This document shows, one piece after another, positions 1 through 64,000 of a stretch of DNA of 64,000 nt. Each line of letters begins with the position of its first letter. Position 1 is the stretch's first letter. The stretch is from positions 1 through 64,000 of the forward strand of contig CAIUAN010000045.1 in NCBI GenBank assembly GCA_903897145.1, written 5' to 3'. The position numbers were made by a program, and so were the translations under genes. Source of the DNA: an uncultured Bacteroidia bacterium. GTDB lineage: Bacteria; Bacteroidota; Bacteroidia; Bacteroidales; Prolixibacteraceae. Under the pieces are notes generated by a model, which saw only the letters and a program-made list of their open reading frames with translations, had not been told where the DNA came from and did not search any database.

Positions 1-54
1 AATGGAACCATAAGGGATGGCTTTGAGTTAGTTTTAATAGAACAAGACCAATAG
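1..54 (+). CDS. possible C-terminal end of an upstream plus-strand gene (partial)
   Basis: Frame 1 is open from the first base and ends at a TAG at 52-54, coding a plausible 17-residue tail (NGTIRDGFELVLIEQDQ). It is followed directly by a hairpin terminator that would serve both strands. The fragment is too short for family assignment, and an open frame of 17 codons can occur by chance. No function is proposed. Confidence 0.25.
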   Translation, partial: NGTIRDGFELVLIEQDQ

Positions 55-78
55 AATTGAATCTAACTAAATAAAAAT

Positions 79-118
79 AGAGGAATAGGGGTAAGAAAAC
101 TCTTTCGCCTATTCCTCT
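79..118. terminator. hairpin terminator, probably bidirectional
   Basis: An 11-bp perfect inverted repeat (AGAGGAATAGG at 79-89, CCTATTCCTCT at 108-118) lies just beyond the stop of the minus-strand gene at 131. Read on the minus strand, the stem is followed by a T-rich run (ATTTTTATTT), as in an intrinsic terminator. It closes the operon transcribed from about 10.2 kb. Confidence 0.65.
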
Positions 119-130
119 GTACAAAAACAC

Positions 131-2362
131 TTATTTTTTTACTACAGCAGCTGCTTTTTCAGGAGCACCAATAACATTAAGATAACGACCTATCCAATAA
201 GGAAGAAGCCAGATATCGCCTGCGCTTAGTTCTGAACTGCCATCATCATGTCCCTCGAGATTAAAGCGATTCTCGTTATGTCTAAATAGTGGCAGCTCAT
301 CGGGAGGAAGGACTTCTGTAATTGTTTGATTTCTGAAGTTTGGGGCAACCTTCTCGATATCTTTTCGATGACTCGCTACAACAGTCCAGTTAATCATATC
401 AAGAGGATAGCGCTGTAGGTACCAAACGGCTTCATTTAAATCAATTTTCTTCGCACCTGCAATTGCGGTCATGATATTCCAAAGCCCCTCTTTTTCAGGT
501 CGTTCAATTTCCCAATGATCGATTATTGCCTCTTTATATTTTGCCTTAAGGGTATCATTAAGGGCATATCGGTAAAGTCCCCAATAACCACAGAAATACA
601 TCTCATCGTCGGAGTGATTCCATTCGCTCGATAATCTCTGACTTAGGCCATCAGCATCTTTGGGAGCCATTCCTATTCCTTTCATTGGCTGCATCAGGTT
701 TTCGAGGTAGCCGTGCTTTTTCATAAGCAAGAATGCAGCATCCTTATACTTTGGTTTTTTGGTAAAATGCCAAGCTGTTTGAAGCATTGCGATGATATTA
801 GAAGAGTTAATCTTCCGATCACCAACGATTTTAGGACGGGCATTCACATACTCGGGATTCCACTTGCCCCATTGTGTTGGCTTGCCATTCCAATCGATCA
901 TATAAAAATCATTTTTGACGACATGCGACATCAAGGTGTCAATAATCGTAATCGCCTGTTTTTTCAATGCTGGATCAGGCACCAGCTCTGCAATGGCTCC
1001 ACAAGCAAAAATATGACCAATGGCCTCATCACTGCTTGTTGTTGATTTCCAATCCCATTCAGGATCTTCAGTAGCCCGCCAAGGCTCACTTGTCTTATTG
1101 TATCCCGCTCTTTCAAAAGACCGTGATGGGAAACCATTGTGCAACGGATTAATGGTGTATAAACGTTCAATAGCATCTAGTGATTCGCGCACATACTGAA
1201 GCGCCTCGTCTGATTTAGTTACTGCATAGCGGAAGGTCTCTCCGGCTAAATACATGGTTGTCCACAACCCATCATTATCGGAATTTTCAAGACTGCCGGT
1301 GGTCACATCACCATTAGTCATACCCGAAATAGTGGCATTAAAACCGAGTCGGATATGACGATCACGTACTTGTTTTTCGTAATACATCGCCTTCTCTTCT
1401 AAAGTCATCGACTTGAATGAGATCTGTGCCATACCACCATTTGTCAAGACCAAAACTGAGTGCTCTGGACCTTTGGTGATACTCACGATAGTATCGGAAG
1501 GGAGCCATCGTTTAGAGGTGAAATAGTTAAATTTTCCATCTGGACGAAGCATCATCGCACCATAGGTAGAGCCAAACCAAAGCTCTCCATTCACCTCGTT
1601 AGCTGAGGTAATCTCAGTCCAAGGCATTTTTTGATGTATTCCACCCAGTTGTTTTTGAGTCTTAGCATCGAGCTCCAAATAACCATCCTTCGTTCCTACG
1701 AAAACCTTTCCTGCAACTGGTGCTAAGCAGCTGAAATTAGTTCCCTCAATAACCTTTGTAAGTTGTTTCTTGTTTGGAGAGAAGACCTGTATCGAAGCAG
1801 ACCCCAAAATCCAATAAAGATTAGATTTAGCATCAAACTTGATCTCTTTTACCGATTCGCCAGATAGCGATCCTTCCCACGCAACTTGAGAATTAGAGAT
1901 CAGTTTTAAGACTTTCCCATCTGAAATTAGAAATCCAAAATCTTTGCCAACAGTTAAAATATTAGCTCCAGGCAATTCATGTTTAACAAATAATTTTCCA
2001 GCCCAAGCATTACTAAAGACAGCCTTATCATCAAGATAAACCAACTGATCTTGAAATGTAGCAATGCCAGAAATATGCTTATCAGATGTTGGACGATCCT
2101 GACGGTCTGTGACTAACGTTCCAGGAAAAAGAAACTGACCATTGCGAGGTCTAAGCAACCCTTTTGAGGAGAGAATCTGAATATATCCATTGTGATCAGC
2201 AGCTACATTTTTTAAAATTACAGCATGATCTTCAAGTGTATATTTAACGCTAAAATCCTGTATAAATGGTTTATCAAGGTGTTTTTCAGTTGTCTGTGCA
2301 AAACTGATTTTCGAACAAAATAGTAGGGCTATCATAAAACCCAATAGAGTAACTTTTTTCAT
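131..2362 (-). CDS. secreted propeller plus alpha/alpha-toroid protein, paralog 1
   Basis: This is a 743-residue protein with a signal peptide (MKKVTLLGF..., cleavage near FAQ, residues 21-23). Residues about 30-330 form short repeated beta-blades of the two-component-regulator-propeller type (for example GKVFVGTKDGYLEL, GELWFGSTYGAMML). Residues about 330-735 are helix-rich with conserved aromatic and acidic motifs (SDNDGLWTTMYLAGE, DPEWDWKSTTSSDE, WNHSDDEMYF), which suggests an (alpha/alpha)6 toroid such as occurs in many glycoside hydrolases and lyases. It lacks a kinase or output domain, so it is more likely a periplasmic enzyme than a sensor. It is the last gene of the SusC/SusD operon, 71 bp after its paralog at 2434. 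The fold is inferred from motif pattern; the substrate is unknown. Confidence 0.7.
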   Translation of the reverse strand: MKKVTLLGFMIALLFCSKISFAQTTEKHLDKPFIQDFSVKYTLEDHAVILKNVAADHNGYIQILSSKGLLRPRNGQFLFPGTLVTDRQDRPTSDKHISGIATFQDQLVYLDDKAVFSNAWAGKLFVKHELPGANILTVGKDFGFLISDGKVLKLISNSQVAWEGSLSGESVKEIKFDAKSNLYWILGSASIQVFSPNKKQLTKVIEGTNFSCLAPVAGKVFVGTKDGYLELDAKTQKQLGGIHQKMPWTEITSANEVNGELWFGSTYGAMMLRPDGKFNYFTSKRWLPSDTIVSITKGPEHSVLVLTNGGMAQISFKSMTLEEKAMYYEKQVRDRHIRLGFNATISGMTNGDVTTGSLENSDNDGLWTTMYLAGETFRYAVTKSDEALQYVRESLDAIERLYTINPLHNGFPSRSFERAGYNKTSEPWRATEDPEWDWKSTTSSDEAIGHIFACGAIAELVPDPALKKQAITIIDTLMSHVVKNDFYMIDWNGKPTQWGKWNPEYVNARPKIVGDRKINSSNIIAMLQTAWHFTKKPKYKDAAFLLMKKHGYLENLMQPMKGIGMAPKDADGLSQRLSSEWNHSDDEMYFCGYWGLYRYALNDTLKAKYKEAIIDHWEIERPEKEGLWNIMTAIAGAKKIDLNEAVWYLQRYPLDMINWTVVASHRKDIEKVAPNFRNQTITEVLPPDELPLFRHNENRFNLEGHDDGSSELSAGDIWLLPYWIGRYLNVIGAPEKAAAVVKK

Positions 2363-2433
2363 TTTATGGTTTAATTTATAAGACTTTTTTTAAAAATAAT
2401 TCAAAGTTTAATCCGTCAGCTAATGGATTTACT

Positions 2434-4677
2434 TTATTTTTTCACCGGAGCACTAATAACGCCCAAGTATCTACCCATCCAATATGGGAGCAGCCAGATA
2501 TCGCCGGCACTCTCTTCTCCATTTCCATTACCCCGTCTACCTTTATTATCCAAGCTAAACATGTTGCCATTGTGGCGATGAACAGGTCGTTCATCTGGAG
2601 GCAAAACCTCTGTTATTGTTTGCTGTCTGAAATTCGGAGCAACCATTTCAATATCTTTCCGATGACTATTCTGAATAGACCAGTTAATCATATCGAGTGG
2701 ATAACGCTGAAGCCACCACACTGATTCCTTTAAGTCGAACTCATTACTAGCCAATGCGGTAAAGATATTCCAAGCGGCCTCTTTCTCCGGCCGTTCGATC
2801 TCCCAGTGGTCAATAATAGATGCTTTATATTGTGTTTTTAAATCTGCGTTAAGCGCATAACGATAAAGACCCCAATAGCCAATAAAATACATCTCATCAT
2901 CCGAGTGATTCCATCCGTTTGAGAGATCTTTACTCAACTCATCTGAATTTGCAGGAGCCTCTGCAATTGATTTCATAGGGCGCATTAGGTTCTCGAGATA
3001 ACCATTCTTGTACAAAAGCTCAAGCGCCTTCTGTTTGTAAATCTCTTTATGGGTAAAGTGATAGGCAGTTTGCAGCATCGAAGTAATATTCGAAGAACAG
3101 ATCTTCCGATCGCCAACCATGATAGGACGTGCGTTCACATATTCAGGATTCCAGCGTCCCCATGTCGTTGGCTTGCCATCCCAGTCAATCAAGTAATAAT
3201 TATGATCCACAATATGTTGCATCAAAATATCTATCAAGTGGATAGCTCGAGATTTCATTGGCTCCACATTGATAAGTTCCGCCATAGCACCTAAGGCAAA
3301 AATATGACCGATAGTCTCATCGCTACTCGTGGTTGCTTTCCAATCCCACTCAGGGTCCTCAGCGTGCCTCCAACGATCGTGATCCGACAACCTGTTTATA
3401 TCGCCACGTCGCTCAAATGATCGAGCGGGGAATCCAACCGGGTTGGAATTAATTGAATACAAACGCTCTAAAGCGTCGAGCGATTCGTAGCAGTTTTGCA
3501 GTGCTTCGTCTGACTTGGTTGCAGCATATCTGAATATCTGACCACCCAAATACATCGCAGTCCATAGACCATCATTATCCGAATCTTTCAATAGTCCAGT
3601 AGAGATATCTCCATCTTTCATCCCTTCCAGAGAAGAGTTAAAGCCATTCCGGATATGGCGTTGACGGACTTGTTTTTCGTAAAACAAAGCTTTCTCTTCA
3701 AGAGTCATTTGCTTGAAGCAGATCTGTCCAAGGCCTTTATCGGTAAGGATAAGCACCGAGTGATCTGGTCCAGCTGCAATATGTTTGACCGCATCACCAA
3801 TGATCCAACGTTCGCCATTGTAATAATCATATTTACCATCCCCTCGAATCATGAAAGCTCCATCCGATGTGCCCAACCATACTTTCCCATTGATAGTGGT
3901 AACACAGGTAATATCTGTAACAGGAATTTTACGATAAACATCACCGACCTGTTTTCCCGTTTGAATATTCACTTCAAGAAAGCCGTTTGATGTGCCAATG
4001 ACAGCTTTTTTACCCGCATCAGTCAAGTCAAAATCTGTAAAATTGACACCTTCATAAACCAATTTTAGTTTCTGATCTTTTAAAGAATATGAGCTCAATG
4101 ACTTAGTCCCTAAAATCCAAAATAGACCATTTTCAGAGTTATATTTTATCGCTAAAATGTTATCATTAGTTAGCTTTCCTGACCAAGTATTTTTAGATTC
4201 CTGCACCAGTTTTAATGATGTGCCATCAGAAATAAGGGAGGTAAAATCTGGAGAGACAGCAAAGATTTTGGCTTCAGGAGTTTCATGTTTTGAATAGAAT
4301 TTTCCAGCCCAAGCATTACTTAAAACAGCCTTATCATCTAAGTAGATAAATTGATTTTGCAACACACCAAGATTAGATATTTTCTTATCACCCATTGGCC
4401 GGTAGGCCAAATCTGGGACAAGGGTTCCGGGATATAAGAATGCACCAGCATACGTTTTTAACAAACCGGCTGATGAAAGAATTTGAATGGCCCCATTTCG
4501 ATCGGCAAAGACTTTCTCAAGTTTTAGTCCTTCTTCCTTAAGTTTATATTTTATACTGTAGTTCTGAGAAAATGGAATATCCTTGAAAACAGGTTTTTCT
4601 GATTTGCCTGGCTCAGCCCATACGGCAAAACTACAAAGACAATAGGCTAGTGTAAAAAATGTGGCAATTCTTTTCAT
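2434..4677 (-). CDS. secreted propeller plus alpha/alpha-toroid protein, paralog 2
   Basis: This 747-residue protein is collinear with the gene at 131 along its whole length (shared SDNDGLWT, DPEWDWKATTSSDE, NHSDDEMYF, GDIWLLPYWMGRYL), so the pair arose by tandem duplication. The signal peptide ends near VWA (residues 19-21). An N-terminal propeller-like half (about 35-330) is followed by a helical catalytic-looking half. Compared with its partner it has a small insert around residue 428 (GDINRLSDHDR) and a Gly/Asn-rich stretch near the C-terminus. It lies downstream of SusD but beyond a strong hairpin at 4971-5004, and a TAGTTTTG box lies 31 bp before the start codon, so it may be partly uncoupled from susCD. 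Enzymatic role is inferred only from context and fold. Confidence 0.7.
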   Translation of the reverse strand: MKRIATFFTLAYCLCSFAVWAEPGKSEKPVFKDIPFSQNYSIKYKLKEEGLKLEKVFADRNGAIQILSSAGLLKTYAGAFLYPGTLVPDLAYRPMGDKKISNLGVLQNQFIYLDDKAVLSNAWAGKFYSKHETPEAKIFAVSPDFTSLISDGTSLKLVQESKNTWSGKLTNDNILAIKYNSENGLFWILGTKSLSSYSLKDQKLKLVYEGVNFTDFDLTDAGKKAVIGTSNGFLEVNIQTGKQVGDVYRKIPVTDITCVTTINGKVWLGTSDGAFMIRGDGKYDYYNGERWIIGDAVKHIAAGPDHSVLILTDKGLGQICFKQMTLEEKALFYEKQVRQRHIRNGFNSSLEGMKDGDISTGLLKDSDNDGLWTAMYLGGQIFRYAATKSDEALQNCYESLDALERLYSINSNPVGFPARSFERRGDINRLSDHDRWRHAEDPEWDWKATTSSDETIGHIFALGAMAELINVEPMKSRAIHLIDILMQHIVDHNYYLIDWDGKPTTWGRWNPEYVNARPIMVGDRKICSSNITSMLQTAYHFTHKEIYKQKALELLYKNGYLENLMRPMKSIAEAPANSDELSKDLSNGWNHSDDEMYFIGYWGLYRYALNADLKTQYKASIIDHWEIERPEKEAAWNIFTALASNEFDLKESVWWLQRYPLDMINWSIQNSHRKDIEMVAPNFRQQTITEVLPPDERPVHRHNGNMFSLDNKGRRGNGNGEESAGDIWLLPYWMGRYLGVISAPVKK

Positions 4678-4707
4678 GAAAGTATTAGATTTTAGGAATA
4701 GAAAAAC

Positions 4708-4715
4708 AAAACTAT
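4708..4715 (-). promoter_or_regulatory. candidate -7 promoter box for the gene at 2434
   Basis: On the minus strand this reads TAGTTTTG, an exact match to the Bacteroidota -7 consensus TAnnTTTG, 31 bp before the start codon at 4677. A TTTG at 4732-4735 (minus strand) lies 16 bp further upstream, a little closer than the usual -33 spacing. The rest of 4678-4970 is AT-rich with no gene. Confidence 0.35.
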
Positions 4716-4970
4716 AAGGGTACTAATATAGCAAAAGTTAGGGTAGCCTGTTTGCAAATTAGCATATTATTTCTTGATTTTTTCGGTTTTAACACTTGTG
4801 AAATTTAGCATTTAAATAACTGAAAATAAATATCTTGGGACCGACAAGAAAGCAGTAAGACGAGGATAGATTTTTTTAAATTATAGATGAAAGAAAACGA
4901 GAAGAATAAAGTTAGAAAATCTCCATTTGACCAAAGCTCAAACCAGGTCTACTGAGGCATTGCAAAAACA

Positions 4971-5004
4971 AAAAAGGTGCTGTCGGAAACGACAGCACCT
5001 TTTT
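4971..5004. terminator. strong bidirectional intrinsic terminator after SusD
   Basis: A perfect 10-bp stem (GGTGCTGTCG at 4976-4985 and CGACAGCACC at 4990-4999) with a 4-base GAAA loop is flanked by A5 and T5, so it would work in both directions. It lies 28 bp after the SusD stop and should end or attenuate susCD transcription before the two propeller/toroid genes. Confidence 0.85.
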
Positions 5005-5031
5005 ATATGCTAGATTAAAATCTAAATCTGA

Positions 5032-6672
5032 TTATTGCAATAACCACATTTTTGACCAAGAATCATCGTTACCAGTCTGACCAGTGTTGGCAGTTGGAAC
5101 TAAGGCAGAAATTGCAGTAGCTGCATTCGTGCCATTAATATTGATCTCAGTCAAATCGTATTTTAAACGAAGTGGCAAGGTATTTTTGTAACCAGCGTTA
5201 CCGATTGGGATAACTGGTAAGCCAGTTCTTCTCCAGTCGAACCAAGTTTCAGAGGCACTCAAGAAACCAGAAATATATTTCTGTGTCATCAACTGAGATA
5301 GAGTTCCGTCATAAGCCACACCTGTTTGAGTGATGTAAGTAGCGTATGAGCTTCCAACACCCCAAGTTGTTAATGAAGCTTGAATACCTGAATTGTACCA
5401 AGATTGTTGAGTACCACCAGCAGAATAACCTCTTTGAGCTGCCTCAGCAAGGATAAAACAAACCTCTGCATACGTAATAGCTCTCGCATTAAGCAATGCA
5501 TTTGAATTTGCTTTAAACATATCGGTAAGTGCAGAAACGTGAATGTTCGCACCACCCTGTACTGGGCTTGGATTTAAGTTGTACGTAAATGGCTCATTTT
5601 TAGCAATCGCCAATGGAATACCCACGTAAGTAGCGGTATCTACAAGAACAACGTTTGTGCTCGCAGTTGGTGTAGCAGAGATCCAGTTACTTGGAGTATA
5701 AATCTGATAAGTAGTCGCTCCATTTGGAGGAATGCTTGCCACTGTAACTTTAGAAGCTACTGGCTTAAACCATACTGGAAGACGTGGGTCATTCACACCT
5801 ACTAGAACATCTCTAAAGTAAGCACATAACTGAAGTCTGGTATAGTTACCTTGTGCAGGTGTGCCATCCCAAGCAATTGCAGTATCCCAAGAGTCAGCTG
5901 AAGACAACCCTGGATATGCCATAAGGGCATCATCAGCAGTTGAAGAGAAAATTGGATACGTTGATGGGTTAGCCATGATCTCTTCAATACCAGCCTTTGC
6001 AACTGCAGGACTTTTAACTGAAAGACGCATGTAATAACGTAACATTAATGAGTTAGCCAATTTCTGCCATTTTGCTGGGTTTCCAGCATAAATAACATCC
6101 GCACTTGGATTAATATTGCTATAACTTGCAGCAGGTTTAGATAAAAGAGTATTTGCTGTTTTTAGATCAGCAATTACACCTTTAAAAATATCTTCCTGTT
6201 TATCAAACTTAGGCTTTGTATTTAATGCACCTAACCCAGCTTCGCTGTACGGAGCATCACCCCATAAAGAGGTAATCTGCGCAAATGTGAAACTTTTCAT
6301 GATTAACGCGACTCCAAGATGGAAATCAGACTTTGACGCTATAGCACGGTCACGTAAAAGATAGATATCTCTTAGTGTACCATAATTTCCGCCCCAAGCA
6401 TGTGGATCAACCCAGTTAAAATATTGCAATCCAGATCCCCAACCACTCTTTTGTACATAAGACATTACTCCAGCATAATCGCCATTATAATTGTCATCCT
6501 GATAAGGTCTAACCGTATTTACAATCGCTGTTGTCATCACGTAGTTTGGATCAACAGTGATCTGACTGATCGTATTAGGATCCACGTTTAGTTTGGTAAG
6601 GTCTCTGCACGAGGCAAAAACGACTACCATTAAAACGAGAGTTAATTTAAAAATTGTTTTCATATATTTCAT
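5032..6672 (-). CDS. SusD/RagB-like outer-membrane glycan-binding lipoprotein
   Basis: This 546-residue protein has a lipoprotein signal (hydrophobic stretch to VVVFASC, lipid-acceptor Cys at residue 22). A second in-frame ATG at 6663 (MKTIFKLTL) is an equally good start. The body has the helical TPR-like fold signatures of SusD-like proteins: LNVDPNT after the lipobox, LWGDAPYSEAGLG, KWQKLANSLMLRYYMRLS, and the C-terminal TWFDWRRTGLPVIP. SusD proteins form a lid on SusC and bind the incoming oligosaccharide at the cell surface. It follows its SusC partner by 19 bp and is followed by a strong terminator. The specific ligand is not predictable from sequence. Confidence 0.93.
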   Translation of the reverse strand: MKYMKTIFKLTLVLMVVVFASCRDLTKLNVDPNTISQITVDPNYVMTTAIVNTVRPYQDDNYNGDYAGVMSYVQKSGWGSGLQYFNWVDPHAWGGNYGTLRDIYLLRDRAIASKSDFHLGVALIMKSFTFAQITSLWGDAPYSEAGLGALNTKPKFDKQEDIFKGVIADLKTANTLLSKPAASYSNINPSADVIYAGNPAKWQKLANSLMLRYYMRLSVKSPAVAKAGIEEIMANPSTYPIFSSTADDALMAYPGLSSADSWDTAIAWDGTPAQGNYTRLQLCAYFRDVLVGVNDPRLPVWFKPVASKVTVASIPPNGATTYQIYTPSNWISATPTASTNVVLVDTATYVGIPLAIAKNEPFTYNLNPSPVQGGANIHVSALTDMFKANSNALLNARAITYAEVCFILAEAAQRGYSAGGTQQSWYNSGIQASLTTWGVGSSYATYITQTGVAYDGTLSQLMTQKYISGFLSASETWFDWRRTGLPVIPIGNAGYKNTLPLRLKYDLTEININGTNAATAISALVPTANTGQTGNDDSWSKMWLLQ

Positions 6673-6691
6673 ATTTTTTTAAAGTTCAAGA

Positions 6692-9600
6692 TCAGAAACT
6701 TACATTCAGTTTGAATCCAACTGGAATGGTCCAAGGTGTTACGTTATCACGCTCAATACCTTGAGCAAACTGGCCAACACCAACGTTTGCACTTCCAAGA
6801 CTGTTGTTAAATGCTTGCTCAGGATCGATACCAATTTTTGCTTTTGTCCAAAGGATAACATTGCTGGTATAAATCGAAACTGTTGCACTCTGAATACCTA
6901 AAGATTTTAGGCCAGGAAGTTGGTAAGAAAGTGAAAGGTCTCTTAGCTTAACAAAATCCGCATCAAATGTTGCCGTTTTAGTAAGACCCCATCCATAATA
7001 GTCACCATAATAATCAGTTGCATCAGTTAAGTGCTCTGAACCTAGAGTGAATTTTCCAGCAGCATCAACAGTACCATCAACACCAGGCATGAACACACCA
7101 TCGTTTAAAGAAATTCCACCATCTGAATATGGCTGACCGCCGTAATCAGCAGTAGGACCACCGACAACTGGGAAAGCAGTTCCGTTAGGACCGAATAGAC
7201 TAGCGTGAGCTTTCAACCAAGTAGCTACATTAACACCTTTTGGTGGGTGGATGAATGTACTTAGGATACGAGAACCATGTAAGTCAGATTCGTTGTAACG
7301 AAGCGTCTGAGATACAAACTGTCCACCTTTACGGTAGTCAATGCTTGCACTTAATCTCCAGTTTTTATATTTAACCGAAGTTTGGATACCTAACATATAG
7401 TCAGGGAAGAAGTTTCCAATGATTGGCGAAGCTCTTTTGTTGTTTACCTCATGTACACCAGTAATTTGCTCATAACCGTCGCTATCCAAAAGTGGCCAGC
7501 CATAGTAAGGAGAAGTTTTATCTTGTACACGCAACATCTCAGCATCTACGATATTACCAATCTTCTCACCAACCCAAGTTTCTGCACCACCTTTAGCATT
7601 TGTCCAAAGGATGATATGAGATACTCCTGGAGCAAGAGATTTCAACGTTAAAGAGTTAGTTGAGATATTTGCGTTGATATCCCAAGTGAAGTCTTTCGTT
7701 TTGATCGGAGTTCCACCAAGTGAGAATTCCATACCTTCACTAGTAACCAATCCAGCATTAAACTTTTGTGATCCGTAAGAAGATGAAGGAGAAAGGGTAT
7801 TATTTAAGATCTGATTTTTGTTATCAGCTGTATAATAAGTTCCTTCGAAACGTAAACGGCTATCGTATAGATTTAAGTTAACCCCGATCTCTTTTGAAGT
7901 CTTGATCTCAGGTTTAAGTGTTGGGTTCAACAAGTTTCCTGGAACAGAGAACGTTGTTAAGCCATTCCATGAACCTGGGCTAAGACCTGCAAGAAGTGCA
8001 TACGGATTGGTATCATTACCTACTTGTGCAATACCACCTCTTAATTTAGCTAAAGATACATTTGAACCTAGATCAACCATTTTATTTACCAATAAACTCA
8101 AAGAAGCTGATGGGTAGAAATATGAACGGTTTTGAACTGGAAGTGTACTTGACCAGTCGTTACGTGCAGTAACATCAAGGTAAGCTAAATCTTTATATCC
8201 TAAAGAACCCAGAGCATAAAGCGAGTATACAGCTTTCTGTGCTGATCCATTACCTACTTGTAAGCTAGACTGTAACATGTTGCTAATGTTGAAAATTCCA
8301 GGAACGATCAAACCAGCACCACTTGACTGCATACTTGTGCTTGATCCCATGTAATATCTTGCATTTCCCCCTGCAGATACAGTTAGACTGAAGTCAGAGA
8401 TTTTTTTCTCATAAGTCAATAAGAAATCAGAGTTGTTCTCTGTATTTTTTGAGTTTACATTACCATAGTACCCGTTACGAGCGCCAGTATAACTCTTTGC
8501 GATCTTACCTTCTCTAAACTCACTATAAGTGTCAAGAGAGTAACGAGCAAAGAAGCTTAAGTTTGAAGTGATCTTATAATCCAGTCTTAAATCGCCATAA
8601 ACACGGTCTCTTGTGAATGGGTTATTTACTTCATTCGCCACAAAGTATGGGTTGTTCACACCACTACTTTTAGAACTACTACCAAGTGCATAAGGACTAT
8701 TTTGTTGAATTCCAACTTGTCCAGGTAACCAATAGTTTTTTAAGTCATTCCCGTCGATTTCATTGTTTAGTTCGTAAATCGCTTGCATTGGGTTAGTCCC
8801 ATTACTGATCGATGGACGATTGTTCGCATTAGAACGAGCGTAGTTAATCACTGCACTTACACTAAGTTTTGAATTTAACTTAATAGAAGTATTGAAAGAG
8901 ATTGTTTTACGATGCATATCAGAGTTAGGGATCAAACCTTTATTCTCCATGTCATTGAAAGATAATCTATAGTTAGATTTTTCATTCGCATCAGCGATTT
9001 CAATGTTATTCGTTGATGTAAAACCTGTTTGGAAGAAGTTTTTAACATTGTTTGGATGGTTAACCATTGGAGTTGCAATATAGTTACCAGCCGCATCGGT
9101 TGGATAAGGCCATTGGTAAGCCATTGTTTGACCATCTAATGCAGGGCCATTCCAAGCAGATTGTGTTGGATTGATATCCATATAAGGTCTGCCATTATTT
9201 GGACGCATGCTTTGAGAGTAAGGACGTGGTCCGTAACCCCAACCGTTATTTAGATAATCAAGGTATTTATATGGGTTTTCGATCTCTGTGTTTGAAGTTA
9301 CAGAAACTCCAAGACCTTTCCGTCCACCTTTACCTGATTTAGTAGTAATCAAAACAACTCCGTTACCTGCACGTGAACCATAAAGAGCCGCAGCACTAGG
9401 TCCCTTAAGAACAGAAACAGATTCGATGTCATCCGCGTTCACATCAGAAATAGCACTACCGAAATCGACCGTGTTACCTGATCCAAGAGCAGACATGTTA
9501 CTCAATGAGTTGTTCATTGGAATACCATCAACCACATAAAGAGGTTGGTTGTCAGATGTAAGTGACGAAGCACCACGGATAACAACGTTTACAGAAGAAC

Positions 9601-10078
9601 CAGCAGCACCTGTAGAACTGATCTGAACACCAGAAACCTTACCGGCTAAAGAGTTCAAAGCATTCGCATTTGCTGATCTCTGCATCTCTTCACCTTTGAC
9701 TTCCGCAACAGCATAACCCAGAGATTTTTGCTGTCTTGTAATTCCCAAAGCGGTTACAACTACCTCATCAACAGCAACTGAAGATGAAGCTAAAGTAACA
9801 TTAACAGAAGATTTGCCATTAACAGCTACAGACTGGCTTTCCATTCCAACGAATGAAACTACCAACGTAGACTGTGCACTTGGAACTGAGATGTTGTATT
9901 TACCATCGAAATCGGTAACTACACCATTCGTTGTTCCTTTGACAACGATAGTCGCCCCTGGAAGTACTTCTCCCGAGGTTCCCTTAACAACACCGCTCAC
10001 CTTAACCTGGGCAAATGTGTTGCTCGCAAAAAGAACACACATCCCGAGTAGGAGCATTTGAAAGATTTTTCTTTTCAT
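6692..10078 (-). CDS. SusC/RagA-type TonB-dependent outer-membrane transporter
   Basis: This 1128-residue protein has a signal peptide (cleavage near TFA/Q, residue 23). A carboxypeptidase-regulatory-like domain follows (about 25-105: SGVVKGTSGEVLPGATIVVK), then the plug with the usual VDEVVVTALGITRQQKSLGYA motif and SVLKGPSAAALYGSRAGNGV, then a long 22-strand barrel ending in an aromatic C-terminus (FKLNVSF). It imports oligosaccharides with energy from TonB-ExbBD. It is the first gene of an operon with SusD (19-bp gap). The leader is about 135 nt if the TATATTTG box at 10222-10229 is used. It is intact, unlike the related gene at 18192-21637. Confidence 0.95.
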   Translation of the reverse strand: MKRKIFQMLLLGMCVLFASNTFAQVKVSGVVKGTSGEVLPGATIVVKGTTNGVVTDFDGKYNISVPSAQSTLVVSFVGMESQSVAVNGKSSVNVTLASSSVAVDEVVVTALGITRQQKSLGYAVAEVKGEEMQRSANANALNSLAGKVSGVQISSTGAAGSSVNVVIRGASSLTSDNQPLYVVDGIPMNNSLSNMSALGSGNTVDFGSAISDVNADDIESVSVLKGPSAAALYGSRAGNGVVLITTKSGKGGRKGLGVSVTSNTEIENPYKYLDYLNNGWGYGPRPYSQSMRPNNGRPYMDINPTQSAWNGPALDGQTMAYQWPYPTDAAGNYIATPMVNHPNNVKNFFQTGFTSTNNIEIADANEKSNYRLSFNDMENKGLIPNSDMHRKTISFNTSIKLNSKLSVSAVINYARSNANNRPSISNGTNPMQAIYELNNEIDGNDLKNYWLPGQVGIQQNSPYALGSSSKSSGVNNPYFVANEVNNPFTRDRVYGDLRLDYKITSNLSFFARYSLDTYSEFREGKIAKSYTGARNGYYGNVNSKNTENNSDFLLTYEKKISDFSLTVSAGGNARYYMGSSTSMQSSGAGLIVPGIFNISNMLQSSLQVGNGSAQKAVYSLYALGSLGYKDLAYLDVTARNDWSSTLPVQNRSYFYPSASLSLLVNKMVDLGSNVSLAKLRGGIAQVGNDTNPYALLAGLSPGSWNGLTTFSVPGNLLNPTLKPEIKTSKEIGVNLNLYDSRLRFEGTYYTADNKNQILNNTLSPSSSYGSQKFNAGLVTSEGMEFSLGGTPIKTKDFTWDINANISTNSLTLKSLAPGVSHIILWTNAKGGAETWVGEKIGNIVDAEMLRVQDKTSPYYGWPLLDSDGYEQITGVHEVNNKRASPIIGNFFPDYMLGIQTSVKYKNWRLSASIDYRKGGQFVSQTLRYNESDLHGSRILSTFIHPPKGVNVATWLKAHASLFGPNGTAFPVVGGPTADYGGQPYSDGGISLNDGVFMPGVDGTVDAAGKFTLGSEHLTDATDYYGDYYGWGLTKTATFDADFVKLRDLSLSYQLPGLKSLGIQSATVSIYTSNVILWTKAKIGIDPEQAFNNSLGSANVGVGQFAQGIERDNVTPWTIPVGFKLNVSF

Positions 10079-10520
10079 AGTTAATTAATTAATTTATTAA
10101 TAATAAAATTTTGTTTTTAGCTCTTGAAACAACTCTAATTGACTGTATTCTTTAGTTTAAGCAATTCAATAGTTGCGCCAAATAAAATGTTTCTAGACTA
10201 TAAACTTATTTAATCAGTGGTCAAATATAGGGATAAATTGACATTCGTTAATGTTTAGAACTATATTTTTAACTAAAATAAATAATTGTAGTCAAAATTA
10301 AGTGATTAGCCCTAATAGAACTTATATTATATTGACAGATAAACATAGAATATTAACATAATTCACAAGTTTTAACGCAATAAATTGTTAAAAATGAGTG
10401 CCAGATGAGAAAATACTATGTTTAATAGAAGCTTTTGCGGAATCAGGAGAGGTGAAAAACAGAGAAAAAAAATACATCGTATATTGATATTAAAACAGGA
10501 GAGATGACAAAAAAACGTGA
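10079..10520. other. intergenic leader and spacer upstream of susC
   Basis: About 440 bp of very AT-rich sequence with no credible gene. It holds the probable susC promoter and leader (proximal part, to about 10230) and a stretch up to the terminator of the next gene in which no further element is recognised. Confidence 0.6.
10222..10229 (-). promoter_or_regulatory. candidate -7 box of the susCD operon
   Basis: The minus strand reads TATATTTG, an exact TAnnTTTG match, 143 bp before the SusC start. A long untranslated leader is common for susC operons. No good -33 TTTG is seen at the expected distance, so the assignment is tentative. Confidence 0.4.
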
Positions 10521-10556
10521 AGGATCTCTCTGAACATTAAAATTCAAAGAGATCCT
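10514..10556 (-). terminator. intrinsic terminator after the membrane protein at 10592
   Basis: A 9-bp stem (AGGATCTCT at 10521-10529, AGAGATCCT at 10548-10556) has an additional TGAA/TTCA pairing inside the loop. On the minus strand it is followed after a few bases by a run of T. It lies 35 bp beyond the stop codon at 10592. Confidence 0.65.
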
Positions 10557-10591
10557 CCAAAGATGACACTAAAATAAAATGCTTTATCCAA

Positions 10592-11854
10592 CTAGAATCT
10601 TGTGTTTTTACCGCCAATATCACCATGCAAATGGATCAAAATAAAAGCTAGCAGCACCAACACGGCTAGTATACATAGGGTATACTTTAGCCAATTTTTC
10701 GATTCAACATTTGCGGTAGGGATCTCAAAGAAAGATGGTCTATTTTGGCGCAATAACAGTATAACAACGATAAAATTTAGCACATATAGGTGATGATTGA
10801 GCATAAAATTACCTCTAAAAGCTCCGGTAAGACCATAACTAAGAAAAATATAGGTCGCCCAATAACCTAAAAACATTTGTAAGATTGAGCTCCTACTAAT
10901 TTCACCTTTTGACTGAATGGTTTTAGTCCATCCCAAAAGTGCTAAAGCAAAAAGAATAAGAACAGCTATCGAGCTTCCAACCAATGAAGCTGCTGGAAGA
11001 CTTTCGGCATTAGGGGCACTAAAAAACACCTGAATCAAATTAGAATTAGAGAAGACCAAGTATGGGATTAAGAGAAACACCACAAAATAGGCGAATTTAT
11101 TTTGCCATTTCTGAGGTGCGGTCGTTTCTTCTGGCCACACAGAACTAAATACACCATATGCCATACCTGAGCCACCAAAGAAGCCGATACTATATTCCAT
11201 GACGTTCCACATATTAAATTGAATGGCTAAGATATCTCCCAATATCTGGAGTACATTTCCAAAGCCAAAGCCAAACCCTGCTCCCATTGCAGCAAAATAA
11301 GCCACGCGCAGAGGTGCTTTGTGTTCGTTGCGCACCATATACCAGATCATGGCCAGTCCAGCACCTAAGCAAACGGCCCAGGCTTCGGAGCGAGGCGGAG
11401 TCATAAGAAAGCCAAAAGCTTGGATCAATAAATAATATCCTACAATACCACCTGCAACCATCTCAGCCATTAAGCTATTCCAGTACACAGGCTTTTTCTT
11501 TGAGGAGTCCAAGGTTAGTCCTACAAGGCCACCCCCAAGGAGTCCAAAGAGTCCTCCAATCACAAATAGCATAACTAAGCCATAAGCGGCATTTACAAAG
11601 TCGGTACTTCTTCCATAGCCTACAACGATGCCGTAGCTAATCATTCCGCATCCGCCCCAGCCAACCATCGAAGCTAACGCGACAGGCAAAATCTTGGCAA
11701 ACCAATCTTTCCGTTGCGCCACTAAAACTAATGCCAAGGCTCCAATACCAGCAGCCCAAGAAGCCCCAGGCTCATGTCCAAATTGTCCGCGAATAGCCCA
11801 CGCAGTAGCAAACGACATTCCGACAATTAGAATACTAATCCATTGTTTTTTCAT
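10592..11854 (-). CDS. polytopic inner-membrane protein of unknown function
   Basis: This 420-residue protein is almost entirely hydrophobic, with about 11-12 predicted membrane segments and many Gly-rich helices (for example FVIGGLFGLLGGGLVGLTLD, AAMGAGFGFGFGNVLQILGD). The N-terminus contains the conserved-looking AWAIRGQFGHEPGASWAAG. No transporter family motif is recognised with certainty. Its neighbours (SusCD operon on one side, GH31 and NicO genes on the other) suggest a role linked to carbohydrate or ion uptake, but this is only context. It is transcribed alone or from beyond repeat block A, and has its own terminator. Confidence 0.6.
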   Translation of the reverse strand: MKKQWISILIVGMSFATAWAIRGQFGHEPGASWAAGIGALALVLVAQRKDWFAKILPVALASMVGWGGCGMISYGIVVGYGRSTDFVNAAYGLVMLFVIGGLFGLLGGGLVGLTLDSSKKKPVYWNSLMAEMVAGGIVGYYLLIQAFGFLMTPPRSEAWAVCLGAGLAMIWYMVRNEHKAPLRVAYFAAMGAGFGFGFGNVLQILGDILAIQFNMWNVMEYSIGFFGGSGMAYGVFSSVWPEETTAPQKWQNKFAYFVVFLLIPYLVFSNSNLIQVFFSAPNAESLPAASLVGSSIAVLILFALALLGWTKTIQSKGEISRSSILQMFLGYWATYIFLSYGLTGAFRGNFMLNHHLYVLNFIVVILLLRQNRPSFFEIPTANVESKNWLKYTLCILAVLVLLAFILIHLHGDIGGKNTRF

Positions 11855-11910
11855 CCTTAAAAATGTTTAGTTAGTTGTTAATCAGTCTCAAAAATAATGA
11901 AATAAGTGAG

Positions 11911-12047
11911 AAGAAAAAAAGAAACACAATAGGGCACAATAGAGGAACAAACACAATAGACACAATAGATTCTAATGTGCTTTTCTATTGTGTTCTATTG
12001 TGTCTATTGTGGTAAAAAGGAAAAAACACAATAGGCACAATAGGCAA
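11911..12047 (+). repeat. hairpin repeat block A (CACAATAGA family)
   Basis: The left arm holds two tandem CACAATAGA 9-mers at 11952-11969. The right arm holds three copies of the reverse complement TCTATTGTG at 11984-12011, with one extra T after the first. The loop contains TTCTAATGTG at 11970-11979. Arms 11952-11969 and 11994-12011 pair perfectly over 18 bp. Degenerate CACAATAGG units and A-rich spacers flank the hairpin. The block lies immediately downstream of the GxxExxY gene stop, and block B lies on its other side. Confidence 0.85.
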
Positions 12048-12050
12048 AGG

Positions 12051-12464
12051 TTAGTATCCGCTAGGCAAAGAAGCATGAAGCTCATTCACCATAGTTTTTT
12101 GACCTTCCTTGAAAATGTTGGTACAATTAAAATTAATCAACACACCTTTGGGTTTAGATAAAAGATTTAGGTACGTCAATAGTTGGGCTTCATGAATTGG
12201 CATTAGCCTCTCCACTGCTTTTACCTCAACAATTATCAAGTTATCGACCAATAAATCAAAACGCAGATCGCAATCTAGTTTAAGACCTCTAAAAATCAGC
12301 GGAACTCGTTGCTGAGATGAGACAAGTATCCCTTCTTCGATTAACAAATGCCCCAAGCATCTTTCATAAATACTCTCAAGCAGTCCAGGGCCCAATTCTT
12401 TATGTACCTCAATTGCTGCTCCTAGAATAACATAGGTTAGGTCATTTAGATATTTCTGTGTCAT
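12051..12464 (-). CDS. GxxExxY family protein (PD-(D/E)xK nuclease-like)
   Basis: This 137-residue protein carries the family signature G27-P-G-L-L-E30-S-I-Y33 after an IEVHKELGPG helix. A nuclease-type core follows: D70 in LRFDLLVDN, then E80-V-K82 in IIVEVKAVE, and a final EAQLLTYL helix. This matches the PD-(D/E)xK arrangement with all candidate catalytic residues present, at the usual family length (about 125-140 residues). GxxExxY proteins are widespread but their function is not established. Here the gene stands alone between repeat blocks A and B (3 bp and about 36 bp from the gene ends) among unrelated membrane and sugar genes, which suggests a functional or mobility link with the repeats. 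It has no secretion signal, so it is cytoplasmic. Confidence 0.85.
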   Translation of the reverse strand: MTQKYLNDLTYVILGAAIEVHKELGPGLLESIYERCLGHLLIEEGILVSSQQRVPLIFRGLKLDCDLRFDLLVDNLIIVEVKAVERLMPIHEAQLLTYLNLLSKPKGVLINFNCTNIFKEGQKTMVNELHASLPSGY

Positions 12465-12500
12465 GACTTAACAATTTACGATAATCTAATGAGGTATTGA

Positions 12501-12938
12501 AAAAAAAGAACCAAATAGAAAAAAGAAACACAATATGACACATAGGGTTCTAATGTGCTTTTCTATTGTGATCTATTGTGCCTATGTGGTGAAAAAAAAG
12601 AGAAACACAATAGACACAATAGGACACATAGGTTTCTAATGTGGTGAAAAAGAAAAAAGAAACAGTAGAACACAATAGGAAAAGAAACACAATAGAGACA
12701 ATAGATTCTAATGTGCTTTCTATGTGGCCTATGTGCCTATGTGGTGAAAAAAAAGAGAAACACAATAGACACAATAGGAAAAGAAACACAATAGACACAA
12801 TAGATTCTAATGTGCTTTCTAATGTGGCCTATGTGCCTAGTGTGGTGAAAGAAAAAAAGAAACACAATAGACACAATAGACACAATAGATTCTAATGTGC
12901 TTTTCTATTGTGATCTATTGTGCCTATGTGGTGAAAAA
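12501..12938 (+). repeat. hairpin repeat block B (CACAATAGA family, multiple units)
   Basis: About 440 bp of tandem but irregular units. Each has an A-rich spacer (AAAAAAGAGAAA), a left arm of CACAATAGA 9-mers, a loop with TTCTAATGTG (copies at 12548, 12634, 12706, 12805, 12817, 12890), a right arm of TCTATTGTG or CCTATGTGG 9-mers, and GTGGTGAAAA. The last unit is clearest: three CACAATAGA at 12863-12889 face TCTATTGTG at 12904-12912 and 12914-12922. Spacing between loop copies varies (12-99 bp). All units have the same orientation as block A. Open frames across this block are made of the repeat and are not genes. Confidence 0.9.
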
Positions 12939-12945
12939 AGTGCTT

Positions 12946-13698
12946 TTATCCTATGGGATGAATGATCCACAAGATTCCAATTGCTATCGATAAAATAGCT
13001 CCAGTCAAAGAAAACCGTTTCAAAAACAACTCTTTGCCCCCTGCTTCAGCACGATGAGCTAAAAGACCTAACGAGAAAGCAAAAGTCATCATCGTAAAAA
13101 TCGTTCCGATCGCAAAGGCTACAATATAAATAACGGACGACCAGAAACTTGGGAATGCCAAAGAAGGGAGTAAAGCAAACAGATGACTAAATCCAGCCAA
13201 GCCATGAACCGTACCAATAAAAAAAGCAGAGAGTACGTTCTGATTCATGTTTACAGCATGCGAATGACCGTGCTCCTGCAGTTCGTTTTCAAGAAGAGGA
13301 CTAGCATGTGAATGAGAATGAACATGAGCATACAAATTTGGAGATGTATGAAAATGAACATGAGGACGATCACCATGCGAATGCTTTGAATACCCTCTTT
13401 TTAGTGCCCATATCCCAATGCAGACAAGTAATATCCCAATGATGGTTTCGCTATATTTGGAGATACTATCGACAGGTAAAAACTCTTTAAAGACTAGAAA
13501 TAGAGCTCCAATTAGCAGCATTCCAACAGTATGCCCGAAGCCCCAGGAAAAACCGATGACCCATGATTTCTTTCGACTATCAATCGCTAGAGGGGTAACA
13601 GCAGCAAGATGATCAGGTCCAGTGGCGACATGCGCAACACTCGCAAGAAATCCAGTTAATACAGTTAGCACTTCACTAAAATTTAGATTTATGTGCAC
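12946..13698 (-). CDS. NicO/HupE-type nickel-cobalt (divalent metal) transporter
   Basis: A membrane protein of about 250 residues. The likely start is the GTG at 13698 (VHINLNFSEVLTVL), because the 29 in-frame codons upstream look non-coding (Cys-rich) and there is no earlier ATG. Helix 1 carries the histidine motif VAHVATGPDHLAAV. Helix 2 has GFSWGFGHTVGMLLIG. Between helices 3 and 4 lies a long His-rich cytoplasmic or periplasmic loop (HSHGDRPHVHFH..., HVHSHSH, HGHSHA), and then HGLAGFSHLFALLPS. These features fit the NicO/UreH superfamily of Ni/Co exporters or importers. It lies 92 bp after the GH31 stop and ends a few bases before repeat block B. No urease or hydrogenase gene is nearby, so metal and direction of transport are uncertain. 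Confidence 0.75.
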   Translation of the reverse strand: MHINLNFSEVLTVLTGFLASVAHVATGPDHLAAVTPLAIDSRKKSWVIGFSWGFGHTVGMLLIGALFLVFKEFLPVDSISKYSETIIGILLVCIGIWALKRGYSKHSHGDRPHVHFHTSPNLYAHVHSHSHASPLLENELQEHGHSHAVNMNQNVLSAFFIGTVHGLAGFSHLFALLPSLAFPSFWSSVIYIVAFAIGTIFTMMTFAFSLGLLAHRAEAGGKELFLKRFSLTGAILSIAIGILWIIHPIG

Positions 13699-13790
13699 GC
13701 CAAAAGCGCAATAAATTAAGGGGCAAATTACAACTTTAAATTGGCTAGAACAAAGAACATCTCTGCACCCTACCAATTGGCACACTCAGA

Positions 13791-15563
13791 TCACTTCACA
13801 ATAACATACTTTCCAGACTGGTAAGTTTCAGTCTTAATATTTAACCGCTGCCGCTTTTCGTCAAAAGAATAATTCAACGAGTCCACCAAAAGAGCACCAT
13901 CAAGCTTTACGCTCGAAGGCTTCCGGTCGAGGTGCATAGCTAATATATGTCCTTTATGCTGTCCACTTAGAGAAACTTGGATAGCAGTAGAGGTACTTTC
14001 AACCTGAACAGTGGTGTTTCCACTCTTGTCGGGATGAGAAACTGTAAATTCGCTCTTGTCGGATGGATAAATCAAATAAGTCAAAAAGCCTGCTGAACTT
14101 TTATCTCCAATTTGGGTATAATCGCGCGAAATGTTCATCGGTGTAATTGAACCTTCACGAACATAGACCGGATATTCATCCAGAGGAAATTCGCGTTCAA
14201 AAGTTTTTGGTCCCTCAATAAGCTCTTTGTCGTTGAAGAAATACCGCCATTTACCAGCAGGCAGAGTAACCTTGTTTTTTAGCTGATCTTTATAGATCGG
14301 TGCAATAAGTAAATTATCGCCAAACATATAATGATATTTTCCTTCAATTGGAGTCTGAAGTCGCATGCCTCCATTGTGCGCTTTCACAACATACGAATAC
14401 ATATAAGGAACCAGCTCAGTGTGTAACCATGAGAATTTCCGAATCACTTCAAGCTCTTGTGGAGTTCGCTTCCATAAAGCCCTCTCGCCATGACCGCCAT
14501 TTAGAAACAATCCGCAGAAAGTTGAGAATTGAGTCCAACGCATATACAAACGAGGCGGAATAATGGCACCTGAGAAACCAGCCACATCAGATCCAATGAT
14601 GTTGTATCCAAGCTTTGCACTCGCCAGAATATTTTGCATGGCTTGTTCTATGCCGTCAATACCATCCATCGCAATATCCTTGTTCTTCTTATCTTCTTCC
14701 GTAATTACCCCAGTAGACTGCCACGTATGTTTCTGATCACCTACCCAGTTGACTGGAGAGGCATCTATTGGCGCAAATCCTTCGGGATGGTACCAATTAT
14801 CGATAGCACGTGACATTGTTGCAAACTCAGGATTTTGGGAAAGACCATAGTTATATTCGTCACGGTAATAGTGATCCATATAAGTACGTGCCGTCATAAG
14901 GCCGTCATGAGTCATCTTATAAAACAGCGGGAAAGAACCAATTCGGGTTGAGAATAAGGTGGCGGTACCATCTAATTTCCAACCATCAATGCCATAATCA
15001 TAGACTGTTTTCTGCAGTCCCCTCCACCATTTTACCGCTTCTGGATTGGTATAATCAATAAAACCACCCTTCCCTTTCCACCATTTTACCTGATCGCCAT
15101 CGGCGGCTAAATACCCCTTTGCCTTAGCTTCTGAATACCAAGGCTCAGAATGCTTAACGCGCGTATCCTGACTTTCACTATTCACCATCGTAGTCATCCA
15201 CATCACCACGCGATAACCATTATCCTGCATTTTCTTAAACCACTCTTTCGGTTTCGGATATAATAGGGTGTCAATTTCGAAATCGTTGTAGCGCAAACTC
15301 CAAGGACTATCCAGGATTACTGTGCGCACAGGAACGTCATACTTCGCATACCCTTGCAGCAAGGTGTCGACACGAGCCGAGGTATTTTCATCATCTTCCC
15401 ACAACCAACATTCGAGAGCCCAAGGAGGAGTTAAGGGAGGATTGCCATGACGCTGAGCATTAAATGGCGCTCCCCGAAATGGGAAGGCGAAAAGGAAATA
15501 GTACAAAAGCGATATAATGGCACTGATGCCCACTAGAACTTTTATTATTTTGCGAAATTTCAT
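13791..15563 (-). CDS. membrane-anchored GH31 family alpha-glycosidase
   Basis: This 590-residue protein has an N-terminal hydrophobic segment (residues 7-29) without a clear cleavage site, so it is probably anchored on the periplasmic face. The TIM-barrel carries GH31 landmarks: TVILDSPW (about 81-88), YGIDGWKLDGT with the likely nucleophile D198, SPVNWVGDQ with the likely acid/base D276, and NIIGSDVAGF (D326). A C-terminal beta-sandwich follows (about 430-590, PLDEYPVYVREGSITPM). GH31 enzymes cleave alpha-glucosides, xylosides or galactosides with retention. The KLDGT form, rather than WxDMNE, points away from classical alpha-glucosidases. It lies 148 bp from the CPBP protease and upstream of the NicO gene. 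Confidence 0.88.
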   Translation of the reverse strand: MKFRKIIKVLVGISAIISLLYYFLFAFPFRGAPFNAQRHGNPPLTPPWALECWLWEDDENTSARVDTLLQGYAKYDVPVRTVILDSPWSLRYNDFEIDTLLYPKPKEWFKKMQDNGYRVVMWMTTMVNSESQDTRVKHSEPWYSEAKAKGYLAADGDQVKWWKGKGGFIDYTNPEAVKWWRGLQKTVYDYGIDGWKLDGTATLFSTRIGSFPLFYKMTHDGLMTARTYMDHYYRDEYNYGLSQNPEFATMSRAIDNWYHPEGFAPIDASPVNWVGDQKHTWQSTGVITEEDKKNKDIAMDGIDGIEQAMQNILASAKLGYNIIGSDVAGFSGAIIPPRLYMRWTQFSTFCGLFLNGGHGERALWKRTPQELEVIRKFSWLHTELVPYMYSYVVKAHNGGMRLQTPIEGKYHYMFGDNLLIAPIYKDQLKNKVTLPAGKWRYFFNDKELIEGPKTFEREFPLDEYPVYVREGSITPMNISRDYTQIGDKSSAGFLTYLIYPSDKSEFTVSHPDKSGNTTVQVESTSTAIQVSLSGQHKGHILAMHLDRKPSSVKLDGALLVDSLNYSFDEKRQRLNIKTETYQSGKYVIVK

Positions 15564-15711
15564 TGATCTTATTGATATTAATTGTTAACAATTTAGTTTT
15601 AAATAAACAAGTTCAAAAGGCAAATAGCAAAAGTCAAAATGCAAATTAGAAATTTAAATTTAACTTCTTCTTATCTCCTTTGTCCTTCAGCTGCCCGATC
15701 ATATTTCCAAC

Positions 15712-16893
15712 TTATTTTATGAATTCTAGTCCAAAGATGACAACACTACTATTTACTAGTGTATGGACAATTGCACTATAAAAAACGTTCTTGGTCTTCA
15801 AATAAGTATATCCATAGGCCCAACCGGCAACACATGCAAAGCCGATATAGATGATAGCATGTGAATGATAATGGACCAATCCAAAGATGACGCTTGTGAT
15901 CGCTAATCCAGTATATACGCCTGAATCATGCTTACCTTTATTCTCAATATAATAAGCTGCTGCAAAAATGAGCAAGCACATCAAAAGTGGGAACCATTGA
16001 TGATCGCCTTTTAAAGTGTAACCAACTAATAGCGCTGCGGGGATGGCTATGACTAATCCACAAATCCAAAATACCTTCCAGGTTTTGGCCTGTCCAATTC
16101 GTTTCGTGAAAAGATTTAATAATAATCCTCTAAAGAAGAGCTCTTCAAAAATGGCCGTATGTAAGAATGTTGCCAGAAGGGTCAAAGCAATTTTGCGAAT
16201 CAAGTCTTGGTCAATAGAATCATGACCAATAAATTTTATGAAGTTAACCATGGAGCCAACCAGCATAACAAAAGAGTAGAATGCAGCCCATGAGAAGACT
16301 GCAATGCCTAAATATCGCCAATTCAAAACCGGATAAAAACCAACATCTTTTAGATTACGAACGACACCAAAAGTATAGACTGCTGAAAGCATGAGTACAA
16401 TATGATAAACCGAATCAAAGCCATTGGCATTAAACGGCAATTCTCCTGATGGCTCGACTTTTAAAAATGCTGTTGGCAAGAGATAGAGAACGAAGGCCGT
16501 AAAATCAATCCAATCGACGTATGTATTTCTATTTCGCTTCGCGATAAAAACCAATGCCGGCAGAACAATTAGATAAGGAGTTAAAGCCAATGCGCCCTTT
16601 ATTGGATTTTGTCCGTTAAGCAAAATATAAAGAACATAAATAGCCATTAGAAACATTGGAAATACAAGAAGCTTGAAGAAGTCTTTCTGGATCCAGTCTG
16701 TTAATGCGGAAGATATAGTTTCCTTACCAAGGCTGAAGAAAACAGCGTAGCTGAAGACAAAGAATGGCAGAGCTAAAACTAATTCTGCGATTGGTGTTGT
16801 GGCTCCAAATTGCATTATAAATAATAGTGTTAAAAACGCAGTCCAGATAGAACCATTTTTGAGTTCATGGATTAACTCATTTGATCTCTTCAT
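15712..16893 (-). CDS. CPBP family intramembrane glutamic protease (CAAX/Rce1-like)
   Basis: This 393-residue polytopic protein has about 10 membrane segments. The three CPBP/Abi motifs are present: E250-E251-LFF-R255 (EExxxR), FGLVH with H341, and HTLVN with H377 and N381, so it is likely an active protease. The N-terminal 170 residues are an extra set of membrane helices. Family members process prenylated or other membrane proteins or peptides; the bacterial substrate here is unknown. A TAATTTTG box (16920-16927, minus strand) lies 27 bp before the start. Confidence 0.85.
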   Translation of the reverse strand: MKRSNELIHELKNGSIWTAFLTLLFIMQFGATTPIAELVLALPFFVFSYAVFFSLGKETISSALTDWIQKDFFKLLVFPMFLMAIYVLYILLNGQNPIKGALALTPYLIVLPALVFIAKRNRNTYVDWIDFTAFVLYLLPTAFLKVEPSGELPFNANGFDSVYHIVLMLSAVYTFGVVRNLKDVGFYPVLNWRYLGIAVFSWAAFYSFVMLVGSMVNFIKFIGHDSIDQDLIRKIALTLLATFLHTAIFEELFFRGLLLNLFTKRIGQAKTWKVFWICGLVIAIPAALLVGYTLKGDHQWFPLLMCLLIFAAAYYIENKGKHDSGVYTGLAITSVIFGLVHYHSHAIIYIGFACVAGWAYGYTYLKTKNVFYSAIVHTLVNSSVVIFGLEFIK

Positions 16894-17206
16894 ATGGGAT
16901 AGAATGTTAATATTGACATCAAAATTACATCAATTTTAATTCCTAATTTAAATGGGTTAAAATACTATCTATTACAAGCAAATTTCCATTAGAATAGGCG
17001 ACCTTTGCTTGTTAATTTTAATAGTTTAAAGTTAAAAAGTGTTCAGTCTTTTTTATACCAAACTTTAACTGAGTAAAGACTTTCATTAGGAAACCCAATT
17101 GAGGGTCAATAAATTAATTAACAATGGATTAAGTCAATAAAGAGTCGCATAAGAATGTCAACATACAAATAACAACCAATCATTTACAACCAATTATTTA
17201 TTAACT
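16894..17206. other. divergent intergenic region
   Basis: About 310 AT-rich bases between the CPBP protease (minus) and the PKD lipoprotein (plus). A candidate minus-strand -7 box TAATTTTG lies at 16920-16927. A 7-bp inverted repeat (AGTCTTT at 17045-17051, AAAGACT at 17075-17081) may be a weak structure or operator. No exact TAnnTTTG was found for the plus-strand operon. Confidence 0.4.
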
Positions 17207-18136
17207 ATAAGAAGAAAATTAATTTTATTTTGCCTTACTCTTGTCATTGGAATGGTCACATTTCAATCGTGCAAGAAGGAGTCTACAATAGCTGAGCCAC
17301 CCCAGGTAGGGGTATTTTTCAGTATTGCAGATAAGCAAGCTGCCTTTACTGCACTTACCTTACGTGCAACGACTTGGTTGTGGGATTTCGGCGATGGCAT
17401 GACCAGTACAGAAAAAAATCCTGTCCATGTTTATAAAGATGGAGGCTACTATGTTGCTAAGCTAATTGGGAAAAATGCCCAAGGAGACACGGCATCTTAC
17501 AAGGTAAAACTTGCTGTGGCGTTAACACCATATGATCTGCTAACAGGAGATCACACGATGGTTGGTTACAAAGGAAAGACATGGAAAATTAGCAGTACGG
17601 CTAGTGGAGGACTATTCACAAATGCAGACGCTGAGTTTTCGCTTGCTGCGGATCCTCTTGGAGCTGGTATCTTTGGAAATCTTGGTCTTGGCGAGATCTA
17701 TGATGATACTTTTACTTTTAACTACAATGGAAGTTACAGTCATGATGTTAAAGCAGACCACGCCTCATTTGGAGGTATTGTAAATCAATACTTAACTAAT
17801 GGTGGTTCAGGGATCGTTAGTTCTAATGGTAGCGACTATGGCCTATGTACTGCAAAATACACCCCTCAGGTAGGAGCTAAATTTACTCTTGTTAACAATG
17901 AAAATTTAACTATCCCATCGGTATATGGAAGCAATGGCACGGTTACCTATGCAAATGTAAGCACGCTAGATTTCACAGGAACAGAGTTTATTGGCTTTAT
18001 GGATCGCCAGCGGAAAGTAATTGTGCGAGATATAACCGATAGTTCAATGAAGGTAGTTATGTTTATGGCAGCTGACCCAGGCAGTTTTCCAAAAAACACC
18101 CATGCAATAATTCTTGCCTTTGACGTAGTTAGGTAA
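17207..18136 (+). CDS. PKD-domain lipoprotein, probable surface glycan-binding protein, start codon lost or non-canonical
   Basis: The first ATG in frame (17252) would give MVTFQSC, too short for a signal peptide. Reading 15 codons upstream restores a perfect lipoprotein signal (RRKLILFCLTLVIGMVTFQS before the Cys), beginning at an ATA at 17207. There is no in-frame ATG, GTG or TTG between the upstream TAA (17150) and 17252. A PKD domain follows (about residues 25-100, WDFGDGMTSTEKNPVHVYKDGGYY), then a C-terminal beta-rich domain shared with the protein at 56200 (KTWKISST, FSLAADPLG). In SusCD loci such lipoproteins usually bind glycans on the surface. It lies 55 bp before the frameshifted SusC. 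Either ATA is used or the original ATG mutated. Confidence 0.7.
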   Translation: MRRKLILFCLTLVIGMVTFQSCKKESTIAEPPQVGVFFSIADKQAAFTALTLRATTWLWDFGDGMTSTEKNPVHVYKDGGYYVAKLIGKNAQGDTASYKVKLAVALTPYDLLTGDHTMVGYKGKTWKISSTASGGLFTNADAEFSLAADPLGAGIFGNLGLGEIYDDTFTFNYNGSYSHDVKADHASFGGIVNQYLTNGGSGIVSSNGSDYGLCTAKYTPQVGAKFTLVNNENLTIPSVYGSNGTVTYANVSTLDFTGTEFIGFMDRQRKVIVRDITDSSMKVVMFMAADPGSFPKNTHAIILAFDVVR

Positions 18137-18191
18137 CTACGATAGAGGAAGTATGACAAGGACAAATTTATAACAAGTATATTCAATCATT

Positions 18192-21100
18192 ATGAAATAT
18201 AAAAACGTATTTAGAAGTATAACCAGGCAATTTTTGCCGACAATGTTGGCCACTGCCCTGCTTATCGGAACTGCATTGACAGGTTCTGCAAAGTCAGATC
18301 AGACTGGGTTGACAGAGAATACTGAAACACAGCAAAGTGTATCGGTAAATGGAAAAGTAACTTCCGCATCTGACAAAACAACAATGCCAGGGGTAAGTAT
18401 TCAATTAAAAGGGACCACTAAAGGAACAATTACCAATATGGATGGTGGATTTACCGTTGATGCTTCCGGAAATAATCCAATCTTAATCTTTTCGTTTATT
18501 GGCTACAAAACTCTTGAAGTGCCTGTAAATGGTCAAAAAGTCATTAATGTTGTATTAACTGAAAGTGTTCTAACCGTTGACGAGGTGGTTGTTACCGCGC
18601 TAGGCATCTCTAGAAAAGAAAAGTCTCTTGGATTTGCCGTAGCGAAAGTTAGTGGCGAGGATATGTCAAGAGTTGTTCAGGAGAATGCAGTAAACGCTTT
18701 ATCAGGAAAAGTTGCCGGAGTTCAAATCAACTCTACTGGAGGAACAGGTTCTTCGGTGAGTATGGTGATTCGGGGTGCAACCTCGCTAAGCAACGATAAT
18801 CAGCCACTCTTTGTGGTTGATGGAGTTCCAATTTCAAATACATTAAATAACGTGTCAGGATTTGGTAACGATAATAAAGTTGACTACGGAAATGCTATCT
18901 CCGATGTAAATTCAAACGACATTGAGAGTGTATCGGTGTTAAAGGGTGCAAGTGCAGCGGCCCTATATGGTTCTCGTGCAGGAAATGGGGTGGTATTAAT
19001 CACAACCAAATCAGGCAAGAAAAACAAAGGAGTTAAAATCGATGTTACGTCGAATACTGTATTTGACAATCCTTATAAATTCTGGGATATATCGAAACAA
19101 TTTGCGAATGGAATTTTCCCATTTACGCCTGCGGATTTACCTCCGGGGACAACAATGGTTGTTGATCCAACTTCAAAAGCTGGAAGTGGTTATCCATTAG
19201 ACAAAGGTTATTTCGCGGTTCAGTGGAATAGCCCTAAAGATGCGAATGGTGTTCAAGTTCCAACAGAATTGGTATCACATCCAAATAACGTTAAGAATTT
19301 TGTGAGAACCGGAGTAACCACTTCAAATGAGATTGCAGTTTCAAATAATACGGAAGCTTTCAATTATCGTATTGGGGTATCAAATATGACGAATCATGGA
19401 GTTGTACCAAACTCAGATTTATTTAGAAATAACTTAACAACTTCTGCTACGATTAAAGCACGCGATAATATTACGATAAGCTCAAATATCAATATTAATA
19501 AGTCATGGTCGAACAACAGACCATCTAGTAATCGGGGAACGAACCCAATGCAATGGGCTTATGCCGTGCCTCAAAACACCGACATTCGTGAACTCAGAAA
19601 CTATTGGGCCCCAGGAAAAGAAGGCGTTGTTCAAAATGTTCCTTCAGTCCCAGACTATAACAATCCATACTTTCTAGCATATGAGGTGAACAATAGTTAC
19701 ACGAGAGATCGTATTTATGGCAATCTGAAAGCAGACTGGCAAATTACAAAAGAACTTAGCTTTTTTGTGCGTTATGCTCTTGACCAATTTACTGAAACTC
19801 GGGAATCTAAAATAGGACCAGGATACACTGACGAACCAAACAATGGAGCATACGGAATTTCTGACTCTAAGAGCTACCAGCGTAATACGGACTTTTTAGC
19901 CACGTATGCAAAACAGCTTAATGATTTCAGTCTTTCTTTCTCTATTGGCGGGAACGCACTTTATACGACGGGGCAAGGCATCTCAAATTCATCAACAGCT
20001 GGTCTAATCGTCCCTAACGTATTTACAGTTGGAAATATTAAGAATGGCACACTTTCTTATGGAAGTGGATATTCTCAAAAAGGGATCTATAGTCTTTATA
20101 GTGTTGCAAATTTAGGATGGAAAGACAGAATATATTTAGATCTTACAGCACGTAACGACTGGTCAAGTACACTGCCAAAAGCAAACCAGTCGTATTTTTA
20201 CCCTTCAGCATCATTAAGCTTCTTAGTTGACAAGCTAGCGAATATGGGTGAGAATGTTTCCTTATTTAAAGTTCGAGGTGGAATTGCCAAAGTTGGTAAT
20301 GATACTGATCCTTATCAACTTATCAACACCTATGGCAATGATGGTCAATGGGGTAGCGCAATTAGACTTTCAAAATCAGGAACCCTATTGGCGCCAAACT
20401 TAAAACCAGAAGAAGCAACCTCGATGGAGGGTGGTCTTGACATCGGTTTATTTCACAATAGATTAAGATTTGAAGGAACCTTCTACAAAGCAGATAATCG
20501 CAACCAGATCTTACGTAACATCCCAATCGCTAGTTCTACAGGATCGGATGCAATCAATATAAACGCAGGCTTACTTGAAAGTCGCGGATGGGAGCTCTCT
20601 TTAGGAGGTACGCCTATTAAGACAAAGGATTGGAGCTGGGATATTAGCGCAAATCTTACCCGAAATAGAACCCGCGTAAAATCTATTGCACCAGGAATCG
20701 AAGCCATCAAATTCTGGGAACAGGCAAATGGTGGAGCATGGTCGTATGTTGGCGATGAGGTTGGCGCGATTTAGACGCTGCAATGCTAACCGTTACCGAC
20801 AAAAGTTCACCATACTATGGCTACCCAATTATTAATCCGGAGCCTGACTATGAATGGATAAGAGATAAAGAGATTCAGGATTCTAGAAATAAGATTGGAA
20901 ACTACAACCCTAGATTTATCTTAGGTGTAAATTCAGCTCTTACGTATAAATCTTTTGCATTGAATTTCACGTTTGACTGGAGATGTGGAGGTCAATTTAT
21001 TTCACAGACAGAGCGGTACGGACGTGATGATGGATTATCTGGCTCATGGTTAAAAAGCATGATCAATCCTGGAGGAAGAACAGGAAAAGATCTTCGTGAT

Positions 21101-21637
21101 TGGCTAGTTGCGAATCAAGACAAATTAATCCGTAACGGCTTTCATGTCGTTGGTGGACCAACAAAAGAGCTTGGTGGTTTCCGGGAGAATTTAAGTGGAA
21201 ATTATTTAAATGACGGAGTTTTTGTACCGGGTGTTGTAGCAATTTCTAATGGAAATGGAGCAGTTACGTACAAAGAAAACCTTGGTGATACTGGAACCTT
21301 ATTCCAACCTTACATCATTAGTAATGGTTGGGATTTTGCTAGAGATGCAATGTTCGATGCCGATTTTGTAAAACTAAGGGAAATTTCTCTTAGCTATAGA
21401 TTGCCTGCAAGTATTATAAGCCGAATGGGCGCAGTTAAAGCATTATCGGTTTCAATTTACAGTCGGAATATCATGCTATGGACGAAAGCAAAAATTGGTG
21501 TCGATCCAGAACGGGCATTCCAAGCAGAACAATCAACAGGAGGTAAACGAGGTGTCCAATTTATGCAAGGTATCGAAAGATACAACCTTGATCCATGGGT
21601 AATTCCTGTAGGTGTTAAATTCGACCTTACGTTTTAG
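18192..21637 (+). pseudogene. SusC/RagA-type TonB-dependent transporter with one-base frameshift
   Basis: The 5' part (18192-20774) encodes a signal peptide, a carboxypeptidase-regulatory domain (SVNGKVTSASDK...), the plug (VDEVVVTALGISRKEKSLGFA, SVLKGASAAALYGSRAGNGV) and most of the barrel, then stops at a TAG just after YVGDEVGAI. The 3' part (frame from about 20771, ending 21637) continues with LDAAMLTVTDKSSPYYGYP. The intact relative at 6692 reads GNIVDAEMLRVQDKTSPYYGWP across the same point. Restoring one T in the ATTTAG run gives GAI-LDAAML and an uninterrupted protein of about 1148 residues. The gene is thus broken by loss of one base or carries a homopolymer sequencing error. SusD follows after 22 bp. 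Confidence 0.9.
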
Positions 21638-21659
21638 TAACCTTTAAAAAATCTATATT

Positions 21660-23312
21660 ATGAATATTATAAAAAACACATCATACGCAGCCTTGTTGCT
21701 GCTCGCCATTTTTACTTTTTCATGTAAAAACTTGGCCGAAATGAATATTAATCCAAACGGAGTTGACCCAGCAAATACTTCGCCAAACTTCCTTATGGCC
21801 ACTGTTATCACTGCAACAGGCGGATCAGTAATAAATCTGGGTTACGGAGATATCGCAGGAGTTATGCAACACACCCAAAAAGATGGATGGGCTGGTGGCC
21901 ACAACAGATACGACTGGAGTGACCAGAGTTGGGCCGGATATTATGGGATACTTAGGAATGCAGAGGAGATGCTTAAAAAATCGAAAGCCGCAAATCTAGA
22001 CTTTCAGGCCGGTGTTGCCATGCTATTTAAAGCATATAATTTTGGAATAATCGCCGATTTATGGGGAGATGCTCCTTACAGCCAAGCGCTCAAAGGTGAG
22101 CAAGGCGCAGCGTATTTCAAGCCAGCTTTTGATGCACAAAAAAGCATCTATCTAGGCGTAGTTGCGATGCTCGACAGCGCGAACACTCTATTTTCAAAAG
22201 AGCAAAGCACCTACAAAATCGACCCTGCTCAAGATGTGCTTTACAACGGTAATGTTCGTCAATGGCAGAAATTCTCTAATTCATTAGCATTGAGATATTA
22301 TTTAAGAATCTCAACAAAAGAGCCTGCAATTGCGAAAGCCGGAATTGAGAAAATAACAGGTGATCCAATTAAATATCCGCTTATCCTTGATGCAGCAGAC
22401 GATGCTAGCTATAGCTTTATTGGATTAAGTCCATCCGATTCATGGCCAACAGCTACGCAGTTTAGCAACGACCTTTCAAATTTCACTCGAGTTAAGCCTT
22501 GTGCTACATTGGTTACTAAATTGCAAGCTTTAAATGACCCTCGTCTAAACATCTGGGCAGCAAAAGTAAAAACGCCTCTTGTCGTTGACCCGAGTAAACC
22601 TGCCGATTATGATGAAATTGTGGACGGCAAGCGAATCATTTCAAAAGAAATTGCGAATGAGTTTCAGTCAACTTATCATGTGACGCTAAATCTTGATCCT
22701 GATTATGTGGGATACCCTCCAGCATGGTCAACATTTGAGTTTTTCTATAATTTAAACCCATCACTTCAACAAGGTAGCGCCAATCCACATGCTTCTCAAC
22801 TCAACGATATCTATAGAGCAGCCTCAGGCCCTTTGCTTAAGGTTAGATTACTATCTGCCGCAGAAATTCGTTTTAGCCTTGCAGAAATTGCCCTTAAAGG
22901 ATGGAATGCTGGTGGTACTGCAACAGCTCATTATAACGCAGGCGTTCAAGCATCCTTGCAAACATGGAGTGTAGGTAGTACTTACGACAGCTATATTGCA
23001 AATTCTGGTGTTGCATACAACGGCACGCTTGCGCGGATTATGGAACAAAAATGGATTGCTAGCTGGACTGCAGCAACTGAATCTTGGATGGATTATATCA
23101 GAACAGGATTACCGGCAATTCAATCTGGCCCTTCAGCAAAAAGATCAGTATTACCTGTAAGGTTTACTTACGGAAATAACGAGAAGTTATACAATCCCGA
23201 AAATTCAAATACAGCAATCGGGAAACTACAATCTACAGCCTTTTCCACAGATGGACAAAACAGCAACTGGTCGAAAAACTGGTTGCAACAAGGGACAAAT
23301 AAACCCTGGTAG
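21660..23312 (+). CDS. SusD/RagB-like outer-membrane glycan-binding lipoprotein
   Basis: This 550-residue lipoprotein has acceptor Cys22 (LAIFTFSC). SusD-family landmarks parallel those of the protein at 5032: MNINPNGVDP, LWGDAPYSQALKG, RQWQKFSNSLALRYYLRIS, and C-terminal SWMDYIRTGLPAIQSG. It would pair with the SusC at 18192. It is itself intact, which means binding could persist even if the transporter is broken. It is followed by a clear terminator, so the genes from 23399 onward may have separate transcription. Confidence 0.93.
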   Translation: MNIIKNTSYAALLLLAIFTFSCKNLAEMNINPNGVDPANTSPNFLMATVITATGGSVINLGYGDIAGVMQHTQKDGWAGGHNRYDWSDQSWAGYYGILRNAEEMLKKSKAANLDFQAGVAMLFKAYNFGIIADLWGDAPYSQALKGEQGAAYFKPAFDAQKSIYLGVVAMLDSANTLFSKEQSTYKIDPAQDVLYNGNVRQWQKFSNSLALRYYLRISTKEPAIAKAGIEKITGDPIKYPLILDAADDASYSFIGLSPSDSWPTATQFSNDLSNFTRVKPCATLVTKLQALNDPRLNIWAAKVKTPLVVDPSKPADYDEIVDGKRIISKEIANEFQSTYHVTLNLDPDYVGYPPAWSTFEFFYNLNPSLQQGSANPHASQLNDIYRAASGPLLKVRLLSAAEIRFSLAEIALKGWNAGGTATAHYNAGVQASLQTWSVGSTYDSYIANSGVAYNGTLARIMEQKWIASWTAATESWMDYIRTGLPAIQSGPSAKRSVLPVRFTYGNNEKLYNPENSNTAIGKLQSTAFSTDGQNSNWSKNWLQQGTNKPW

Positions 23313-23327
23313 ATCTTTCGGAGAGCA

Positions 23328-23373
23328 AAAAATAAGTAGGTGGTATTTTTACAATACCCCTGCTTATTTTTTT
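23328..23373 (+). terminator. intrinsic terminator after SusD
   Basis: An extended imperfect stem has AAATAAGTAGG near 23330-23340 pairing with CCTGCTTATTT (one G-T wobble), plus an inner GGTATT/AATACC pair, and ends in a run of seven T. It lies 16 bp after the SusD stop and 26 bp before the next gene. Confidence 0.75.
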
Positions 23374-23398
23374 AAACAAATGGTAATTTATAGTTGAA

Positions 23399-24886
23399 AT
23401 GAAGATATTTTACACACGATTTTTATTAATTTTCTCTATACTGACTGCGACTTCAACTGTCAACGCACAGCATACTCAAGCCTTTGATCATTCTATTCTA
23501 GAGCAGCTTACGCACTTATCAACAGCTCAAAGCAGAAGAGTCTCTAGCAGCGATGCCAACTTCAATGGTAATGGCGACTCTAAAGAGATCATGCCTGGCG
23601 AAACATTTATTCTTGCCGATCTTGAAGGTCCTGGAATCATTAAGCATATCTGGAACACGACGGCCTCCTTAAATCCGTTCTATCCCAATGCATTAATCCT
23701 ACGAATTTATTGGGATAATGCTGAAAAACCAAGTATCGAAGTCCCACTTGGTGATTTCTTCGGTGTTGGTCATGGCAAAAACAAAGATCTTGAATCATTA
23801 CCAATAAGTGTGTCATCTTTGGGCAGGTCGCGCAGCTGCTTTTGGAATATGCCCTTCAAGAGTCATGCAAAAATTACCTTGACCAATGAAATGCAAGGCT
23901 ATGGTCCAGCAGAACTATACTATTATGTCGACTGGGAAAAAGTTGAATCATTACCTAAAGATGTTTTGTATTTCCATGCAAGATACAACCAACAAAACAG
24001 AGCCATACCTGGCGATCATACGATTCTAAACACCACTGGAAAAGGAAATTATGTTGGGACTGTTTATTCGGTGCTTCAGGTTGTCAATGGCTGGTTTGGT
24101 GAGGGTGACGACCGTTTTTACATCGACGGAGAAAAACATCCATCTCTCCAAGGAACAGGCACTGAAGATTACTTTGGTGATGCCTGGGGCTTTCGCGAGT
24201 TTTCAAGCGCCTATCATGGAGTATCACTGTATGAAGGACCTTTAGTCGGAGATCGAGTATCGGCTTACCGCTGGCACTTGCAAGATCCAATTCACTTTAA
24301 TAAATCGCTAAAATTCGACATCGAGCATCGCGGTAGCGTAGTTGATGATGACGGCACCAAACATTCTAGCTCTAATGAACGGGCCGATTGGATTAGCTCT
24401 GTGGCATTCTGGTACCAGACTCCAGCAGTATATTCTGATTCCAAAATTGCACCATTGGCTCAGCGAACACCTCCATACCAGATTTTACTTGCCTCAACAT
24501 TGCCGATGACAGCAACACCAAACAAGGTTACAATGGAACCTGAAGGGATTCGCTTTGCCCCAGAGACACCAGATGGTGAGATTGAATTTAGCTTTGATAT
24601 AAAGGAGTCGGGGCGCTATAAGTTCTCAGCGGTTCTTGTCGATGACCTTTTCGGAAGTCAATATCAACCGATGCTCGACAATCAACCAGCAGGTGTGCTG
24701 TTGAATATGGTAAGCAAAGGAGGCGACTGGTCGGAAGTTGTTTTTGGCACGTTCAAGTTATCGGATGGAAGTCATAAATTTAAATTAAAAGGAGTTGGAG
24801 CATCTCCAAATAGGAGCACACTTCTGAAGCCACAATTTGCCATTGGGATAAGCAGCTTAATCTTGCTTCGTCTTGAGGATATTTAA
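23399..24886 (+). CDS. secreted DUF2961 / GH172 family enzyme
   Basis: This 495-residue protein has a signal peptide (cleavage near VNA/Q, residue 23). It shows the DUF2961 core: EIMPGETFILADLEGPGIIKHIW-type strand (residues 63-85, read in shorter pieces), PLGDFFGVGHG (116-126), SRSCFWNMPF, and two Glu-containing motifs GWFGEGDD (E235) and QGTGTEDYFGDAWGF (E256), the likely catalytic pair. DUF2961 corresponds to GH172, whose characterised members act on alpha-fructofuranosides or arabinofuranosides with retention. Residues about 395-495 form a separate beta-sandwich (IEFSFDIKESGRYKF). It suggests furanose decorations on the target glycan. Confidence 0.85.
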   Translation: MKIFYTRFLLIFSILTATSTVNAQHTQAFDHSILEQLTHLSTAQSRRVSSSDANFNGNGDSKEIMPGETFILADLEGPGIIKHIWNTTASLNPFYPNALILRIYWDNAEKPSIEVPLGDFFGVGHGKNKDLESLPISVSSLGRSRSCFWNMPFKSHAKITLTNEMQGYGPAELYYYVDWEKVESLPKDVLYFHARYNQQNRAIPGDHTILNTTGKGNYVGTVYSVLQVVNGWFGEGDDRFYIDGEKHPSLQGTGTEDYFGDAWGFREFSSAYHGVSLYEGPLVGDRVSAYRWHLQDPIHFNKSLKFDIEHRGSVVDDDGTKHSSSNERADWISSVAFWYQTPAVYSDSKIAPLAQRTPPYQILLASTLPMTATPNKVTMEPEGIRFAPETPDGEIEFSFDIKESGRYKFSAVLVDDLFGSQYQPMLDNQPAGVLLNMVSKGGDWSEVVFGTFKLSDGSHKFKLKGVGASPNRSTLLKPQFAIGISSLILLRLEDI

Positions 24887-24930
24887 AAAAATAATTACTT
24901 TTAACCCATGTATTATATAAATTTTTAAAA

Positions 24931-26289
24931 ATGAGAAAATTAATTTTTGGACTATTATTTCTATGCTGTTCTTTTCTAACTAGCTCAGCAGCAACACCAA
25001 AAGCAATCACCCCGGAGACCGCTCTTCAGGCATATCTTCACAATAACGACAACTCGTTTAAATGGGAAGTCAAAGAAAAGATGAAAGGTGATGGAGTGAT
25101 GCTTTATCGCTTAGAATACACGTCACAAGTGTGGCGCGGAATAACCTGGAAACACGAGATGTTTATCATGGTTCCTGAAGTTTTAAAATACAACGATGCC
25201 CTTCTATTTATTACTGGCGGTCATAATGATAAAACCGTTCCAAGCACACATAAATGGGATGAAGACTTAGTCGTTAATTTGAGCAATCTAGCCAAAACAA
25301 ATAAATCAATAGTTTCCTTGATTTGGCAGGTTCCAAACCAACCACTTTATGGCGACCGTACGGAAGATGCACTAATCTCATTTACCCTTCATAGCTATCT
25401 GCAAGATCATGATTTCACCTGGCCATTGCTTTTTGCTATGACAAAGAGTGCTGTTCGTGCGATGGATGTAGTTCAAAAATTTGCAACGAAAGAGATCAAG
25501 AAAAACGTAGGTCATTTTATTGTTTCGGGAGCGTCAAAAAGAGGCTGGACAACTTGGCTAACTGGTGCTAATGACAAACGTGTAAAGGCTATTGGACCAA
25601 TGGTTATTGACGTTCTTAATATGCCGGTCAATGTAGATTACCAAAAAAAGGTATGGGGAGACTATAGTGTTGAAATCCAAGACTACGTGAATCTGGGAAT
25701 TGCACAACAGTTTAATACTCCAGGCGGAAGCGACTTGGTAAAAATGGTTGACCCATATTCGTATCGCAAATTATTGACGATGCCAAAAATGATCTTTATG
25801 GGTACCAACGACCCGTACTGGCCAGCAGATGCAATAAAAAATTACATCGATAGCATACCTGGAGACAACCATATCTGCTATACTCCAAATGCAGCTCATG
25901 ACCTTGGCGACAAGAAAAAAGCGTTTGCCACACTTAGCGCCTTCGTGGGCACCACAGTAACCAATGGCAAATATGCAATATGTAACTACACCGTTTCACA
26001 AGATCATAGAACGGTTACGGTAAAAATAACATCAACTCCGGAGATCCTTGTTGATGCGTTGATCTGGAGTGCCGATTCAAAAGACCAAGACTTTAGAGAC
26101 GAACACTGGTCCGGGACTAGCTTAAACGCAGCTCATCAGAAAGAGATTACAGTGACAGTTCAAATACCAGAATCGGGTTACAAAGCATTCTACATCGACT
26201 TGAAATACAAAGCACCATTCGGACCAGACTACACACAAAGTACTCGTATGTTTGTCACCAATGACCGTAAATTATTACTTCGGAATTAA
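24931..26289 (+). CDS. PhoPQ-activated pathogenicity-related (PqaA-like) alpha/beta hydrolase
   Basis: This 452-residue secreted protein (signal to SSAA, about residue 21) resembles the PhoPQ-related family: TALQAYLHNNDNSFKW, VWRGITWKHEMFIMVP, LLFITGGHND, FIVSGASKRGWTTWL with a nucleophile-elbow-like serine (GASKRGW), then FMGTNDPYWPADA and AAHDLGD, which carry the probable Asp and His of the triad. A C-terminal beta-domain follows (about 350-452). Members are predicted hydrolases or esterases of unknown substrate. It lies 44 bp after GH172 and is followed by a strong terminator. Confidence 0.82.
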   Translation: MRKLIFGLLFLCCSFLTSSAATPKAITPETALQAYLHNNDNSFKWEVKEKMKGDGVMLYRLEYTSQVWRGITWKHEMFIMVPEVLKYNDALLFITGGHNDKTVPSTHKWDEDLVVNLSNLAKTNKSIVSLIWQVPNQPLYGDRTEDALISFTLHSYLQDHDFTWPLLFAMTKSAVRAMDVVQKFATKEIKKNVGHFIVSGASKRGWTTWLTGANDKRVKAIGPMVIDVLNMPVNVDYQKKVWGDYSVEIQDYVNLGIAQQFNTPGGSDLVKMVDPYSYRKLLTMPKMIFMGTNDPYWPADAIKNYIDSIPGDNHICYTPNAAHDLGDKKKAFATLSAFVGTTVTNGKYAICNYTVSQDHRTVTVKITSTPEILVDALIWSADSKDQDFRDEHWSGTSLNAAHQKEITVTVQIPESGYKAFYIDLKYKAPFGPDYTQSTRMFVTNDRKLLLRN

Positions 26290-26304
26290 TTCCAATCACC
26301 TTTC

Positions 26305-26341
26305 AAAAGGCAGCCATCGAATATCAATGGCTGCCTTTTTT
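26305..26341 (+). terminator. intrinsic terminator after the PhoPQ-related hydrolase
   Basis: A perfect 13-bp stem (AAAAGGCAGCCAT at 26305-26317, ATGGCTGCCTTTT at 26327-26339) with a 9-base loop runs into T6. It lies 16 bp after the stop codon. Confidence 0.85.
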
Positions 26342-26394
26342 AACCTACTATACAACCAAGAAAGCTAAATCCAGAAAAATCCATCACAACTATA

Positions 26395-28005
26395 ATGAAA
26401 CTAAACCTATTCTCCAGTCTGATCCTACTTCTTTGCTTAAACCTAACTTCATGCCAAGAAAACAAGAATAAAATACAGCGCATGATCCCCATCGAGGTGC
26501 TCAAAGATAAAATTGCAGGAGGCTGGGCAGGAAAAATGATCGGTGTAAGCTATGGTGTACCGACCGAATTTGTGGCACATGGATTTACCTTGGAAGATAC
26601 GATCAAATGGACTCCTTCGCAAACAAATCTGGCCCTTTTAGAGGACGATATCTATGTGCAGTTAACATTTATGATGACCATGGATCAATATGGAATGGAT
26701 GCACCAGCGAAGAAATTTCAAGAATTATTTGCAAAATCAGGTTATAAACTATGGCATGCCAATGTGCAGGCAAGAAAAAATTATTTCGATAGCATCTTCC
26801 CTCCCCAATCAGGCAGTCCTGAATACAATGCTCATGCGGATGACATTGATTTTCAAATTGAAGCAGATTATATTGGATTGATGTGCCCAGGCATGCCACA
26901 GACAGCCACTAAAATGGCACAGAAAATTGGCCATATCATGAATTATGGCGATGGAGTTTATGGCGGGAACTTTGTCGCTGCTCTCTATTCAGAAGCCTAT
27001 TTTGAAAACGACATCTTAAAAGTCGTTGAGCATGCTCTAAAATCGCTTCCGTCAGAGAGCGAATACGCAAAAATCATTCGTGACGCCATCCTTCTTCACA
27101 GTCACTATCCCAAAGATTGGCGAGCTGCCTGGAAAGAGCTAGAGAAGAAATGGGCAACCATTGATATCTGCGGCGCAGGATCAAGCTATAATATCGATGC
27201 AAAACTTAACGGTGCCTACATCGTATTTGGATTGCTTTATGGAGAGGGTGATCCATTAAAAACAATGGAGATCTCCACTCGATGTGGTCAAGATTCAGAT
27301 TGTAATCCATCAAGCGCCTTAGGTGTACTTGGCGTATTAAAAGGATTTAGCGCCTTTCCAAAACAGTATCGCGAACAAGTTGAATATTTGGGTGATTCTC
27401 TTTTTATCAATACCGATTACTCCTTTAAAAAGACCATTGCAAAAACAATTGATTACGTGAAGCAGATTGCGGTCCAAGAAGGTGGTTTAGTAACCGAAAA
27501 CCTCGTTAGCATCAATCCGCAAGCACCTAAAGCTGGACTTGTTGAATCCTCCTTCCCGAACCTTATTTTTGATCGCAAGGTGACTCCATTTGAAAAAGGA
27601 GGATGGGAATTTAAGGGAAAATGGGAAACAAAATTCAAATCAGATACGATTCCACAAGCTCGATTTAGCGCCAATACAGGTGATGAAGCTATTTTTACTT
27701 TTGAAGGGACAGGAGTCTCCTTGGCAGGCAATTGGGATCGCAACTGCGGCAAAGCCGATATTTATGTCGATGGTCAACTAAAAAGAACAATCGACTGCTA
27801 CTTTAATTTCGCCCATCAATCTCCGGGAAACACAAGTATTTTCATGATTACTCAACTGCCTCAAGGCAAGCACATTCTTAAAGTAGTGGTCAAAAATGAA
27901 AAGCGAGCAGAGGCTGAAGGATCAACTATTTATCTTTCTGAAGCTATTACTTTTAAGACTGGACCAAAGATCGCAGATAATTTTAAATTTACATTTCAGA
28001 AATAA
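26395..28005 (+). CDS. ADP-ribosylglycohydrolase-fold lipoprotein with C-terminal beta-sandwich
   Basis: This 536-residue lipoprotein (NLTSC, Cys20) has its main domain at residues about 30-350. It matches the DraG/ADP-ribosylglycohydrolase family: DKIAGGWAGKMIGVSYG (38-54), LEDDIYVQLTF (82-92, first metal-binding acidic cluster), ADDIDFQIEADYIG (148-161) and CGQDSDCNPSSALGVLGVL with the conserved DSD metal ligands. A C-terminal domain (about 395-536) looks like a galactose-binding or carbohydrate-binding beta-sandwich (FTFEGTGVSLAGNWD, ADIYVDGQLKRTIDC). Export plus a sugar-binding-like domain inside a glycan locus make protein de-ADP-ribosylation unlikely. A glycosidase or nucleoside-like hydrolase role is more plausible. 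Confidence 0.85.
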   Translation: MKLNLFSSLILLLCLNLTSCQENKNKIQRMIPIEVLKDKIAGGWAGKMIGVSYGVPTEFVAHGFTLEDTIKWTPSQTNLALLEDDIYVQLTFMMTMDQYGMDAPAKKFQELFAKSGYKLWHANVQARKNYFDSIFPPQSGSPEYNAHADDIDFQIEADYIGLMCPGMPQTATKMAQKIGHIMNYGDGVYGGNFVAALYSEAYFENDILKVVEHALKSLPSESEYAKIIRDAILLHSHYPKDWRAAWKELEKKWATIDICGAGSSYNIDAKLNGAYIVFGLLYGEGDPLKTMEISTRCGQDSDCNPSSALGVLGVLKGFSAFPKQYREQVEYLGDSLFINTDYSFKKTIAKTIDYVKQIAVQEGGLVTENLVSINPQAPKAGLVESSFPNLIFDRKVTPFEKGGWEFKGKWETKFKSDTIPQARFSANTGDEAIFTFEGTGVSLAGNWDRNCGKADIYVDGQLKRTIDCYFNFAHQSPGNTSIFMITQLPQGKHILKVVVKNEKRAEAEGSTIYLSEAITFKTGPKIADNFKFTFQK

Positions 28006-28146
28006 GCCCTTTAGTAGATCTTAGGACTAGAAAAATATATCACTAAAAGTTCCTTTGCCATTTTAGAGTTGTTAACTTTACGCACCTGTCAACCTATATT
28101 ATCCGAATTAACTAAAACTGCACGATAATTTATACTAACAACTGAC

Positions 28147-30576
28147 ATGAACTACAGAAATTTCTCTAAACTACTCTTTATTTGCTTATTTTTTGTGCAA
28201 ATTGGAGTTGCGCAAAACGTGGACTTCTCAAAAGCAAAAGTATTGCTTTCGGAAAAGAAAAATGTTCAACTACTAAAAGCCGTTCAAGTGCTGACAGAGG
28301 AGATTCAGGCACGCAGTAAAATCATACTTCCAACAACTTCTAAGCCGGTTCCAAATACCCCAACGATCATCGTCGGAGTTGAATCTAGAATGGACAAACT
28401 TGAGCCCAAATATAAAGCAGCGATCCAAAAGCTTACTTCTACAGGGAAAGATGGATTTAAGATTTCATTGATCGATAACAACATGTTAATCATTGCTGGA
28501 TACGATGAGCGAGGCACCCTATTTGGGGTGGGTAAATTGCTGCGTAAGATCGAGCTTAGAGAGGGAAAAATCTTAATTCCTGAAAACCTGAATATCTCCT
28601 CAACTCCAGTATATCCAATTCGTGGACATCAACTCGGATACCGTCCAAAAACCAATGCATATGATGCTTGGACAATCGCAAATTATGACCGTTATATTCG
28701 TGATCTTGCAATCTTTGGAGTAAATAGCATTGAGATTATGCCTCCCCGCACCGATGACGATGCAACAAGTGTAAACATGAAATATCCGGCTAGCAAAATG
28801 ATTGTTGAGCAATCACGCATTTGCCAGTCTTATGGCTTAGATGTCTGGATGTGGTATCCCAATATGGGTTCGGACTACACCAATCAAGACTCACTAAAAG
28901 TTGAGATTGCTGAGCGCGAAAAAGTCTTTAGTAGTCTACCTAAACTGGATGCGTTATTCGTCCCAGCTGGTGATCCTGGCGACCTGGAACCAGATGTACT
29001 ATTTCGTTGGCTAGAAAAAGAAGCGGTTGTGTTAAAGAAATATCATCCAAATGCGAAGATCTGGGTGTCGCCACAAGTATTCAAGCCAAGCAAAGAGTGG
29101 TATAGCAAGTTTTATGGTCATGTAAACAAGAAATATGACTGGTTTGGCGGCGTTGTTTATGGTCCATGGATTAAAACTCCGCTTCCTGAAGTAAAGAAAT
29201 TAATCGACCCTTCAATTCCAATACGCTTATATCCTGACATTACGCATAGTTATAGCTCACAGTTTCCTGTTCCAAATTGGGATATTGCCTATGCCATGAC
29301 TTTAGGTCGCGAATGCATCAATCCAAGACCCGAAGACGAGAAATACATCCATAATTTTTATGCCAGTTATGCCAGTGGGAGCATTAGCTACTCTGAAGGG
29401 ACCAATGATGACGTGAATAAATTTGTGTGGACCGATCAAGACTGGAATCCATCTACCCCAGTGCTAGAGACTCTGCGCGAATACGCACGATTCTTTGTTG
29501 GATACGACTATTCAGAAGGTGTCGCTCAAGGACTGCTATCATTAGAGAAGAACTTTAGAGGTGCATTATTGTCTAACGACCAAGTGCAGCTTACCCTTCA
29601 GCAGTGGCAAGCCATGGAAAAGACTGCGCCTCAAAGCGTGCTAAGTAGTCCTCGTTTCCAAAGTGGATTGATCAGAGCTTATTTTGATGGTTACACACAA
29701 CGAAGACTGATCTATGAAGCCTCACTTGAACGCGAAGCGAGAAACATACTAGAACAGTCAAAGAAACTTGGCTCAAAAGAGGCGATCTCTCAAGCACGCG
29801 CCACTTTAACTTTAGCAAATGAGAAGCCAATCTCACCAGAATTAAAAGCTAGATGTTATGCTCTTGCAGACTCTTTATTTCGGAGCTTTGGATCTCAGCT
29901 AACCGTCAAGAAGCACCATGCGGTGAGTGGAAGAGGGAATTTTATCGATAATATCGACATCCCATTGAATGACGCCTTATGGATTCTTGATCAATTAAAT
30001 CGCATTGAAAAACTAGGGTCAGAAAATGACAAGGTTGCTGCGATTGAAAAGATGCTTCACCGCACCGATCCTGGTCCTGGTGGATTTTACGATAATTTCG
30101 GATCACTATCAGCATGGAAACGGGTAAAAGCAAAGAAGACTTGGGTCGAGGATCCAGGAAGTTTAGAGTCTCCTCGAGTAAGTTTTGGGGTAGGATTATC
30201 AGGTGTCGACTGGGTGCATGAGATCGTTGCGAAAGGATTTGAAGGACAGACAACACCTCTGGCATGGATGAATCAGATTAACACCCTTTACGATACCCCA
30301 TTACAAATGGAGTATGATAATCTGGATCCAAACTCAACTTATACCCTGCGCATTGCCTATACTGGTCGATTCCGTTCAAAAATGAAACTTATGGCGGACG
30401 GGGTGAAGATTCACGATTATATCAGAATGGGGACTAAGCCCATGTTTGAATTCCCAATTCCAAAACAAGTCACTCAAGATGGGAAAGTCACCTTTACTTG
30501 GTCGTGCGGCGACGACGATAAGGGTGAAGGCGAGCGAGGATCACAAGTTGCTGAGATCTGGATCATAAAAAACTAA
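28147..30576 (+). CDS. secreted GH67N/GH20-type N-domain plus TIM-barrel glycosidase-like protein
   Basis: This 809-residue protein has a signal peptide (cleavage near VAQ, residue 22). Residues about 25-150 resemble the alpha-glucuronidase/hexosaminidase N-terminal domain (AVQVLTEEIQARSKIILP, GYDERGTLFGVGKLLRKI). A barrel domain follows (YPIRGHQLGYRPKTNAYDAW, YDRYIRDLAIFGVNSIEIMP, YGLDVWMWYPNMG, DALFVPAGDPGDLEP). A helical region and a C-terminal beta-domain complete it (about 650-809, FGVGLSGVDWVHEIVAKG). This layout is seen in GH67, GH20 and GH84 relatives. Candidate acids lie in the FVPAGDPGDLEP segment but cannot be assigned. The exact family is not recognised. Confidence 0.7.
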   Translation: MNYRNFSKLLFICLFFVQIGVAQNVDFSKAKVLLSEKKNVQLLKAVQVLTEEIQARSKIILPTTSKPVPNTPTIIVGVESRMDKLEPKYKAAIQKLTSTGKDGFKISLIDNNMLIIAGYDERGTLFGVGKLLRKIELREGKILIPENLNISSTPVYPIRGHQLGYRPKTNAYDAWTIANYDRYIRDLAIFGVNSIEIMPPRTDDDATSVNMKYPASKMIVEQSRICQSYGLDVWMWYPNMGSDYTNQDSLKVEIAEREKVFSSLPKLDALFVPAGDPGDLEPDVLFRWLEKEAVVLKKYHPNAKIWVSPQVFKPSKEWYSKFYGHVNKKYDWFGGVVYGPWIKTPLPEVKKLIDPSIPIRLYPDITHSYSSQFPVPNWDIAYAMTLGRECINPRPEDEKYIHNFYASYASGSISYSEGTNDDVNKFVWTDQDWNPSTPVLETLREYARFFVGYDYSEGVAQGLLSLEKNFRGALLSNDQVQLTLQQWQAMEKTAPQSVLSSPRFQSGLIRAYFDGYTQRRLIYEASLEREARNILEQSKKLGSKEAISQARATLTLANEKPISPELKARCYALADSLFRSFGSQLTVKKHHAVSGRGNFIDNIDIPLNDALWILDQLNRIEKLGSENDKVAAIEKMLHRTDPGPGGFYDNFGSLSAWKRVKAKKTWVEDPGSLESPRVSFGVGLSGVDWVHEIVAKGFEGQTTPLAWMNQINTLYDTPLQMEYDNLDPNSTYTLRIAYTGRFRSKMKLMADGVKIHDYIRMGTKPMFEFPIPKQVTQDGKVTFTWSCGDDDKGEGERGSQVAEIWIIKN

Positions 30577-30599
30577 CAACACCACGATTGCCTCTAATT

Positions 30600-30656
30600 C
30601 TTAGGCACATAAGACACTAACTACTTATGTGCCTAAGTTTAAACCTTAAACTTAGG
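30600..30656 (+). promoter_or_regulatory. two overlapping, mutually exclusive hairpins before the DUF4838 genes
   Basis: Hairpin 1 has perfect 14-bp arms (30600-30613 CTTAGGCACATAAG, 30624-30637 CTTATGTGCCTAAG) with a 10-base loop. Hairpin 2 has perfect 11-bp arms (30632-30642 CCTAAGTTTAA, 30646-30656 TTAAACTTAGG) with a 3-base loop. They share 30632-30637, so only one can form fully. Hairpin 2 ends 3 bases before the start codon at 30660. This could be a terminator or a translation switch. The GTGCCTA core recalls the repeat family of blocks A-C. Confidence 0.6.
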
Positions 30657-30659
30657 ACT

Positions 30660-33230
30660 ATGGGAAAATCATTTTTCGCAGTCGTATTTTTAGCCTTGGC
30701 TATAAAATCGACTGTATTTGCAACACCCCTTGCCCCTCAGCCTGTTGTTGCTGGTCAATGGGTGAAATCGTGGTTATTATGCGGACCAATACCTTTAAAG
30801 TTTTGGAATGATCCAGTCAAAGCATGGGGCCATATCCAAGGCTTTACCGATGACTATCTGCTTAGCCTAGGAGGAGAAGCCAATTTAAAGGTAAAGGATG
30901 GCGCCTTAGTCAAACTTAAAAAACAGACTCTAAAATGGGCTAGCTATAGTACCCCCGACTCTATTGTTGACCTTCGGAAAATTCTCTCCCGTGAATCGCC
31001 GCTTTGCGCCTATGCCTACACCGAGGTTATTGCGGATGAGGATAAAGTGTGGACCGTGGCGATGGGGACCAATGACGGATGTCGTTTATGGGTCAATAAT
31101 CTATTAGTCTGGGATTACAAAGTAAAACGTCCCGTCCTACCGGATGAAGATCTAATACCCATTGTACTCAAAAAAGGGATCAATAAAATCCTCTTAAAAG
31201 TTGAACAACATGGGAATGCTTGGGGATACTGCTTTCGATTTCTCCCTTTTAAGCCGAGTCAGCTGACGGCAAAAGGAGATCTATTTACGGTCACATCAAA
31301 TGAAAAAGGGGAGACCAGACTTGCATCGTCACTTTCGGACTTAGTCCTATCTCAGCTGATTAACAATCTAAAACTAACGGTTTTTAACGACAGAGAAAAG
31401 TCTGTCTTGGAGGAGAAAAGAACTACTGATTACCTCAAGAGTTTTCAATTAGATGCTAGTGCATTTAAACCCTTCACCACCAAAATAGAGTATGAGTTAA
31501 GCTCTGGCGAGAAATTCTCGCAGCAGACACATTTTACAGTTGGCAAAAGAGTGGAGTATTCGCTCTTCTCAAATGGAAAAACAAACTACCGGATATCTGT
31601 TGACCCACAAGCCTCGGAATCAGAACAGTGGGCAGCCAAAGAACTGCAGCATTGGTTAAAAGAGATCTCAAAAGTCGACTTTGAGATTCAGAATTTCGAT
31701 CCATCGTATCGTGGAGCTCAGATCGTAATTGGATACAGTGAAACGATGGCCAAGCAGGCGAATCTTGCTTTCCCTGAAGAGGCTGACGAAACCTATCGTT
31801 ATTGCAACATTGGAGAGAGCATCTATATTTCTGGAGGAAAGCAACGTGGAACGATGTATGGCGTGCTTAGCTTTTTAGAGAATGAGCTAGGCTGTCGATG
31901 GTATACGCCATCTTTCTCGAGCATACCTACAAGAGATGCGCTTACCTTTACGTGGTATAGTCATTCAGAAGGCCCAGGGATAAGGGTGAGAAATGATTTT
32001 TACTATGAGGCATTCGATCCAACTTGGGCTGCTCATAATAAGGTCAATGGAGCCATGGGATATCGCGTTCAGCCTGGTGGCGTGGAGAGTTATTGGAATG
32101 TGCACACGTTCTTTCAATTGATGCCTCCCGAAGAACTATTCGCTAAACATCCAGAATACTATAGTTTTATCGAAGGGAAGCGTGTTGCTGACCATACCCA
32201 ACTGTGTCTGTCAAACTCCGCAGTTCTAGCAATGATGATCGACCGGATCAAAAAACGGATGCGAGAGAGCCCCGAATATTTGATCTATGATGTTTCACAA
32301 AACGACTGGCATAACCCATGTCAATGTGACAATTGTCTGCAAATAGCGAACCAATATGGTGGTGAATCGGGTATTCTAATCTGGTTTGTCAATCAGGTAG
32401 CCGATGCAGTTAAACAAGAATTTCCGACAAAATATATTGGAACACTATCTTATCAGTATACGCGTAAACCGCCAGTAAATATTAAGCCTAAGGAAAATGT
32501 TGTGGTTCGATTCTGTAGCATTGAATGTTGTTTCTCGCATGATTTTAAATCTTGCAAAGAGAATAAAACCTTCTTGGCCGATCTAGAAGGATGGTCATCT
32601 CTTGCCCCTCATCTTTACATTTGGGATTACGTGGTGAATTTCAACCACTACCAAATGCCTTACCCTAACTTTTCAGTCTTACAACCGAACATTCAAACTT
32701 TCCGAGACAACCATACGATTGGCATCATGGAGCAAGCTGCCTACCAAAGTAGAGGAGGCGAATTCGCAGAGTTAAGATCTTATCTAATCTCAAAATTACT
32801 TTGGAATCCCGACTGCAATGCCGATGCTGTCATCAATGATTTTATGAGTGGCTATTATGGTCGATCGGGCAAAATTATCCGAAAATATTTTGATCAACTT
32901 CAAGGCTTGGTAACCAAAGATGTGCATATACACTGCTTATCTACAGAGGAGAAGCATTTCACCGATGCGTTTATTCACAGCTGCCTTGAGATTTTTGCTC
33001 AAGCTGAATTGGTTGCCGATAATGCTGAGATCTTACGCCATGTTGAGATGGCCTCAGTCCCTATTCTTTATCTAAAATGCAAACAGACACCTGCCTTAGC
33101 GAAGGCCGATGGCACTTATGCCAAATTTTGCAAGATTACAGAACGGGAAAAGATCACACACTATTCCGAATCAGGTGAACCCCATCGGTTATCCTTTCAC
33201 CGAGCTATCGAAGAACAAAAACCTTACTAA
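30660..33230 (+). CDS. secreted DUF4838 protein, paralog 1 (GH67/GH20-like)
   Basis: The start at 30660 (MGKSFFAVVFLALAIKS) is chosen because it gives a clean signal peptide; the in-frame ATG at 30627 lies inside a hairpin arm. The protein has 856 residues. An N-terminal beta-sandwich (WVKSWLLCGPIPLKFW, MGTNDGCRLWVNN) looks carbohydrate-binding. The GH67N-like domain follows (SESEQWAAKELQHWLKEIS, GTMYGVLSFLENELGCRWYTPS), then the DUF4838 barrel: RVRNDFYYEAFDPTWAAHNK, HPEYYSFIEGKR, LIYDVSQNDWHNPCQCDNC, and VVRFCSIECCFSHDF. Catalysis is not established; DUF4838 proteins are considered likely glycoside hydrolases. It is 8 bp before its paralog, so they are co-transcribed. Confidence 0.82.
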   Translation: MGKSFFAVVFLALAIKSTVFATPLAPQPVVAGQWVKSWLLCGPIPLKFWNDPVKAWGHIQGFTDDYLLSLGGEANLKVKDGALVKLKKQTLKWASYSTPDSIVDLRKILSRESPLCAYAYTEVIADEDKVWTVAMGTNDGCRLWVNNLLVWDYKVKRPVLPDEDLIPIVLKKGINKILLKVEQHGNAWGYCFRFLPFKPSQLTAKGDLFTVTSNEKGETRLASSLSDLVLSQLINNLKLTVFNDREKSVLEEKRTTDYLKSFQLDASAFKPFTTKIEYELSSGEKFSQQTHFTVGKRVEYSLFSNGKTNYRISVDPQASESEQWAAKELQHWLKEISKVDFEIQNFDPSYRGAQIVIGYSETMAKQANLAFPEEADETYRYCNIGESIYISGGKQRGTMYGVLSFLENELGCRWYTPSFSSIPTRDALTFTWYSHSEGPGIRVRNDFYYEAFDPTWAAHNKVNGAMGYRVQPGGVESYWNVHTFFQLMPPEELFAKHPEYYSFIEGKRVADHTQLCLSNSAVLAMMIDRIKKRMRESPEYLIYDVSQNDWHNPCQCDNCLQIANQYGGESGILIWFVNQVADAVKQEFPTKYIGTLSYQYTRKPPVNIKPKENVVVRFCSIECCFSHDFKSCKENKTFLADLEGWSSLAPHLYIWDYVVNFNHYQMPYPNFSVLQPNIQTFRDNHTIGIMEQAAYQSRGGEFAELRSYLISKLLWNPDCNADAVINDFMSGYYGRSGKIIRKYFDQLQGLVTKDVHIHCLSTEEKHFTDAFIHSCLEIFAQAELVADNAEILRHVEMASVPILYLKCKQTPALAKADGTYAKFCKITEREKITHYSESGEPHRLSFHRAIEEQKPY

Positions 33231-33238
33231 AACGAACC

Positions 33239-35818
33239 ATGAAAAAATTTGCAATTCTGTCTATTTTATGCCTAATCCTGCTAACCTCTTTGAGTTTTGG
33301 TCAGTCGTTAACGCCTCAACAAGCATTGCCGAATCAGTGGATTAAATCGTGGCTTATCTGTGGGCCAATACCCCTAAAAGAGCCAGCTGATGTTGCTGAC
33401 TCATGGGGTCATCTAAACAATTACACCCTCGACTATTTGTTAAAAGCTGGTGGCGAACAAAATCTGCATGCGAAGTCAGGAGACCAACTAAAACTGCCTA
33501 AAGGATCGGTAAAGTGGAAGGTTTACAATGCTCCAGATTCGACCATCCGTTTAGACAAGATTTTATCTAAAGATCCCAATCTAGTAGCATATGCCTATAC
33601 CGAAGTTGAGTCGGCAGAAGCACAAATTATGCTAATCTGTTTTGGCACCAACGATGGCGGTTCATTATGGGTCAATGGGATGCAAGTATGGGACTATCCG
33701 CCTCGACGTGGCATGTTTGTTGACGATGATATGATTCCGGTATCACTAAATAAAGGGAAGAATACCATCTTATTTAAAATCGAACAACGAGCTAATCAAT
33801 GGGGGTACTGTGTTCGATTCAAACCCTTCTCAACAGCTGAATTATTAAAAAAAGGGGAGATATTCAACATCTCGGCTGGAGAGGATGGGAAAGCTAAGCT
33901 AACCTCTAAATTTATGACTCCAGTGCTGCAACAAATTTTAGCTAAACTAAGCATTGAAGTTCAAAACAGTCAAAAAACAGTCGTTCAAAGCACCGAATTT
34001 ACAACTGAATTTACCAGAGCTTTAGAGCTTAAATCAAACGATTATCAAGCCTACTCTGCTTCCATAAAATTGGGCTTAAAAAATGGAGAACTGATTACAC
34101 AAGCTATTCCATTTTATGCTGGCAAGCGCCAAATTCATACCTTGTTTGCAAATGGAATGTCTGACTATCGTATTGCACTTAACAAGGATGCCTCAGAATC
34201 AGAGCAGTGGGCCGCGAAGGAACTTCAGCATTGGATCAAAGAGATTGGTGGCGCAGAACTTCCAATAGAACAACTTGATGCACCTCACAATGGCTCACAA
34301 TTTGTGATTGGCTATAACGCGATTGTTCAGCAAAAAACAGGAGTGAATAACCCAGCAGAACTAGATGAATCGTTTCGTTATTTCAATTCAGGATCGGATA
34401 TTCTAATCTACGGTGGCAAGGCACGCGGAACCATGTATGGCGTAATGGCTTTCTTAGAAAACGAGTTGGGTTGTCGCTGGTATACACCTAGTGTTAGTGT
34501 GATTCCCAAAAGAACAGAATCTTCATTCGACTGGATTGACCATTCAGAAAAGCCAGGTATACGCGTCCGAAATGATTTTTATTTTGAAGCTTTCAATCCG
34601 ACTTGGGCCGCTAGAAATAGGATGAATGGCACCTTGGGATTTGATAAGTCAAACCCACAAATTGGTGGAACCGAGAATTATTGGGCGGTACACACTTTTT
34701 ATCCACTCATGCCACCAGAAGAATTTTACAAAAAACATCCTGAATATTATAGCCTAATTGACGGAAAACGAATCTTTGAGCGTGCACAATTGTGCATTTC
34801 AAATCCCGAAGTATTAAGAATTATCATTGAGCGGATTAAAAAGCGGATGCGTGAAAGTCCAGAATACTTGATCTACGATGTATCACAAAACGACTGGCAC
34901 AACCCATGTCAATGTGATAAATGTCAGGCGATTGTTAAAAGAGAAGGCTCTGAATCTGGTTTGATGATCTGGTTCGTAAATCAAGTAGCACAAGCTGTTG
35001 AGAAGGAGTTTCCCGATAAGTTTATCGGTACGCTGGCTTATCAATATACTCGAACGCCTCCAACGAGCATCCATCCTCGCAACAATGTGGTCGTGCGACT
35101 TTGTAGTATTGAATGTTGTTTTGCACATGATTTTAAATCGTGTCCCGAAAACAAATCATTTATCAACGACTTAAAAAAGTGGTCAGCTTTGGCTCCTCAT
35201 CTATACATCTGGGACTACGTGGTTAATTTTAGTCATTACGTAATGCCCTATCCAAACTTTAGAGTACTGCAACCGAACATCCAAACATTAAGTGAGAATA
35301 ACGCCATTGGAATTATGGAACAAGCCTCCTACCAAGCTAGAGGTGGTGAATTTTCGGAGCTTAAAGCGTACCTTATCTCCCGCTTATTATGGGACCCTAA
35401 ATGCAATACTGAAAGCGTAATCAATGACTTTATGTTTGGCTATTATGGTCGCTCAGGAAAGTTGATTCGGGAATATTTCGATCTAGTGCAAAATCGTGTT
35501 ACTCCGGATACTCATATTCACTTAGGCACCACTCCTGAAGATCCCCTATTCTCGGATGAGTTTATCCGTCAGTCATGTGACCTATTTAATCAAGCTATAA
35601 AAGTTGCGGATAACGATGAGGTGGTAAAGCGTGTCGAATTAACCTATCTGCCCATCTTGTATTTAAAATGCAAAAGAACTCCTGCCCTAGCTAAATACGA
35701 TGGCACTTATGCGAAGTTCTGCGAGATCGCTAAGCGAGAAGGGGTAACACATTACGCCGAAGCTGGAGAGCCTCACAGACAGGCATTTCATAAATCAGTT
35801 GAAACAGCCAAAGAATGA
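33239..35818 (+). CDS. secreted DUF4838 protein, paralog 2 (GH67/GH20-like)
   Basis: This 859-residue protein has a signal peptide (cleavage near SFGQ, residue 21) and is collinear with the gene at 30660: WIKSWLICGPIPLKEP, ESEQWAAKELQHWIKEIGG, GTMYGVMAFLENELGCRWYTPS, LIYDVSQNDWHNPCQCDKC, SIECCFAHDFKSC. The strict conservation of the QNDWHNPCQCDxC and IECCF-HDF segments between the paralogs points to the active or metal site. Paralog-specific differences are mainly in the N-terminal sandwich and the C-terminal helices, which suggests different substrates. It overlaps the next gene by 4 bp (ATGA), a sign of translational coupling. Confidence 0.82.
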   Translation: MKKFAILSILCLILLTSLSFGQSLTPQQALPNQWIKSWLICGPIPLKEPADVADSWGHLNNYTLDYLLKAGGEQNLHAKSGDQLKLPKGSVKWKVYNAPDSTIRLDKILSKDPNLVAYAYTEVESAEAQIMLICFGTNDGGSLWVNGMQVWDYPPRRGMFVDDDMIPVSLNKGKNTILFKIEQRANQWGYCVRFKPFSTAELLKKGEIFNISAGEDGKAKLTSKFMTPVLQQILAKLSIEVQNSQKTVVQSTEFTTEFTRALELKSNDYQAYSASIKLGLKNGELITQAIPFYAGKRQIHTLFANGMSDYRIALNKDASESEQWAAKELQHWIKEIGGAELPIEQLDAPHNGSQFVIGYNAIVQQKTGVNNPAELDESFRYFNSGSDILIYGGKARGTMYGVMAFLENELGCRWYTPSVSVIPKRTESSFDWIDHSEKPGIRVRNDFYFEAFNPTWAARNRMNGTLGFDKSNPQIGGTENYWAVHTFYPLMPPEEFYKKHPEYYSLIDGKRIFERAQLCISNPEVLRIIIERIKKRMRESPEYLIYDVSQNDWHNPCQCDKCQAIVKREGSESGLMIWFVNQVAQAVEKEFPDKFIGTLAYQYTRTPPTSIHPRNNVVVRLCSIECCFAHDFKSCPENKSFINDLKKWSALAPHLYIWDYVVNFSHYVMPYPNFRVLQPNIQTLSENNAIGIMEQASYQARGGEFSELKAYLISRLLWDPKCNTESVINDFMFGYYGRSGKLIREYFDLVQNRVTPDTHIHLGTTPEDPLFSDEFIRQSCDLFNQAIKVADNDEVVKRVELTYLPILYLKCKRTPALAKYDGTYAKFCEIAKREGVTHYAEAGEPHRQAFHKSVETAKE

Positions 35819-36777
35819 AAATAGATCATTGCATAAATATACAGTCGATAAAAAAGATTATTCAGTTTAGTATAATCTTAGTTTCAACTTGCATCCAAAC
35901 AGCATATTGCCAGATATCCGCATTTAAAATGCAAGATACTATGGCAGTTGTCGACAATGGGATTCTAACACTTAAGCTTGACTTAACCAGAGGTGGTGCC
36001 ATATCCTATCTCTCGTTAACAGGCTCAACACGAAATATTGTCAATATCTCAGACGAAGGAAGGTATATTCAGCAATCGTATTATGCAGGGAATGGGCTAA
36101 ACAGGCAAGCTGAAGGACAGTCTAAAGCTTGGTCACCATGGCCTTGGAATCCCATTCAAGTTGGAGACTACAATCGTCATCGAGCCCAGATACTAGACTA
36201 CAAGAAAAATGGAAATCAGCTCTATGTGAAATGTGTTCCAATGCTTTGGGATATGGATAACCGTCCAGCAGAAGCAGAGATGGAGCAATGGACAACCTTG
36301 GAAGGGTCGATCTTAAGGGTGCACAATAAGATTACCTGCCACCGAACGGATCAAATCTATCGCGATAGTATTCTTTGTGACCAGGAGTTACCTGCGGTGT
36401 ATCCCATTTCAGCCTTAAAAAATCTCTATGCCTATATGGGCAAAGCCCCTTTTACAAATGATAAACTAGACAACCCTAGGGTTATTAATCTAGCTAGCGG
36501 CTTCTGGGGAAAGTATCCAACAGTTTCTGAACATTGGATGGCCTTTGTCGATGATAATCTTTGGGGTATGGGTATTTACAATGCGAAGTGCGAAAAGTTT
36601 TATGCTGGACTATCAGGAAAAATTGACGGGGAGGCTTTAAGCTCTTCCACATCCTATATTGCACCAACAAAAAAAGCTATGCTTACAAAAAACTGCGTGT
36701 ATGAATATGATTATGATGTGATTGTAGGAACCCTTGCAGAGATTAGAAGTACGGTATATAAATTAAGTCGAAAATAA
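35815..36777 (+). CDS. secreted beta-rich protein of unknown function, coupled to the DUF4838 genes
   Basis: This 320-residue protein has a signal sequence (hydrophobic residues about 15-30, ending near YCQ). It opens with a beta-strand pattern, VDNGILTLKLDLTRGGAISYLSL, reminiscent of galactose-mutarotase-like sandwich domains (written here in full because the N-D-G-x-L-x-L/GGA-I pattern is the only family hint; residues about 46-68). The middle part has aromatic motifs (SPWPWNPIQVGDYNRH, EHWMAFVDDNLWGMGIY). No family is recognised with certainty. The ATG overlaps the previous stop, so it is the last gene of the DUF4838 unit and probably acts on the same substrate. Confidence 0.6.
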   Translation: MKIDHCINIQSIKKIIQFSIILVSTCIQTAYCQISAFKMQDTMAVVDNGILTLKLDLTRGGAISYLSLTGSTRNIVNISDEGRYIQQSYYAGNGLNRQAEGQSKAWSPWPWNPIQVGDYNRHRAQILDYKKNGNQLYVKCVPMLWDMDNRPAEAEMEQWTTLEGSILRVHNKITCHRTDQIYRDSILCDQELPAVYPISALKNLYAYMGKAPFTNDKLDNPRVINLASGFWGKYPTVSEHWMAFVDDNLWGMGIYNAKCEKFYAGLSGKIDGEALSSSTSYIAPTKKAMLTKNCVYEYDYDVIVGTLAEIRSTVYKLSRK

Positions 36778-36990
36778 AAAAGAGAAACACAATAGGGTTT
36801 CTAATGTGAACTATGTGCCTAATGTGGTAAAAAAAGAAACACAATAGGACACAGTAGGCAAAACACAGTAGACACAGTAGATTCTAATGTGCTTTCTATT
36901 GTGAACTATGTGCCTATGTGGTGAAAAAAAGAGAAAAAACACAGTAGAGCACAATAGGAAAAACACAATAGACACAGTAGGACAAATAGA
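36776..36990 (+). repeat. hairpin repeat block C (CACAATAGA family, dispersed copy)
   Basis: About 215 bp with the same unit design and orientation as blocks A and B. A-rich spacers are present, CACAGTAGA 9-mers lie at 36864-36881 (A-to-G variant of CACAATAGA), loop decamers TTCTAATGTG lie at 36799 and 36882, and the right arm has TCTATTGTG at 36895-36903 followed by CCTATGTGG. It fills the gap between the unknown gene at 35815 and the first GH2 gene, with no GxxExxY gene beside it. The remaining bases to 37047 are AT-rich. Confidence 0.88.
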
Positions 36991-37047
36991 TTTTTAAAAA
37001 TTATTAGTTTTAAGCTTTAACTAGAACAATAGTGTACTGAACTTATT

Positions 37048-39483
37048 ATGAGAAAACTCACCTTTTTAATTGTCCTGATTTGCCTCTCCGCAATAAAATT
37101 AATGGCCCAGCCAGCAGGACGTGAAAATTTCGATGCAGACTGGAAATTTCACCTCGGAGATGTTTCTGGAGCACAAATTCCTGGCTATTCCGATTGGAAT
37201 TGGAGAAATCTTGATCTTCCACATGACTGGAGTATTGAAGGGAGTTTTAAGCCCGACAACCCAGCGACCAATGCAGGGGGCTCGTTACCAGGTGGCATTG
37301 GATGGTACCGGAAAACATTCAAGGTTAATAATGCTCAAACCAAGCATCACTTTATCATGTTTGATGGAGTCTATCAGAATAGTACCGTTTGGATAAATGG
37401 TCATCTATTAGGGAATAGACCTTATGGATATTCAACATTCCAGTATGATATGACTCCATTCTTGAAAGATGGAGACAATGTGATTGCGGTGAAAGTAGAT
37501 AATTCACTACAGCCTAATTCACGATGGTACTCCGGCTCAGGAATCTATCGGCATGTGTGGCTAGCGACCACTTCGCCGATTCACGTCAATCAATGGGGAA
37601 CATTTGTTACAACCCCAAAAATAACAGGAAAAGAGGCACAAGTAAAAGTGGAGACCTCTATTACAAACGAAAAATCGGAGAAGGCAGAGCTGCGGATCGT
37701 CTCGTCTATAGTTGATCGTCATGGAAAAAAGATCACCAGTCAGACGCAGAAACAAAAAATTGGTCCAAACGGTCAACTTAAAATCAATACCACACTGAAC
37801 CTAACGAATCCATCCCTTTGGAGCATCGAAAATCCGAATCTTTATCAATTGGTTAGCGAGATCTACCAAGGCAAGGAGCTTAAAGATAAATACCTTACAA
37901 CTTTTGGTGTGCGAACCATTGCGTTTCGCTCGGATAGTGGATTTTTCTTGAATAACAAATGCGTCAAGGTCTTAGGGGCCTGTCAGCATCACGACTTAGG
38001 AAGCATCGGAGGAGCGGTAAATACCCGGGCACTAACTCGTCAATTGGAGATCCTCAAAAGCATGGGCTGCAATGGTATACGAACCAGTCATAATCCACCA
38101 GCACCCGAACTTTTAGACCTTTGCGATAAAATGGGATTTGTGGTGATGGATGAAGCCTTTGATGTTTGGCACCTCGAAAAGATGAAGTACGATTATCACA
38201 TCTATTTTAAAGAGTGGCACGAGCGCGACTTAGCCGATATGGTCCTGCGCGATCGAAACCATCCCTCGATCTTTTTGTATAGTATCGGCAATGAGATACC
38301 CGAGAAAAATCATACCAAATATGGGGGAGCCGCCATAGCCAAAGAATTAGATGGCATCATAAAAAAATACGACAAGACCCGTTTTACGACCTCCGCCTTC
38401 GCTGGTGTTTGGCGTGCCGACACGACCTTTATGTCGGATAAAGTTGATGTCATTGGAATCAACTATACCGTTGAGCGCTATCCGGAAGAGAAAGCAAAAC
38501 ATCCGAAAGGATATTTCATTGCCAGCGAGACAACATCCTCATTAAGCAGCAGAGGCATCTACCATTTCCCTGCTGACTCAGCGATTGTTAAGCATCCAGA
38601 TTTGCAGTGCTCTTCGTTCGATAACCATTCAACCTCTTACGATCGACCTTGGACAAATATTACTCAAACAACCTGGCGTGAAGTCAAAAATACACCCTAC
38701 GTAGCCGGACTATTTATCTGGACTGGCTTCGATTATTATGGAGAACCAGCCTACCCATATCCTTGCATCTCGTCAAGCTATGGCGCAGTCGACCTTTGCG
38801 GATTTCCAAAAGATGTGTTCTATTTTTATCAATCTCAATGGACAGCTGAGCCAGTTCTTCACCTACTTCCTCATTGGAACTGGGAGCCAGGTAAGCTAAT
38901 CGATGTGGTTGCATATACCAACTGTGATGAGGTCAAGCTTTTCCTGAATGACAAATTAATTAGTGCCCAATCGTTTGCAAATACGAGCATGGACTATATC
39001 ACTAGTCAATGGGATAAGGTGATTAGCTTAGGCGTTGATAAACGATTGTCACTGGTTTGGAAGATACCATTTGCCCCAGGAACCTTAAGAGCTGAAGGAT
39101 ATAAGAATGGCAAATTAATAGCCACCGATAAAGTTGTTACTGCCGGTGATCCCGCGAAGATTGAGCTTAGCGCCGATCGTTCTGCTATTTCAGCTGATGG
39201 CGTCGACTTAAGCTATATCAAAGTTAAGATAACCGATAAGAATGGAGTTGTAGTTCCAAATGCCGAAAATCTGGTTCACTTTTCAATTGAAGGAGAGGGT
39301 AAAATCGTGGGCGTTGGAAATGGCAATCCGATCAGTTTGGAGTCGGCAAAAGGGAGTGAAAGAAGCGCATTTAGTGGCCTATGTCAGGCGGTGGTGCAAA
39401 GCACTCACAAAGCTGGGAACATTGTTCTAAGCGCTTCATCCTTGGGATTATCGAATGAGAAAATTATACTAACAAGCAAGTAA
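37048..39483 (+). CDS. GH2 family beta-galactosidase-like enzyme, paralog 1
   Basis: This 811-residue secreted protein has its signal to about residue 21 (LMAQ). Domains in order: sugar-binding jelly roll (about 25-180, DLPHDWSIEG, PGGIGWYRKTF), immunoglobulin-like domain (180-290), TIM barrel (290-590) with acid/base E416 in YSIGNEIPEK and nucleophile E494 in FIASETTS, a DUF4982-type domain (about 600-690, YQSQWTAEPVLHLLPHWNW), and a C-terminal invasin-like or GH2 C5 domain (about 710-811). All catalytic features are present. Members are mostly beta-galactosidases, but beta-glucuronidase or mannosidase activity cannot be excluded. It lies 19 bp before its paralog. Confidence 0.9.
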   Translation: MRKLTFLIVLICLSAIKLMAQPAGRENFDADWKFHLGDVSGAQIPGYSDWNWRNLDLPHDWSIEGSFKPDNPATNAGGSLPGGIGWYRKTFKVNNAQTKHHFIMFDGVYQNSTVWINGHLLGNRPYGYSTFQYDMTPFLKDGDNVIAVKVDNSLQPNSRWYSGSGIYRHVWLATTSPIHVNQWGTFVTTPKITGKEAQVKVETSITNEKSEKAELRIVSSIVDRHGKKITSQTQKQKIGPNGQLKINTTLNLTNPSLWSIENPNLYQLVSEIYQGKELKDKYLTTFGVRTIAFRSDSGFFLNNKCVKVLGACQHHDLGSIGGAVNTRALTRQLEILKSMGCNGIRTSHNPPAPELLDLCDKMGFVVMDEAFDVWHLEKMKYDYHIYFKEWHERDLADMVLRDRNHPSIFLYSIGNEIPEKNHTKYGGAAIAKELDGIIKKYDKTRFTTSAFAGVWRADTTFMSDKVDVIGINYTVERYPEEKAKHPKGYFIASETTSSLSSRGIYHFPADSAIVKHPDLQCSSFDNHSTSYDRPWTNITQTTWREVKNTPYVAGLFIWTGFDYYGEPAYPYPCISSSYGAVDLCGFPKDVFYFYQSQWTAEPVLHLLPHWNWEPGKLIDVVAYTNCDEVKLFLNDKLISAQSFANTSMDYITSQWDKVISLGVDKRLSLVWKIPFAPGTLRAEGYKNGKLIATDKVVTAGDPAKIELSADRSAISADGVDLSYIKVKITDKNGVVVPNAENLVHFSIEGEGKIVGVGNGNPISLESAKGSERSAFSGLCQAVVQSTHKAGNIVLSASSLGLSNEKIILTSK

Positions 39484-39502
39484 TTTAAACCTCTAATAGA
39501 CA

Positions 39503-41881
39503 ATGAAAAAATCACTTTCCATCCTATTGTTAGTCTGCTATTCAGCATTCACACAACTGCTAGCACAGCCTTCAGGCAGGGTAAATTTCGATGCTAACTG
39601 GAAATTTCATTTAGGAGATTTAGCGGGAGCAGAGCAACCTACGTTTAACGATCAGAATTGGCGGCAGCTCGATCTTCCGCACGACTGGAGTATTGAGGGG
39701 ACCTTTCGACCAGACAACCCTTCCGGACATCAAGGTGGATTATTACCAGGTGGCATCGGGTGGTACAGGAAAGGAATGAATCTCACAGGAAAGAGCGGCA
39801 AAAAGTATTTTATCGTCATTGACGGAGCGTATAAAAATAGCAGCGTATATATGAATGGTCATCTTTTGGGAACTAGACCATACGGTTATGCCACATTTCA
39901 ATATGATTTAACACCCTATCTGCAGGAAGGGAATAACGTAATCGCGGTTAAAGTTGACAATTCGAAGCAGCCAGATTCAAGATGGTACACCGGCGCTGGC
40001 ATCTACCGTCATGTATGGTTGGATACCACTTCGCCAATCTATGTCGCACAATGGGGGACTTTCGTGACAACACCAAAAGTGTCGTCAAAAGAGGCCACTG
40101 TAAATGTGGCAACTACGATTTCAAACGACACAAAAGAGAAGAGCTCATTAAAAATAGTCTCAACGATTGTGGACCAATCGGGGAAAATAATTGCCTCGAA
40201 ATCTCAAAATCAACAGGCTGGATCAAATTCAAAGATCACTCTAAACACAAATATTTTAATCAATTCTCCTTCACTTTGGGACATCGAAAACCCTAATTTG
40301 TACCAGTTAGTTACAACGATCTACAAAGGGAAAGAGCTAAAGGACACTTACAAAACAACATTCGGCGTTCGCACCATTGCATTTAAAGCAGATAGTGGAT
40401 TTTTCTTAAATGGGAAGAATGTAAAAGTTCTTGGGGTATGTAACCACCACGACTTAGGCAGCTTAGGTGCAGCCCTTAACGACCGTGCCTTACAACGCCA
40501 ATTGGAACTCTTGAAATCAATGGGTTGTAATGCCATTCGGTGTAGTCATAATTTAATGGCACCCGAACTGTTAGCCCTTTGCGACAAAATGGGCTTCTTG
40601 GTTATGGATGAGACTTTCGACTCGTGGTATATTGGTAAAGATGCGGCACCCTTTGGATTTCAAAATTATTTCAAGGATTGGCATGCACGTGAGATTACCG
40701 ATATGGTTGTGCGAGATCGGAACCATCCATCTATCATATTATGGAGTATCGGAAATGAGATTAAGGAACAATGGTTTCCTAAAAGCACCAACGGAGGTGA
40801 GATTGCACGGGAACTTGTTGGACTAATCAAAGAACTGGATACGACACGCTTCACTACTTCAGCCTTTAATTTCTCTCGTGATGCGGAGAAAAAAGGGATG
40901 ACAGCAGCTGTCGATGTGGTAGGCTTTAACTATACCATTGATGCCTATGACGAGTTTAAGAAAAATCATCCTAACTGGTTGTATATCGCTAGTGAGACAA
41001 CTTCCCAGTTTGATAGTCGGGGTGTTTATCATTTTACCTTAGACAGCCTAGTGAAGACATTTAAGGATTGTCAAGCCTCCGCTTTTGATGATGCTGGTGG
41101 AGGAACGACGCATGAGGAAGCTTGGAAAGCGGTGAAAGATCGGCCGTATATGTCCGGATTATTTATTTGGACAGGATTCGATTATATTGGAGAGCCAGCG
41201 CCGTATGGTGATTTAGCTGTGAGCTCCTATTTCGGCATCTTCGATCTATGCGGATTTCCAAAGGATGCTTATTATTTTTACAAGAGCCAATGGACAGCTG
41301 AGCCGATGGTGCATATACTGCCTCATTGGAATTGGAAAGAAGGTCAGCAAATTGATGTGGTGGGCTATACCAACTGTGACAAGGTTAAACTTTACCTCAA
41401 CAATACACTCATCGGCACCAAAGACTTTAAAAATTCCGATCGTTTAATTCTGCGTTGGAAAGTTCCATTCTCAGCTGGAAATCTTAGAGCCGAAGGATAT
41501 AAAAATGGGAAACTCGTTGCCACTGACGAAGTTAAAACGGCAGGTGAAGCTGCGAAGATTGAACTCACTGCCGACCGAAAAAATATCACTGCAGATGGCA
41601 AAGATCTCTCCTTTATCACCGTGAAAATTACCGATTCTAAGGGCATAGCAGTTCCAAATGCCGACAACCTAGTTCAATTTGAGATCGAAGGGGCAGGCAA
41701 GATTGTGGGTGTTGGAAATGGGAATGCCATGAGTCAAGAGTCAGCAAAGAGCAATGAAAGAAAGGCCTTTAGCGGACTGTGCCAGGTGATCATTCAAAGC
41801 ACCGGAGATAAAGGAGCCGTTACCTTAAAAGCTAAATCACTTGGATTGGAGAGCCAAAAAATTATAGTTACCTGCCAGTAA
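39503..41881 (+). CDS. GH2 family beta-galactosidase-like enzyme, paralog 2
   Basis: This 792-residue protein is collinear with the gene at 37048. The signal ends near LLAQ (residue 22). Acid/base E419 lies in WSIGNEIKEQ and nucleophile E498 in YIASETTSQ. It has the same DUF4982-type domain (YKSQWTAEPMVHILPHWNW) and C-terminal domain. Differences are concentrated in barrel loops (for example MDETFDSWYIGKDAAP against MDEAFDVWHLEKMKYD), which suggests a change of linkage or substrate after tandem duplication. It ends the plus-strand operon; the next gene is convergent. Confidence 0.9.
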   Translation: MKKSLSILLLVCYSAFTQLLAQPSGRVNFDANWKFHLGDLAGAEQPTFNDQNWRQLDLPHDWSIEGTFRPDNPSGHQGGLLPGGIGWYRKGMNLTGKSGKKYFIVIDGAYKNSSVYMNGHLLGTRPYGYATFQYDLTPYLQEGNNVIAVKVDNSKQPDSRWYTGAGIYRHVWLDTTSPIYVAQWGTFVTTPKVSSKEATVNVATTISNDTKEKSSLKIVSTIVDQSGKIIASKSQNQQAGSNSKITLNTNILINSPSLWDIENPNLYQLVTTIYKGKELKDTYKTTFGVRTIAFKADSGFFLNGKNVKVLGVCNHHDLGSLGAALNDRALQRQLELLKSMGCNAIRCSHNLMAPELLALCDKMGFLVMDETFDSWYIGKDAAPFGFQNYFKDWHAREITDMVVRDRNHPSIILWSIGNEIKEQWFPKSTNGGEIARELVGLIKELDTTRFTTSAFNFSRDAEKKGMTAAVDVVGFNYTIDAYDEFKKNHPNWLYIASETTSQFDSRGVYHFTLDSLVKTFKDCQASAFDDAGGGTTHEEAWKAVKDRPYMSGLFIWTGFDYIGEPAPYGDLAVSSYFGIFDLCGFPKDAYYFYKSQWTAEPMVHILPHWNWKEGQQIDVVGYTNCDKVKLYLNNTLIGTKDFKNSDRLILRWKVPFSAGNLRAEGYKNGKLVATDEVKTAGEAAKIELTADRKNITADGKDLSFITVKITDSKGIAVPNADNLVQFEIEGAGKIVGVGNGNAMSQESAKSNERKAFSGLCQVIIQSTGDKGAVTLKAKSLGLESQKIIVTCQ

Positions 41882-41908
41882 TGGCTAAGTGATTAATTGT
41901 TAATCCGA

Positions 41909-44848
41909 TTAATCTTGCACTTTAATTTTCCAATCAGCAAAGGTCACGGAATATACTTTGTTATTCGATGATCCCGCAGCAAGGCCAATATCAACAGCGT
42001 CTGTTAAGCCTTTAAGTGGGGTTGATTTTCGTTGAATGATCCAGGTTTTACCATCGAGACTAATCGATCCGCTAAAGGTTTCGCCATGCCTTTCGAGTTT
42101 TATCCAAAGTGGAAGAACAGTGTTTTCTGGTAGATTTTCACTTGCGGCCTTGTGCATACTCCCGTCGCCAAATTGATCATATTCAATTCCGGCACGATTA
42201 GGTGTTGTAAACATAAGGACTGAGCCGAGAGACCCTTTTACCACATCGAAACTTTTTGCGATGTCGTTTCGGGCATAGAGACCAGAACGAAACCACGCTT
42301 CCGTTTTATCACCAAAAGTTAAAACCTTAACAACAGAGACAAAATCACCTTTGATTTGCGGTAAATAAACTGAACCATATGCATCTTCTGCATGAAAGAA
42401 ATCACTCCCTGCAGCGGTGATTTTATAGTTCTCCTTTTGCTGGTCGATCTCCACTGAGGCGGGTTTAGCTTTTGCAGAAATATATGTCAAAAGCTTCTCC
42501 TTTCTCATATCAAGTTCTTTGCTTTTAAACACAGTTAAAAGCACCTCAGCGCTATTCTCAATCCTAACTGGATAAGAACCTATCTCCGGCGTAATGGTAA
42601 ACTGCACATCCTTCTCTTCATTTGGTTCAAAAGAGATCATCTGACTGCTAATTTCCTTACCATTGGTGAATAAACGGATGGTTGATTTAGAACTTCCCTT
42701 CTGCACATTCTGAGCCTTTGCGTTTATCGTCACAGTCTCACCTGCCAGCAATCGGACTTCGGAAGTATGAATCTCATTAATAACGATCGGAGGCCTATCA
42801 CCTTCCACCGTAAATGTCTGCGCCTCGGTCTCTCCAATAGCTATTGCTTGCTTACCACTATCGAGCAATCGAAACTCTAACTCAATTCTACGACTATTAT
42901 TTCTTATAACCGGAAACTCTTTCGAAAGGAAAATCTTGCCGTTAAGATACACATAAACAGGAGCGAATCCGGTTGAACCAGCATTGAAAATATCGGCAGA
43001 GACTTTAACCACAGAGCCCGCAGGAATTGTCTTTTTTGAAGACATTGCCCCACAAGTAACTTTTAAATTAGATGCGACAAATGAAGGCTCGCCATCAATA
43101 ATCTCCTCGGGCTCATTCGCAGGTGATTCAATAAGTTCATTGTCTTTATAAATATTATCCGATAGATAAGCCCCATTTAGCTTCATTGTTCGTTGCTCAA
43201 TGTCATAGAATATGTTCTTCTCGACAACCCAATCTTTGGCAAGACAGTCGAACCATATCGGGACATTTTCATTTGTAAACCCACGACGAACTTTATGAAA
43301 AAGATTATTCCGAACATATGAATTCAAGGTTAAACCCGCAAGCTTAATGACACCTGTATCATCTGCATCATTTTGCATATCATTAAAGTGATTATACTCG
43401 ACTAAGTAGCTGCCATCAGCTTCCTCCTCCATATTACCCCATTGACATGAGATGCAATTAGGCCAATAGCTTTTATAGAAATAGTTATGAGAAATCGTTG
43501 TGAAGTTAGTATACAGAAACTGGACGACATCGCCGCCACACTCTTCAAATTTATTTCTAGAAATTAAGGTTTGTTTGACCTGCTGCTTTATATTTCCCGA
43601 CTCTTTAGGCCCTCTTCCGTGAATTGCACCCCTTTTAAGCTGATTGAAAATATTATTCGTGATGCGTGTTCCGTTGCAACCATACCCTAATTGAATCGCC
43701 GTACTTTCACTATTACTTAGCGTCGAGTTCTGAATTTCAATAGCATGCGTATATTCAAATGAAAGCATTGTTCCGCCAGCACTCACACCATCAAAAGTTA
43801 ATCCATAAAAACGTAAGTTCCGAACTGGTCGGCCCTCCTCACCTGCAACATGGATAAGTTGATTATATCTTGGAACGCACATCTTCGCTTTGTTCGGATC
43901 ATTAATACCTTTCATTGGAATATAGGAGATCTCCCGTCTGCCCTTATCGAAATACCATTCTCCAGGTAAATTCATCGCCTCTTTTACATTTTCGATATAA
44001 TAACGCGGAGGCACTAACAGAAGACGAGGTTCAGGATGACCCAAAGTCGCAGTTTGCTTCTTCTCGTCGACTCGAGTAATTGTATTTTCAGTTATATTCC
44101 ATCGCATAAGTAAAATCACCCGATTATAGATCATCTCCTTCCAATTTTTCAAATCTCCTTTTCTAAAGTTAAGCTCCGAGGTATTTGTTAGCTTTTCGAC
44201 CGTGAAGTAGCCTGTATCTGGAGTTCGGGCCGAGACCTGTTTAGTCCCATTTGCAATTAGAACAGGTGCATTTTCTTGGGTAAAAGGTGCGACCCAAGCA
44301 TTGCCATTTTTCTTCCAATTAACAACCTCTATCCCACCTGAGATGATCGGCTTCTCCCCAGGGAAAGCAGCATAAGTGACATAGTGATCTCTTAAATGGT
44401 TGAACTCAAAAGCTCCGGTCGGAAGAGTCGTTTCCACACGTTCGCCTCCATCTTTGGGCTTAAATTCTAATGCTGTAGATAAGGTATAAAGTCCTTCCCG
44501 TATGAAGATCACAATATCCTTACCCTTGCCATAAGGATGATTACTGCCTATATACCTAGAAATATGGGAGATCCCTTTGGCTTGATATACTTGCGCCTTA
44601 AGGTCAAGGACTCCCTGCTGAGCTCTTTTTATCGTTGCAAAAGGGCCATCTGTACCAGCAGCATTTGGCTCTGCAAGTGTTCCCGACCAAGCATCATTAC
44701 CCTTCGTGGAGACATAAAAATCACCCTTTACCTTCAATGGATTAAACTCTTGTGGCGACTCACTGCGCATCAATGTCCCATCACGAAGCTGAGCCATTAG
44801 TGAAAACGAAATAATGAACAGAATAAAAAATAAAGAAATATATCTCAT
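41909..44848 (-). CDS. secreted parallel beta-helix protein with CARDB-like and DUF1349-like domains
   Basis: This 979-residue protein has its signal to about residue 19 (SLMAQ). The N-terminal segment DFYVSTKGNDAWSGTL and FATIKRAQQGV is typical of parallel beta-helix polysaccharide lyases or hydrolases. Coils run from about 330 to 590 (for example NSTLSNSESTAIQLGYG, SYVRNNLFHKVRRGF). Residues about 600-765 look like CARDB/immunoglobulin-like adhesion repeats. Residues about 780-979 form a DUF1349-like lectin sandwich (EAWFRSGLYARNDIAKSF, LDGKTWIIQRKSTPL). It is convergent with the GH2 genes and divergent from the gene at 45157. Polysaccharide cleavage is likely, but the substrate is unknown. 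Confidence 0.8.
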   Translation of the reverse strand: MRYISLFFILFIISFSLMAQLRDGTLMRSESPQEFNPLKVKGDFYVSTKGNDAWSGTLAEPNAAGTDGPFATIKRAQQGVLDLKAQVYQAKGISHISRYIGSNHPYGKGKDIVIFIREGLYTLSTALEFKPKDGGERVETTLPTGAFEFNHLRDHYVTYAAFPGEKPIISGGIEVVNWKKNGNAWVAPFTQENAPVLIANGTKQVSARTPDTGYFTVEKLTNTSELNFRKGDLKNWKEMIYNRVILLMRWNITENTITRVDEKKQTATLGHPEPRLLLVPPRYYIENVKEAMNLPGEWYFDKGRREISYIPMKGINDPNKAKMCVPRYNQLIHVAGEEGRPVRNLRFYGLTFDGVSAGGTMLSFEYTHAIEIQNSTLSNSESTAIQLGYGCNGTRITNNIFNQLKRGAIHGRGPKESGNIKQQVKQTLISRNKFEECGGDVVQFLYTNFTTISHNYFYKSYWPNCISCQWGNMEEEADGSYLVEYNHFNDMQNDADDTGVIKLAGLTLNSYVRNNLFHKVRRGFTNENVPIWFDCLAKDWVVEKNIFYDIEQRTMKLNGAYLSDNIYKDNELIESPANEPEEIIDGEPSFVASNLKVTCGAMSSKKTIPAGSVVKVSADIFNAGSTGFAPVYVYLNGKIFLSKEFPVIRNNSRRIELEFRLLDSGKQAIAIGETEAQTFTVEGDRPPIVINEIHTSEVRLLAGETVTINAKAQNVQKGSSKSTIRLFTNGKEISSQMISFEPNEEKDVQFTITPEIGSYPVRIENSAEVLLTVFKSKELDMRKEKLLTYISAKAKPASVEIDQQKENYKITAAGSDFFHAEDAYGSVYLPQIKGDFVSVVKVLTFGDKTEAWFRSGLYARNDIAKSFDVVKGSLGSVLMFTTPNRAGIEYDQFGDGSMHKAASENLPENTVLPLWIKLERHGETFSGSISLDGKTWIIQRKSTPLKGLTDAVDIGLAAGSSNNKVYSVTFADWKIKVQD

Positions 44849-45156
44849 GGGTTGATTCTCTTATGAATATTTAAAGGCACTAAGCAATCATGGTTGACAC
44901 CTGAGCTTAACTTAATTAATAATAGGACGAATTATTCAAAGTTTAGAATGACAAGCAAGGACATCTAATGCAATAAAATACAGTTTAGTGAGATGGCCTT
45001 AAATAGAAAATCAAAAGTACAACTAATCAACATACTACGCAATATAAATTATGACTTTAAAAACCACGGAATCAGTAAAATCAAGTTTTAAATGATCGAT
45101 TAAAATTCTATATTTATAACCCATTAACAATTCGTGAATAATCCTAAACAGCTCCA
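44849..45156. other. divergent intergenic region with candidate promoter
   Basis: About 308 bp between two divergent beta-helix genes. The minus strand has an exact -7 match, TACTTTTG, at 45012-45019, which would give a leader of about 157 nt for the gene at 44848. No exact TAnnTTTG is seen for the plus-strand gene. No coding potential is visible. Confidence 0.4.
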
Positions 45157-47448
45157 ATGATGAAAACGACTCATCTGCCATTCTATTTTATATTTCTTTT
45201 TGGCATCTCAACTTGTTTTGCACAAAGCAAAAACCTTGAGAACAATCTGCGCAAGGCTGATGAATTTTGGAAAAACAAGCAGATAAGTGAATCAATTAGC
45301 CAGTACAAATCGATTCTTTCAACCGATTCGGTCCCCGAGGAGTGGAAGTCGTTAATCTATCTTCGTTTGGCTAAAGCCCAGTTCACTGCGCATTTGAATA
45401 CAGACTGTAAAGCAACTTTAGCGGAAGCAAAAAAAAACCTTGCTGTCCTTCCGGCTCATCATCAATTAATGGTTACTGAATTAGAACAGCAAATTGATGG
45501 AGTAAATCAATTAAAACATACCGCGATACCAATAGCACCAAAATCTGCAGCAACCATTTATGTTTCAGCCATACCAGCGAATGAAAAAAAATCAGGCCAA
45601 AAAAAGATTGTTTATGCTAACTTAAATTTAGCCCTCAAAGCAGTATCACAGCTTATGAATAACAAATACCTGCCTGAAGGGACTATTGAAATAATCGTCG
45701 AAGGAAAGAGCTACGAATTAACTGAGCCGATTAAGCTTAACGCAAAAAATTCAGGAACGAAGAGAAACCCACTGTTGATTCGCTCTTCGGCGGCAACTGA
45801 GCAAGTCACGCTCAACGGGGGACGGACACTAAAAAACTGGAAGCGAGAATCTGACCCACAAGTTTTATTGCGGCTACCAAAGAATGCAAAATCGAAAGTA
45901 AGAGTAGCCAGCTTTGAAGACAATCAGGTCAGTGGACTAGATAGTTTGACTTTTGGTGGATTCTCAAGTGCCAGATCGGCAAAAACGGGTCCGAACTTCA
46001 CCACATTCCCAGTACCTGAACTTTTCAACGATGGTATACCTCAGAAAATGGCACGATGGCCGAATGATCGGGACACCTTAATCGCTTTAAAAGATTTTAA
46101 AAGCGAACGTACTTTGCGTTGGGCTGCCGACCAGGATGTGTGGCTTCATGGATACTGGTTCCATCTTTGGGCCGACGCATACGAGAAATTCAAAGGCTAT
46201 TCTGCGAAAGATTCAATTATAGAGCTAGTCCCGCCCACCAATTTTTATGGATTTGCAAAAAGCAAATGGCATGTCGTTAATGCACTTTCAGAACTCGATA
46301 CTCCGGGCGAATGGTGCATCTCCCTTCAAGAAAAAAAGATCTGGTATTTCCCGAAAACCAAAGACAAACTTGACCAGATGGTGTTAAGTCTGCAAGGACC
46401 AGCGATTCAAGCTCAAGGCTGTGATTACCTGACCATCAAAGGGCTTAACATTCAATATGTCAGAGGTGACGGGATGTTGTTTCAAGATTGCAATCATCTA
46501 ACGCTGGCCAATTGCTCTATCAGTAATAGCTCCGGATTGGGAATCAGAATTAAGGGCGGAAGTGATCAATTAATCCACTCCTGCACTATTAAAAGCATGG
46601 GCAGAGGAGGTATCGATATCAATGTTGGCGATCAACGTAAACTCATCCCATCAGGAAGCATTATCGAAAATTGCAGTATTAGCAATCTATCTCGCATAGA
46701 CCGTACTTATACCCCAGCCATTGTCCTAGATGGAGTTGGCATAAAAGTCCGAAACTGCAAATTTAAAGATATTCCAAGCAGTGGCATTCGTCTTGAAGGG
46801 AACGATATGCTTGTTGAATTAAATGAATTTGAGAATTGTGTGAGTGAGTCAGATGACCAAGGGGCGATCGATGTGTGGGGCAATCCACTATTCAGAGGGA
46901 ATGTCATCCGGTGGAATTTCTTCAAAGATATTGGCGTTCCTAATCTTCGGATGGCAGCAGGCGTGCGTCTTGATGATGCCATTTCTGGCTTTGGCATCTA
47001 TGAGAACTTATTTCTGAGATCATCAAACAACCTTTTTGGAGGGGTTCAGATTCATGGAGGAAAAGATAATTTCATTGAAGGAAATATTTTTGCCGATTGT
47101 CATGCTGCAATAAGCCAATCATCCTGGGGTGACAAAAGATGGACTGAGTCTATTAATGACACCGTTCATCCGATGTACAAAGCAATGCACACGACTCAAT
47201 GGCAGAGTGAATTATGGCAAAAACGGTATCCGGCCTTAAAAAACTTACTTACCAATGCCGATATCAACTTTGCATCCGACAACCTTGCCATCAATGCGCA
47301 ATCCTTAACCATACGAACTTCAAAACGGTTTGAGATTTTAAATAATCAGCTTTTAAAAACAGACAACCAACCTTCAACGCCTATCGACTACAAACCATAT
47401 CTTGTTCCTTGGCATGCAATTCCTGTTGATCAAATTGGAACGTACTAA
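45157..47448 (+). CDS. secreted parallel beta-helix protein with N-terminal TPR-like region
   Basis: This 763-residue protein has its signal to about residue 23 (CFAQ); a second ATG follows at once. Residues 25-115 are helical and TPR-like (KADEFWKNKQISESISQYKSIL). A beta-helix domain covers about 130-700 (TIYVSAIPANEKKSG, LTIKGLNIQYVRGDGMLFQDC, SSGIRLEGNDMLVELNEFEN, DQGAIDVWGNPLFRGNVIRW). It resembles polysaccharide lyase or glycosidase helices of the same style as the divergent gene at 41909, but lacks its lectin tail. The stop is 63 bp before the acyltransferase start, suggesting an operon. Confidence 0.78.
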   Translation: MMKTTHLPFYFIFLFGISTCFAQSKNLENNLRKADEFWKNKQISESISQYKSILSTDSVPEEWKSLIYLRLAKAQFTAHLNTDCKATLAEAKKNLAVLPAHHQLMVTELEQQIDGVNQLKHTAIPIAPKSAATIYVSAIPANEKKSGQKKIVYANLNLALKAVSQLMNNKYLPEGTIEIIVEGKSYELTEPIKLNAKNSGTKRNPLLIRSSAATEQVTLNGGRTLKNWKRESDPQVLLRLPKNAKSKVRVASFEDNQVSGLDSLTFGGFSSARSAKTGPNFTTFPVPELFNDGIPQKMARWPNDRDTLIALKDFKSERTLRWAADQDVWLHGYWFHLWADAYEKFKGYSAKDSIIELVPPTNFYGFAKSKWHVVNALSELDTPGEWCISLQEKKIWYFPKTKDKLDQMVLSLQGPAIQAQGCDYLTIKGLNIQYVRGDGMLFQDCNHLTLANCSISNSSGLGIRIKGGSDQLIHSCTIKSMGRGGIDINVGDQRKLIPSGSIIENCSISNLSRIDRTYTPAIVLDGVGIKVRNCKFKDIPSSGIRLEGNDMLVELNEFENCVSESDDQGAIDVWGNPLFRGNVIRWNFFKDIGVPNLRMAAGVRLDDAISGFGIYENLFLRSSNNLFGGVQIHGGKDNFIEGNIFADCHAAISQSSWGDKRWTESINDTVHPMYKAMHTTQWQSELWQKRYPALKNLLTNADINFASDNLAINAQSLTIRTSKRFEILNNQLLKTDNQPSTPIDYKPYLVPWHAIPVDQIGTY

Positions 47449-47511
47449 AAAATGGCTTGTAAAAATAAATCAGAAGAACTTCTATACACCAAAAAACTAA
47501 AGGAAATAAAT

Positions 47512-48636
47512 ATGGAGAAGCCGACCCGTTTAGTCTCATTAGATGCCCTGAGAGGGTTCGATATGCTTTGGATCATTGGAGGAAGTCATGTCGTTGAAGA
47601 CTTAGCCAAAGCAAATAATAACTCATTTTTTAATGCATTGGCAGGTCAGATGGAACATCAGCAATGGGAAGGATTTCATTTTTACGATCTAATTATGCCA
47701 CTATTCCTGTTTATGGTTGGGATGTCGATCCCCTTTTCGCTCAATAAACGTATCACCTTAGGGGATTCGATGAAACAAATTTATGCTCATGCAGCCAAGC
47801 GTGCGGGGATACTATTTATTCTTGGAATGATTTCGCAATGTAACTTACTTACGCTGGACCCTTCTAAAATGTTTATCATTCACGATACCCTGCAGTCAAT
47901 CGCTATCGGGTATTTCTTTAGTGTGATCATCTATACCCGACTAAATCTAAAATCGCAACTTGGAATTACAGCCGGCCTCTTACTTGGTTATTGGGCCATC
48001 CTTCAATTCATTGCCGTTCCAGGGCATGAAGCTGGAGTGCTAACCCGCGATTCAAACATTGCTAAATATGTCGAGCAGCTTGTCTTTGGTCGCTTTGACG
48101 ATGCACCTGCTCCTTATGCCTGGTTTCTAGGCTCCTTAGGATTTGTCGCCACCGTGATGAGCGGCGTCTTTGCTAGTACAATTCTTCGCGCGAGTGAATT
48201 AAATCTGCGCTGGATAAGCTCGTCTAACCTGCAGATCCGTAAAACTAGTGCATTAATTGGAACAGGTATTGCACTTATGATAAGTGGACAGATTCTCAGC
48301 ATCTGGTTTCCGATTATTAAACCGATCTGGAATCCAACTTTTGTGATCTACTCCTCGGGATTAAGTTTCTTGTTGATGGGGATATTTTATTATATCATTG
48401 ATGTGAAAGGATATCAGCGATGGGCCTTTTGGCTCAAAGTGATTGGAATGAACAGCATCGCTATTTATATGGGTGTTCACTTTATAGACTTCTCCCAAAT
48501 TGCGCATAAGATATTCTCTGGACTGGAGCAATTTATGGGAGATTATTATCTCTCCTTTAATTCGATTGGACGGCTAGGAATTGAGTACGGCGTTCTTTAC
48601 TTTATGTATAAAAAGGGGACCTTTATAAAAGTTTAA
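47512..48636 (+). CDS. DUF5009/HGSNAT-like membrane acyltransferase
   Basis: A 374-residue membrane protein with about 10-11 helices. The start is placed at 47512 (MEKPTRLVSLDALRGFDML) because conserved similarity begins there; an upstream ATG at 47452 would add 20 polar residues. The RLVSLDALRGFDML opening and FYDLIMPLFLFMVGMSIPFSL match the family of heparan-alpha-glucosaminide N-acetyltransferase and DUF5009 proteins, thought to move acetyl groups across the membrane onto sugars. In Bacteroidota it often lies in polysaccharide loci, where it may acetylate released amino sugars. It follows the beta-helix gene directly. Confidence 0.82.
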   Translation: MEKPTRLVSLDALRGFDMLWIIGGSHVVEDLAKANNNSFFNALAGQMEHQQWEGFHFYDLIMPLFLFMVGMSIPFSLNKRITLGDSMKQIYAHAAKRAGILFILGMISQCNLLTLDPSKMFIIHDTLQSIAIGYFFSVIIYTRLNLKSQLGITAGLLLGYWAILQFIAVPGHEAGVLTRDSNIAKYVEQLVFGRFDDAPAPYAWFLGSLGFVATVMSGVFASTILRASELNLRWISSSNLQIRKTSALIGTGIALMISGQILSIWFPIIKPIWNPTFVIYSSGLSFLLMGIFYYIIDVKGYQRWAFWLKVIGMNSIAIYMGVHFIDFSQIAHKIFSGLEQFMGDYYLSFNSIGRLGIEYGVLYFMYKKGTFIKV

Positions 48637-48735
48637 ATTCCCGTATTAAAAGGACAAAAAGAGATTAACCTGTATCCAAAGCGGTAAGACATGGAAGTTT
48701 AACAATGAAGTTAGATCTAATCAATGATAAATTTA

Positions 48736-48743
48736 TATGTTTG
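48736..48743 (+). promoter_or_regulatory. candidate -7 box for the operon starting at 48841
   Basis: TATGTTTG is an exact TAnnTTTG match, about 98 bp before the start codon, in the 204-bp gap after the acyltransferase. A -33 TTTG is not clear. It would drive the three-gene unit 48841-52858. Confidence 0.4.
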
Positions 48744-48840
48744 TGTTAATAAAGGATAGATATTGAATAAAATACAATCAGTTTTGTACCATTTTCTATC
48801 GTAATATTGAAAAGAGTTAAGCGGTTAAATTTTACCTAGT

Positions 48841-50253
48841 ATGATAAAAAAAGTTGGAATTATTATCGGTGCTATTCTGGGCACACTCATCGGGATTCTC
48901 CTGGTGGTGTTTTTTCTGATCACCACGTCTATTGACAGCACACCGTATTTTCAAGCCGATTACTATAAAAAAACGGAGGCTCGAATAGATAGTCTAAAAA
49001 CGAATCTAACACGAAGCACCGATATTATTAACGCAGGGTTTGCCAAAGTCAGCATCACCCCGAGTGTTGGCAATGCGGAAGACAATGTGGAGGCTGGAAA
49101 ATTCAAGGAGGCTCCTTTGGCCGGATATGGTGCGCGTAAGGGGAAGAATGCGACTGGGGCTCATGACAGCGTGTTTGTCAAGGCAGCGGCAATTAAAGTT
49201 GGGACTCAGTTAGTGGTTATTGTTGGTGCCGACATCTTAATAATGCCTCCAAACATCATTGATGAGGCAACCATTTTATTGGAGAAGCAAGGTATTCACC
49301 GCAGTCAAGTCTTTTATTCTGCCTCACACACTCATTCAAGTATTGGAGGTTGGGGGCCAGGATTTATTGGAGAGCAATTTGCCGGGAAAGCAAACCCAAA
49401 CATAAATAAATGGTTAGTTCTTCAGATCTCCAAAGTTGTTACTTCCGCTATTGCAGATCTTCATCCAGCAAGGATTGGAAATGGAAGTTTTAATGCTTCG
49501 CGTTATACCCACAATAGAATTGTTGGTGAATCAGGGACAAAAAATGGTGATTTCAGTTTTATCTCGATCGAGCAAATTGGAGGTCGGAAGGCAGTGATTG
49601 GTTCATTTGGAGCTCACTCTACTACGCTGGGAGCCGACAACATGGAGTTTAGTGCCGACTATCCTGGCTATTGGCAAAGGAAGATGGAACAAGGCACTGT
49701 TGATCTTGCTATTTTCTGCGGTGGATCAGTAGGGAGTCAAAGTCCTTCTGGCGAAGGTCAAGGCTTTGAAAGACCAAAAAATATTGGCGAATCGCTTGCC
49801 GACAGTCTTAATATTTACTTGCCAAAAGTTGAATTAAAAGAAAAAATCGATCTTTCATCAATGAGTTTAAAAGTTGCCTTGCCACCCTATCACATCCGCT
49901 TAACAACGAAGATTAATTTCACAACCTGGCTGAGTAATAAATTGATGCCGTTACCAGAGAATGTTTACCTTCAAACGATTAAAATTGGTAATTTAATTTG
50001 GTTGACAGCCCCTTGCGACTTCAGTGGTGAGTTCGCACTTCAACTTAAAAACTCTTTAGCAGCCAAGGGCTATAACGCGAACGTAACGAGCTTCAATGGA
50101 AGTTATGTCGGCTATATTATTCCAGGTAAATACTTCTATTTCGATGCGTATGAGCCTAAAACAATGGGTTGGTTTGGACCTAATATGGGTGAATACACCT
50201 TTGAATTGTTCCGTCATCTATCGGATATTATCACTGAACAAGCTAAGAAGTAA
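48841..50253 (+). CDS. membrane-anchored neutral-ceramidase-fold hydrolase
   Basis: This 470-residue protein has an N-terminal uncleaved membrane helix (residues 7-29), so it is anchored on the periplasmic face. The body matches the neutral/alkaline non-lysosomal ceramidase N-terminal family: NAGFAKVSITPSVG, PLAGYGARKG, SASHTHSSIGGWGPG with metal ligands H163 and H165, GSFGAHSTTLG, and C-terminal FNGSYVGYIIPGKYF. It lacks the C-terminal sandwich domain of true ceramidases. Bacterial members in sugar loci are more likely amidases or esterases of other substrates. It is followed after 3 bp by the PHP gene. Confidence 0.82.
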   Translation: MIKKVGIIIGAILGTLIGILLVVFFLITTSIDSTPYFQADYYKKTEARIDSLKTNLTRSTDIINAGFAKVSITPSVGNAEDNVEAGKFKEAPLAGYGARKGKNATGAHDSVFVKAAAIKVGTQLVVIVGADILIMPPNIIDEATILLEKQGIHRSQVFYSASHTHSSIGGWGPGFIGEQFAGKANPNINKWLVLQISKVVTSAIADLHPARIGNGSFNASRYTHNRIVGESGTKNGDFSFISIEQIGGRKAVIGSFGAHSTTLGADNMEFSADYPGYWQRKMEQGTVDLAIFCGGSVGSQSPSGEGQGFERPKNIGESLADSLNIYLPKVELKEKIDLSSMSLKVALPPYHIRLTTKINFTTWLSNKLMPLPENVYLQTIKIGNLIWLTAPCDFSGEFALQLKNSLAAKGYNANVTSFNGSYVGYIIPGKYFYFDAYEPKTMGWFGPNMGEYTFELFRHLSDIITEQAKK

Positions 50254-50256
50254 GAC

Positions 50257-51564
50257 ATGACAATTGTTAAGCGAATTCTAAAATACCTACTTCTTGGTCT
50301 CTTAGGACTAATAGGACTGTTACTTATTATCCAATTTACACCAGGTATTTGGCATCATTGGGTTACTTATCCAAGCTATGAAAAAGAGGTAAATGAATTG
50401 GCAAAGCTGCGCAAGGAGCCATCAGCACAAATAAATTTAAACACTTATCGAGGTGTTATGCATGTGCATAGCTACCTCTCGCATGATAGTCGGGGAACTC
50501 TAGACGATCTAATCCCAGCAGCAAAAACAGATGGGATTGATTTCATTTTTCTAACCGATCATCCTCATGGTGATATCGACACGCTACCCAAAGGATTCAG
50601 AGGTTTTCATGATGGAGTGCTAATAGAACCGGGGACTGAAAAGCAAGGTTTCTGTGCTTGGCCTCTTCATCCTGCAATCATTAAATGGAATGCCAATAGA
50701 GATTCAATCGCAAAAAAAATCGTATCAAATGGAGGGATTGTTTTTTACGCCCATAGCGAAGAAGAGCATAACTGGATTAATCCCGACTTCCAAGGGATGG
50801 AGATCTACAACTTCCACACCGACACGAAAGATCAATCGCCTGTGCCCATCTTGTTTGATGTGTTAGTCAATGGTGGTGCTTATCGTCATTGGGTATTACG
50901 ACAGTTTTTTGATCCTCAGACCCCGATTTTAGCTCATTGGGATTCATTGAATAACACCCGTAAAATTGTTGGCTTCTCAGCAATTGATGCACATGAGAAT
51001 CAAAATCTTCGTGCTCGTTATCTGCCTGATGGAAGGATACAATGGGTTGGGAACAATGCACATAACCTAGATACGATGGAGGTGAAATTCTGGAATAAAT
51101 GGATTTTTAGTGCTCCCGACAAAAGTGGATGGGTATTTAAATTACTTGTTGATACCTACCAGACAGGCTTTAATTATGTCACTAATTATGTGATGAGCGA
51201 TAGTCTGACGACGTCTTCACTAGGAAAAAATATGAAGCAAGGGCATCTGTTTATTGCCTTTAAAAGTTTAGGTGATGCTAAAGGTTTCCAATTTTACGGC
51301 ACCAATAGCAAGGATAGCATCACAGGAATTCTAGGTGACTCTATAAAAATAGATCAGCTAAAAAATCTAAAAGCATTATCCCCATTGCCGGGTCAATTTA
51401 AATTAGTTCACAACGGCAAAACGATAAATACTTCGGCAGCCAATGCCTATCAATTTTCCTTTTCAGAACCCATTGAGAAAGGAACTTACCGGATAGAGAT
51501 GAGTTTAACTCTGCAAGACAAATTAATCCCATGGGTCTATACCAATCCAATTTACATCTATTAA
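50257..51564 (+). CDS. membrane-anchored PHP-domain metal phosphoesterase
   Basis: This 435-residue protein has an N-terminal membrane anchor (residues 9-26). The PHP signature is present: GVMHVHSYLSHDSRGTLDD with H69 and H71, then IFLTDHPHGDID (D101, H102), EPGTE, FYAHSEE, and FSAIDAHENQN for the remaining metal ligands. A C-terminal beta-sandwich (about 330-435, LFIAFKSLGDAKGFQFYG) resembles a binding domain. PHP proteins hydrolyse phosphoesters with a tri-metal site. Being placed between two ceramidase-like genes and anchored in the same way suggests they act in sequence on one periplasmic substrate. It lies 22 bp before the next gene. Confidence 0.82.
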   Translation: MTIVKRILKYLLLGLLGLIGLLLIIQFTPGIWHHWVTYPSYEKEVNELAKLRKEPSAQINLNTYRGVMHVHSYLSHDSRGTLDDLIPAAKTDGIDFIFLTDHPHGDIDTLPKGFRGFHDGVLIEPGTEKQGFCAWPLHPAIIKWNANRDSIAKKIVSNGGIVFYAHSEEEHNWINPDFQGMEIYNFHTDTKDQSPVPILFDVLVNGGAYRHWVLRQFFDPQTPILAHWDSLNNTRKIVGFSAIDAHENQNLRARYLPDGRIQWVGNNAHNLDTMEVKFWNKWIFSAPDKSGWVFKLLVDTYQTGFNYVTNYVMSDSLTTSSLGKNMKQGHLFIAFKSLGDAKGFQFYGTNSKDSITGILGDSIKIDQLKNLKALSPLPGQFKLVHNGKTINTSAANAYQFSFSEPIEKGTYRIEMSLTLQDKLIPWVYTNPIYIY

Positions 51565-51586
51565 AATTCTATAAAAATCAACTAAA

Positions 51587-52858
51587 ATGAAAAAATTAAC
51601 CCTCCTTAGTCTTTTTCTTTTTCTACTTTTCAGTGGCTATTCACAAGAGTTTAGAGCTGGTGCCGCCATGCGTAAAATAACACCAGATCATTTAATCCCA
51701 ATATCAGGCGGAATGGGAACACCTGAGATGCCTATTGGCTTTAAAGGTGATCTGACCGTGCGCGCATTTGTGCTAGAAAAAGGGTCCACCCGGATTGCGA
51801 TCGTCGGTGTCGACAACTTGGGATGGCCTGCCTACCTGGGTGATCGGTCGCGCAAACTCATCAAAGGGATTGCTCCTGAGAATATCCTTATTGGAGCAAC
51901 TCATGCTCATAGCTGTCCCGATGCTTATGGCTTTACTGACGAGAAAGGGAATACCGGGGCCGATTTAAAATACCTCGATTGGTGCGTTAAGCAAATTGCA
52001 GATGCCGTGAATGAAGCAGTAGCAAAATTAGAGCCTGCCTCTTTGCGAACAGCTGTTGGTCAAGCCAAAGGAAAGATTGCCTATAACTATTATGCCCCAC
52101 AATTGTATGATCCACGGTGCGGGGTAATTCAAGCCATCGCCTTAGCTGGTACGAATAAAGGAAAGGCCATTGGCACCTTAGTTAATTATGCTGTTCACCC
52201 CGAGATTCTTGGCACGGGTCGCAAACTAATTAGTCCTGATCTTTGTGGCCCGCTTTACGACCGTATCGAATCGAAAGCAGGCGGTATGGCAATCTTTATG
52301 AATAGTGCTCAAGGAGGAATGGTGACGGCCGATGTAAGACTTGAGAATGGCAAAGAGGCGAATAATTGGGAGGAATGTCTTCGCATTGGTAACTTATTAG
52401 CCGACGAAGCTCTTCGCATTATTGAACCTTCAACTGCCTTAGAGAACCCTACATTGTATTGCACTTCTAGAATCATTACCTTCCCAATTGATTCTGAGAT
52501 GATGCGCTATGTTTTCAAACACTCTCCGCTAGCTGCAGGAGCAGGAAAAGATGCCGACTATTCAAAAGTTGCTACACGTATGAACCTCTTAAATATTGGT
52601 TCTGCCCAAGTGGTTACGATTCCTGGTGAGGCCTTGCCAAATATTGGGTTCTACATCAAACGGAAGATGAAAAGCAAGCAACCATTTCTTTTTGGATTGA
52701 CAAACGATGCCTTTGGATATATGCTTACCAAGGAAGATTTTGGCGGATTTGAGCGATATAACTATGTTAGTCGAACCTCGCTTGGCGAGATGACCGGAAC
52801 AATTCTGGAAGAAGAGGCTCTCAAACTGGTGAATGAAAGTCCACTGCCTGGCAACTAG
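51587..52858 (+). CDS. secreted neutral-ceramidase-fold hydrolase
   Basis: This 423-residue protein has a cleavable signal (MKKLTLLSLFLFLLFSGYSQ). The ceramidase-family core includes GAAMRKITPDHLIPISGGMG, GVDNLGWP, GATHAHSCPDAYG with H106 and H108, NYAVHPEIL, SAQGGMVT, TIPGEALPNIGF and GLTNDAFGYMLTKEDF. Unlike the relatives at 48841 and 60790 it has no membrane anchor. It is the last gene of this plus-strand unit and is convergent with the DUF4249 gene; a 6-bp stem at the stop codon (52847-52863) is too weak to call a terminator. Confidence 0.82.
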   Translation: MKKLTLLSLFLFLLFSGYSQEFRAGAAMRKITPDHLIPISGGMGTPEMPIGFKGDLTVRAFVLEKGSTRIAIVGVDNLGWPAYLGDRSRKLIKGIAPENILIGATHAHSCPDAYGFTDEKGNTGADLKYLDWCVKQIADAVNEAVAKLEPASLRTAVGQAKGKIAYNYYAPQLYDPRCGVIQAIALAGTNKGKAIGTLVNYAVHPEILGTGRKLISPDLCGPLYDRIESKAGGMAIFMNSAQGGMVTADVRLENGKEANNWEECLRIGNLLADEALRIIEPSTALENPTLYCTSRIITFPIDSEMMRYVFKHSPLAAGAGKDADYSKVATRMNLLNIGSAQVVTIPGEALPNIGFYIKRKMKSKQPFLFGLTNDAFGYMLTKEDFGGFERYNYVSRTSLGEMTGTILEEEALKLVNESPLPGN

Positions 52859-52896
52859 CCAGGTATATGATTAGGGAATAAAATTCTTCTGTCGGA

Positions 52897-53682
52897 TTAC
52901 TTCGGAACAATTGCAGATAGTGTTCGTGTTGCGCTAGCATTGAAATAACCCAAGGCGCCATTATTAATGTTAGAGATCGGATTAGCTGGAGAAGCCGACT
53001 GGCCCCCCAAGTGACCTGCTGTTCTAAGGTATTCATACACCCCTTTATCGATTGCTTCCAGTCGAATGGCGACCCTATCTCCCATCACCAATTTAGGATC
53101 AGTGTCGGAAGGCCGAATCAGGTAGCTAATTGTATTATTTTGACTTAACCGATTATCGGTCACGTGAATATCGGGCTGCTGCACATTATTTACAAAGTAG
53201 ACAAGCCGGTAATAATTCGATGAGTTTCCATTGTCGGAGAAATCAATGCCGGTGAAAATATCATTCCCAAATAAGCTTCTCTGGAAATATATGGATCCAA
53301 TGGAAGTTGAAGCCGGCATCGTTGAAGAGGCTGAATATGTTTTATCCCCAACTTTAACATTTAAGGAATAAGTTCTGCCCGACACACCTCTCCAGGGCAA
53401 GGTATAAAAAACGCCTGGCGATCTTTCAGTTAGCTGCTCCGAATTTCCAACATTATCAGAGATTGAAACGATTGCTCCAACTGCCGGAGGATAGATATTC
53501 GACTGATCAAAATTGACAGAATAATAGAGCTTAACAGAAAATGGCCCGGGATGGTCATAGATATTTCCCTCAATAAAAAGCTGAGGAGAAGCTGTATTTA
53601 GATCCAAATGGATAACTTTCTTGCATGAGTTCAAGGCGAATAAAGCCACAAGAATTAATAGAATTGTGTTCCAGTTTCTCAT
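52897..53682 (-). CDS. DUF4249 lipoprotein, partner of the upstream TonB receptor
   Basis: This 261-residue lipoprotein (FALNSC, Cys20) opens with KKVIHLDLNTASPQLFIEGN, the usual start of DUF4249 proteins, and continues with a beta-rich body (GPFSVKLYYSVNF, RTYSLNVKVGDKTY, RLVYFVNNVQQPD). DUF4249 proteins are typically encoded next to TonB-dependent receptors in Bacteroidota and probably act as surface accessory subunits. It lies 4 bp after the receptor stop, so it is co-transcribed. The ligand is unknown and may be non-glycan. Confidence 0.82.
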   Translation of the reverse strand: MRNWNTILLILVALFALNSCKKVIHLDLNTASPQLFIEGNIYDHPGPFSVKLYYSVNFDQSNIYPPAVGAIVSISDNVGNSEQLTERSPGVFYTLPWRGVSGRTYSLNVKVGDKTYSASSTMPASTSIGSIYFQRSLFGNDIFTGIDFSDNGNSSNYYRLVYFVNNVQQPDIHVTDNRLSQNNTISYLIRPSDTDPKLVMGDRVAIRLEAIDKGVYEYLRTAGHLGGQSASPANPISNINNGALGYFNASATRTLSAIVPK

Positions 53683-53686
53683 TTAC

Positions 53687-56005
53687 TTAAAATTTAAAAT
53701 TATACGTAAATGAAGGGACGAACTTAAAGAGGGTGGTCTGGATAGCCTCTGTCTTTGTAGGATCATTTTTGTTATCCTGGAATGTGATGGAATAAGGATT
53801 GTCGTGGCCATAAGCATTGTATAGCGAGAAAGTCCAGCTAGATTCAAATTTTGCTGTTTTTTTTCTGATCCAAGTTGCACCAAGATCTAACCGATGATAA
53901 GCAGGCATACGATTGGCATTTCGATCCTTATAATAAAACATCGTCTTACCATCCAACATATATTTTCCACTCGGAAAGGTTACCGCATTACCCGTATAAT
54001 AAATCCAAGTAGCCGATAATGACCAACGTTTACTAAGGTCGTACAGGCCAACAATTGAAATATCATGAGTACGATCTTGCTTTGCGGGATAATAAGCCCC
54101 TCTATTAATTCCGTCAAATTTGCGCTCGGTGCGAGCGAGCGTATAACTCAACCAACCATTAAATCGACCCTGCTTTTTCTTTAAATAAAGCTCTAACCCA
54201 TACGCACGACCATCACCAAAAAGAATTTGTGATTCCGCATTTTCATTGAAATTCAGTTCTGCACCATTTTTATAGTCGATTTGATTTTGCAGTTTTTTAT
54301 AGTAGAGCTCCGCAGAAAACTCATATAGGTTCTCCATGAAATTATGATAATAACCAGTCGAAATTTGATCCGCCAATTCAGGTCTTACATTGTTGCTGGA
54401 AGGGATCCACAAGTCGGTAGGGTTTCCCGAGGTTGAATTAGAAAGTAAATGTAAATTCTGAACGTTTCGTGCATACGATGTTTTGATTGAGCTTTCAGAA
54501 TCTAAGGTATAATTAACAGACAACCGAGGCTCGAGATTAAAATAGGACTTCACAAATTTGCCGGAACTATATTGGGCGGTTGAAGTAATCGCGCCCGCAG
54601 CATCATACGAATAAAAAGAGCCAGGTCCCATTAAATTAAACAGGCTTAATCGTGTGCCATACTCTGCGCTTATGTTCTCGCTAAACTTTAACAGTTGGGA
54701 AAAATAGAGGGCATGTTCTAGCGCTGACTTATTCGTCAGACTTTTCAAACTAACATTCGTTATCGCGGTAATAACTCCAGGGATTATCTGATGATAGATC
54801 TCATTAAACCCAAATTTTATGGTGTTATTATTATCCCCAAAATATTGGAAATCTTGCTTCATACTATAATCCTGAATTCGCGAGATGATATTCATCTTAA
54901 CCCCACTATTTAGGTTGATTTTATAATTATAGTCACTAAAGATGAGCGAAGAATTAGAAAATAACCGATCAGAATAGAGATGATTCCAGCGAAGAGTGGC
55001 CGTGCTGTTTCCCCAATTAATACCAAATGTATTTCCAAATCCAAGAACATCTTTGCCGAAATATCCAGAGAGATAAATCCTATTTTTAGCATCTATCCGA
55101 TAGTTTGCTTTGGCATTCAAATCATAAAAATAGAGTGCCGCCTTATTTAATGAAGTATCTCGCGATGCTTTCAAGAAAAGATCGGCGTAGGTGCGTCGTG
55201 CTGAGATAATAAACGACCCCTTATCTTTGACGATGGGCCCTTCAACTAATAGTCGTGAAGATATCAGACCAATACCTCCGCTAACTCCAAGTTTTTTATA
55301 GTTCCCATCATTCATCTTAAGATCCAAAACCGATGATAGACGACCCCCATATTCAGCCGGTTCATTTCCCTTATACACAGACATATCTTTGATCGCATCG
55401 GAATTAAATACCGAGAAAAAGCCCATAAGGTGAGAGGCATTATAGACTGTTGCCTCGTCCAGTAGAATTAGGTTCTGATCAGAGCCTCCACCGCGCACAT
55501 TAAATCCACTTCGGCCTTCACCGACTGGCATAATACCAGGAAGGAGCTGAATGGTCTTTAAAAGATCCCTTTCGCCAAATAGGATTGGTATATTTCTAAG
55601 TTCTGCGGGATCTAACTTTGACAGACCCATATTCGTGGAGGAAATATTCTCATCACGGCGTTTGCTATAGACAACCACTTCTTCTAATTCTCGAGGTTGC
55701 TCCAACAAGAAAAAATTAAGGTTAAGAGATTTATCGAGATTAACAGAGATGTTTTGTGACTTATAACCAGTGTACTGAGCTGTTAGATTATAAGATCCAG
55801 GAGGTAGAGAAAGCGAAAAGAAACCATAAGCATTGGTGGCCACGCTAAGATTTGGGAATTCATTAACTGATACCACAGCTCCAATGAGATCCTCTCCAGT
55901 GGAAGCCGCCTTAATTTGACCACTAATCGTTGAGTACGGTTGTGAAAAAAGTGAAACAATCACCAATTGAAACAGCACACAAAAAATAACTAATTTCTTT
56001 TTCAT
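53687..56005 (-). CDS. TonB-dependent outer-membrane receptor with carboxypeptidase-regulatory domain
   Basis: The protein has 772 residues from the ATG at 56005; an upstream in-frame TTG is less likely. The signal is MKKKLVIFCVLFQLVIVSLFSQ. A regulatory-like domain (about 25-110: ISGQIKAASTGEDLIGAVVS, SYNLTAQYTGYKSQNISV) precedes the plug (EEVVVYSKR, LPGIMPVGEGRSGFNVRGGG, DEATVYNASHLMGFFSVF) and a barrel shorter than that of SusC. It belongs to the DUF4249-linked receptor group rather than SusC, which is supported by its neighbour. It may import a small ligand such as a metal complex, peptide or sugar. Confidence 0.88.
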   Translation of the reverse strand: MKKKLVIFCVLFQLVIVSLFSQPYSTISGQIKAASTGEDLIGAVVSVNEFPNLSVATNAYGFFSLSLPPGSYNLTAQYTGYKSQNISVNLDKSLNLNFFLLEQPRELEEVVVYSKRRDENISSTNMGLSKLDPAELRNIPILFGERDLLKTIQLLPGIMPVGEGRSGFNVRGGGSDQNLILLDEATVYNASHLMGFFSVFNSDAIKDMSVYKGNEPAEYGGRLSSVLDLKMNDGNYKKLGVSGGIGLISSRLLVEGPIVKDKGSFIISARRTYADLFLKASRDTSLNKAALYFYDLNAKANYRIDAKNRIYLSGYFGKDVLGFGNTFGINWGNSTATLRWNHLYSDRLFSNSSLIFSDYNYKINLNSGVKMNIISRIQDYSMKQDFQYFGDNNNTIKFGFNEIYHQIIPGVITAITNVSLKSLTNKSALEHALYFSQLLKFSENISAEYGTRLSLFNLMGPGSFYSYDAAGAITSTAQYSSGKFVKSYFNLEPRLSVNYTLDSESSIKTSYARNVQNLHLLSNSTSGNPTDLWIPSSNNVRPELADQISTGYYHNFMENLYEFSAELYYKKLQNQIDYKNGAELNFNENAESQILFGDGRAYGLELYLKKKQGRFNGWLSYTLARTERKFDGINRGAYYPAKQDRTHDISIVGLYDLSKRWSLSATWIYYTGNAVTFPSGKYMLDGKTMFYYKDRNANRMPAYHRLDLGATWIRKKTAKFESSWTFSLYNAYGHDNPYSITFQDNKNDPTKTEAIQTTLFKFVPSFTYNFKF

Positions 56006-56133
56006 CAATCGATGTTCGCCTTGCTGGTTGTAATAGACAGTTCGAATTAACGTAAAAACCGAACTGCTAATTTCTGCTCGCTAAAGTATAAATTATAATT
56101 GTAACACACGTAACCTAGATTCATGACAAGACA

Positions 56134-56165
56134 AAAAAAGGCCGCTTCAAATGAAACGGCCTTTT
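56134..56165 (-). terminator. intrinsic terminator after the PKD lipoprotein
   Basis: The stem GGCCG (56140-56144) / CGGCC (56157-56161) is extended by TTCA/TGAA and by flanking A and T runs, with one internal mismatch. On the minus strand it runs into T7. It lies 35 bp after the stop at 56200. Confidence 0.75.
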
Positions 56166-56199
56166 CTAACTCTCCGATTAAATCGGAAAAATATTTTAA

Positions 56200-57096
56200 T
56201 TATAGTGCTTCAAAAGTTGCAAGCAAACAAAGCATTGGTTTCGCACCATAGGAAGGATGAGCATAAAATATAACTGCGTCCATCGAAGTATCTGATATCT
56301 TCTTGATAATACACTCGCTGGTGAAATCTTTTATACCAAGGAAACCTCCATTTGTAAAGCTCAAGGTCATTACTCCATTATAAGGAACATCACCAATCGC
56401 GGTTGCAAGCACATAGTTTTTATTTTCATTAATTGTAAAGGTAGCAGCTGTTGGAGCTGTAAAAGCGGCAGTATAAGCGATACCACCACCACTGTAGTTA
56501 ACAGCCATTGCAGTACTAGTACCCATACAGTAAGCCATACTTGCAAAAATACCACCACCTTTTGAAACGATAGTCATAGTACCATCACCCTTAAATACAT
56601 ACTCATCACCATATGCTTTTGCAAGTCCAACAGCACCCAAAATACTTCCAGGATAACTTCCAAGTAGCGAAAAATTAGCGTTAGCATAGGCAATTGCGAA
56701 AGTCGGTGCAGTACTGCTTAATCTCCATCTTCTAGATTTTGAAGCATCTTTTCCACTGGTGAGATATTGAAGTTTAGATTTCGCAGGAATAACAACAACT
56801 TGTTTAACTGTTACCTCGCCCCCAGGACCTTTTATGGTCAATGAAACATTGATGTTTTGAGGAGTTGAAAGTTGAGAATAAGTATGACTAGGAGCCTTTA
56901 GGGTATTAATATAACTACCATCACCAAAATCCCATTCATATTTAGTATCATTCGTTACAGTAGCTGCATATGATACAACACCATCGTTAACAACTGCTGT
57001 AAATGTGGCTGTTGGAGCAGGTACATCCTTTTTACAACCTACAACAAATAAAAGAGCTACAAATAATAAGCTAGCCAGATTAAAATACTTTTTCAT
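56200..57096 (-). CDS. PKD-domain lipoprotein, probable surface binding protein
   Basis: The protein has 298 residues from the ATG at 57096 (MKKYFNLASLLFVALLFVVGC, Cys20). A PKD domain follows (about 25-105, YEWDFGDGSYINTLKAPSHTYS). The C-terminal beta domain resembles that of the lipoprotein at 17207 (RRWRLSSTAP, ANFSLLG, DTSMDAVIFYAHPS). It is a monocistronic unit: its own terminator follows, and a TAGATTTG promoter box lies 41 bp upstream of its start. It is not adjacent to a SusCD pair, unlike the copy at 17207, so it may work with a distant transporter. Confidence 0.82.
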   Translation of the reverse strand: MKKYFNLASLLFVALLFVVGCKKDVPAPTATFTAVVNDGVVSYAATVTNDTKYEWDFGDGSYINTLKAPSHTYSQLSTPQNINVSLTIKGPGGEVTVKQVVVIPAKSKLQYLTSGKDASKSRRWRLSSTAPTFAIAYANANFSLLGSYPGSILGAVGLAKAYGDEYVFKGDGTMTIVSKGGGIFASMAYCMGTSTAMAVNYSGGGIAYTAAFTAPTAATFTINENKNYVLATAIGDVPYNGVMTLSFTNGGFLGIKDFTSECIIKKISDTSMDAVIFYAHPSYGAKPMLCLLATFEAL

Positions 57097-57102
57097 AAAC
57101 AA

Positions 57103-57421
57103 AAGTTTAAAGATTAATTTGATATAATTTAGGTTACAAATCTAAAGATAAAATGATAAAAATCCATAAATTAAATAGAATATTATTAATTTATATTCAA
57201 CCATTGTAACCTATTAATTATAAATAAATTAAGGGTTAAAAATTAAAAAATATTCGTTTGGAAATGTTAAAATATGTATCTTTAATTGTAAAAACAAGTT
57301 AAAAAAGTGCGTTTTTGACCCCCAATTCTGATTCTAAATTTGAAGATTCTGGATTCGTTTTTTTAGCGAGTTTACTTAACAGCAAGGCTATTTAGACCAT
57401 TTAATATTGAATAATCATATA
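57103..57421. other. AT-rich intergenic region with candidate promoter
   Basis: About 319 bp. The minus strand has TAGATTTG, an exact TAnnTTTG match, at 57137-57144, about 41 bp before the start at 57096. The rest is AT-rich and no gene or strong structure is seen between it and the MFS stop at 57422. Confidence 0.45.
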
Positions 57422-58660
57422 TTAGTCAGTCATATTAGCCGTTTTAGGGTGCAACATGGTTAGTTGCAACACCAATGCCATAACAACAAATATAGATAGC
57501 AAAGCGATATCGCGACTTAGGTTACCTGAGTCAGCCGACTTGCCTAAAAAGGTGGTAATTAAAGCACCAGTCGAAATACCTGCTAAATTCATTAATCCAT
57601 ATCCCGTGGCTCGATAGCGAGGAGACGCAAACTGACAAAGTATAGGCATACAGTTGACATCAAAAATACCAAATCCTAAGCCGAACATTGAAGCTCCGAC
57701 TACAATTGGCAAGAATTCATGTCCAAAACCAATTAATAGAACTGCTGGAATTGTCAAACCCAAACCAATTGCACCGGTATAAATTCGTCCACGTAAACTG
57801 CGTTGTATCCACTTGTCTGAGAAAAATCCACCCAGTAAGACCCCAATTAAAGAGGACATGGCCATGGTAACAGTAGCCATAGGACCCGCCTGCGACATAT
57901 CAATATGAAGATTATTCGCAAAGAGGGTAGGAAGCCAACTTTTGGTTGCCCATCCTGGCAAGCTCGGGGCTGAGAAATAGAATAGAATAACCCAGAATGA
58001 GATATTTCCAAGTAAGATCCCAACACCTTTGAAAGCTCCCTTAAAATCATCCCAGAGTGAAATAATCTTAGATGTATCGATGGTATACGCTTTCTTCTCT
58101 TTCAAGAAAAAGATAAGTACTAGACTGTATAGCATCCCCACTAAACCAAATGAATGGAAGGTGGTCTGCCAAGAGAAGCTATGCGCAATGGTTGCACCAA
58201 AGCCACCTAAAGCTTGACCAAGATAGATGCCCGTCATGTGAAAGCCGATAGCTAAAGATCGATTCTTGCCTTGGTGATAGTCGGCAATTAATGATAAGCC
58301 AGCGGGAACATAGAATGCCTCGCTCACACCCATTAAGGCCCTTAAAACATACAATTGATCAAATGTCTTAGCAAAACCCATCATCAAAGTAACGGCAGAC
58401 CATACGAATAAACTACCTACGATCATCCATTTCCGGTTCAGCCGATCGGCAATGATGCCAGAGATCGGACTCATCAAAGCGTATATCCAAAGGAAAATAG
58501 CCATTAATCGACCAAAATTGGCAGCGGTTTCTAATTCTGCAATATCAACCATCATGGAAGGTTTCATGGTTGAAAGCATCTGCCTATCGATGTAATTAAG
58601 CAATGCGACAAACCATAACAGGCCTACCACAAACCAAGGGTACCATTTTTTTTCTTGCAT
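57422..58660 (-). CDS. MFS transporter, sugar-acid or organic-anion type
   Basis: This 412-residue protein has 12 predicted membrane helices. The N-terminus has the NYIDRQMLSTMKPSM motif seen in anion:cation symporters and hexuronate/sugar-phosphate permeases, then GIIADRLNRKWMI (the MFS loop 2-3 signature D-R-x-x-R-K), VSEAFYVPAGLSLIADYH and FFSDKWIQRSLRGRIYTG. This suggests inner-membrane uptake of a sugar acid or similar end product. It lies 110 bp downstream of the alpha/beta-hydrolases and is probably the last gene of that operon. The substrate is inferred from the subfamily only. Confidence 0.85.
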   Translation of the reverse strand: MQEKKWYPWFVVGLLWFVALLNYIDRQMLSTMKPSMMVDIAELETAANFGRLMAIFLWIYALMSPISGIIADRLNRKWMIVGSLFVWSAVTLMMGFAKTFDQLYVLRALMGVSEAFYVPAGLSLIADYHQGKNRSLAIGFHMTGIYLGQALGGFGATIAHSFSWQTTFHSFGLVGMLYSLVLIFFLKEKKAYTIDTSKIISLWDDFKGAFKGVGILLGNISFWVILFYFSAPSLPGWATKSWLPTLFANNLHIDMSQAGPMATVTMAMSSLIGVLLGGFFSDKWIQRSLRGRIYTGAIGLGLTIPAVLLIGFGHEFLPIVVGASMFGLGFGIFDVNCMPILCQFASPRYRATGYGLMNLAGISTGALITTFLGKSADSGNLSRDIALLSIFVVMALVLQLTMLHPKTANMTD

Positions 58661-58770
58661 AGCGTTTAGTTATAAGAACACAACTTTCGGAAGTAATTAA
58701 GAAGGATAAATCCCTTCAGAAAGCCATTGGTTAGTTAAAAAATAAGACTTAATAAGTTTAAAGATTTGGG

Positions 58771-59757
58771 TCAATTCAAGTATTTTTCAAAGAAGCCATT
58801 CATTTTTTCTTGTGAATATTCATTCACACGAAGAACAGCATCCATAGCATGAGGCCAACCTGGCACACGGTAATATACGTTAGGCACACCCAAGCTATCC
58901 AATTTTGCTTTTAGAATATCCGACTGGATAACTGGCACCAAATCATCTGAAGTGCCATGTAGAATCATCGTAGGAGGGGCATTTTTAGTTGCATATTGTA
59001 TTGGAGAAGCCTCTTTATAGATCTGCGGAGCCTCGCTATACGGATGCGCCATAAATGAGGTAACCAAAATTTGATTTTGGGCATACGAAGTGGTTAAATC
59101 AATCGGTCCGTAAATGTCTACTACCGCTTTGATATGGTGGGTGCTATTCTGAACTGCCGAACTATCCTTAACCGGTTGCGATTTTTTCCAGTCGTAAGCC
59201 CCAAGCAAAGCCAAGTGTGCTCCAGCGGAACCGCCAATTAGTGCGATACGATCTGGATCGTACCCATATTGCTCTCCATGTTTGTAAAACCATTGTATCG
59301 CATCTGAAATATCCTCTGCACAAGCAGGATATGGACTGTCTTTAAGCAGACGGTAAGATACCGTTGCAGTCATATATCCTTTTTTTGCAAACGCAACAGT
59401 ATAGACTTTATAATCGGAACGTTTACCCGTACGCCAGCCGCCACCGTGAATAAAAACTAAAAGACCAGGTTTAGTCTTGACCTTTGGCTTATAGATATCG
59501 AGCTGAAGTGATTTGCCATTGACATTTTTATATTCAATATCTTTAATCACCTCAATGTCTGCAGGCACAGCTGGGTTCATATCGATTAATTTTTCTATCC
59601 CTAAACCCACTGCAAGGTAACCAGGGATAACAAAATGATACCCAACTGGCGGATTTTTCGAATTAATAGCAGACCAAATTCGCGGAACGGACAAAACTAC
59701 TAGGCAACTACCTAGAAAAAGCAATAATCCATACCCTATGCGTTTTACAATTCTCAT
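58771..59757 (-). CDS. membrane-anchored alpha/beta-hydrolase (BD-FAE/esterase type), paralog 1
   Basis: This 328-residue protein has an N-terminal anchor (residues 8-25). The esterase core holds FIHGGGWRTGKRSDY (oxyanion loop, 103-117), IGGSAGAHLALLGAYDWK with nucleophile S177, MILHGTSDDLVP for the Asp and GWPHAMDAV for the His, so the triad is complete. The family includes feruloyl and acetyl-xylan-type esterases. It may remove ester groups from imported glycan fragments. It is 39 bp from its paralog. Confidence 0.87.
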   Translation of the reverse strand: MRIVKRIGYGLLLFLGSCLVVLSVPRIWSAINSKNPPVGYHFVIPGYLAVGLGIEKLIDMNPAVPADIEVIKDIEYKNVNGKSLQLDIYKPKVKTKPGLLVFIHGGGWRTGKRSDYKVYTVAFAKKGYMTATVSYRLLKDSPYPACAEDISDAIQWFYKHGEQYGYDPDRIALIGGSAGAHLALLGAYDWKKSQPVKDSSAVQNSTHHIKAVVDIYGPIDLTTSYAQNQILVTSFMAHPYSEAPQIYKEASPIQYATKNAPPTMILHGTSDDLVPVIQSDILKAKLDSLGVPNVYYRVPGWPHAMDAVLRVNEYSQEKMNGFFEKYLN

Positions 59758-59796
59758 CTTAACAAGTTTTTATATTAAATTAGATCAGACTAAGTC

Positions 59797-60786
59797 TTAT
59801 TTTAAAAAGCGATCAAAAAAATCGGTCATCTTAGCCTCCGAATATTTATTCACTCGCTCAATAGCATCCATGGTATGAGGCCAACCTGGCACTTTATAAT
59901 AAACAGCTGGCACTCCTAAACTATCCAATTTTGATTTCAATAGATCTGACTGACTAATAGGGACAATCTGATCGGAAGTACCATGCAAAATCATCGTCGG
60001 AGGATTATTCCGACTCACATAATGAATTGGCGAAGCTTCGACATACAGCTGAGGTGCTTCAGCATATGATTTCTTAAGAAATCCAGTAACAGTAGGATTT
60101 GTGCGCGAGAACTCGGTGGTAAAGTCCGTCGGGCCATAAATGTCGACCACCGCTTTCACCTTATGCTTAAGATCAGTTGACGTATCTGGTAATGAACCAC
60201 TCTTTTTCCAATCGTAGGCAGCCAGCATTGCGAGATGAGCACCAGCCGATCCTCCCACAAGGGCAATCCGATCTGGATCATAACCATATTGATCTCCATG
60301 CTGGAATAACCAAGCCACCGCATCGGTAATATCCTCCGCACATGCAGGATAAGGAGCTAAATTTAACAGTCGATAAGATACGGTAGCGGTTACATAACCC
60401 TTTTTCGCAAATGCCAAAAGATACACCAAGTAATCAGCACGATCACCACTTTTCCATCCACCACCATGAATAAACACAATTAGTGGAGCAGTAGACTTAC
60501 GCGATTTTTGTTTGTAAATATCGAACTGCAACGATTTGCCATTGATATTTTTATACTCTACATTTTTAATCTCTTGAATATCGGAAGTTACAGGTGGCCG
60601 TCTATTTATCATCGTCTCGATCCCTAATTTAATTGCCACATAGGTGGGCACCAAGGAGCCATAGCCCACAGGTGCCTTATCGGTATTAGCAGCAGACCAG
60701 AGACGTGGAGTCACTAGAAGTAACCCACATAGAACCAAAATAGCTAAAAGGCCAAGTGCAATTTTCTTAAGAATCCGAATAATCAT
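59797..60786 (-). CDS. membrane-anchored alpha/beta-hydrolase (BD-FAE/esterase type), paralog 2
   Basis: This 329-residue protein is collinear with the gene at 58771 (APVGYGSLVPTYVAIKLGIE, SYRLLNLAPYPACAEDITDAV). The anchor is residues 7-26. FIHGGGWKSGDRADY, VGGSAGAH with S180, MILHGTSDQIVP and GWPHTMDAIERV complete the catalytic set. It lies 3 bp after the ceramidase-like gene at 60790, so the two are tightly coupled. The duplication seems older than a recent copy, since many surface residues differ. Confidence 0.87.
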   Translation of the reverse strand: MIIRILKKIALGLLAILVLCGLLLVTPRLWSAANTDKAPVGYGSLVPTYVAIKLGIETMINRRPPVTSDIQEIKNVEYKNINGKSLQFDIYKQKSRKSTAPLIVFIHGGGWKSGDRADYLVYLLAFAKKGYVTATVSYRLLNLAPYPACAEDITDAVAWLFQHGDQYGYDPDRIALVGGSAGAHLAMLAAYDWKKSGSLPDTSTDLKHKVKAVVDIYGPTDFTTEFSRTNPTVTGFLKKSYAEAPQLYVEASPIHYVSRNNPPTMILHGTSDQIVPISQSDLLKSKLDSLGVPAVYYKVPGWPHTMDAIERVNKYSEAKMTDFFDRFLK

Positions 60787-60789
60787 CTG

Positions 60790-62349
60790 TTAGTGCTGAT
60801 TTAATTCAGTCAACAACTCTTTCAAATGTTTATGCAGTGCAGGAGCCGTCTCTGGACCTAATGAATTCACTTCACCGTAAGGAGCACCGTCTTTTTTATA
60901 GGTAAATGGTTTCTTCTCATCCCACTGACTCTTTGGAACAATGTAGCCAATCTCATCATTGGCTAGTCCGAACACAAATTTATATTTACCTTTCATCAGC
61001 TCCCGAACAGCAGGGACTTCTACTGGAGCGATCTTGTAATCCTGACCTTCAGGCGCTTCTACGCCGCCATTCAGAATTTCAGGATAAATCTCTCCAGGCA
61101 CTGTGGCAAAAGAGAGTGGTCCAATTTTAAAAACAGAAACTTCAGAACGCATTTTCATCCAACCTGTAGTACCACGATCAAGAACGCCTAAGGCAGTGCC
61201 TAATTTAAAGTTAGTATTATAGATAGGCAGATAGATTGTTTTTGTGATTAAAGAGATAGCAGCTGTATCAATAGTATCCGTTGGCTTATCCATAGCATTC
61301 AAGGCTAATAGAGCCAATTTTTTCCCTTGTGCTTCAGTCTTCTCAAATGTAGGCTCTTTATATTCTTGAGATGTAAATGGGTCCTTAATCGTCAGACGAG
61401 GATGGGTGGTCATCAATCCACCAACTGCGCCATTGATATAAACCGCCACACCACCAATACCCTTTTTCATTAGACTATCTTTATTGAATACTCCCTTTTC
61501 AACACCCTCACGCACATAGTGAGGAAAGTCAGAAGAGATCAAAAGATTATCGCTCCAAAGCGTCTCGGGATGATCGGCCCAAGCGACTAAAGAACCTAAA
61601 ACAGCACCATTCTCTTTGTCGATAGCCTTTATCAACCTCAGACCTGAATCGAAAACCTCTGGCATCCTTGAATCTAGCACTAAATCACTAGCTCCTGCAA
61701 GATCCTGCGATACTTCAAGCTTTGCAGGACGAATATTTTTCACCGCAGTTACAACAGATTTGACGACTTGGGATTTCACGTATTCCAAATACTTTTTATT
61801 AATGCCGCTTTTAAAGTGAGAGTTTCCCCAAAGTCCTAAAAGATCGGCCCCTTCATGAGTATGTGTAGAGGTGATAATGGTATAAGTCATGCCAGCTTCA
61901 GCAGGAATTCGCTTACGGATGTCGATAATATCATCATTCATAAACCCAATGGCATCTAGAACAACAATTCCCATTCGAGTCTTGCCATCGTCGATAACCA
62001 TGGTACGTGCCCAAACGTCATCATGAATGCCATTGGCTGCACGGGAGTTTCCAAATCCAGCAATCCAAACACCATCAAAAACACCATTTCCATTTCCATC
62101 GGTAAAGGTATCGCCATCTTCTGGATGGTATTCTGCATCTTTATTTTTATCGACCCATCTATCGGGAACTTCTGGGGTAATTGGGAAAGCAGCAAAGCCA
62201 GCCTTTAATCCAGCAGGTTTCTGATCGAGGATTTTCATATCCACCGAATAGCCCGGATTTCTATCTTTTAGGTTGGAGTACATCCAACCGATTAAACCAA
62301 TCAGAAACACCAAAACAAGTATCCCTAAGCCTTTAAAAAATGTTTTCAT
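60790..62349 (-). CDS. membrane-anchored neutral-ceramidase-fold hydrolase with calcium-loop insert
   Basis: This 519-residue protein is anchored by residues 6-24. The ceramidase-family core has LKAGFAAFPITPEVP, ITSTHTHEGADLLG with H163 and H165, AWADHPETL, NGAVGGLMTT, TVPGEIYPEIL and FVFGLANDEIGYIVP. After the first strand there is an acidic insert (about 67-95) ending TDGNGNGVFDGVW, like a D-x-N-x-N-G calcium loop. This insert and the 519-residue length separate it from the relatives at 48841 and 51587. It lies upstream of two esterases in the same operon. Confidence 0.84.
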   Translation of the reverse strand: MKTFFKGLGILVLVFLIGLIGWMYSNLKDRNPGYSVDMKILDQKPAGLKAGFAAFPITPEVPDRWVDKNKDAEYHPEDGDTFTDGNGNGVFDGVWIAGFGNSRAANGIHDDVWARTMVIDDGKTRMGIVVLDAIGFMNDDIIDIRKRIPAEAGMTYTIITSTHTHEGADLLGLWGNSHFKSGINKKYLEYVKSQVVKSVVTAVKNIRPAKLEVSQDLAGASDLVLDSRMPEVFDSGLRLIKAIDKENGAVLGSLVAWADHPETLWSDNLLISSDFPHYVREGVEKGVFNKDSLMKKGIGGVAVYINGAVGGLMTTHPRLTIKDPFTSQEYKEPTFEKTEAQGKKLALLALNAMDKPTDTIDTAAISLITKTIYLPIYNTNFKLGTALGVLDRGTTGWMKMRSEVSVFKIGPLSFATVPGEIYPEILNGGVEAPEGQDYKIAPVEVPAVRELMKGKYKFVFGLANDEIGYIVPKSQWDEKKPFTYKKDGAPYGEVNSLGPETAPALHKHLKELLTELNQH

Positions 62350-62386
62350 ACGTGTAATTATATAAGTCTAATTTATAGTTAAAATC

Positions 62387-64000
62387 CTATTTGGCATGAT
62401 GAACAGCTCGTTCAACTTCCTCATCATCCATGTCTGGTCCCTTCTCAATCTTGCGCCAATCAATGGTCCGATTGTATTTCTTCATTGCTAGATCGGCATC
62501 AAATATACGAGAATCGTGCTTTTCTAGTGTATAAGGTGCAAAATCAGGTATGTCGGTAAAGAAATCTTGCAATAACGAGGCAGTCACATCAAACTGATTC
62601 ACATAGTTGACGTTTAAAATGTTGTAAATGGTTTTTAGAATTGAGCCGAAGTTTGCGTGAGTATGCGATACATAACCCTTTTTCACATAAGGCCCTTCCA
62701 TCATCAAAACGGAACGATGAGCATCGATGTGATCACTACCCCCTTGTGGATCGTCTTCGGTAATGATCACCAGCATATTCTTCCAGTATTTAGTCCGAGA
62801 CAAGAAATGTAAGATCCGGCCAACGGCAAGGTCATTGTCAACCATAAATGAATGAGGATAGAAGTAACCATCTTGTGGTCGCACTCCTGCCCCATGGTCA
62901 TTTGGAACCTGCATCGTTAAGAGCGATGGGAGTTTTTCTTTCCCTTTGATCCACTTATCCGTAAACTCCTTTTCAAACTGATCCATGCGATATTGATCAG
63001 GGATATTGGTATTAAACCCAGCATAATTATGACTAGTCCTGGTGAAAAGAGCTTTTTGCATTGGAACCATGACCCCATGTCCGGCACCAGTATTTACATC
63101 ATTCCATTCCTCGCGATTATGAGCTGTTTCGTTCGCTTCTCCAAAATTATAAAAAGGAACTTTCGCTCGATCTAGGGCTTCCCATAAACCACCTGTCTCG
63201 GCATAATCTTCAGGATCCATGCTGCCAGTAGTCCCTGGATGTCTGCGGCCAGGTGCTGAAGAGAATAGCTTTGCTGTTTTTGAAACGCTAGAATTCGCCT
63301 CAACCCACTCATTAGGTATAACACCAGCCAACCAATGATGACCATGAATAGAGGCATCACTATCGCAATAGTAATTATCAGAGAATGCAAATTGCTTTGC
63401 GGCTTTAATATGGTTTGGACTTATCCTAAGATTAGGAAATTTCTTGCGCAACGTATCCGGAAGCGTATATTCACAGTTGACGCCAAATCGAGCCAAGGTA
63501 CTGTCACCCCTAGCATTGGTCAATTGACCAAAGATCTCGTCATAGGTGCGATTCTCCTTCGTGATATATACAATATACTTGATTGGTGACTTACGAAGAC
63601 CTGGCAATGGAGGCAATGGATTTTTATCATCCACCACCGATTTCTGAACAAATGTATTATCTATGGATTGCTGTGTAAGGACTTTTAGCTGAGCGGCATC
63701 AGGTACAGCAATTTTCTGAAAACTACCCAACTGAATATCTCCAACATAATCACCTTGAACTGGTTCTATAAAGCCCTTTCCACCATTAGGACCCGCACCT
63801 AAGCCTCGACAAGTCGTCGCATATAGTTCCTTTTCATCCTTTGAAAGCAAGACCCGTGTTGGACCCCAACCAGATGGAATTAATCCTTTTGTTTTTCTAC
63901 TCTGAACATCGATTACAGCAACCGCATTAAAACCTAAAAGCGCCACATAAATAGTCTTTTCATCGCGACTAAGCGCTAATCCAAAAGGTAACAAACCTCG
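62387..64000 (-). CDS. YncE-like propeller plus phosphoesterase-family protein (5' end beyond window)
   Basis: The frame is open to the window edge; the start lies outside. Visible are at least 537 residues. The first about 70 residues are propeller blades (FGLALSRDEKTIYVALLG, VLLSKDEKELYATTCRG). The rest matches the phosphoesterase/phospholipase-C-like family (PF04185): YIVYITKENRTYDEIFGQL, FSDNYYCDSDASIHGHHW, VIITEDDPQGGSDHIDAHRS, with the metal-binding Asn, Asp and His residues in place. This bifunctional layout is common in Bacteroidota. It lies 37 bp before the ceramidase-like gene and so may belong to the same operon. Confidence 0.86.
   Translation of the reverse strand, partial: RGLLPFGLALSRDEKTIYVALLGFNAVAVIDVQSRKTKGLIPSGWGPTRVLLSKDEKELYATTCRGLGAGPNGGKGFIEPVQGDYVGDIQLGSFQKIAVPDAAQLKVLTQQSIDNTFVQKSVVDDKNPLPPLPGLRKSPIKYIVYITKENRTYDEIFGQLTNARGDSTLARFGVNCEYTLPDTLRKKFPNLRISPNHIKAAKQFAFSDNYYCDSDASIHGHHWLAGVIPNEWVEANSSVSKTAKLFSSAPGRRHPGTTGSMDPEDYAETGGLWEALDRAKVPFYNFGEANETAHNREEWNDVNTGAGHGVMVPMQKALFTRTSHNYAGFNTNIPDQYRMDQFEKEFTDKWIKGKEKLPSLLTMQVPNDHGAGVRPQDGYFYPHSFMVDNDLAVGRILHFLSRTKYWKNMLVIITEDDPQGGSDHIDAHRSVLMMEGPYVKKGYVSHTHANFGSILKTIYNILNVNYVNQFDVTASLLQDFFTDIPDFAPYTLEKHDSRIFDADLAMKKYNRTIDWRKIEKGPDMDDEEVERAVHHAK

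Follow-up and report, generated by a model that had tools for sequence, protein, structure and literature searches.

GxxExxY nuclease genes bracketed by iterated short words: a candidate mobile element with gene-less derivatives in Bacteroidota and other phyla

A gene of the GxxExxY family lies between two blocks of iterated short words in the 64-kb stretch of DNA analysed here (the window). Comparable loci in other genomes are likewise bracketed by words, in many cases in inverted orientation, the words co-vary with the protein, arrays of them are dispersed without the gene, and one such unit separates two genes that are neighbours in other species. On balance, we favour the reading that this is a mobile or selfish element whose sole protein, a PD-(D/E)XK nuclease, acts on its own iterated ends. 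On a broader proposition we are evenly divided, namely that GxxExxY genes with iterated inverted ends constitute a new class of mobile element over several phyla, with a lone PD-(D/E)XK nuclease replacing the transposase, and that its gene-less hairpin derivatives make up a large unexplained class of intergenic repeats in Bacteroidota and other phyla.

The GxxExxY gene of the window (12051–12464, minus strand) is intact and encodes a protein of 137 amino acids with a PD-(D/E)XK nuclease fold. Its downstream side carries Block A (11925–12043), with ten CACAATAG/CTATTGTG-type words and a perfect 18-bp inverted repeat (arms 11952–11969 and 11994–12011), and its upstream side Block B (12539–12931), with 29 words and four 73-nt units, neither block being assigned to a strand. 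In both, CACAATAG, CTATTGTG and CTATGTG words surround a TTCTAATGTG core. The flanking repeats reported in a preliminary description of this DNA are real: CACAATAGA has 22 matches in the window against a mean of 0.59 (maximum 3) in shuffled sequence, and 18 of the 22 fall within 11935–12922, in the two blocks. The perfect inverted repeat of Block A was recovered from that description, as were its same-orientation units, now five 73-nt units that all lie on the plus strand: one in Block A (11946–12018) and four on the other side of the gene (12524–12596, 12682–12754, 12781–12853 and 12866–12938, with 73, 63, 68 and 88% identity to the reference unit, respectively). Its view of the blocks as hairpins held in part. 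Compared with shuffles, the DNA of two of the five block stretches folds strongly (the unit in Block A, z −6.8, and 12856–12938, which includes the last unit, z −7.5); the second, third and fourth units fold weakly (z −1.7, −2.9 and −1.7), and a strict hairpin view was rejected because of this poor folding in three of five stretches. The blocks are better described as iterated 8–9-nt words in both orientations. A second cluster of the same repeat family (36788–36980, plus strand) has no GxxExxY gene, and of two stretches folded there one was strong (z −5.0) and the other not (z −0.95). A known RNA family was considered for the repeats and rejected, as Rfam gave six microRNA models only, far below their gathering scores. 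The gene is adjoined by a membrane-protein gene (10592–11854, sub-threshold Pfam match) and a DsbD_2-family gene (12946–13785), and neither of these two Pfam-profiled neighbours is a cas gene. The DsbD_2-family gene probably starts farther downstream than the listed GTG, because the same reading meets a stop at codon 25 in each of the two congeners. By reading of its open reading frame, a SusC-like receptor gene is also present in the window, which points to Bacteroidota.

The protein is a member of the GxxExxY/PDDEXK_3 family (TIGR04256, PF13366), exceeding the curated cut-offs of both profiles (PF13366: E 6e-37, 126.9 bits, cut-off 22; TIGR04256: E 9e-38, 129.3 bits, cut-off 35) with the motif and a D...ExK core present. 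The G27/E30/Y33 motif and the D70, E80 and K82 core singled out in the preliminary description are invariant in an alignment of 24 sequences, together with G25, Y98, N111 and F112, and no conserved cysteine occurs among the invariant or nearly invariant columns of that alignment. At E 0.001, PF13366 was the only Pfam match, with no transposase family. The predicted structure has a pLDDT of 96.3 and its best Foldseek matches are SSO0001, LHK-Exo and lambda exonuclease (E 0.02–0.3, none ≤0.001). A sequence relative among solved structures was sought and discarded, the ten matches (best E 0.065) including none that was convincing. PADLOC-DB yielded no strong match to a known anti-phage defence family, the best being a weak match to Cas4 (E 2.4e-4, 19 bits). 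In two congeners the gene (97–99% identity) and both blocks are found at the same place, and the protein is under strong purifying selection in the genus, with dN/dS among the three congeners of 0.026–0.061 against 0.12–0.14 for the adjoining DsbD_2 reading frame. The same genome holds a second GxxExxY gene (G000:C36:18413-18769; L002, L041), 33% identical, which has no adjoining array of the window's words and is a decayed or different-clade copy.

Flanks of GxxExxY genes were compared in three samples: an order set of 90 loci plus the window (30 loci and a further 60 regions, one with two genes, the latter picked mostly by score order and leaving out partial, broken and a number of intact matches), a named set, for which loci were sought by protein patterns alone and the best 80 of 587 kept, and a genus set of 27 congeneric loci. 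Flanks spanned 0–600 bp from the ends of the open reading frame (500 bp from the match in the genus set); in control families the starting point was the domain match and the first 60 bp were omitted. The enrichment of flank repeats anticipated in the preliminary description was observed across genomes. By local alignment, a repeat shared between upstream and downstream flanks was present in 59/86 order-set loci, compared with 3/74 at 900–1500 bp, in 46/75 loci of the named set (best 80 of 587), compared with 1/60 at that distance, and in 17/26 genus-set loci; no shared repeat was detected at E 1e-3 in 27/86, 29/75 and 9/26 loci, respectively. Among control families, SmpB gave 1/30 near and 0/26 farther out, ParE 8/29 (all direct) and 2/21, and RAYT, the positive control, 20/28 and 1/19. 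The eight ParE-type genes concerned have direct repeats of 21–193 nt (L193, L201, L202, L206, L214, L216, L217 and L219). An excess of repeated 8-mers was likewise found in the flanks of 30/89 GxxExxY, 16/30 RAYT, 5/30 SmpB and 2/30 ParE genes, and in 19/80 near versus 3/79 farther flanks of the named set (best 80 of 587).

The words themselves show the same distribution. The density of CTYTGYG in the named set (best 80 of 587) was approximately ninefold higher near the gene than far from it (3.74 versus 0.42 per kb; 338 versus 33 occurrences), and the word occurred at least three times in 39/80 near and 3/80 far flanks. Five of seven re-lettered control motifs gave ratios of 0.8–2.3, CTYAGYG gave 3.7 and CYTTGYG 6, the last having words in common with CTYTGYG (e.g. 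CTTTGTG). The 39 loci include, by record title, Planctomycetota, Anaerolineae, Methylobacter, Psychromonas, Hydrogenedentota, Omnitrophota and Ignavibacteria, although many titles in the named set are those of metagenome bins and some may be wrong. Any word class was present at least three times in the flanks of 44/90 GxxExxY genes of the order set and 41/80 of the named set (best 80 of 587), compared with 3/30 for Y1 transposase, 1/30 for SmpB and 6/30 for ParE; the classes were chosen on the order set, and only CTYTGYG in the named set is independent of that choice. That the words are an artefact of chance or composition in AT-rich intergenic DNA, for which nothing speaks beyond their low complexity, is scarcely credible against the shuffle control, the farther-flank controls and the control families.

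Many loci are simpler than the separate hairpins of the preliminary description, with one inverted iterated end on each side of the gene. In the named set (best 80 of 587), words lying within 120 nt were inverted in 50 loci versus 12 with the opposite sense, and the outer tip GYGGTT in 37 versus 3. Inverted CTYTGYG words on both flanks, within 150 nt, were found in 45/80 loci of the named set (best 80 of 587; opposite sense 8/80) and in 15/91 of the order set (opposite 5/91), where the bias was 24 versus 8 at 120 nt and 23 versus 12 at 300 nt (p 0.09). In the order set no inverted bias was found for ATYYGYG (18 versus 20), and that of GYGGTT was not significant (11 versus 5; 17 versus 18 at 300 nt). 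An inverted alignment was obtained for 19 of 20 loci picked as inverted cases, with identical ends of 44/44 nt in L247 and 27/27 nt in L252. By manual count, ACC[AG]C is present in 15 of the 19 left ends. The gene begins 1–84 nt inside one end and stops 1–48 nt before the other in 17 of these loci, L289 and L226 being the exceptions. Inspection by eye of the ends of the 20 picked loci revealed no target-site duplication. Best flank alignments are direct in 35/59 order-set loci and 16/46 of the named set (best 80 of 587), direct copies dominating long arrays, and the blocks of the window itself are arrays, unlike the compact inverted-end loci. Among seven plasmid records, those from Bacteroides and Bernardetia have clean inverted ends; at E 1e-3 a repeat is shared by the two flanks in L457, L458, L462 and L463, L459 passes by virtue of apparent coding matches alone but has 11-nt inverted ends by eye, and L464 and L465 do not pass this test.

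An occupied and an apparently empty site could be compared in one case, between species. In Sphingomonas parapaucimobilis a GxxExxY gene separates fabD from fabG, two genes annotated 30 nt apart in Rhizobium indigoferae; S. paeninsulae and Methylobacterium bullatum have matching sequence with a similarly short fabD–fabG gap and no unit, a comparison made by sequence since these records list fabD only or nothing. The sites of the three other species contain no words. The inverted ends abutting the gene, together with this case, suggest that gene and ends travel together. Eight contigs, titled mostly Flavobacterium or Flavobacteriaceae, have a GxxExxY gene at a shared locus with matching flanks (L236, L243, L249, L255, L264, L267, L270 and L282), apparently reflecting long vertical inheritance despite inverted ends. 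L236, titled Rhizobium sp. Q54, is probably mis-binned, because it is syntenic with the Flavobacterium loci. Such stability, with the common locus and low dN/dS (0.03–0.06) in the three congeners and the weak Cas4 resemblance, would be consistent with a domesticated host function, in which nuclease and words form a resident system (with a role in, e.g., hairpin resolution during replication, autoregulation or defence), the words serving as binding sites and not as mobile DNA. We consider this improbable given the patchy presence of the family in the order (TIGR04256 matches in 53/99 genomes, 51 above the cut-off), the up to 12 matches per genome (fragments counted), the occurrence of broken copies, and the paralogs within one genome that have different words.

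The repeat also co-varies with the protein, as the preliminary description had predicted. When 91 proteins are placed on a tree, the words follow the clades, with CTATGTG/CTATTGTG in the window's clade and CTCTGTG/CTTTGTG/CTCTGCG, CTTTGCG/CTTAGCG, ATCCGTG/ATCAGTG/ATCTGTG or ATTCGTG in others, the GNGFQEVIYQRA clade being mostly without such words. Mantel tests of word similarity against tree distance over pairs from different genomes gave r −0.246 for the 91 loci, beyond all 5000 permutations, and r −0.16 with the 40 bp beside the gene omitted; the relation was absent in flanks at 900–1500 bp (r +0.04). For the genus (26 loci plus the window), r was −0.34, or −0.26 with the 60 bp beside the match omitted (p 0.0004), and +0.11 farther out. 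Within the genus, loci whose protein has 59–60% identity to that of the window have CTATGTG (three loci), those at 52–54% CTCCGTG (two loci), those at 48% CTCTGCG (two of three), several at 40–46% CTTTGTG or CTCTGTG, and four at 34–40% ATTCGTG or ATCTGTG, with exceptions such as L438 (47% identity), which has ATCTGCG, and some loci with no clear word. The window's word is inverted on both sides of relatives of its clade in other families (L103, L081 and L125, with close variants in L112) and absent from L120 of the same clade, and two paralogs in one genome, G113, have CTATGTG 33 and 0 times and ATTCGTG 0 and 9 times. Since the co-variation holds across hosts and between paralogs of one host, it is most simply explained by an action of the protein on the words.

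Whole-genome counts, which include words beside genes and use clade lists from the 91-protein tree (fetched genes only), showed at least three CTCTGTG pairs in 20/53 genomes with the gene family and 2/46 without (p 6e-5), and at least three ATTCGTG pairs in 14/53 and 6/46 (p 0.13, not significant). CTCTGTG was associated with genomes holding its own clade (9/13 versus 11/40, p 0.0095; 7/17 versus 13/36 for the ATTCGTG clade), and ATTCGTG with those holding its own (9/17 versus 5/36, p 0.0043; 1/13 versus 13/40 for the CTCTGTG clade). A passenger role for the gene, with a RAYT or some other enzyme moving or making the words around it, is very improbable, even if 40 of 44 tested genomes also have Y1 transposase matches and the hairpins of one genome (G047) lie inside a longer MITE-like unit: words track the GxxExxY clade across hosts, and word classes occur at least three times in the flanks of 3/30 Y1 transposase genes compared with 44/90 and 41/80 GxxExxY genes. 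Ownership of the words by RAYTs of the same genome was rejected on the latter count and because the one RAYT locus inspected in the window's genome (L153) lacks the window's words, though it has three CTYTGYG; no match to the loop was found on the contigs that hold the three best RAYT matches of this genome.

Copies of the repeat occur elsewhere in the same and related genomes, again in line with the preliminary description. The TTCTAATGTG core has 29 matches in the window's genome (G000; 2.8 Mb, 69 contigs) versus 7 for the pattern read backwards, and 55 in each of two congeners versus 2 and 8. The matches in G000 include eleven clustered places, which reduce to approximately nine clusters because two pairs of contig ends each align to one congener cluster (L036/L039 to L408, L037/L040 to L406). 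Among these clusters a GxxExxY neighbour was found only at the gene-side block pair. For each of the nine a counterpart exists in one or both congeners (in both for seven), with differing lengths, in a comparison covering the congener stretches that hold the TTCTAATGTG core. As gene and arrays keep their positions, movement in the genus is not recent, and activity there is expansion and contraction in place, not recent jumping. At the 36.8-kb site, both congeners (L409, L414) have two clusters with an amidohydrolase-like gene (by frame reading) between them, and G000 has a single cluster and lacks this gene, so arrays appear to be involved in gene gain or loss. Four contigs of G000 (C38, C39, C42 and C54) end inside repeat clusters; arrays therefore break the assembly and may be under-counted. 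Another genome, G047 (L332–L351), contains MITE-like elements of approximately 150 bp with ends TTAATTAGTGTCTGTC...GACAGACACTAATTAA and an CACGAATT/AATTCGTG hairpin inside; complete hairpins number 12 in 20 stretches, and L351 holds a GxxExxY remnant.

Array length varies between very close copies: in G076, contigs L427 and L424 differ by what we calculate to be three 79-bp array units beside GxxExxY, and being near-identical over the stretch they are uninformative on movement, array length aside. Such change of length at fixed places would be expected of a homing-type selfish gene, whose nuclease cuts gene-less arrays so that the gene is copied into them by recombination repair from an array that bears it; the words would then serve as target and homology arm, expanding by slippage or recombination without being transposed. 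PD-(D/E)XK homing nucleases exist, and the long arrays with direct copies on both sides (35/59 best alignments in the order set) are as expected, because under homing the gene sits inside a pre-existing tandem array. We nevertheless hold homing to be unlikely and favour a transposition-type reading, because many units are compact, with one inverted terminal sequence per side and no outer array; the word-less fabD–fabG sites of other species also speak against it.

Under the transposition-type reading, the GxxExxY gene and the iterated words on both sides would be one genetic unit, which in its simplest form would be a compact, insertion-sequence-like element of approximately 450–550 bp with a single gene between inverted terminal sequences. 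Each terminal sequence would consist of two to four iterated 7–9-nt words, the outer part usually with ACC[AG]C, and the gene would encode a Cas4/lambda-exonuclease-like PD-(D/E)XK nuclease. This nuclease most likely recognises its own words and cuts or nicks DNA there, which would promote their copying, insertion or expansion, and the gene-less clusters would be its non-autonomous derivatives, in the way that REPINs relate to RAYTs and MITEs to insertion sequences. Word recognition, cutting and transposition by the enzyme are what we infer from these patterns. Several observations count against this explanation: the loci without a shared repeat, the GNGFQEVIYQRA clade and the array-less C36 gene; the restriction of the inverted sense to CTYTGYG in the order set; the lack of a target-site duplication by eye and the shared Flavobacteriaceae locus; and words in some genomes without a listed gene, as well as a word class in 6/30 ParE flanks. 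The hairpins of G047, lying inside a longer MITE-like repeat, could also be moved by another transposase.

The pairing of enzyme and ends shows the defining features of none of the mobile-element families tested. The predicted fold resembles those of Cas4/lambda-exonuclease-like nucleases (SSO0001, LHK-Exo and lambda exonuclease, E 0.02–0.3). SSO0001 is a Cas4, and Cas4 has iron-sulphur cysteines, whereas the GxxExxY protein has no invariant cysteine and is shorter (137 amino acids versus 203 for the SSO0001 chain). Insertion sequences and MITEs are alike in having a single gene between inverted ends that abut it and in having gene-less versions, but here there is no Pfam transposase match, the ends are iterated words and no target-site duplication was seen by eye; some insertion sequence families also lack one. 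Rpn (transposase_31, PF04754) nucleases share the PD-(D/E)XK fold with GxxExxY but belong to a different Pfam family. In the available text on them, Rpn is a recombination-promoting nuclease studied for DNA mobilisation (PMC5350276), and Rpn proteins are described as toxin–antitoxin systems combating phage, with no cognate repeats mentioned there (PMC10327210).

The RAYT/REPIN system (REPtron) likewise pairs a small gene for DNA processing with short palindromic repeats, which lie on its flanks and are also dispersed without it, and the likeness drawn in the preliminary description is apt, RAYT (Y1 transposase) genes scoring 20/28 in the same upstream/downstream flank test; taken as a whole, the interpretation offered there is partly supported. 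The GxxExxY enzyme differs in being a PD-(D/E)XK nuclease with no HUH/Y1 match and with ends of iterated 7–9-nt words, and visual inspection of a sample of words and ends revealed neither GTAG nor CGTC as a constant tag. A RAYT is a tyrosine (HUH) transposase, REPs carry GTAG or CGTC tags, and CGTC-tagged palindromes also occur in Bacteroidetes and Chlorobi, apparently without a dedicated transposase (PMC3733652; further RAYT/REP work in PMC6006769 and PMC8049555). What would be new is the pairing of the GxxExxY enzyme family with iterated ends, the type of relation resembling RAYT/REPIN. It gives a widespread family a testable role and abundant short repeats a cause, and since several nuclease clades naturally come with a cognate word of their own, swapping offers a test of specificity. 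If it is true that a nuclease alone moves DNA, this would be new chemistry for a small mobile element; if the nuclease homes, it would be a new repeat-based homing system.

Literature on repeats, mobile elements and the fold, mostly in PMC with few subscription journals and preprints and judged by title and the start of the abstract, did not describe the association, and no stated function for the GxxExxY family was found in the literature searched. Among the papers listed for the repeat strings, titles point to animal, plant, human-disease and virus work, apparently chance or primer matches. In the available portions of the sources, one program placed a GxxExxY-domain gene next to a reverse transcriptase, at a position for which a second program gave cas4 (PMC8934634), GxxExxY is an entry in a viral gene list (PMC12085832), and the TIGR04256, PF13366 and PDDEXK_3 accessions are mentioned in microalgae work. 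Assignment to a phage gene family was rejected, with no match in PHROGs and no relative in a single-protein scan of viral contigs; the A2 scan of viral contigs yielded one relative, L460, with a clean inverted end of 48 nt.
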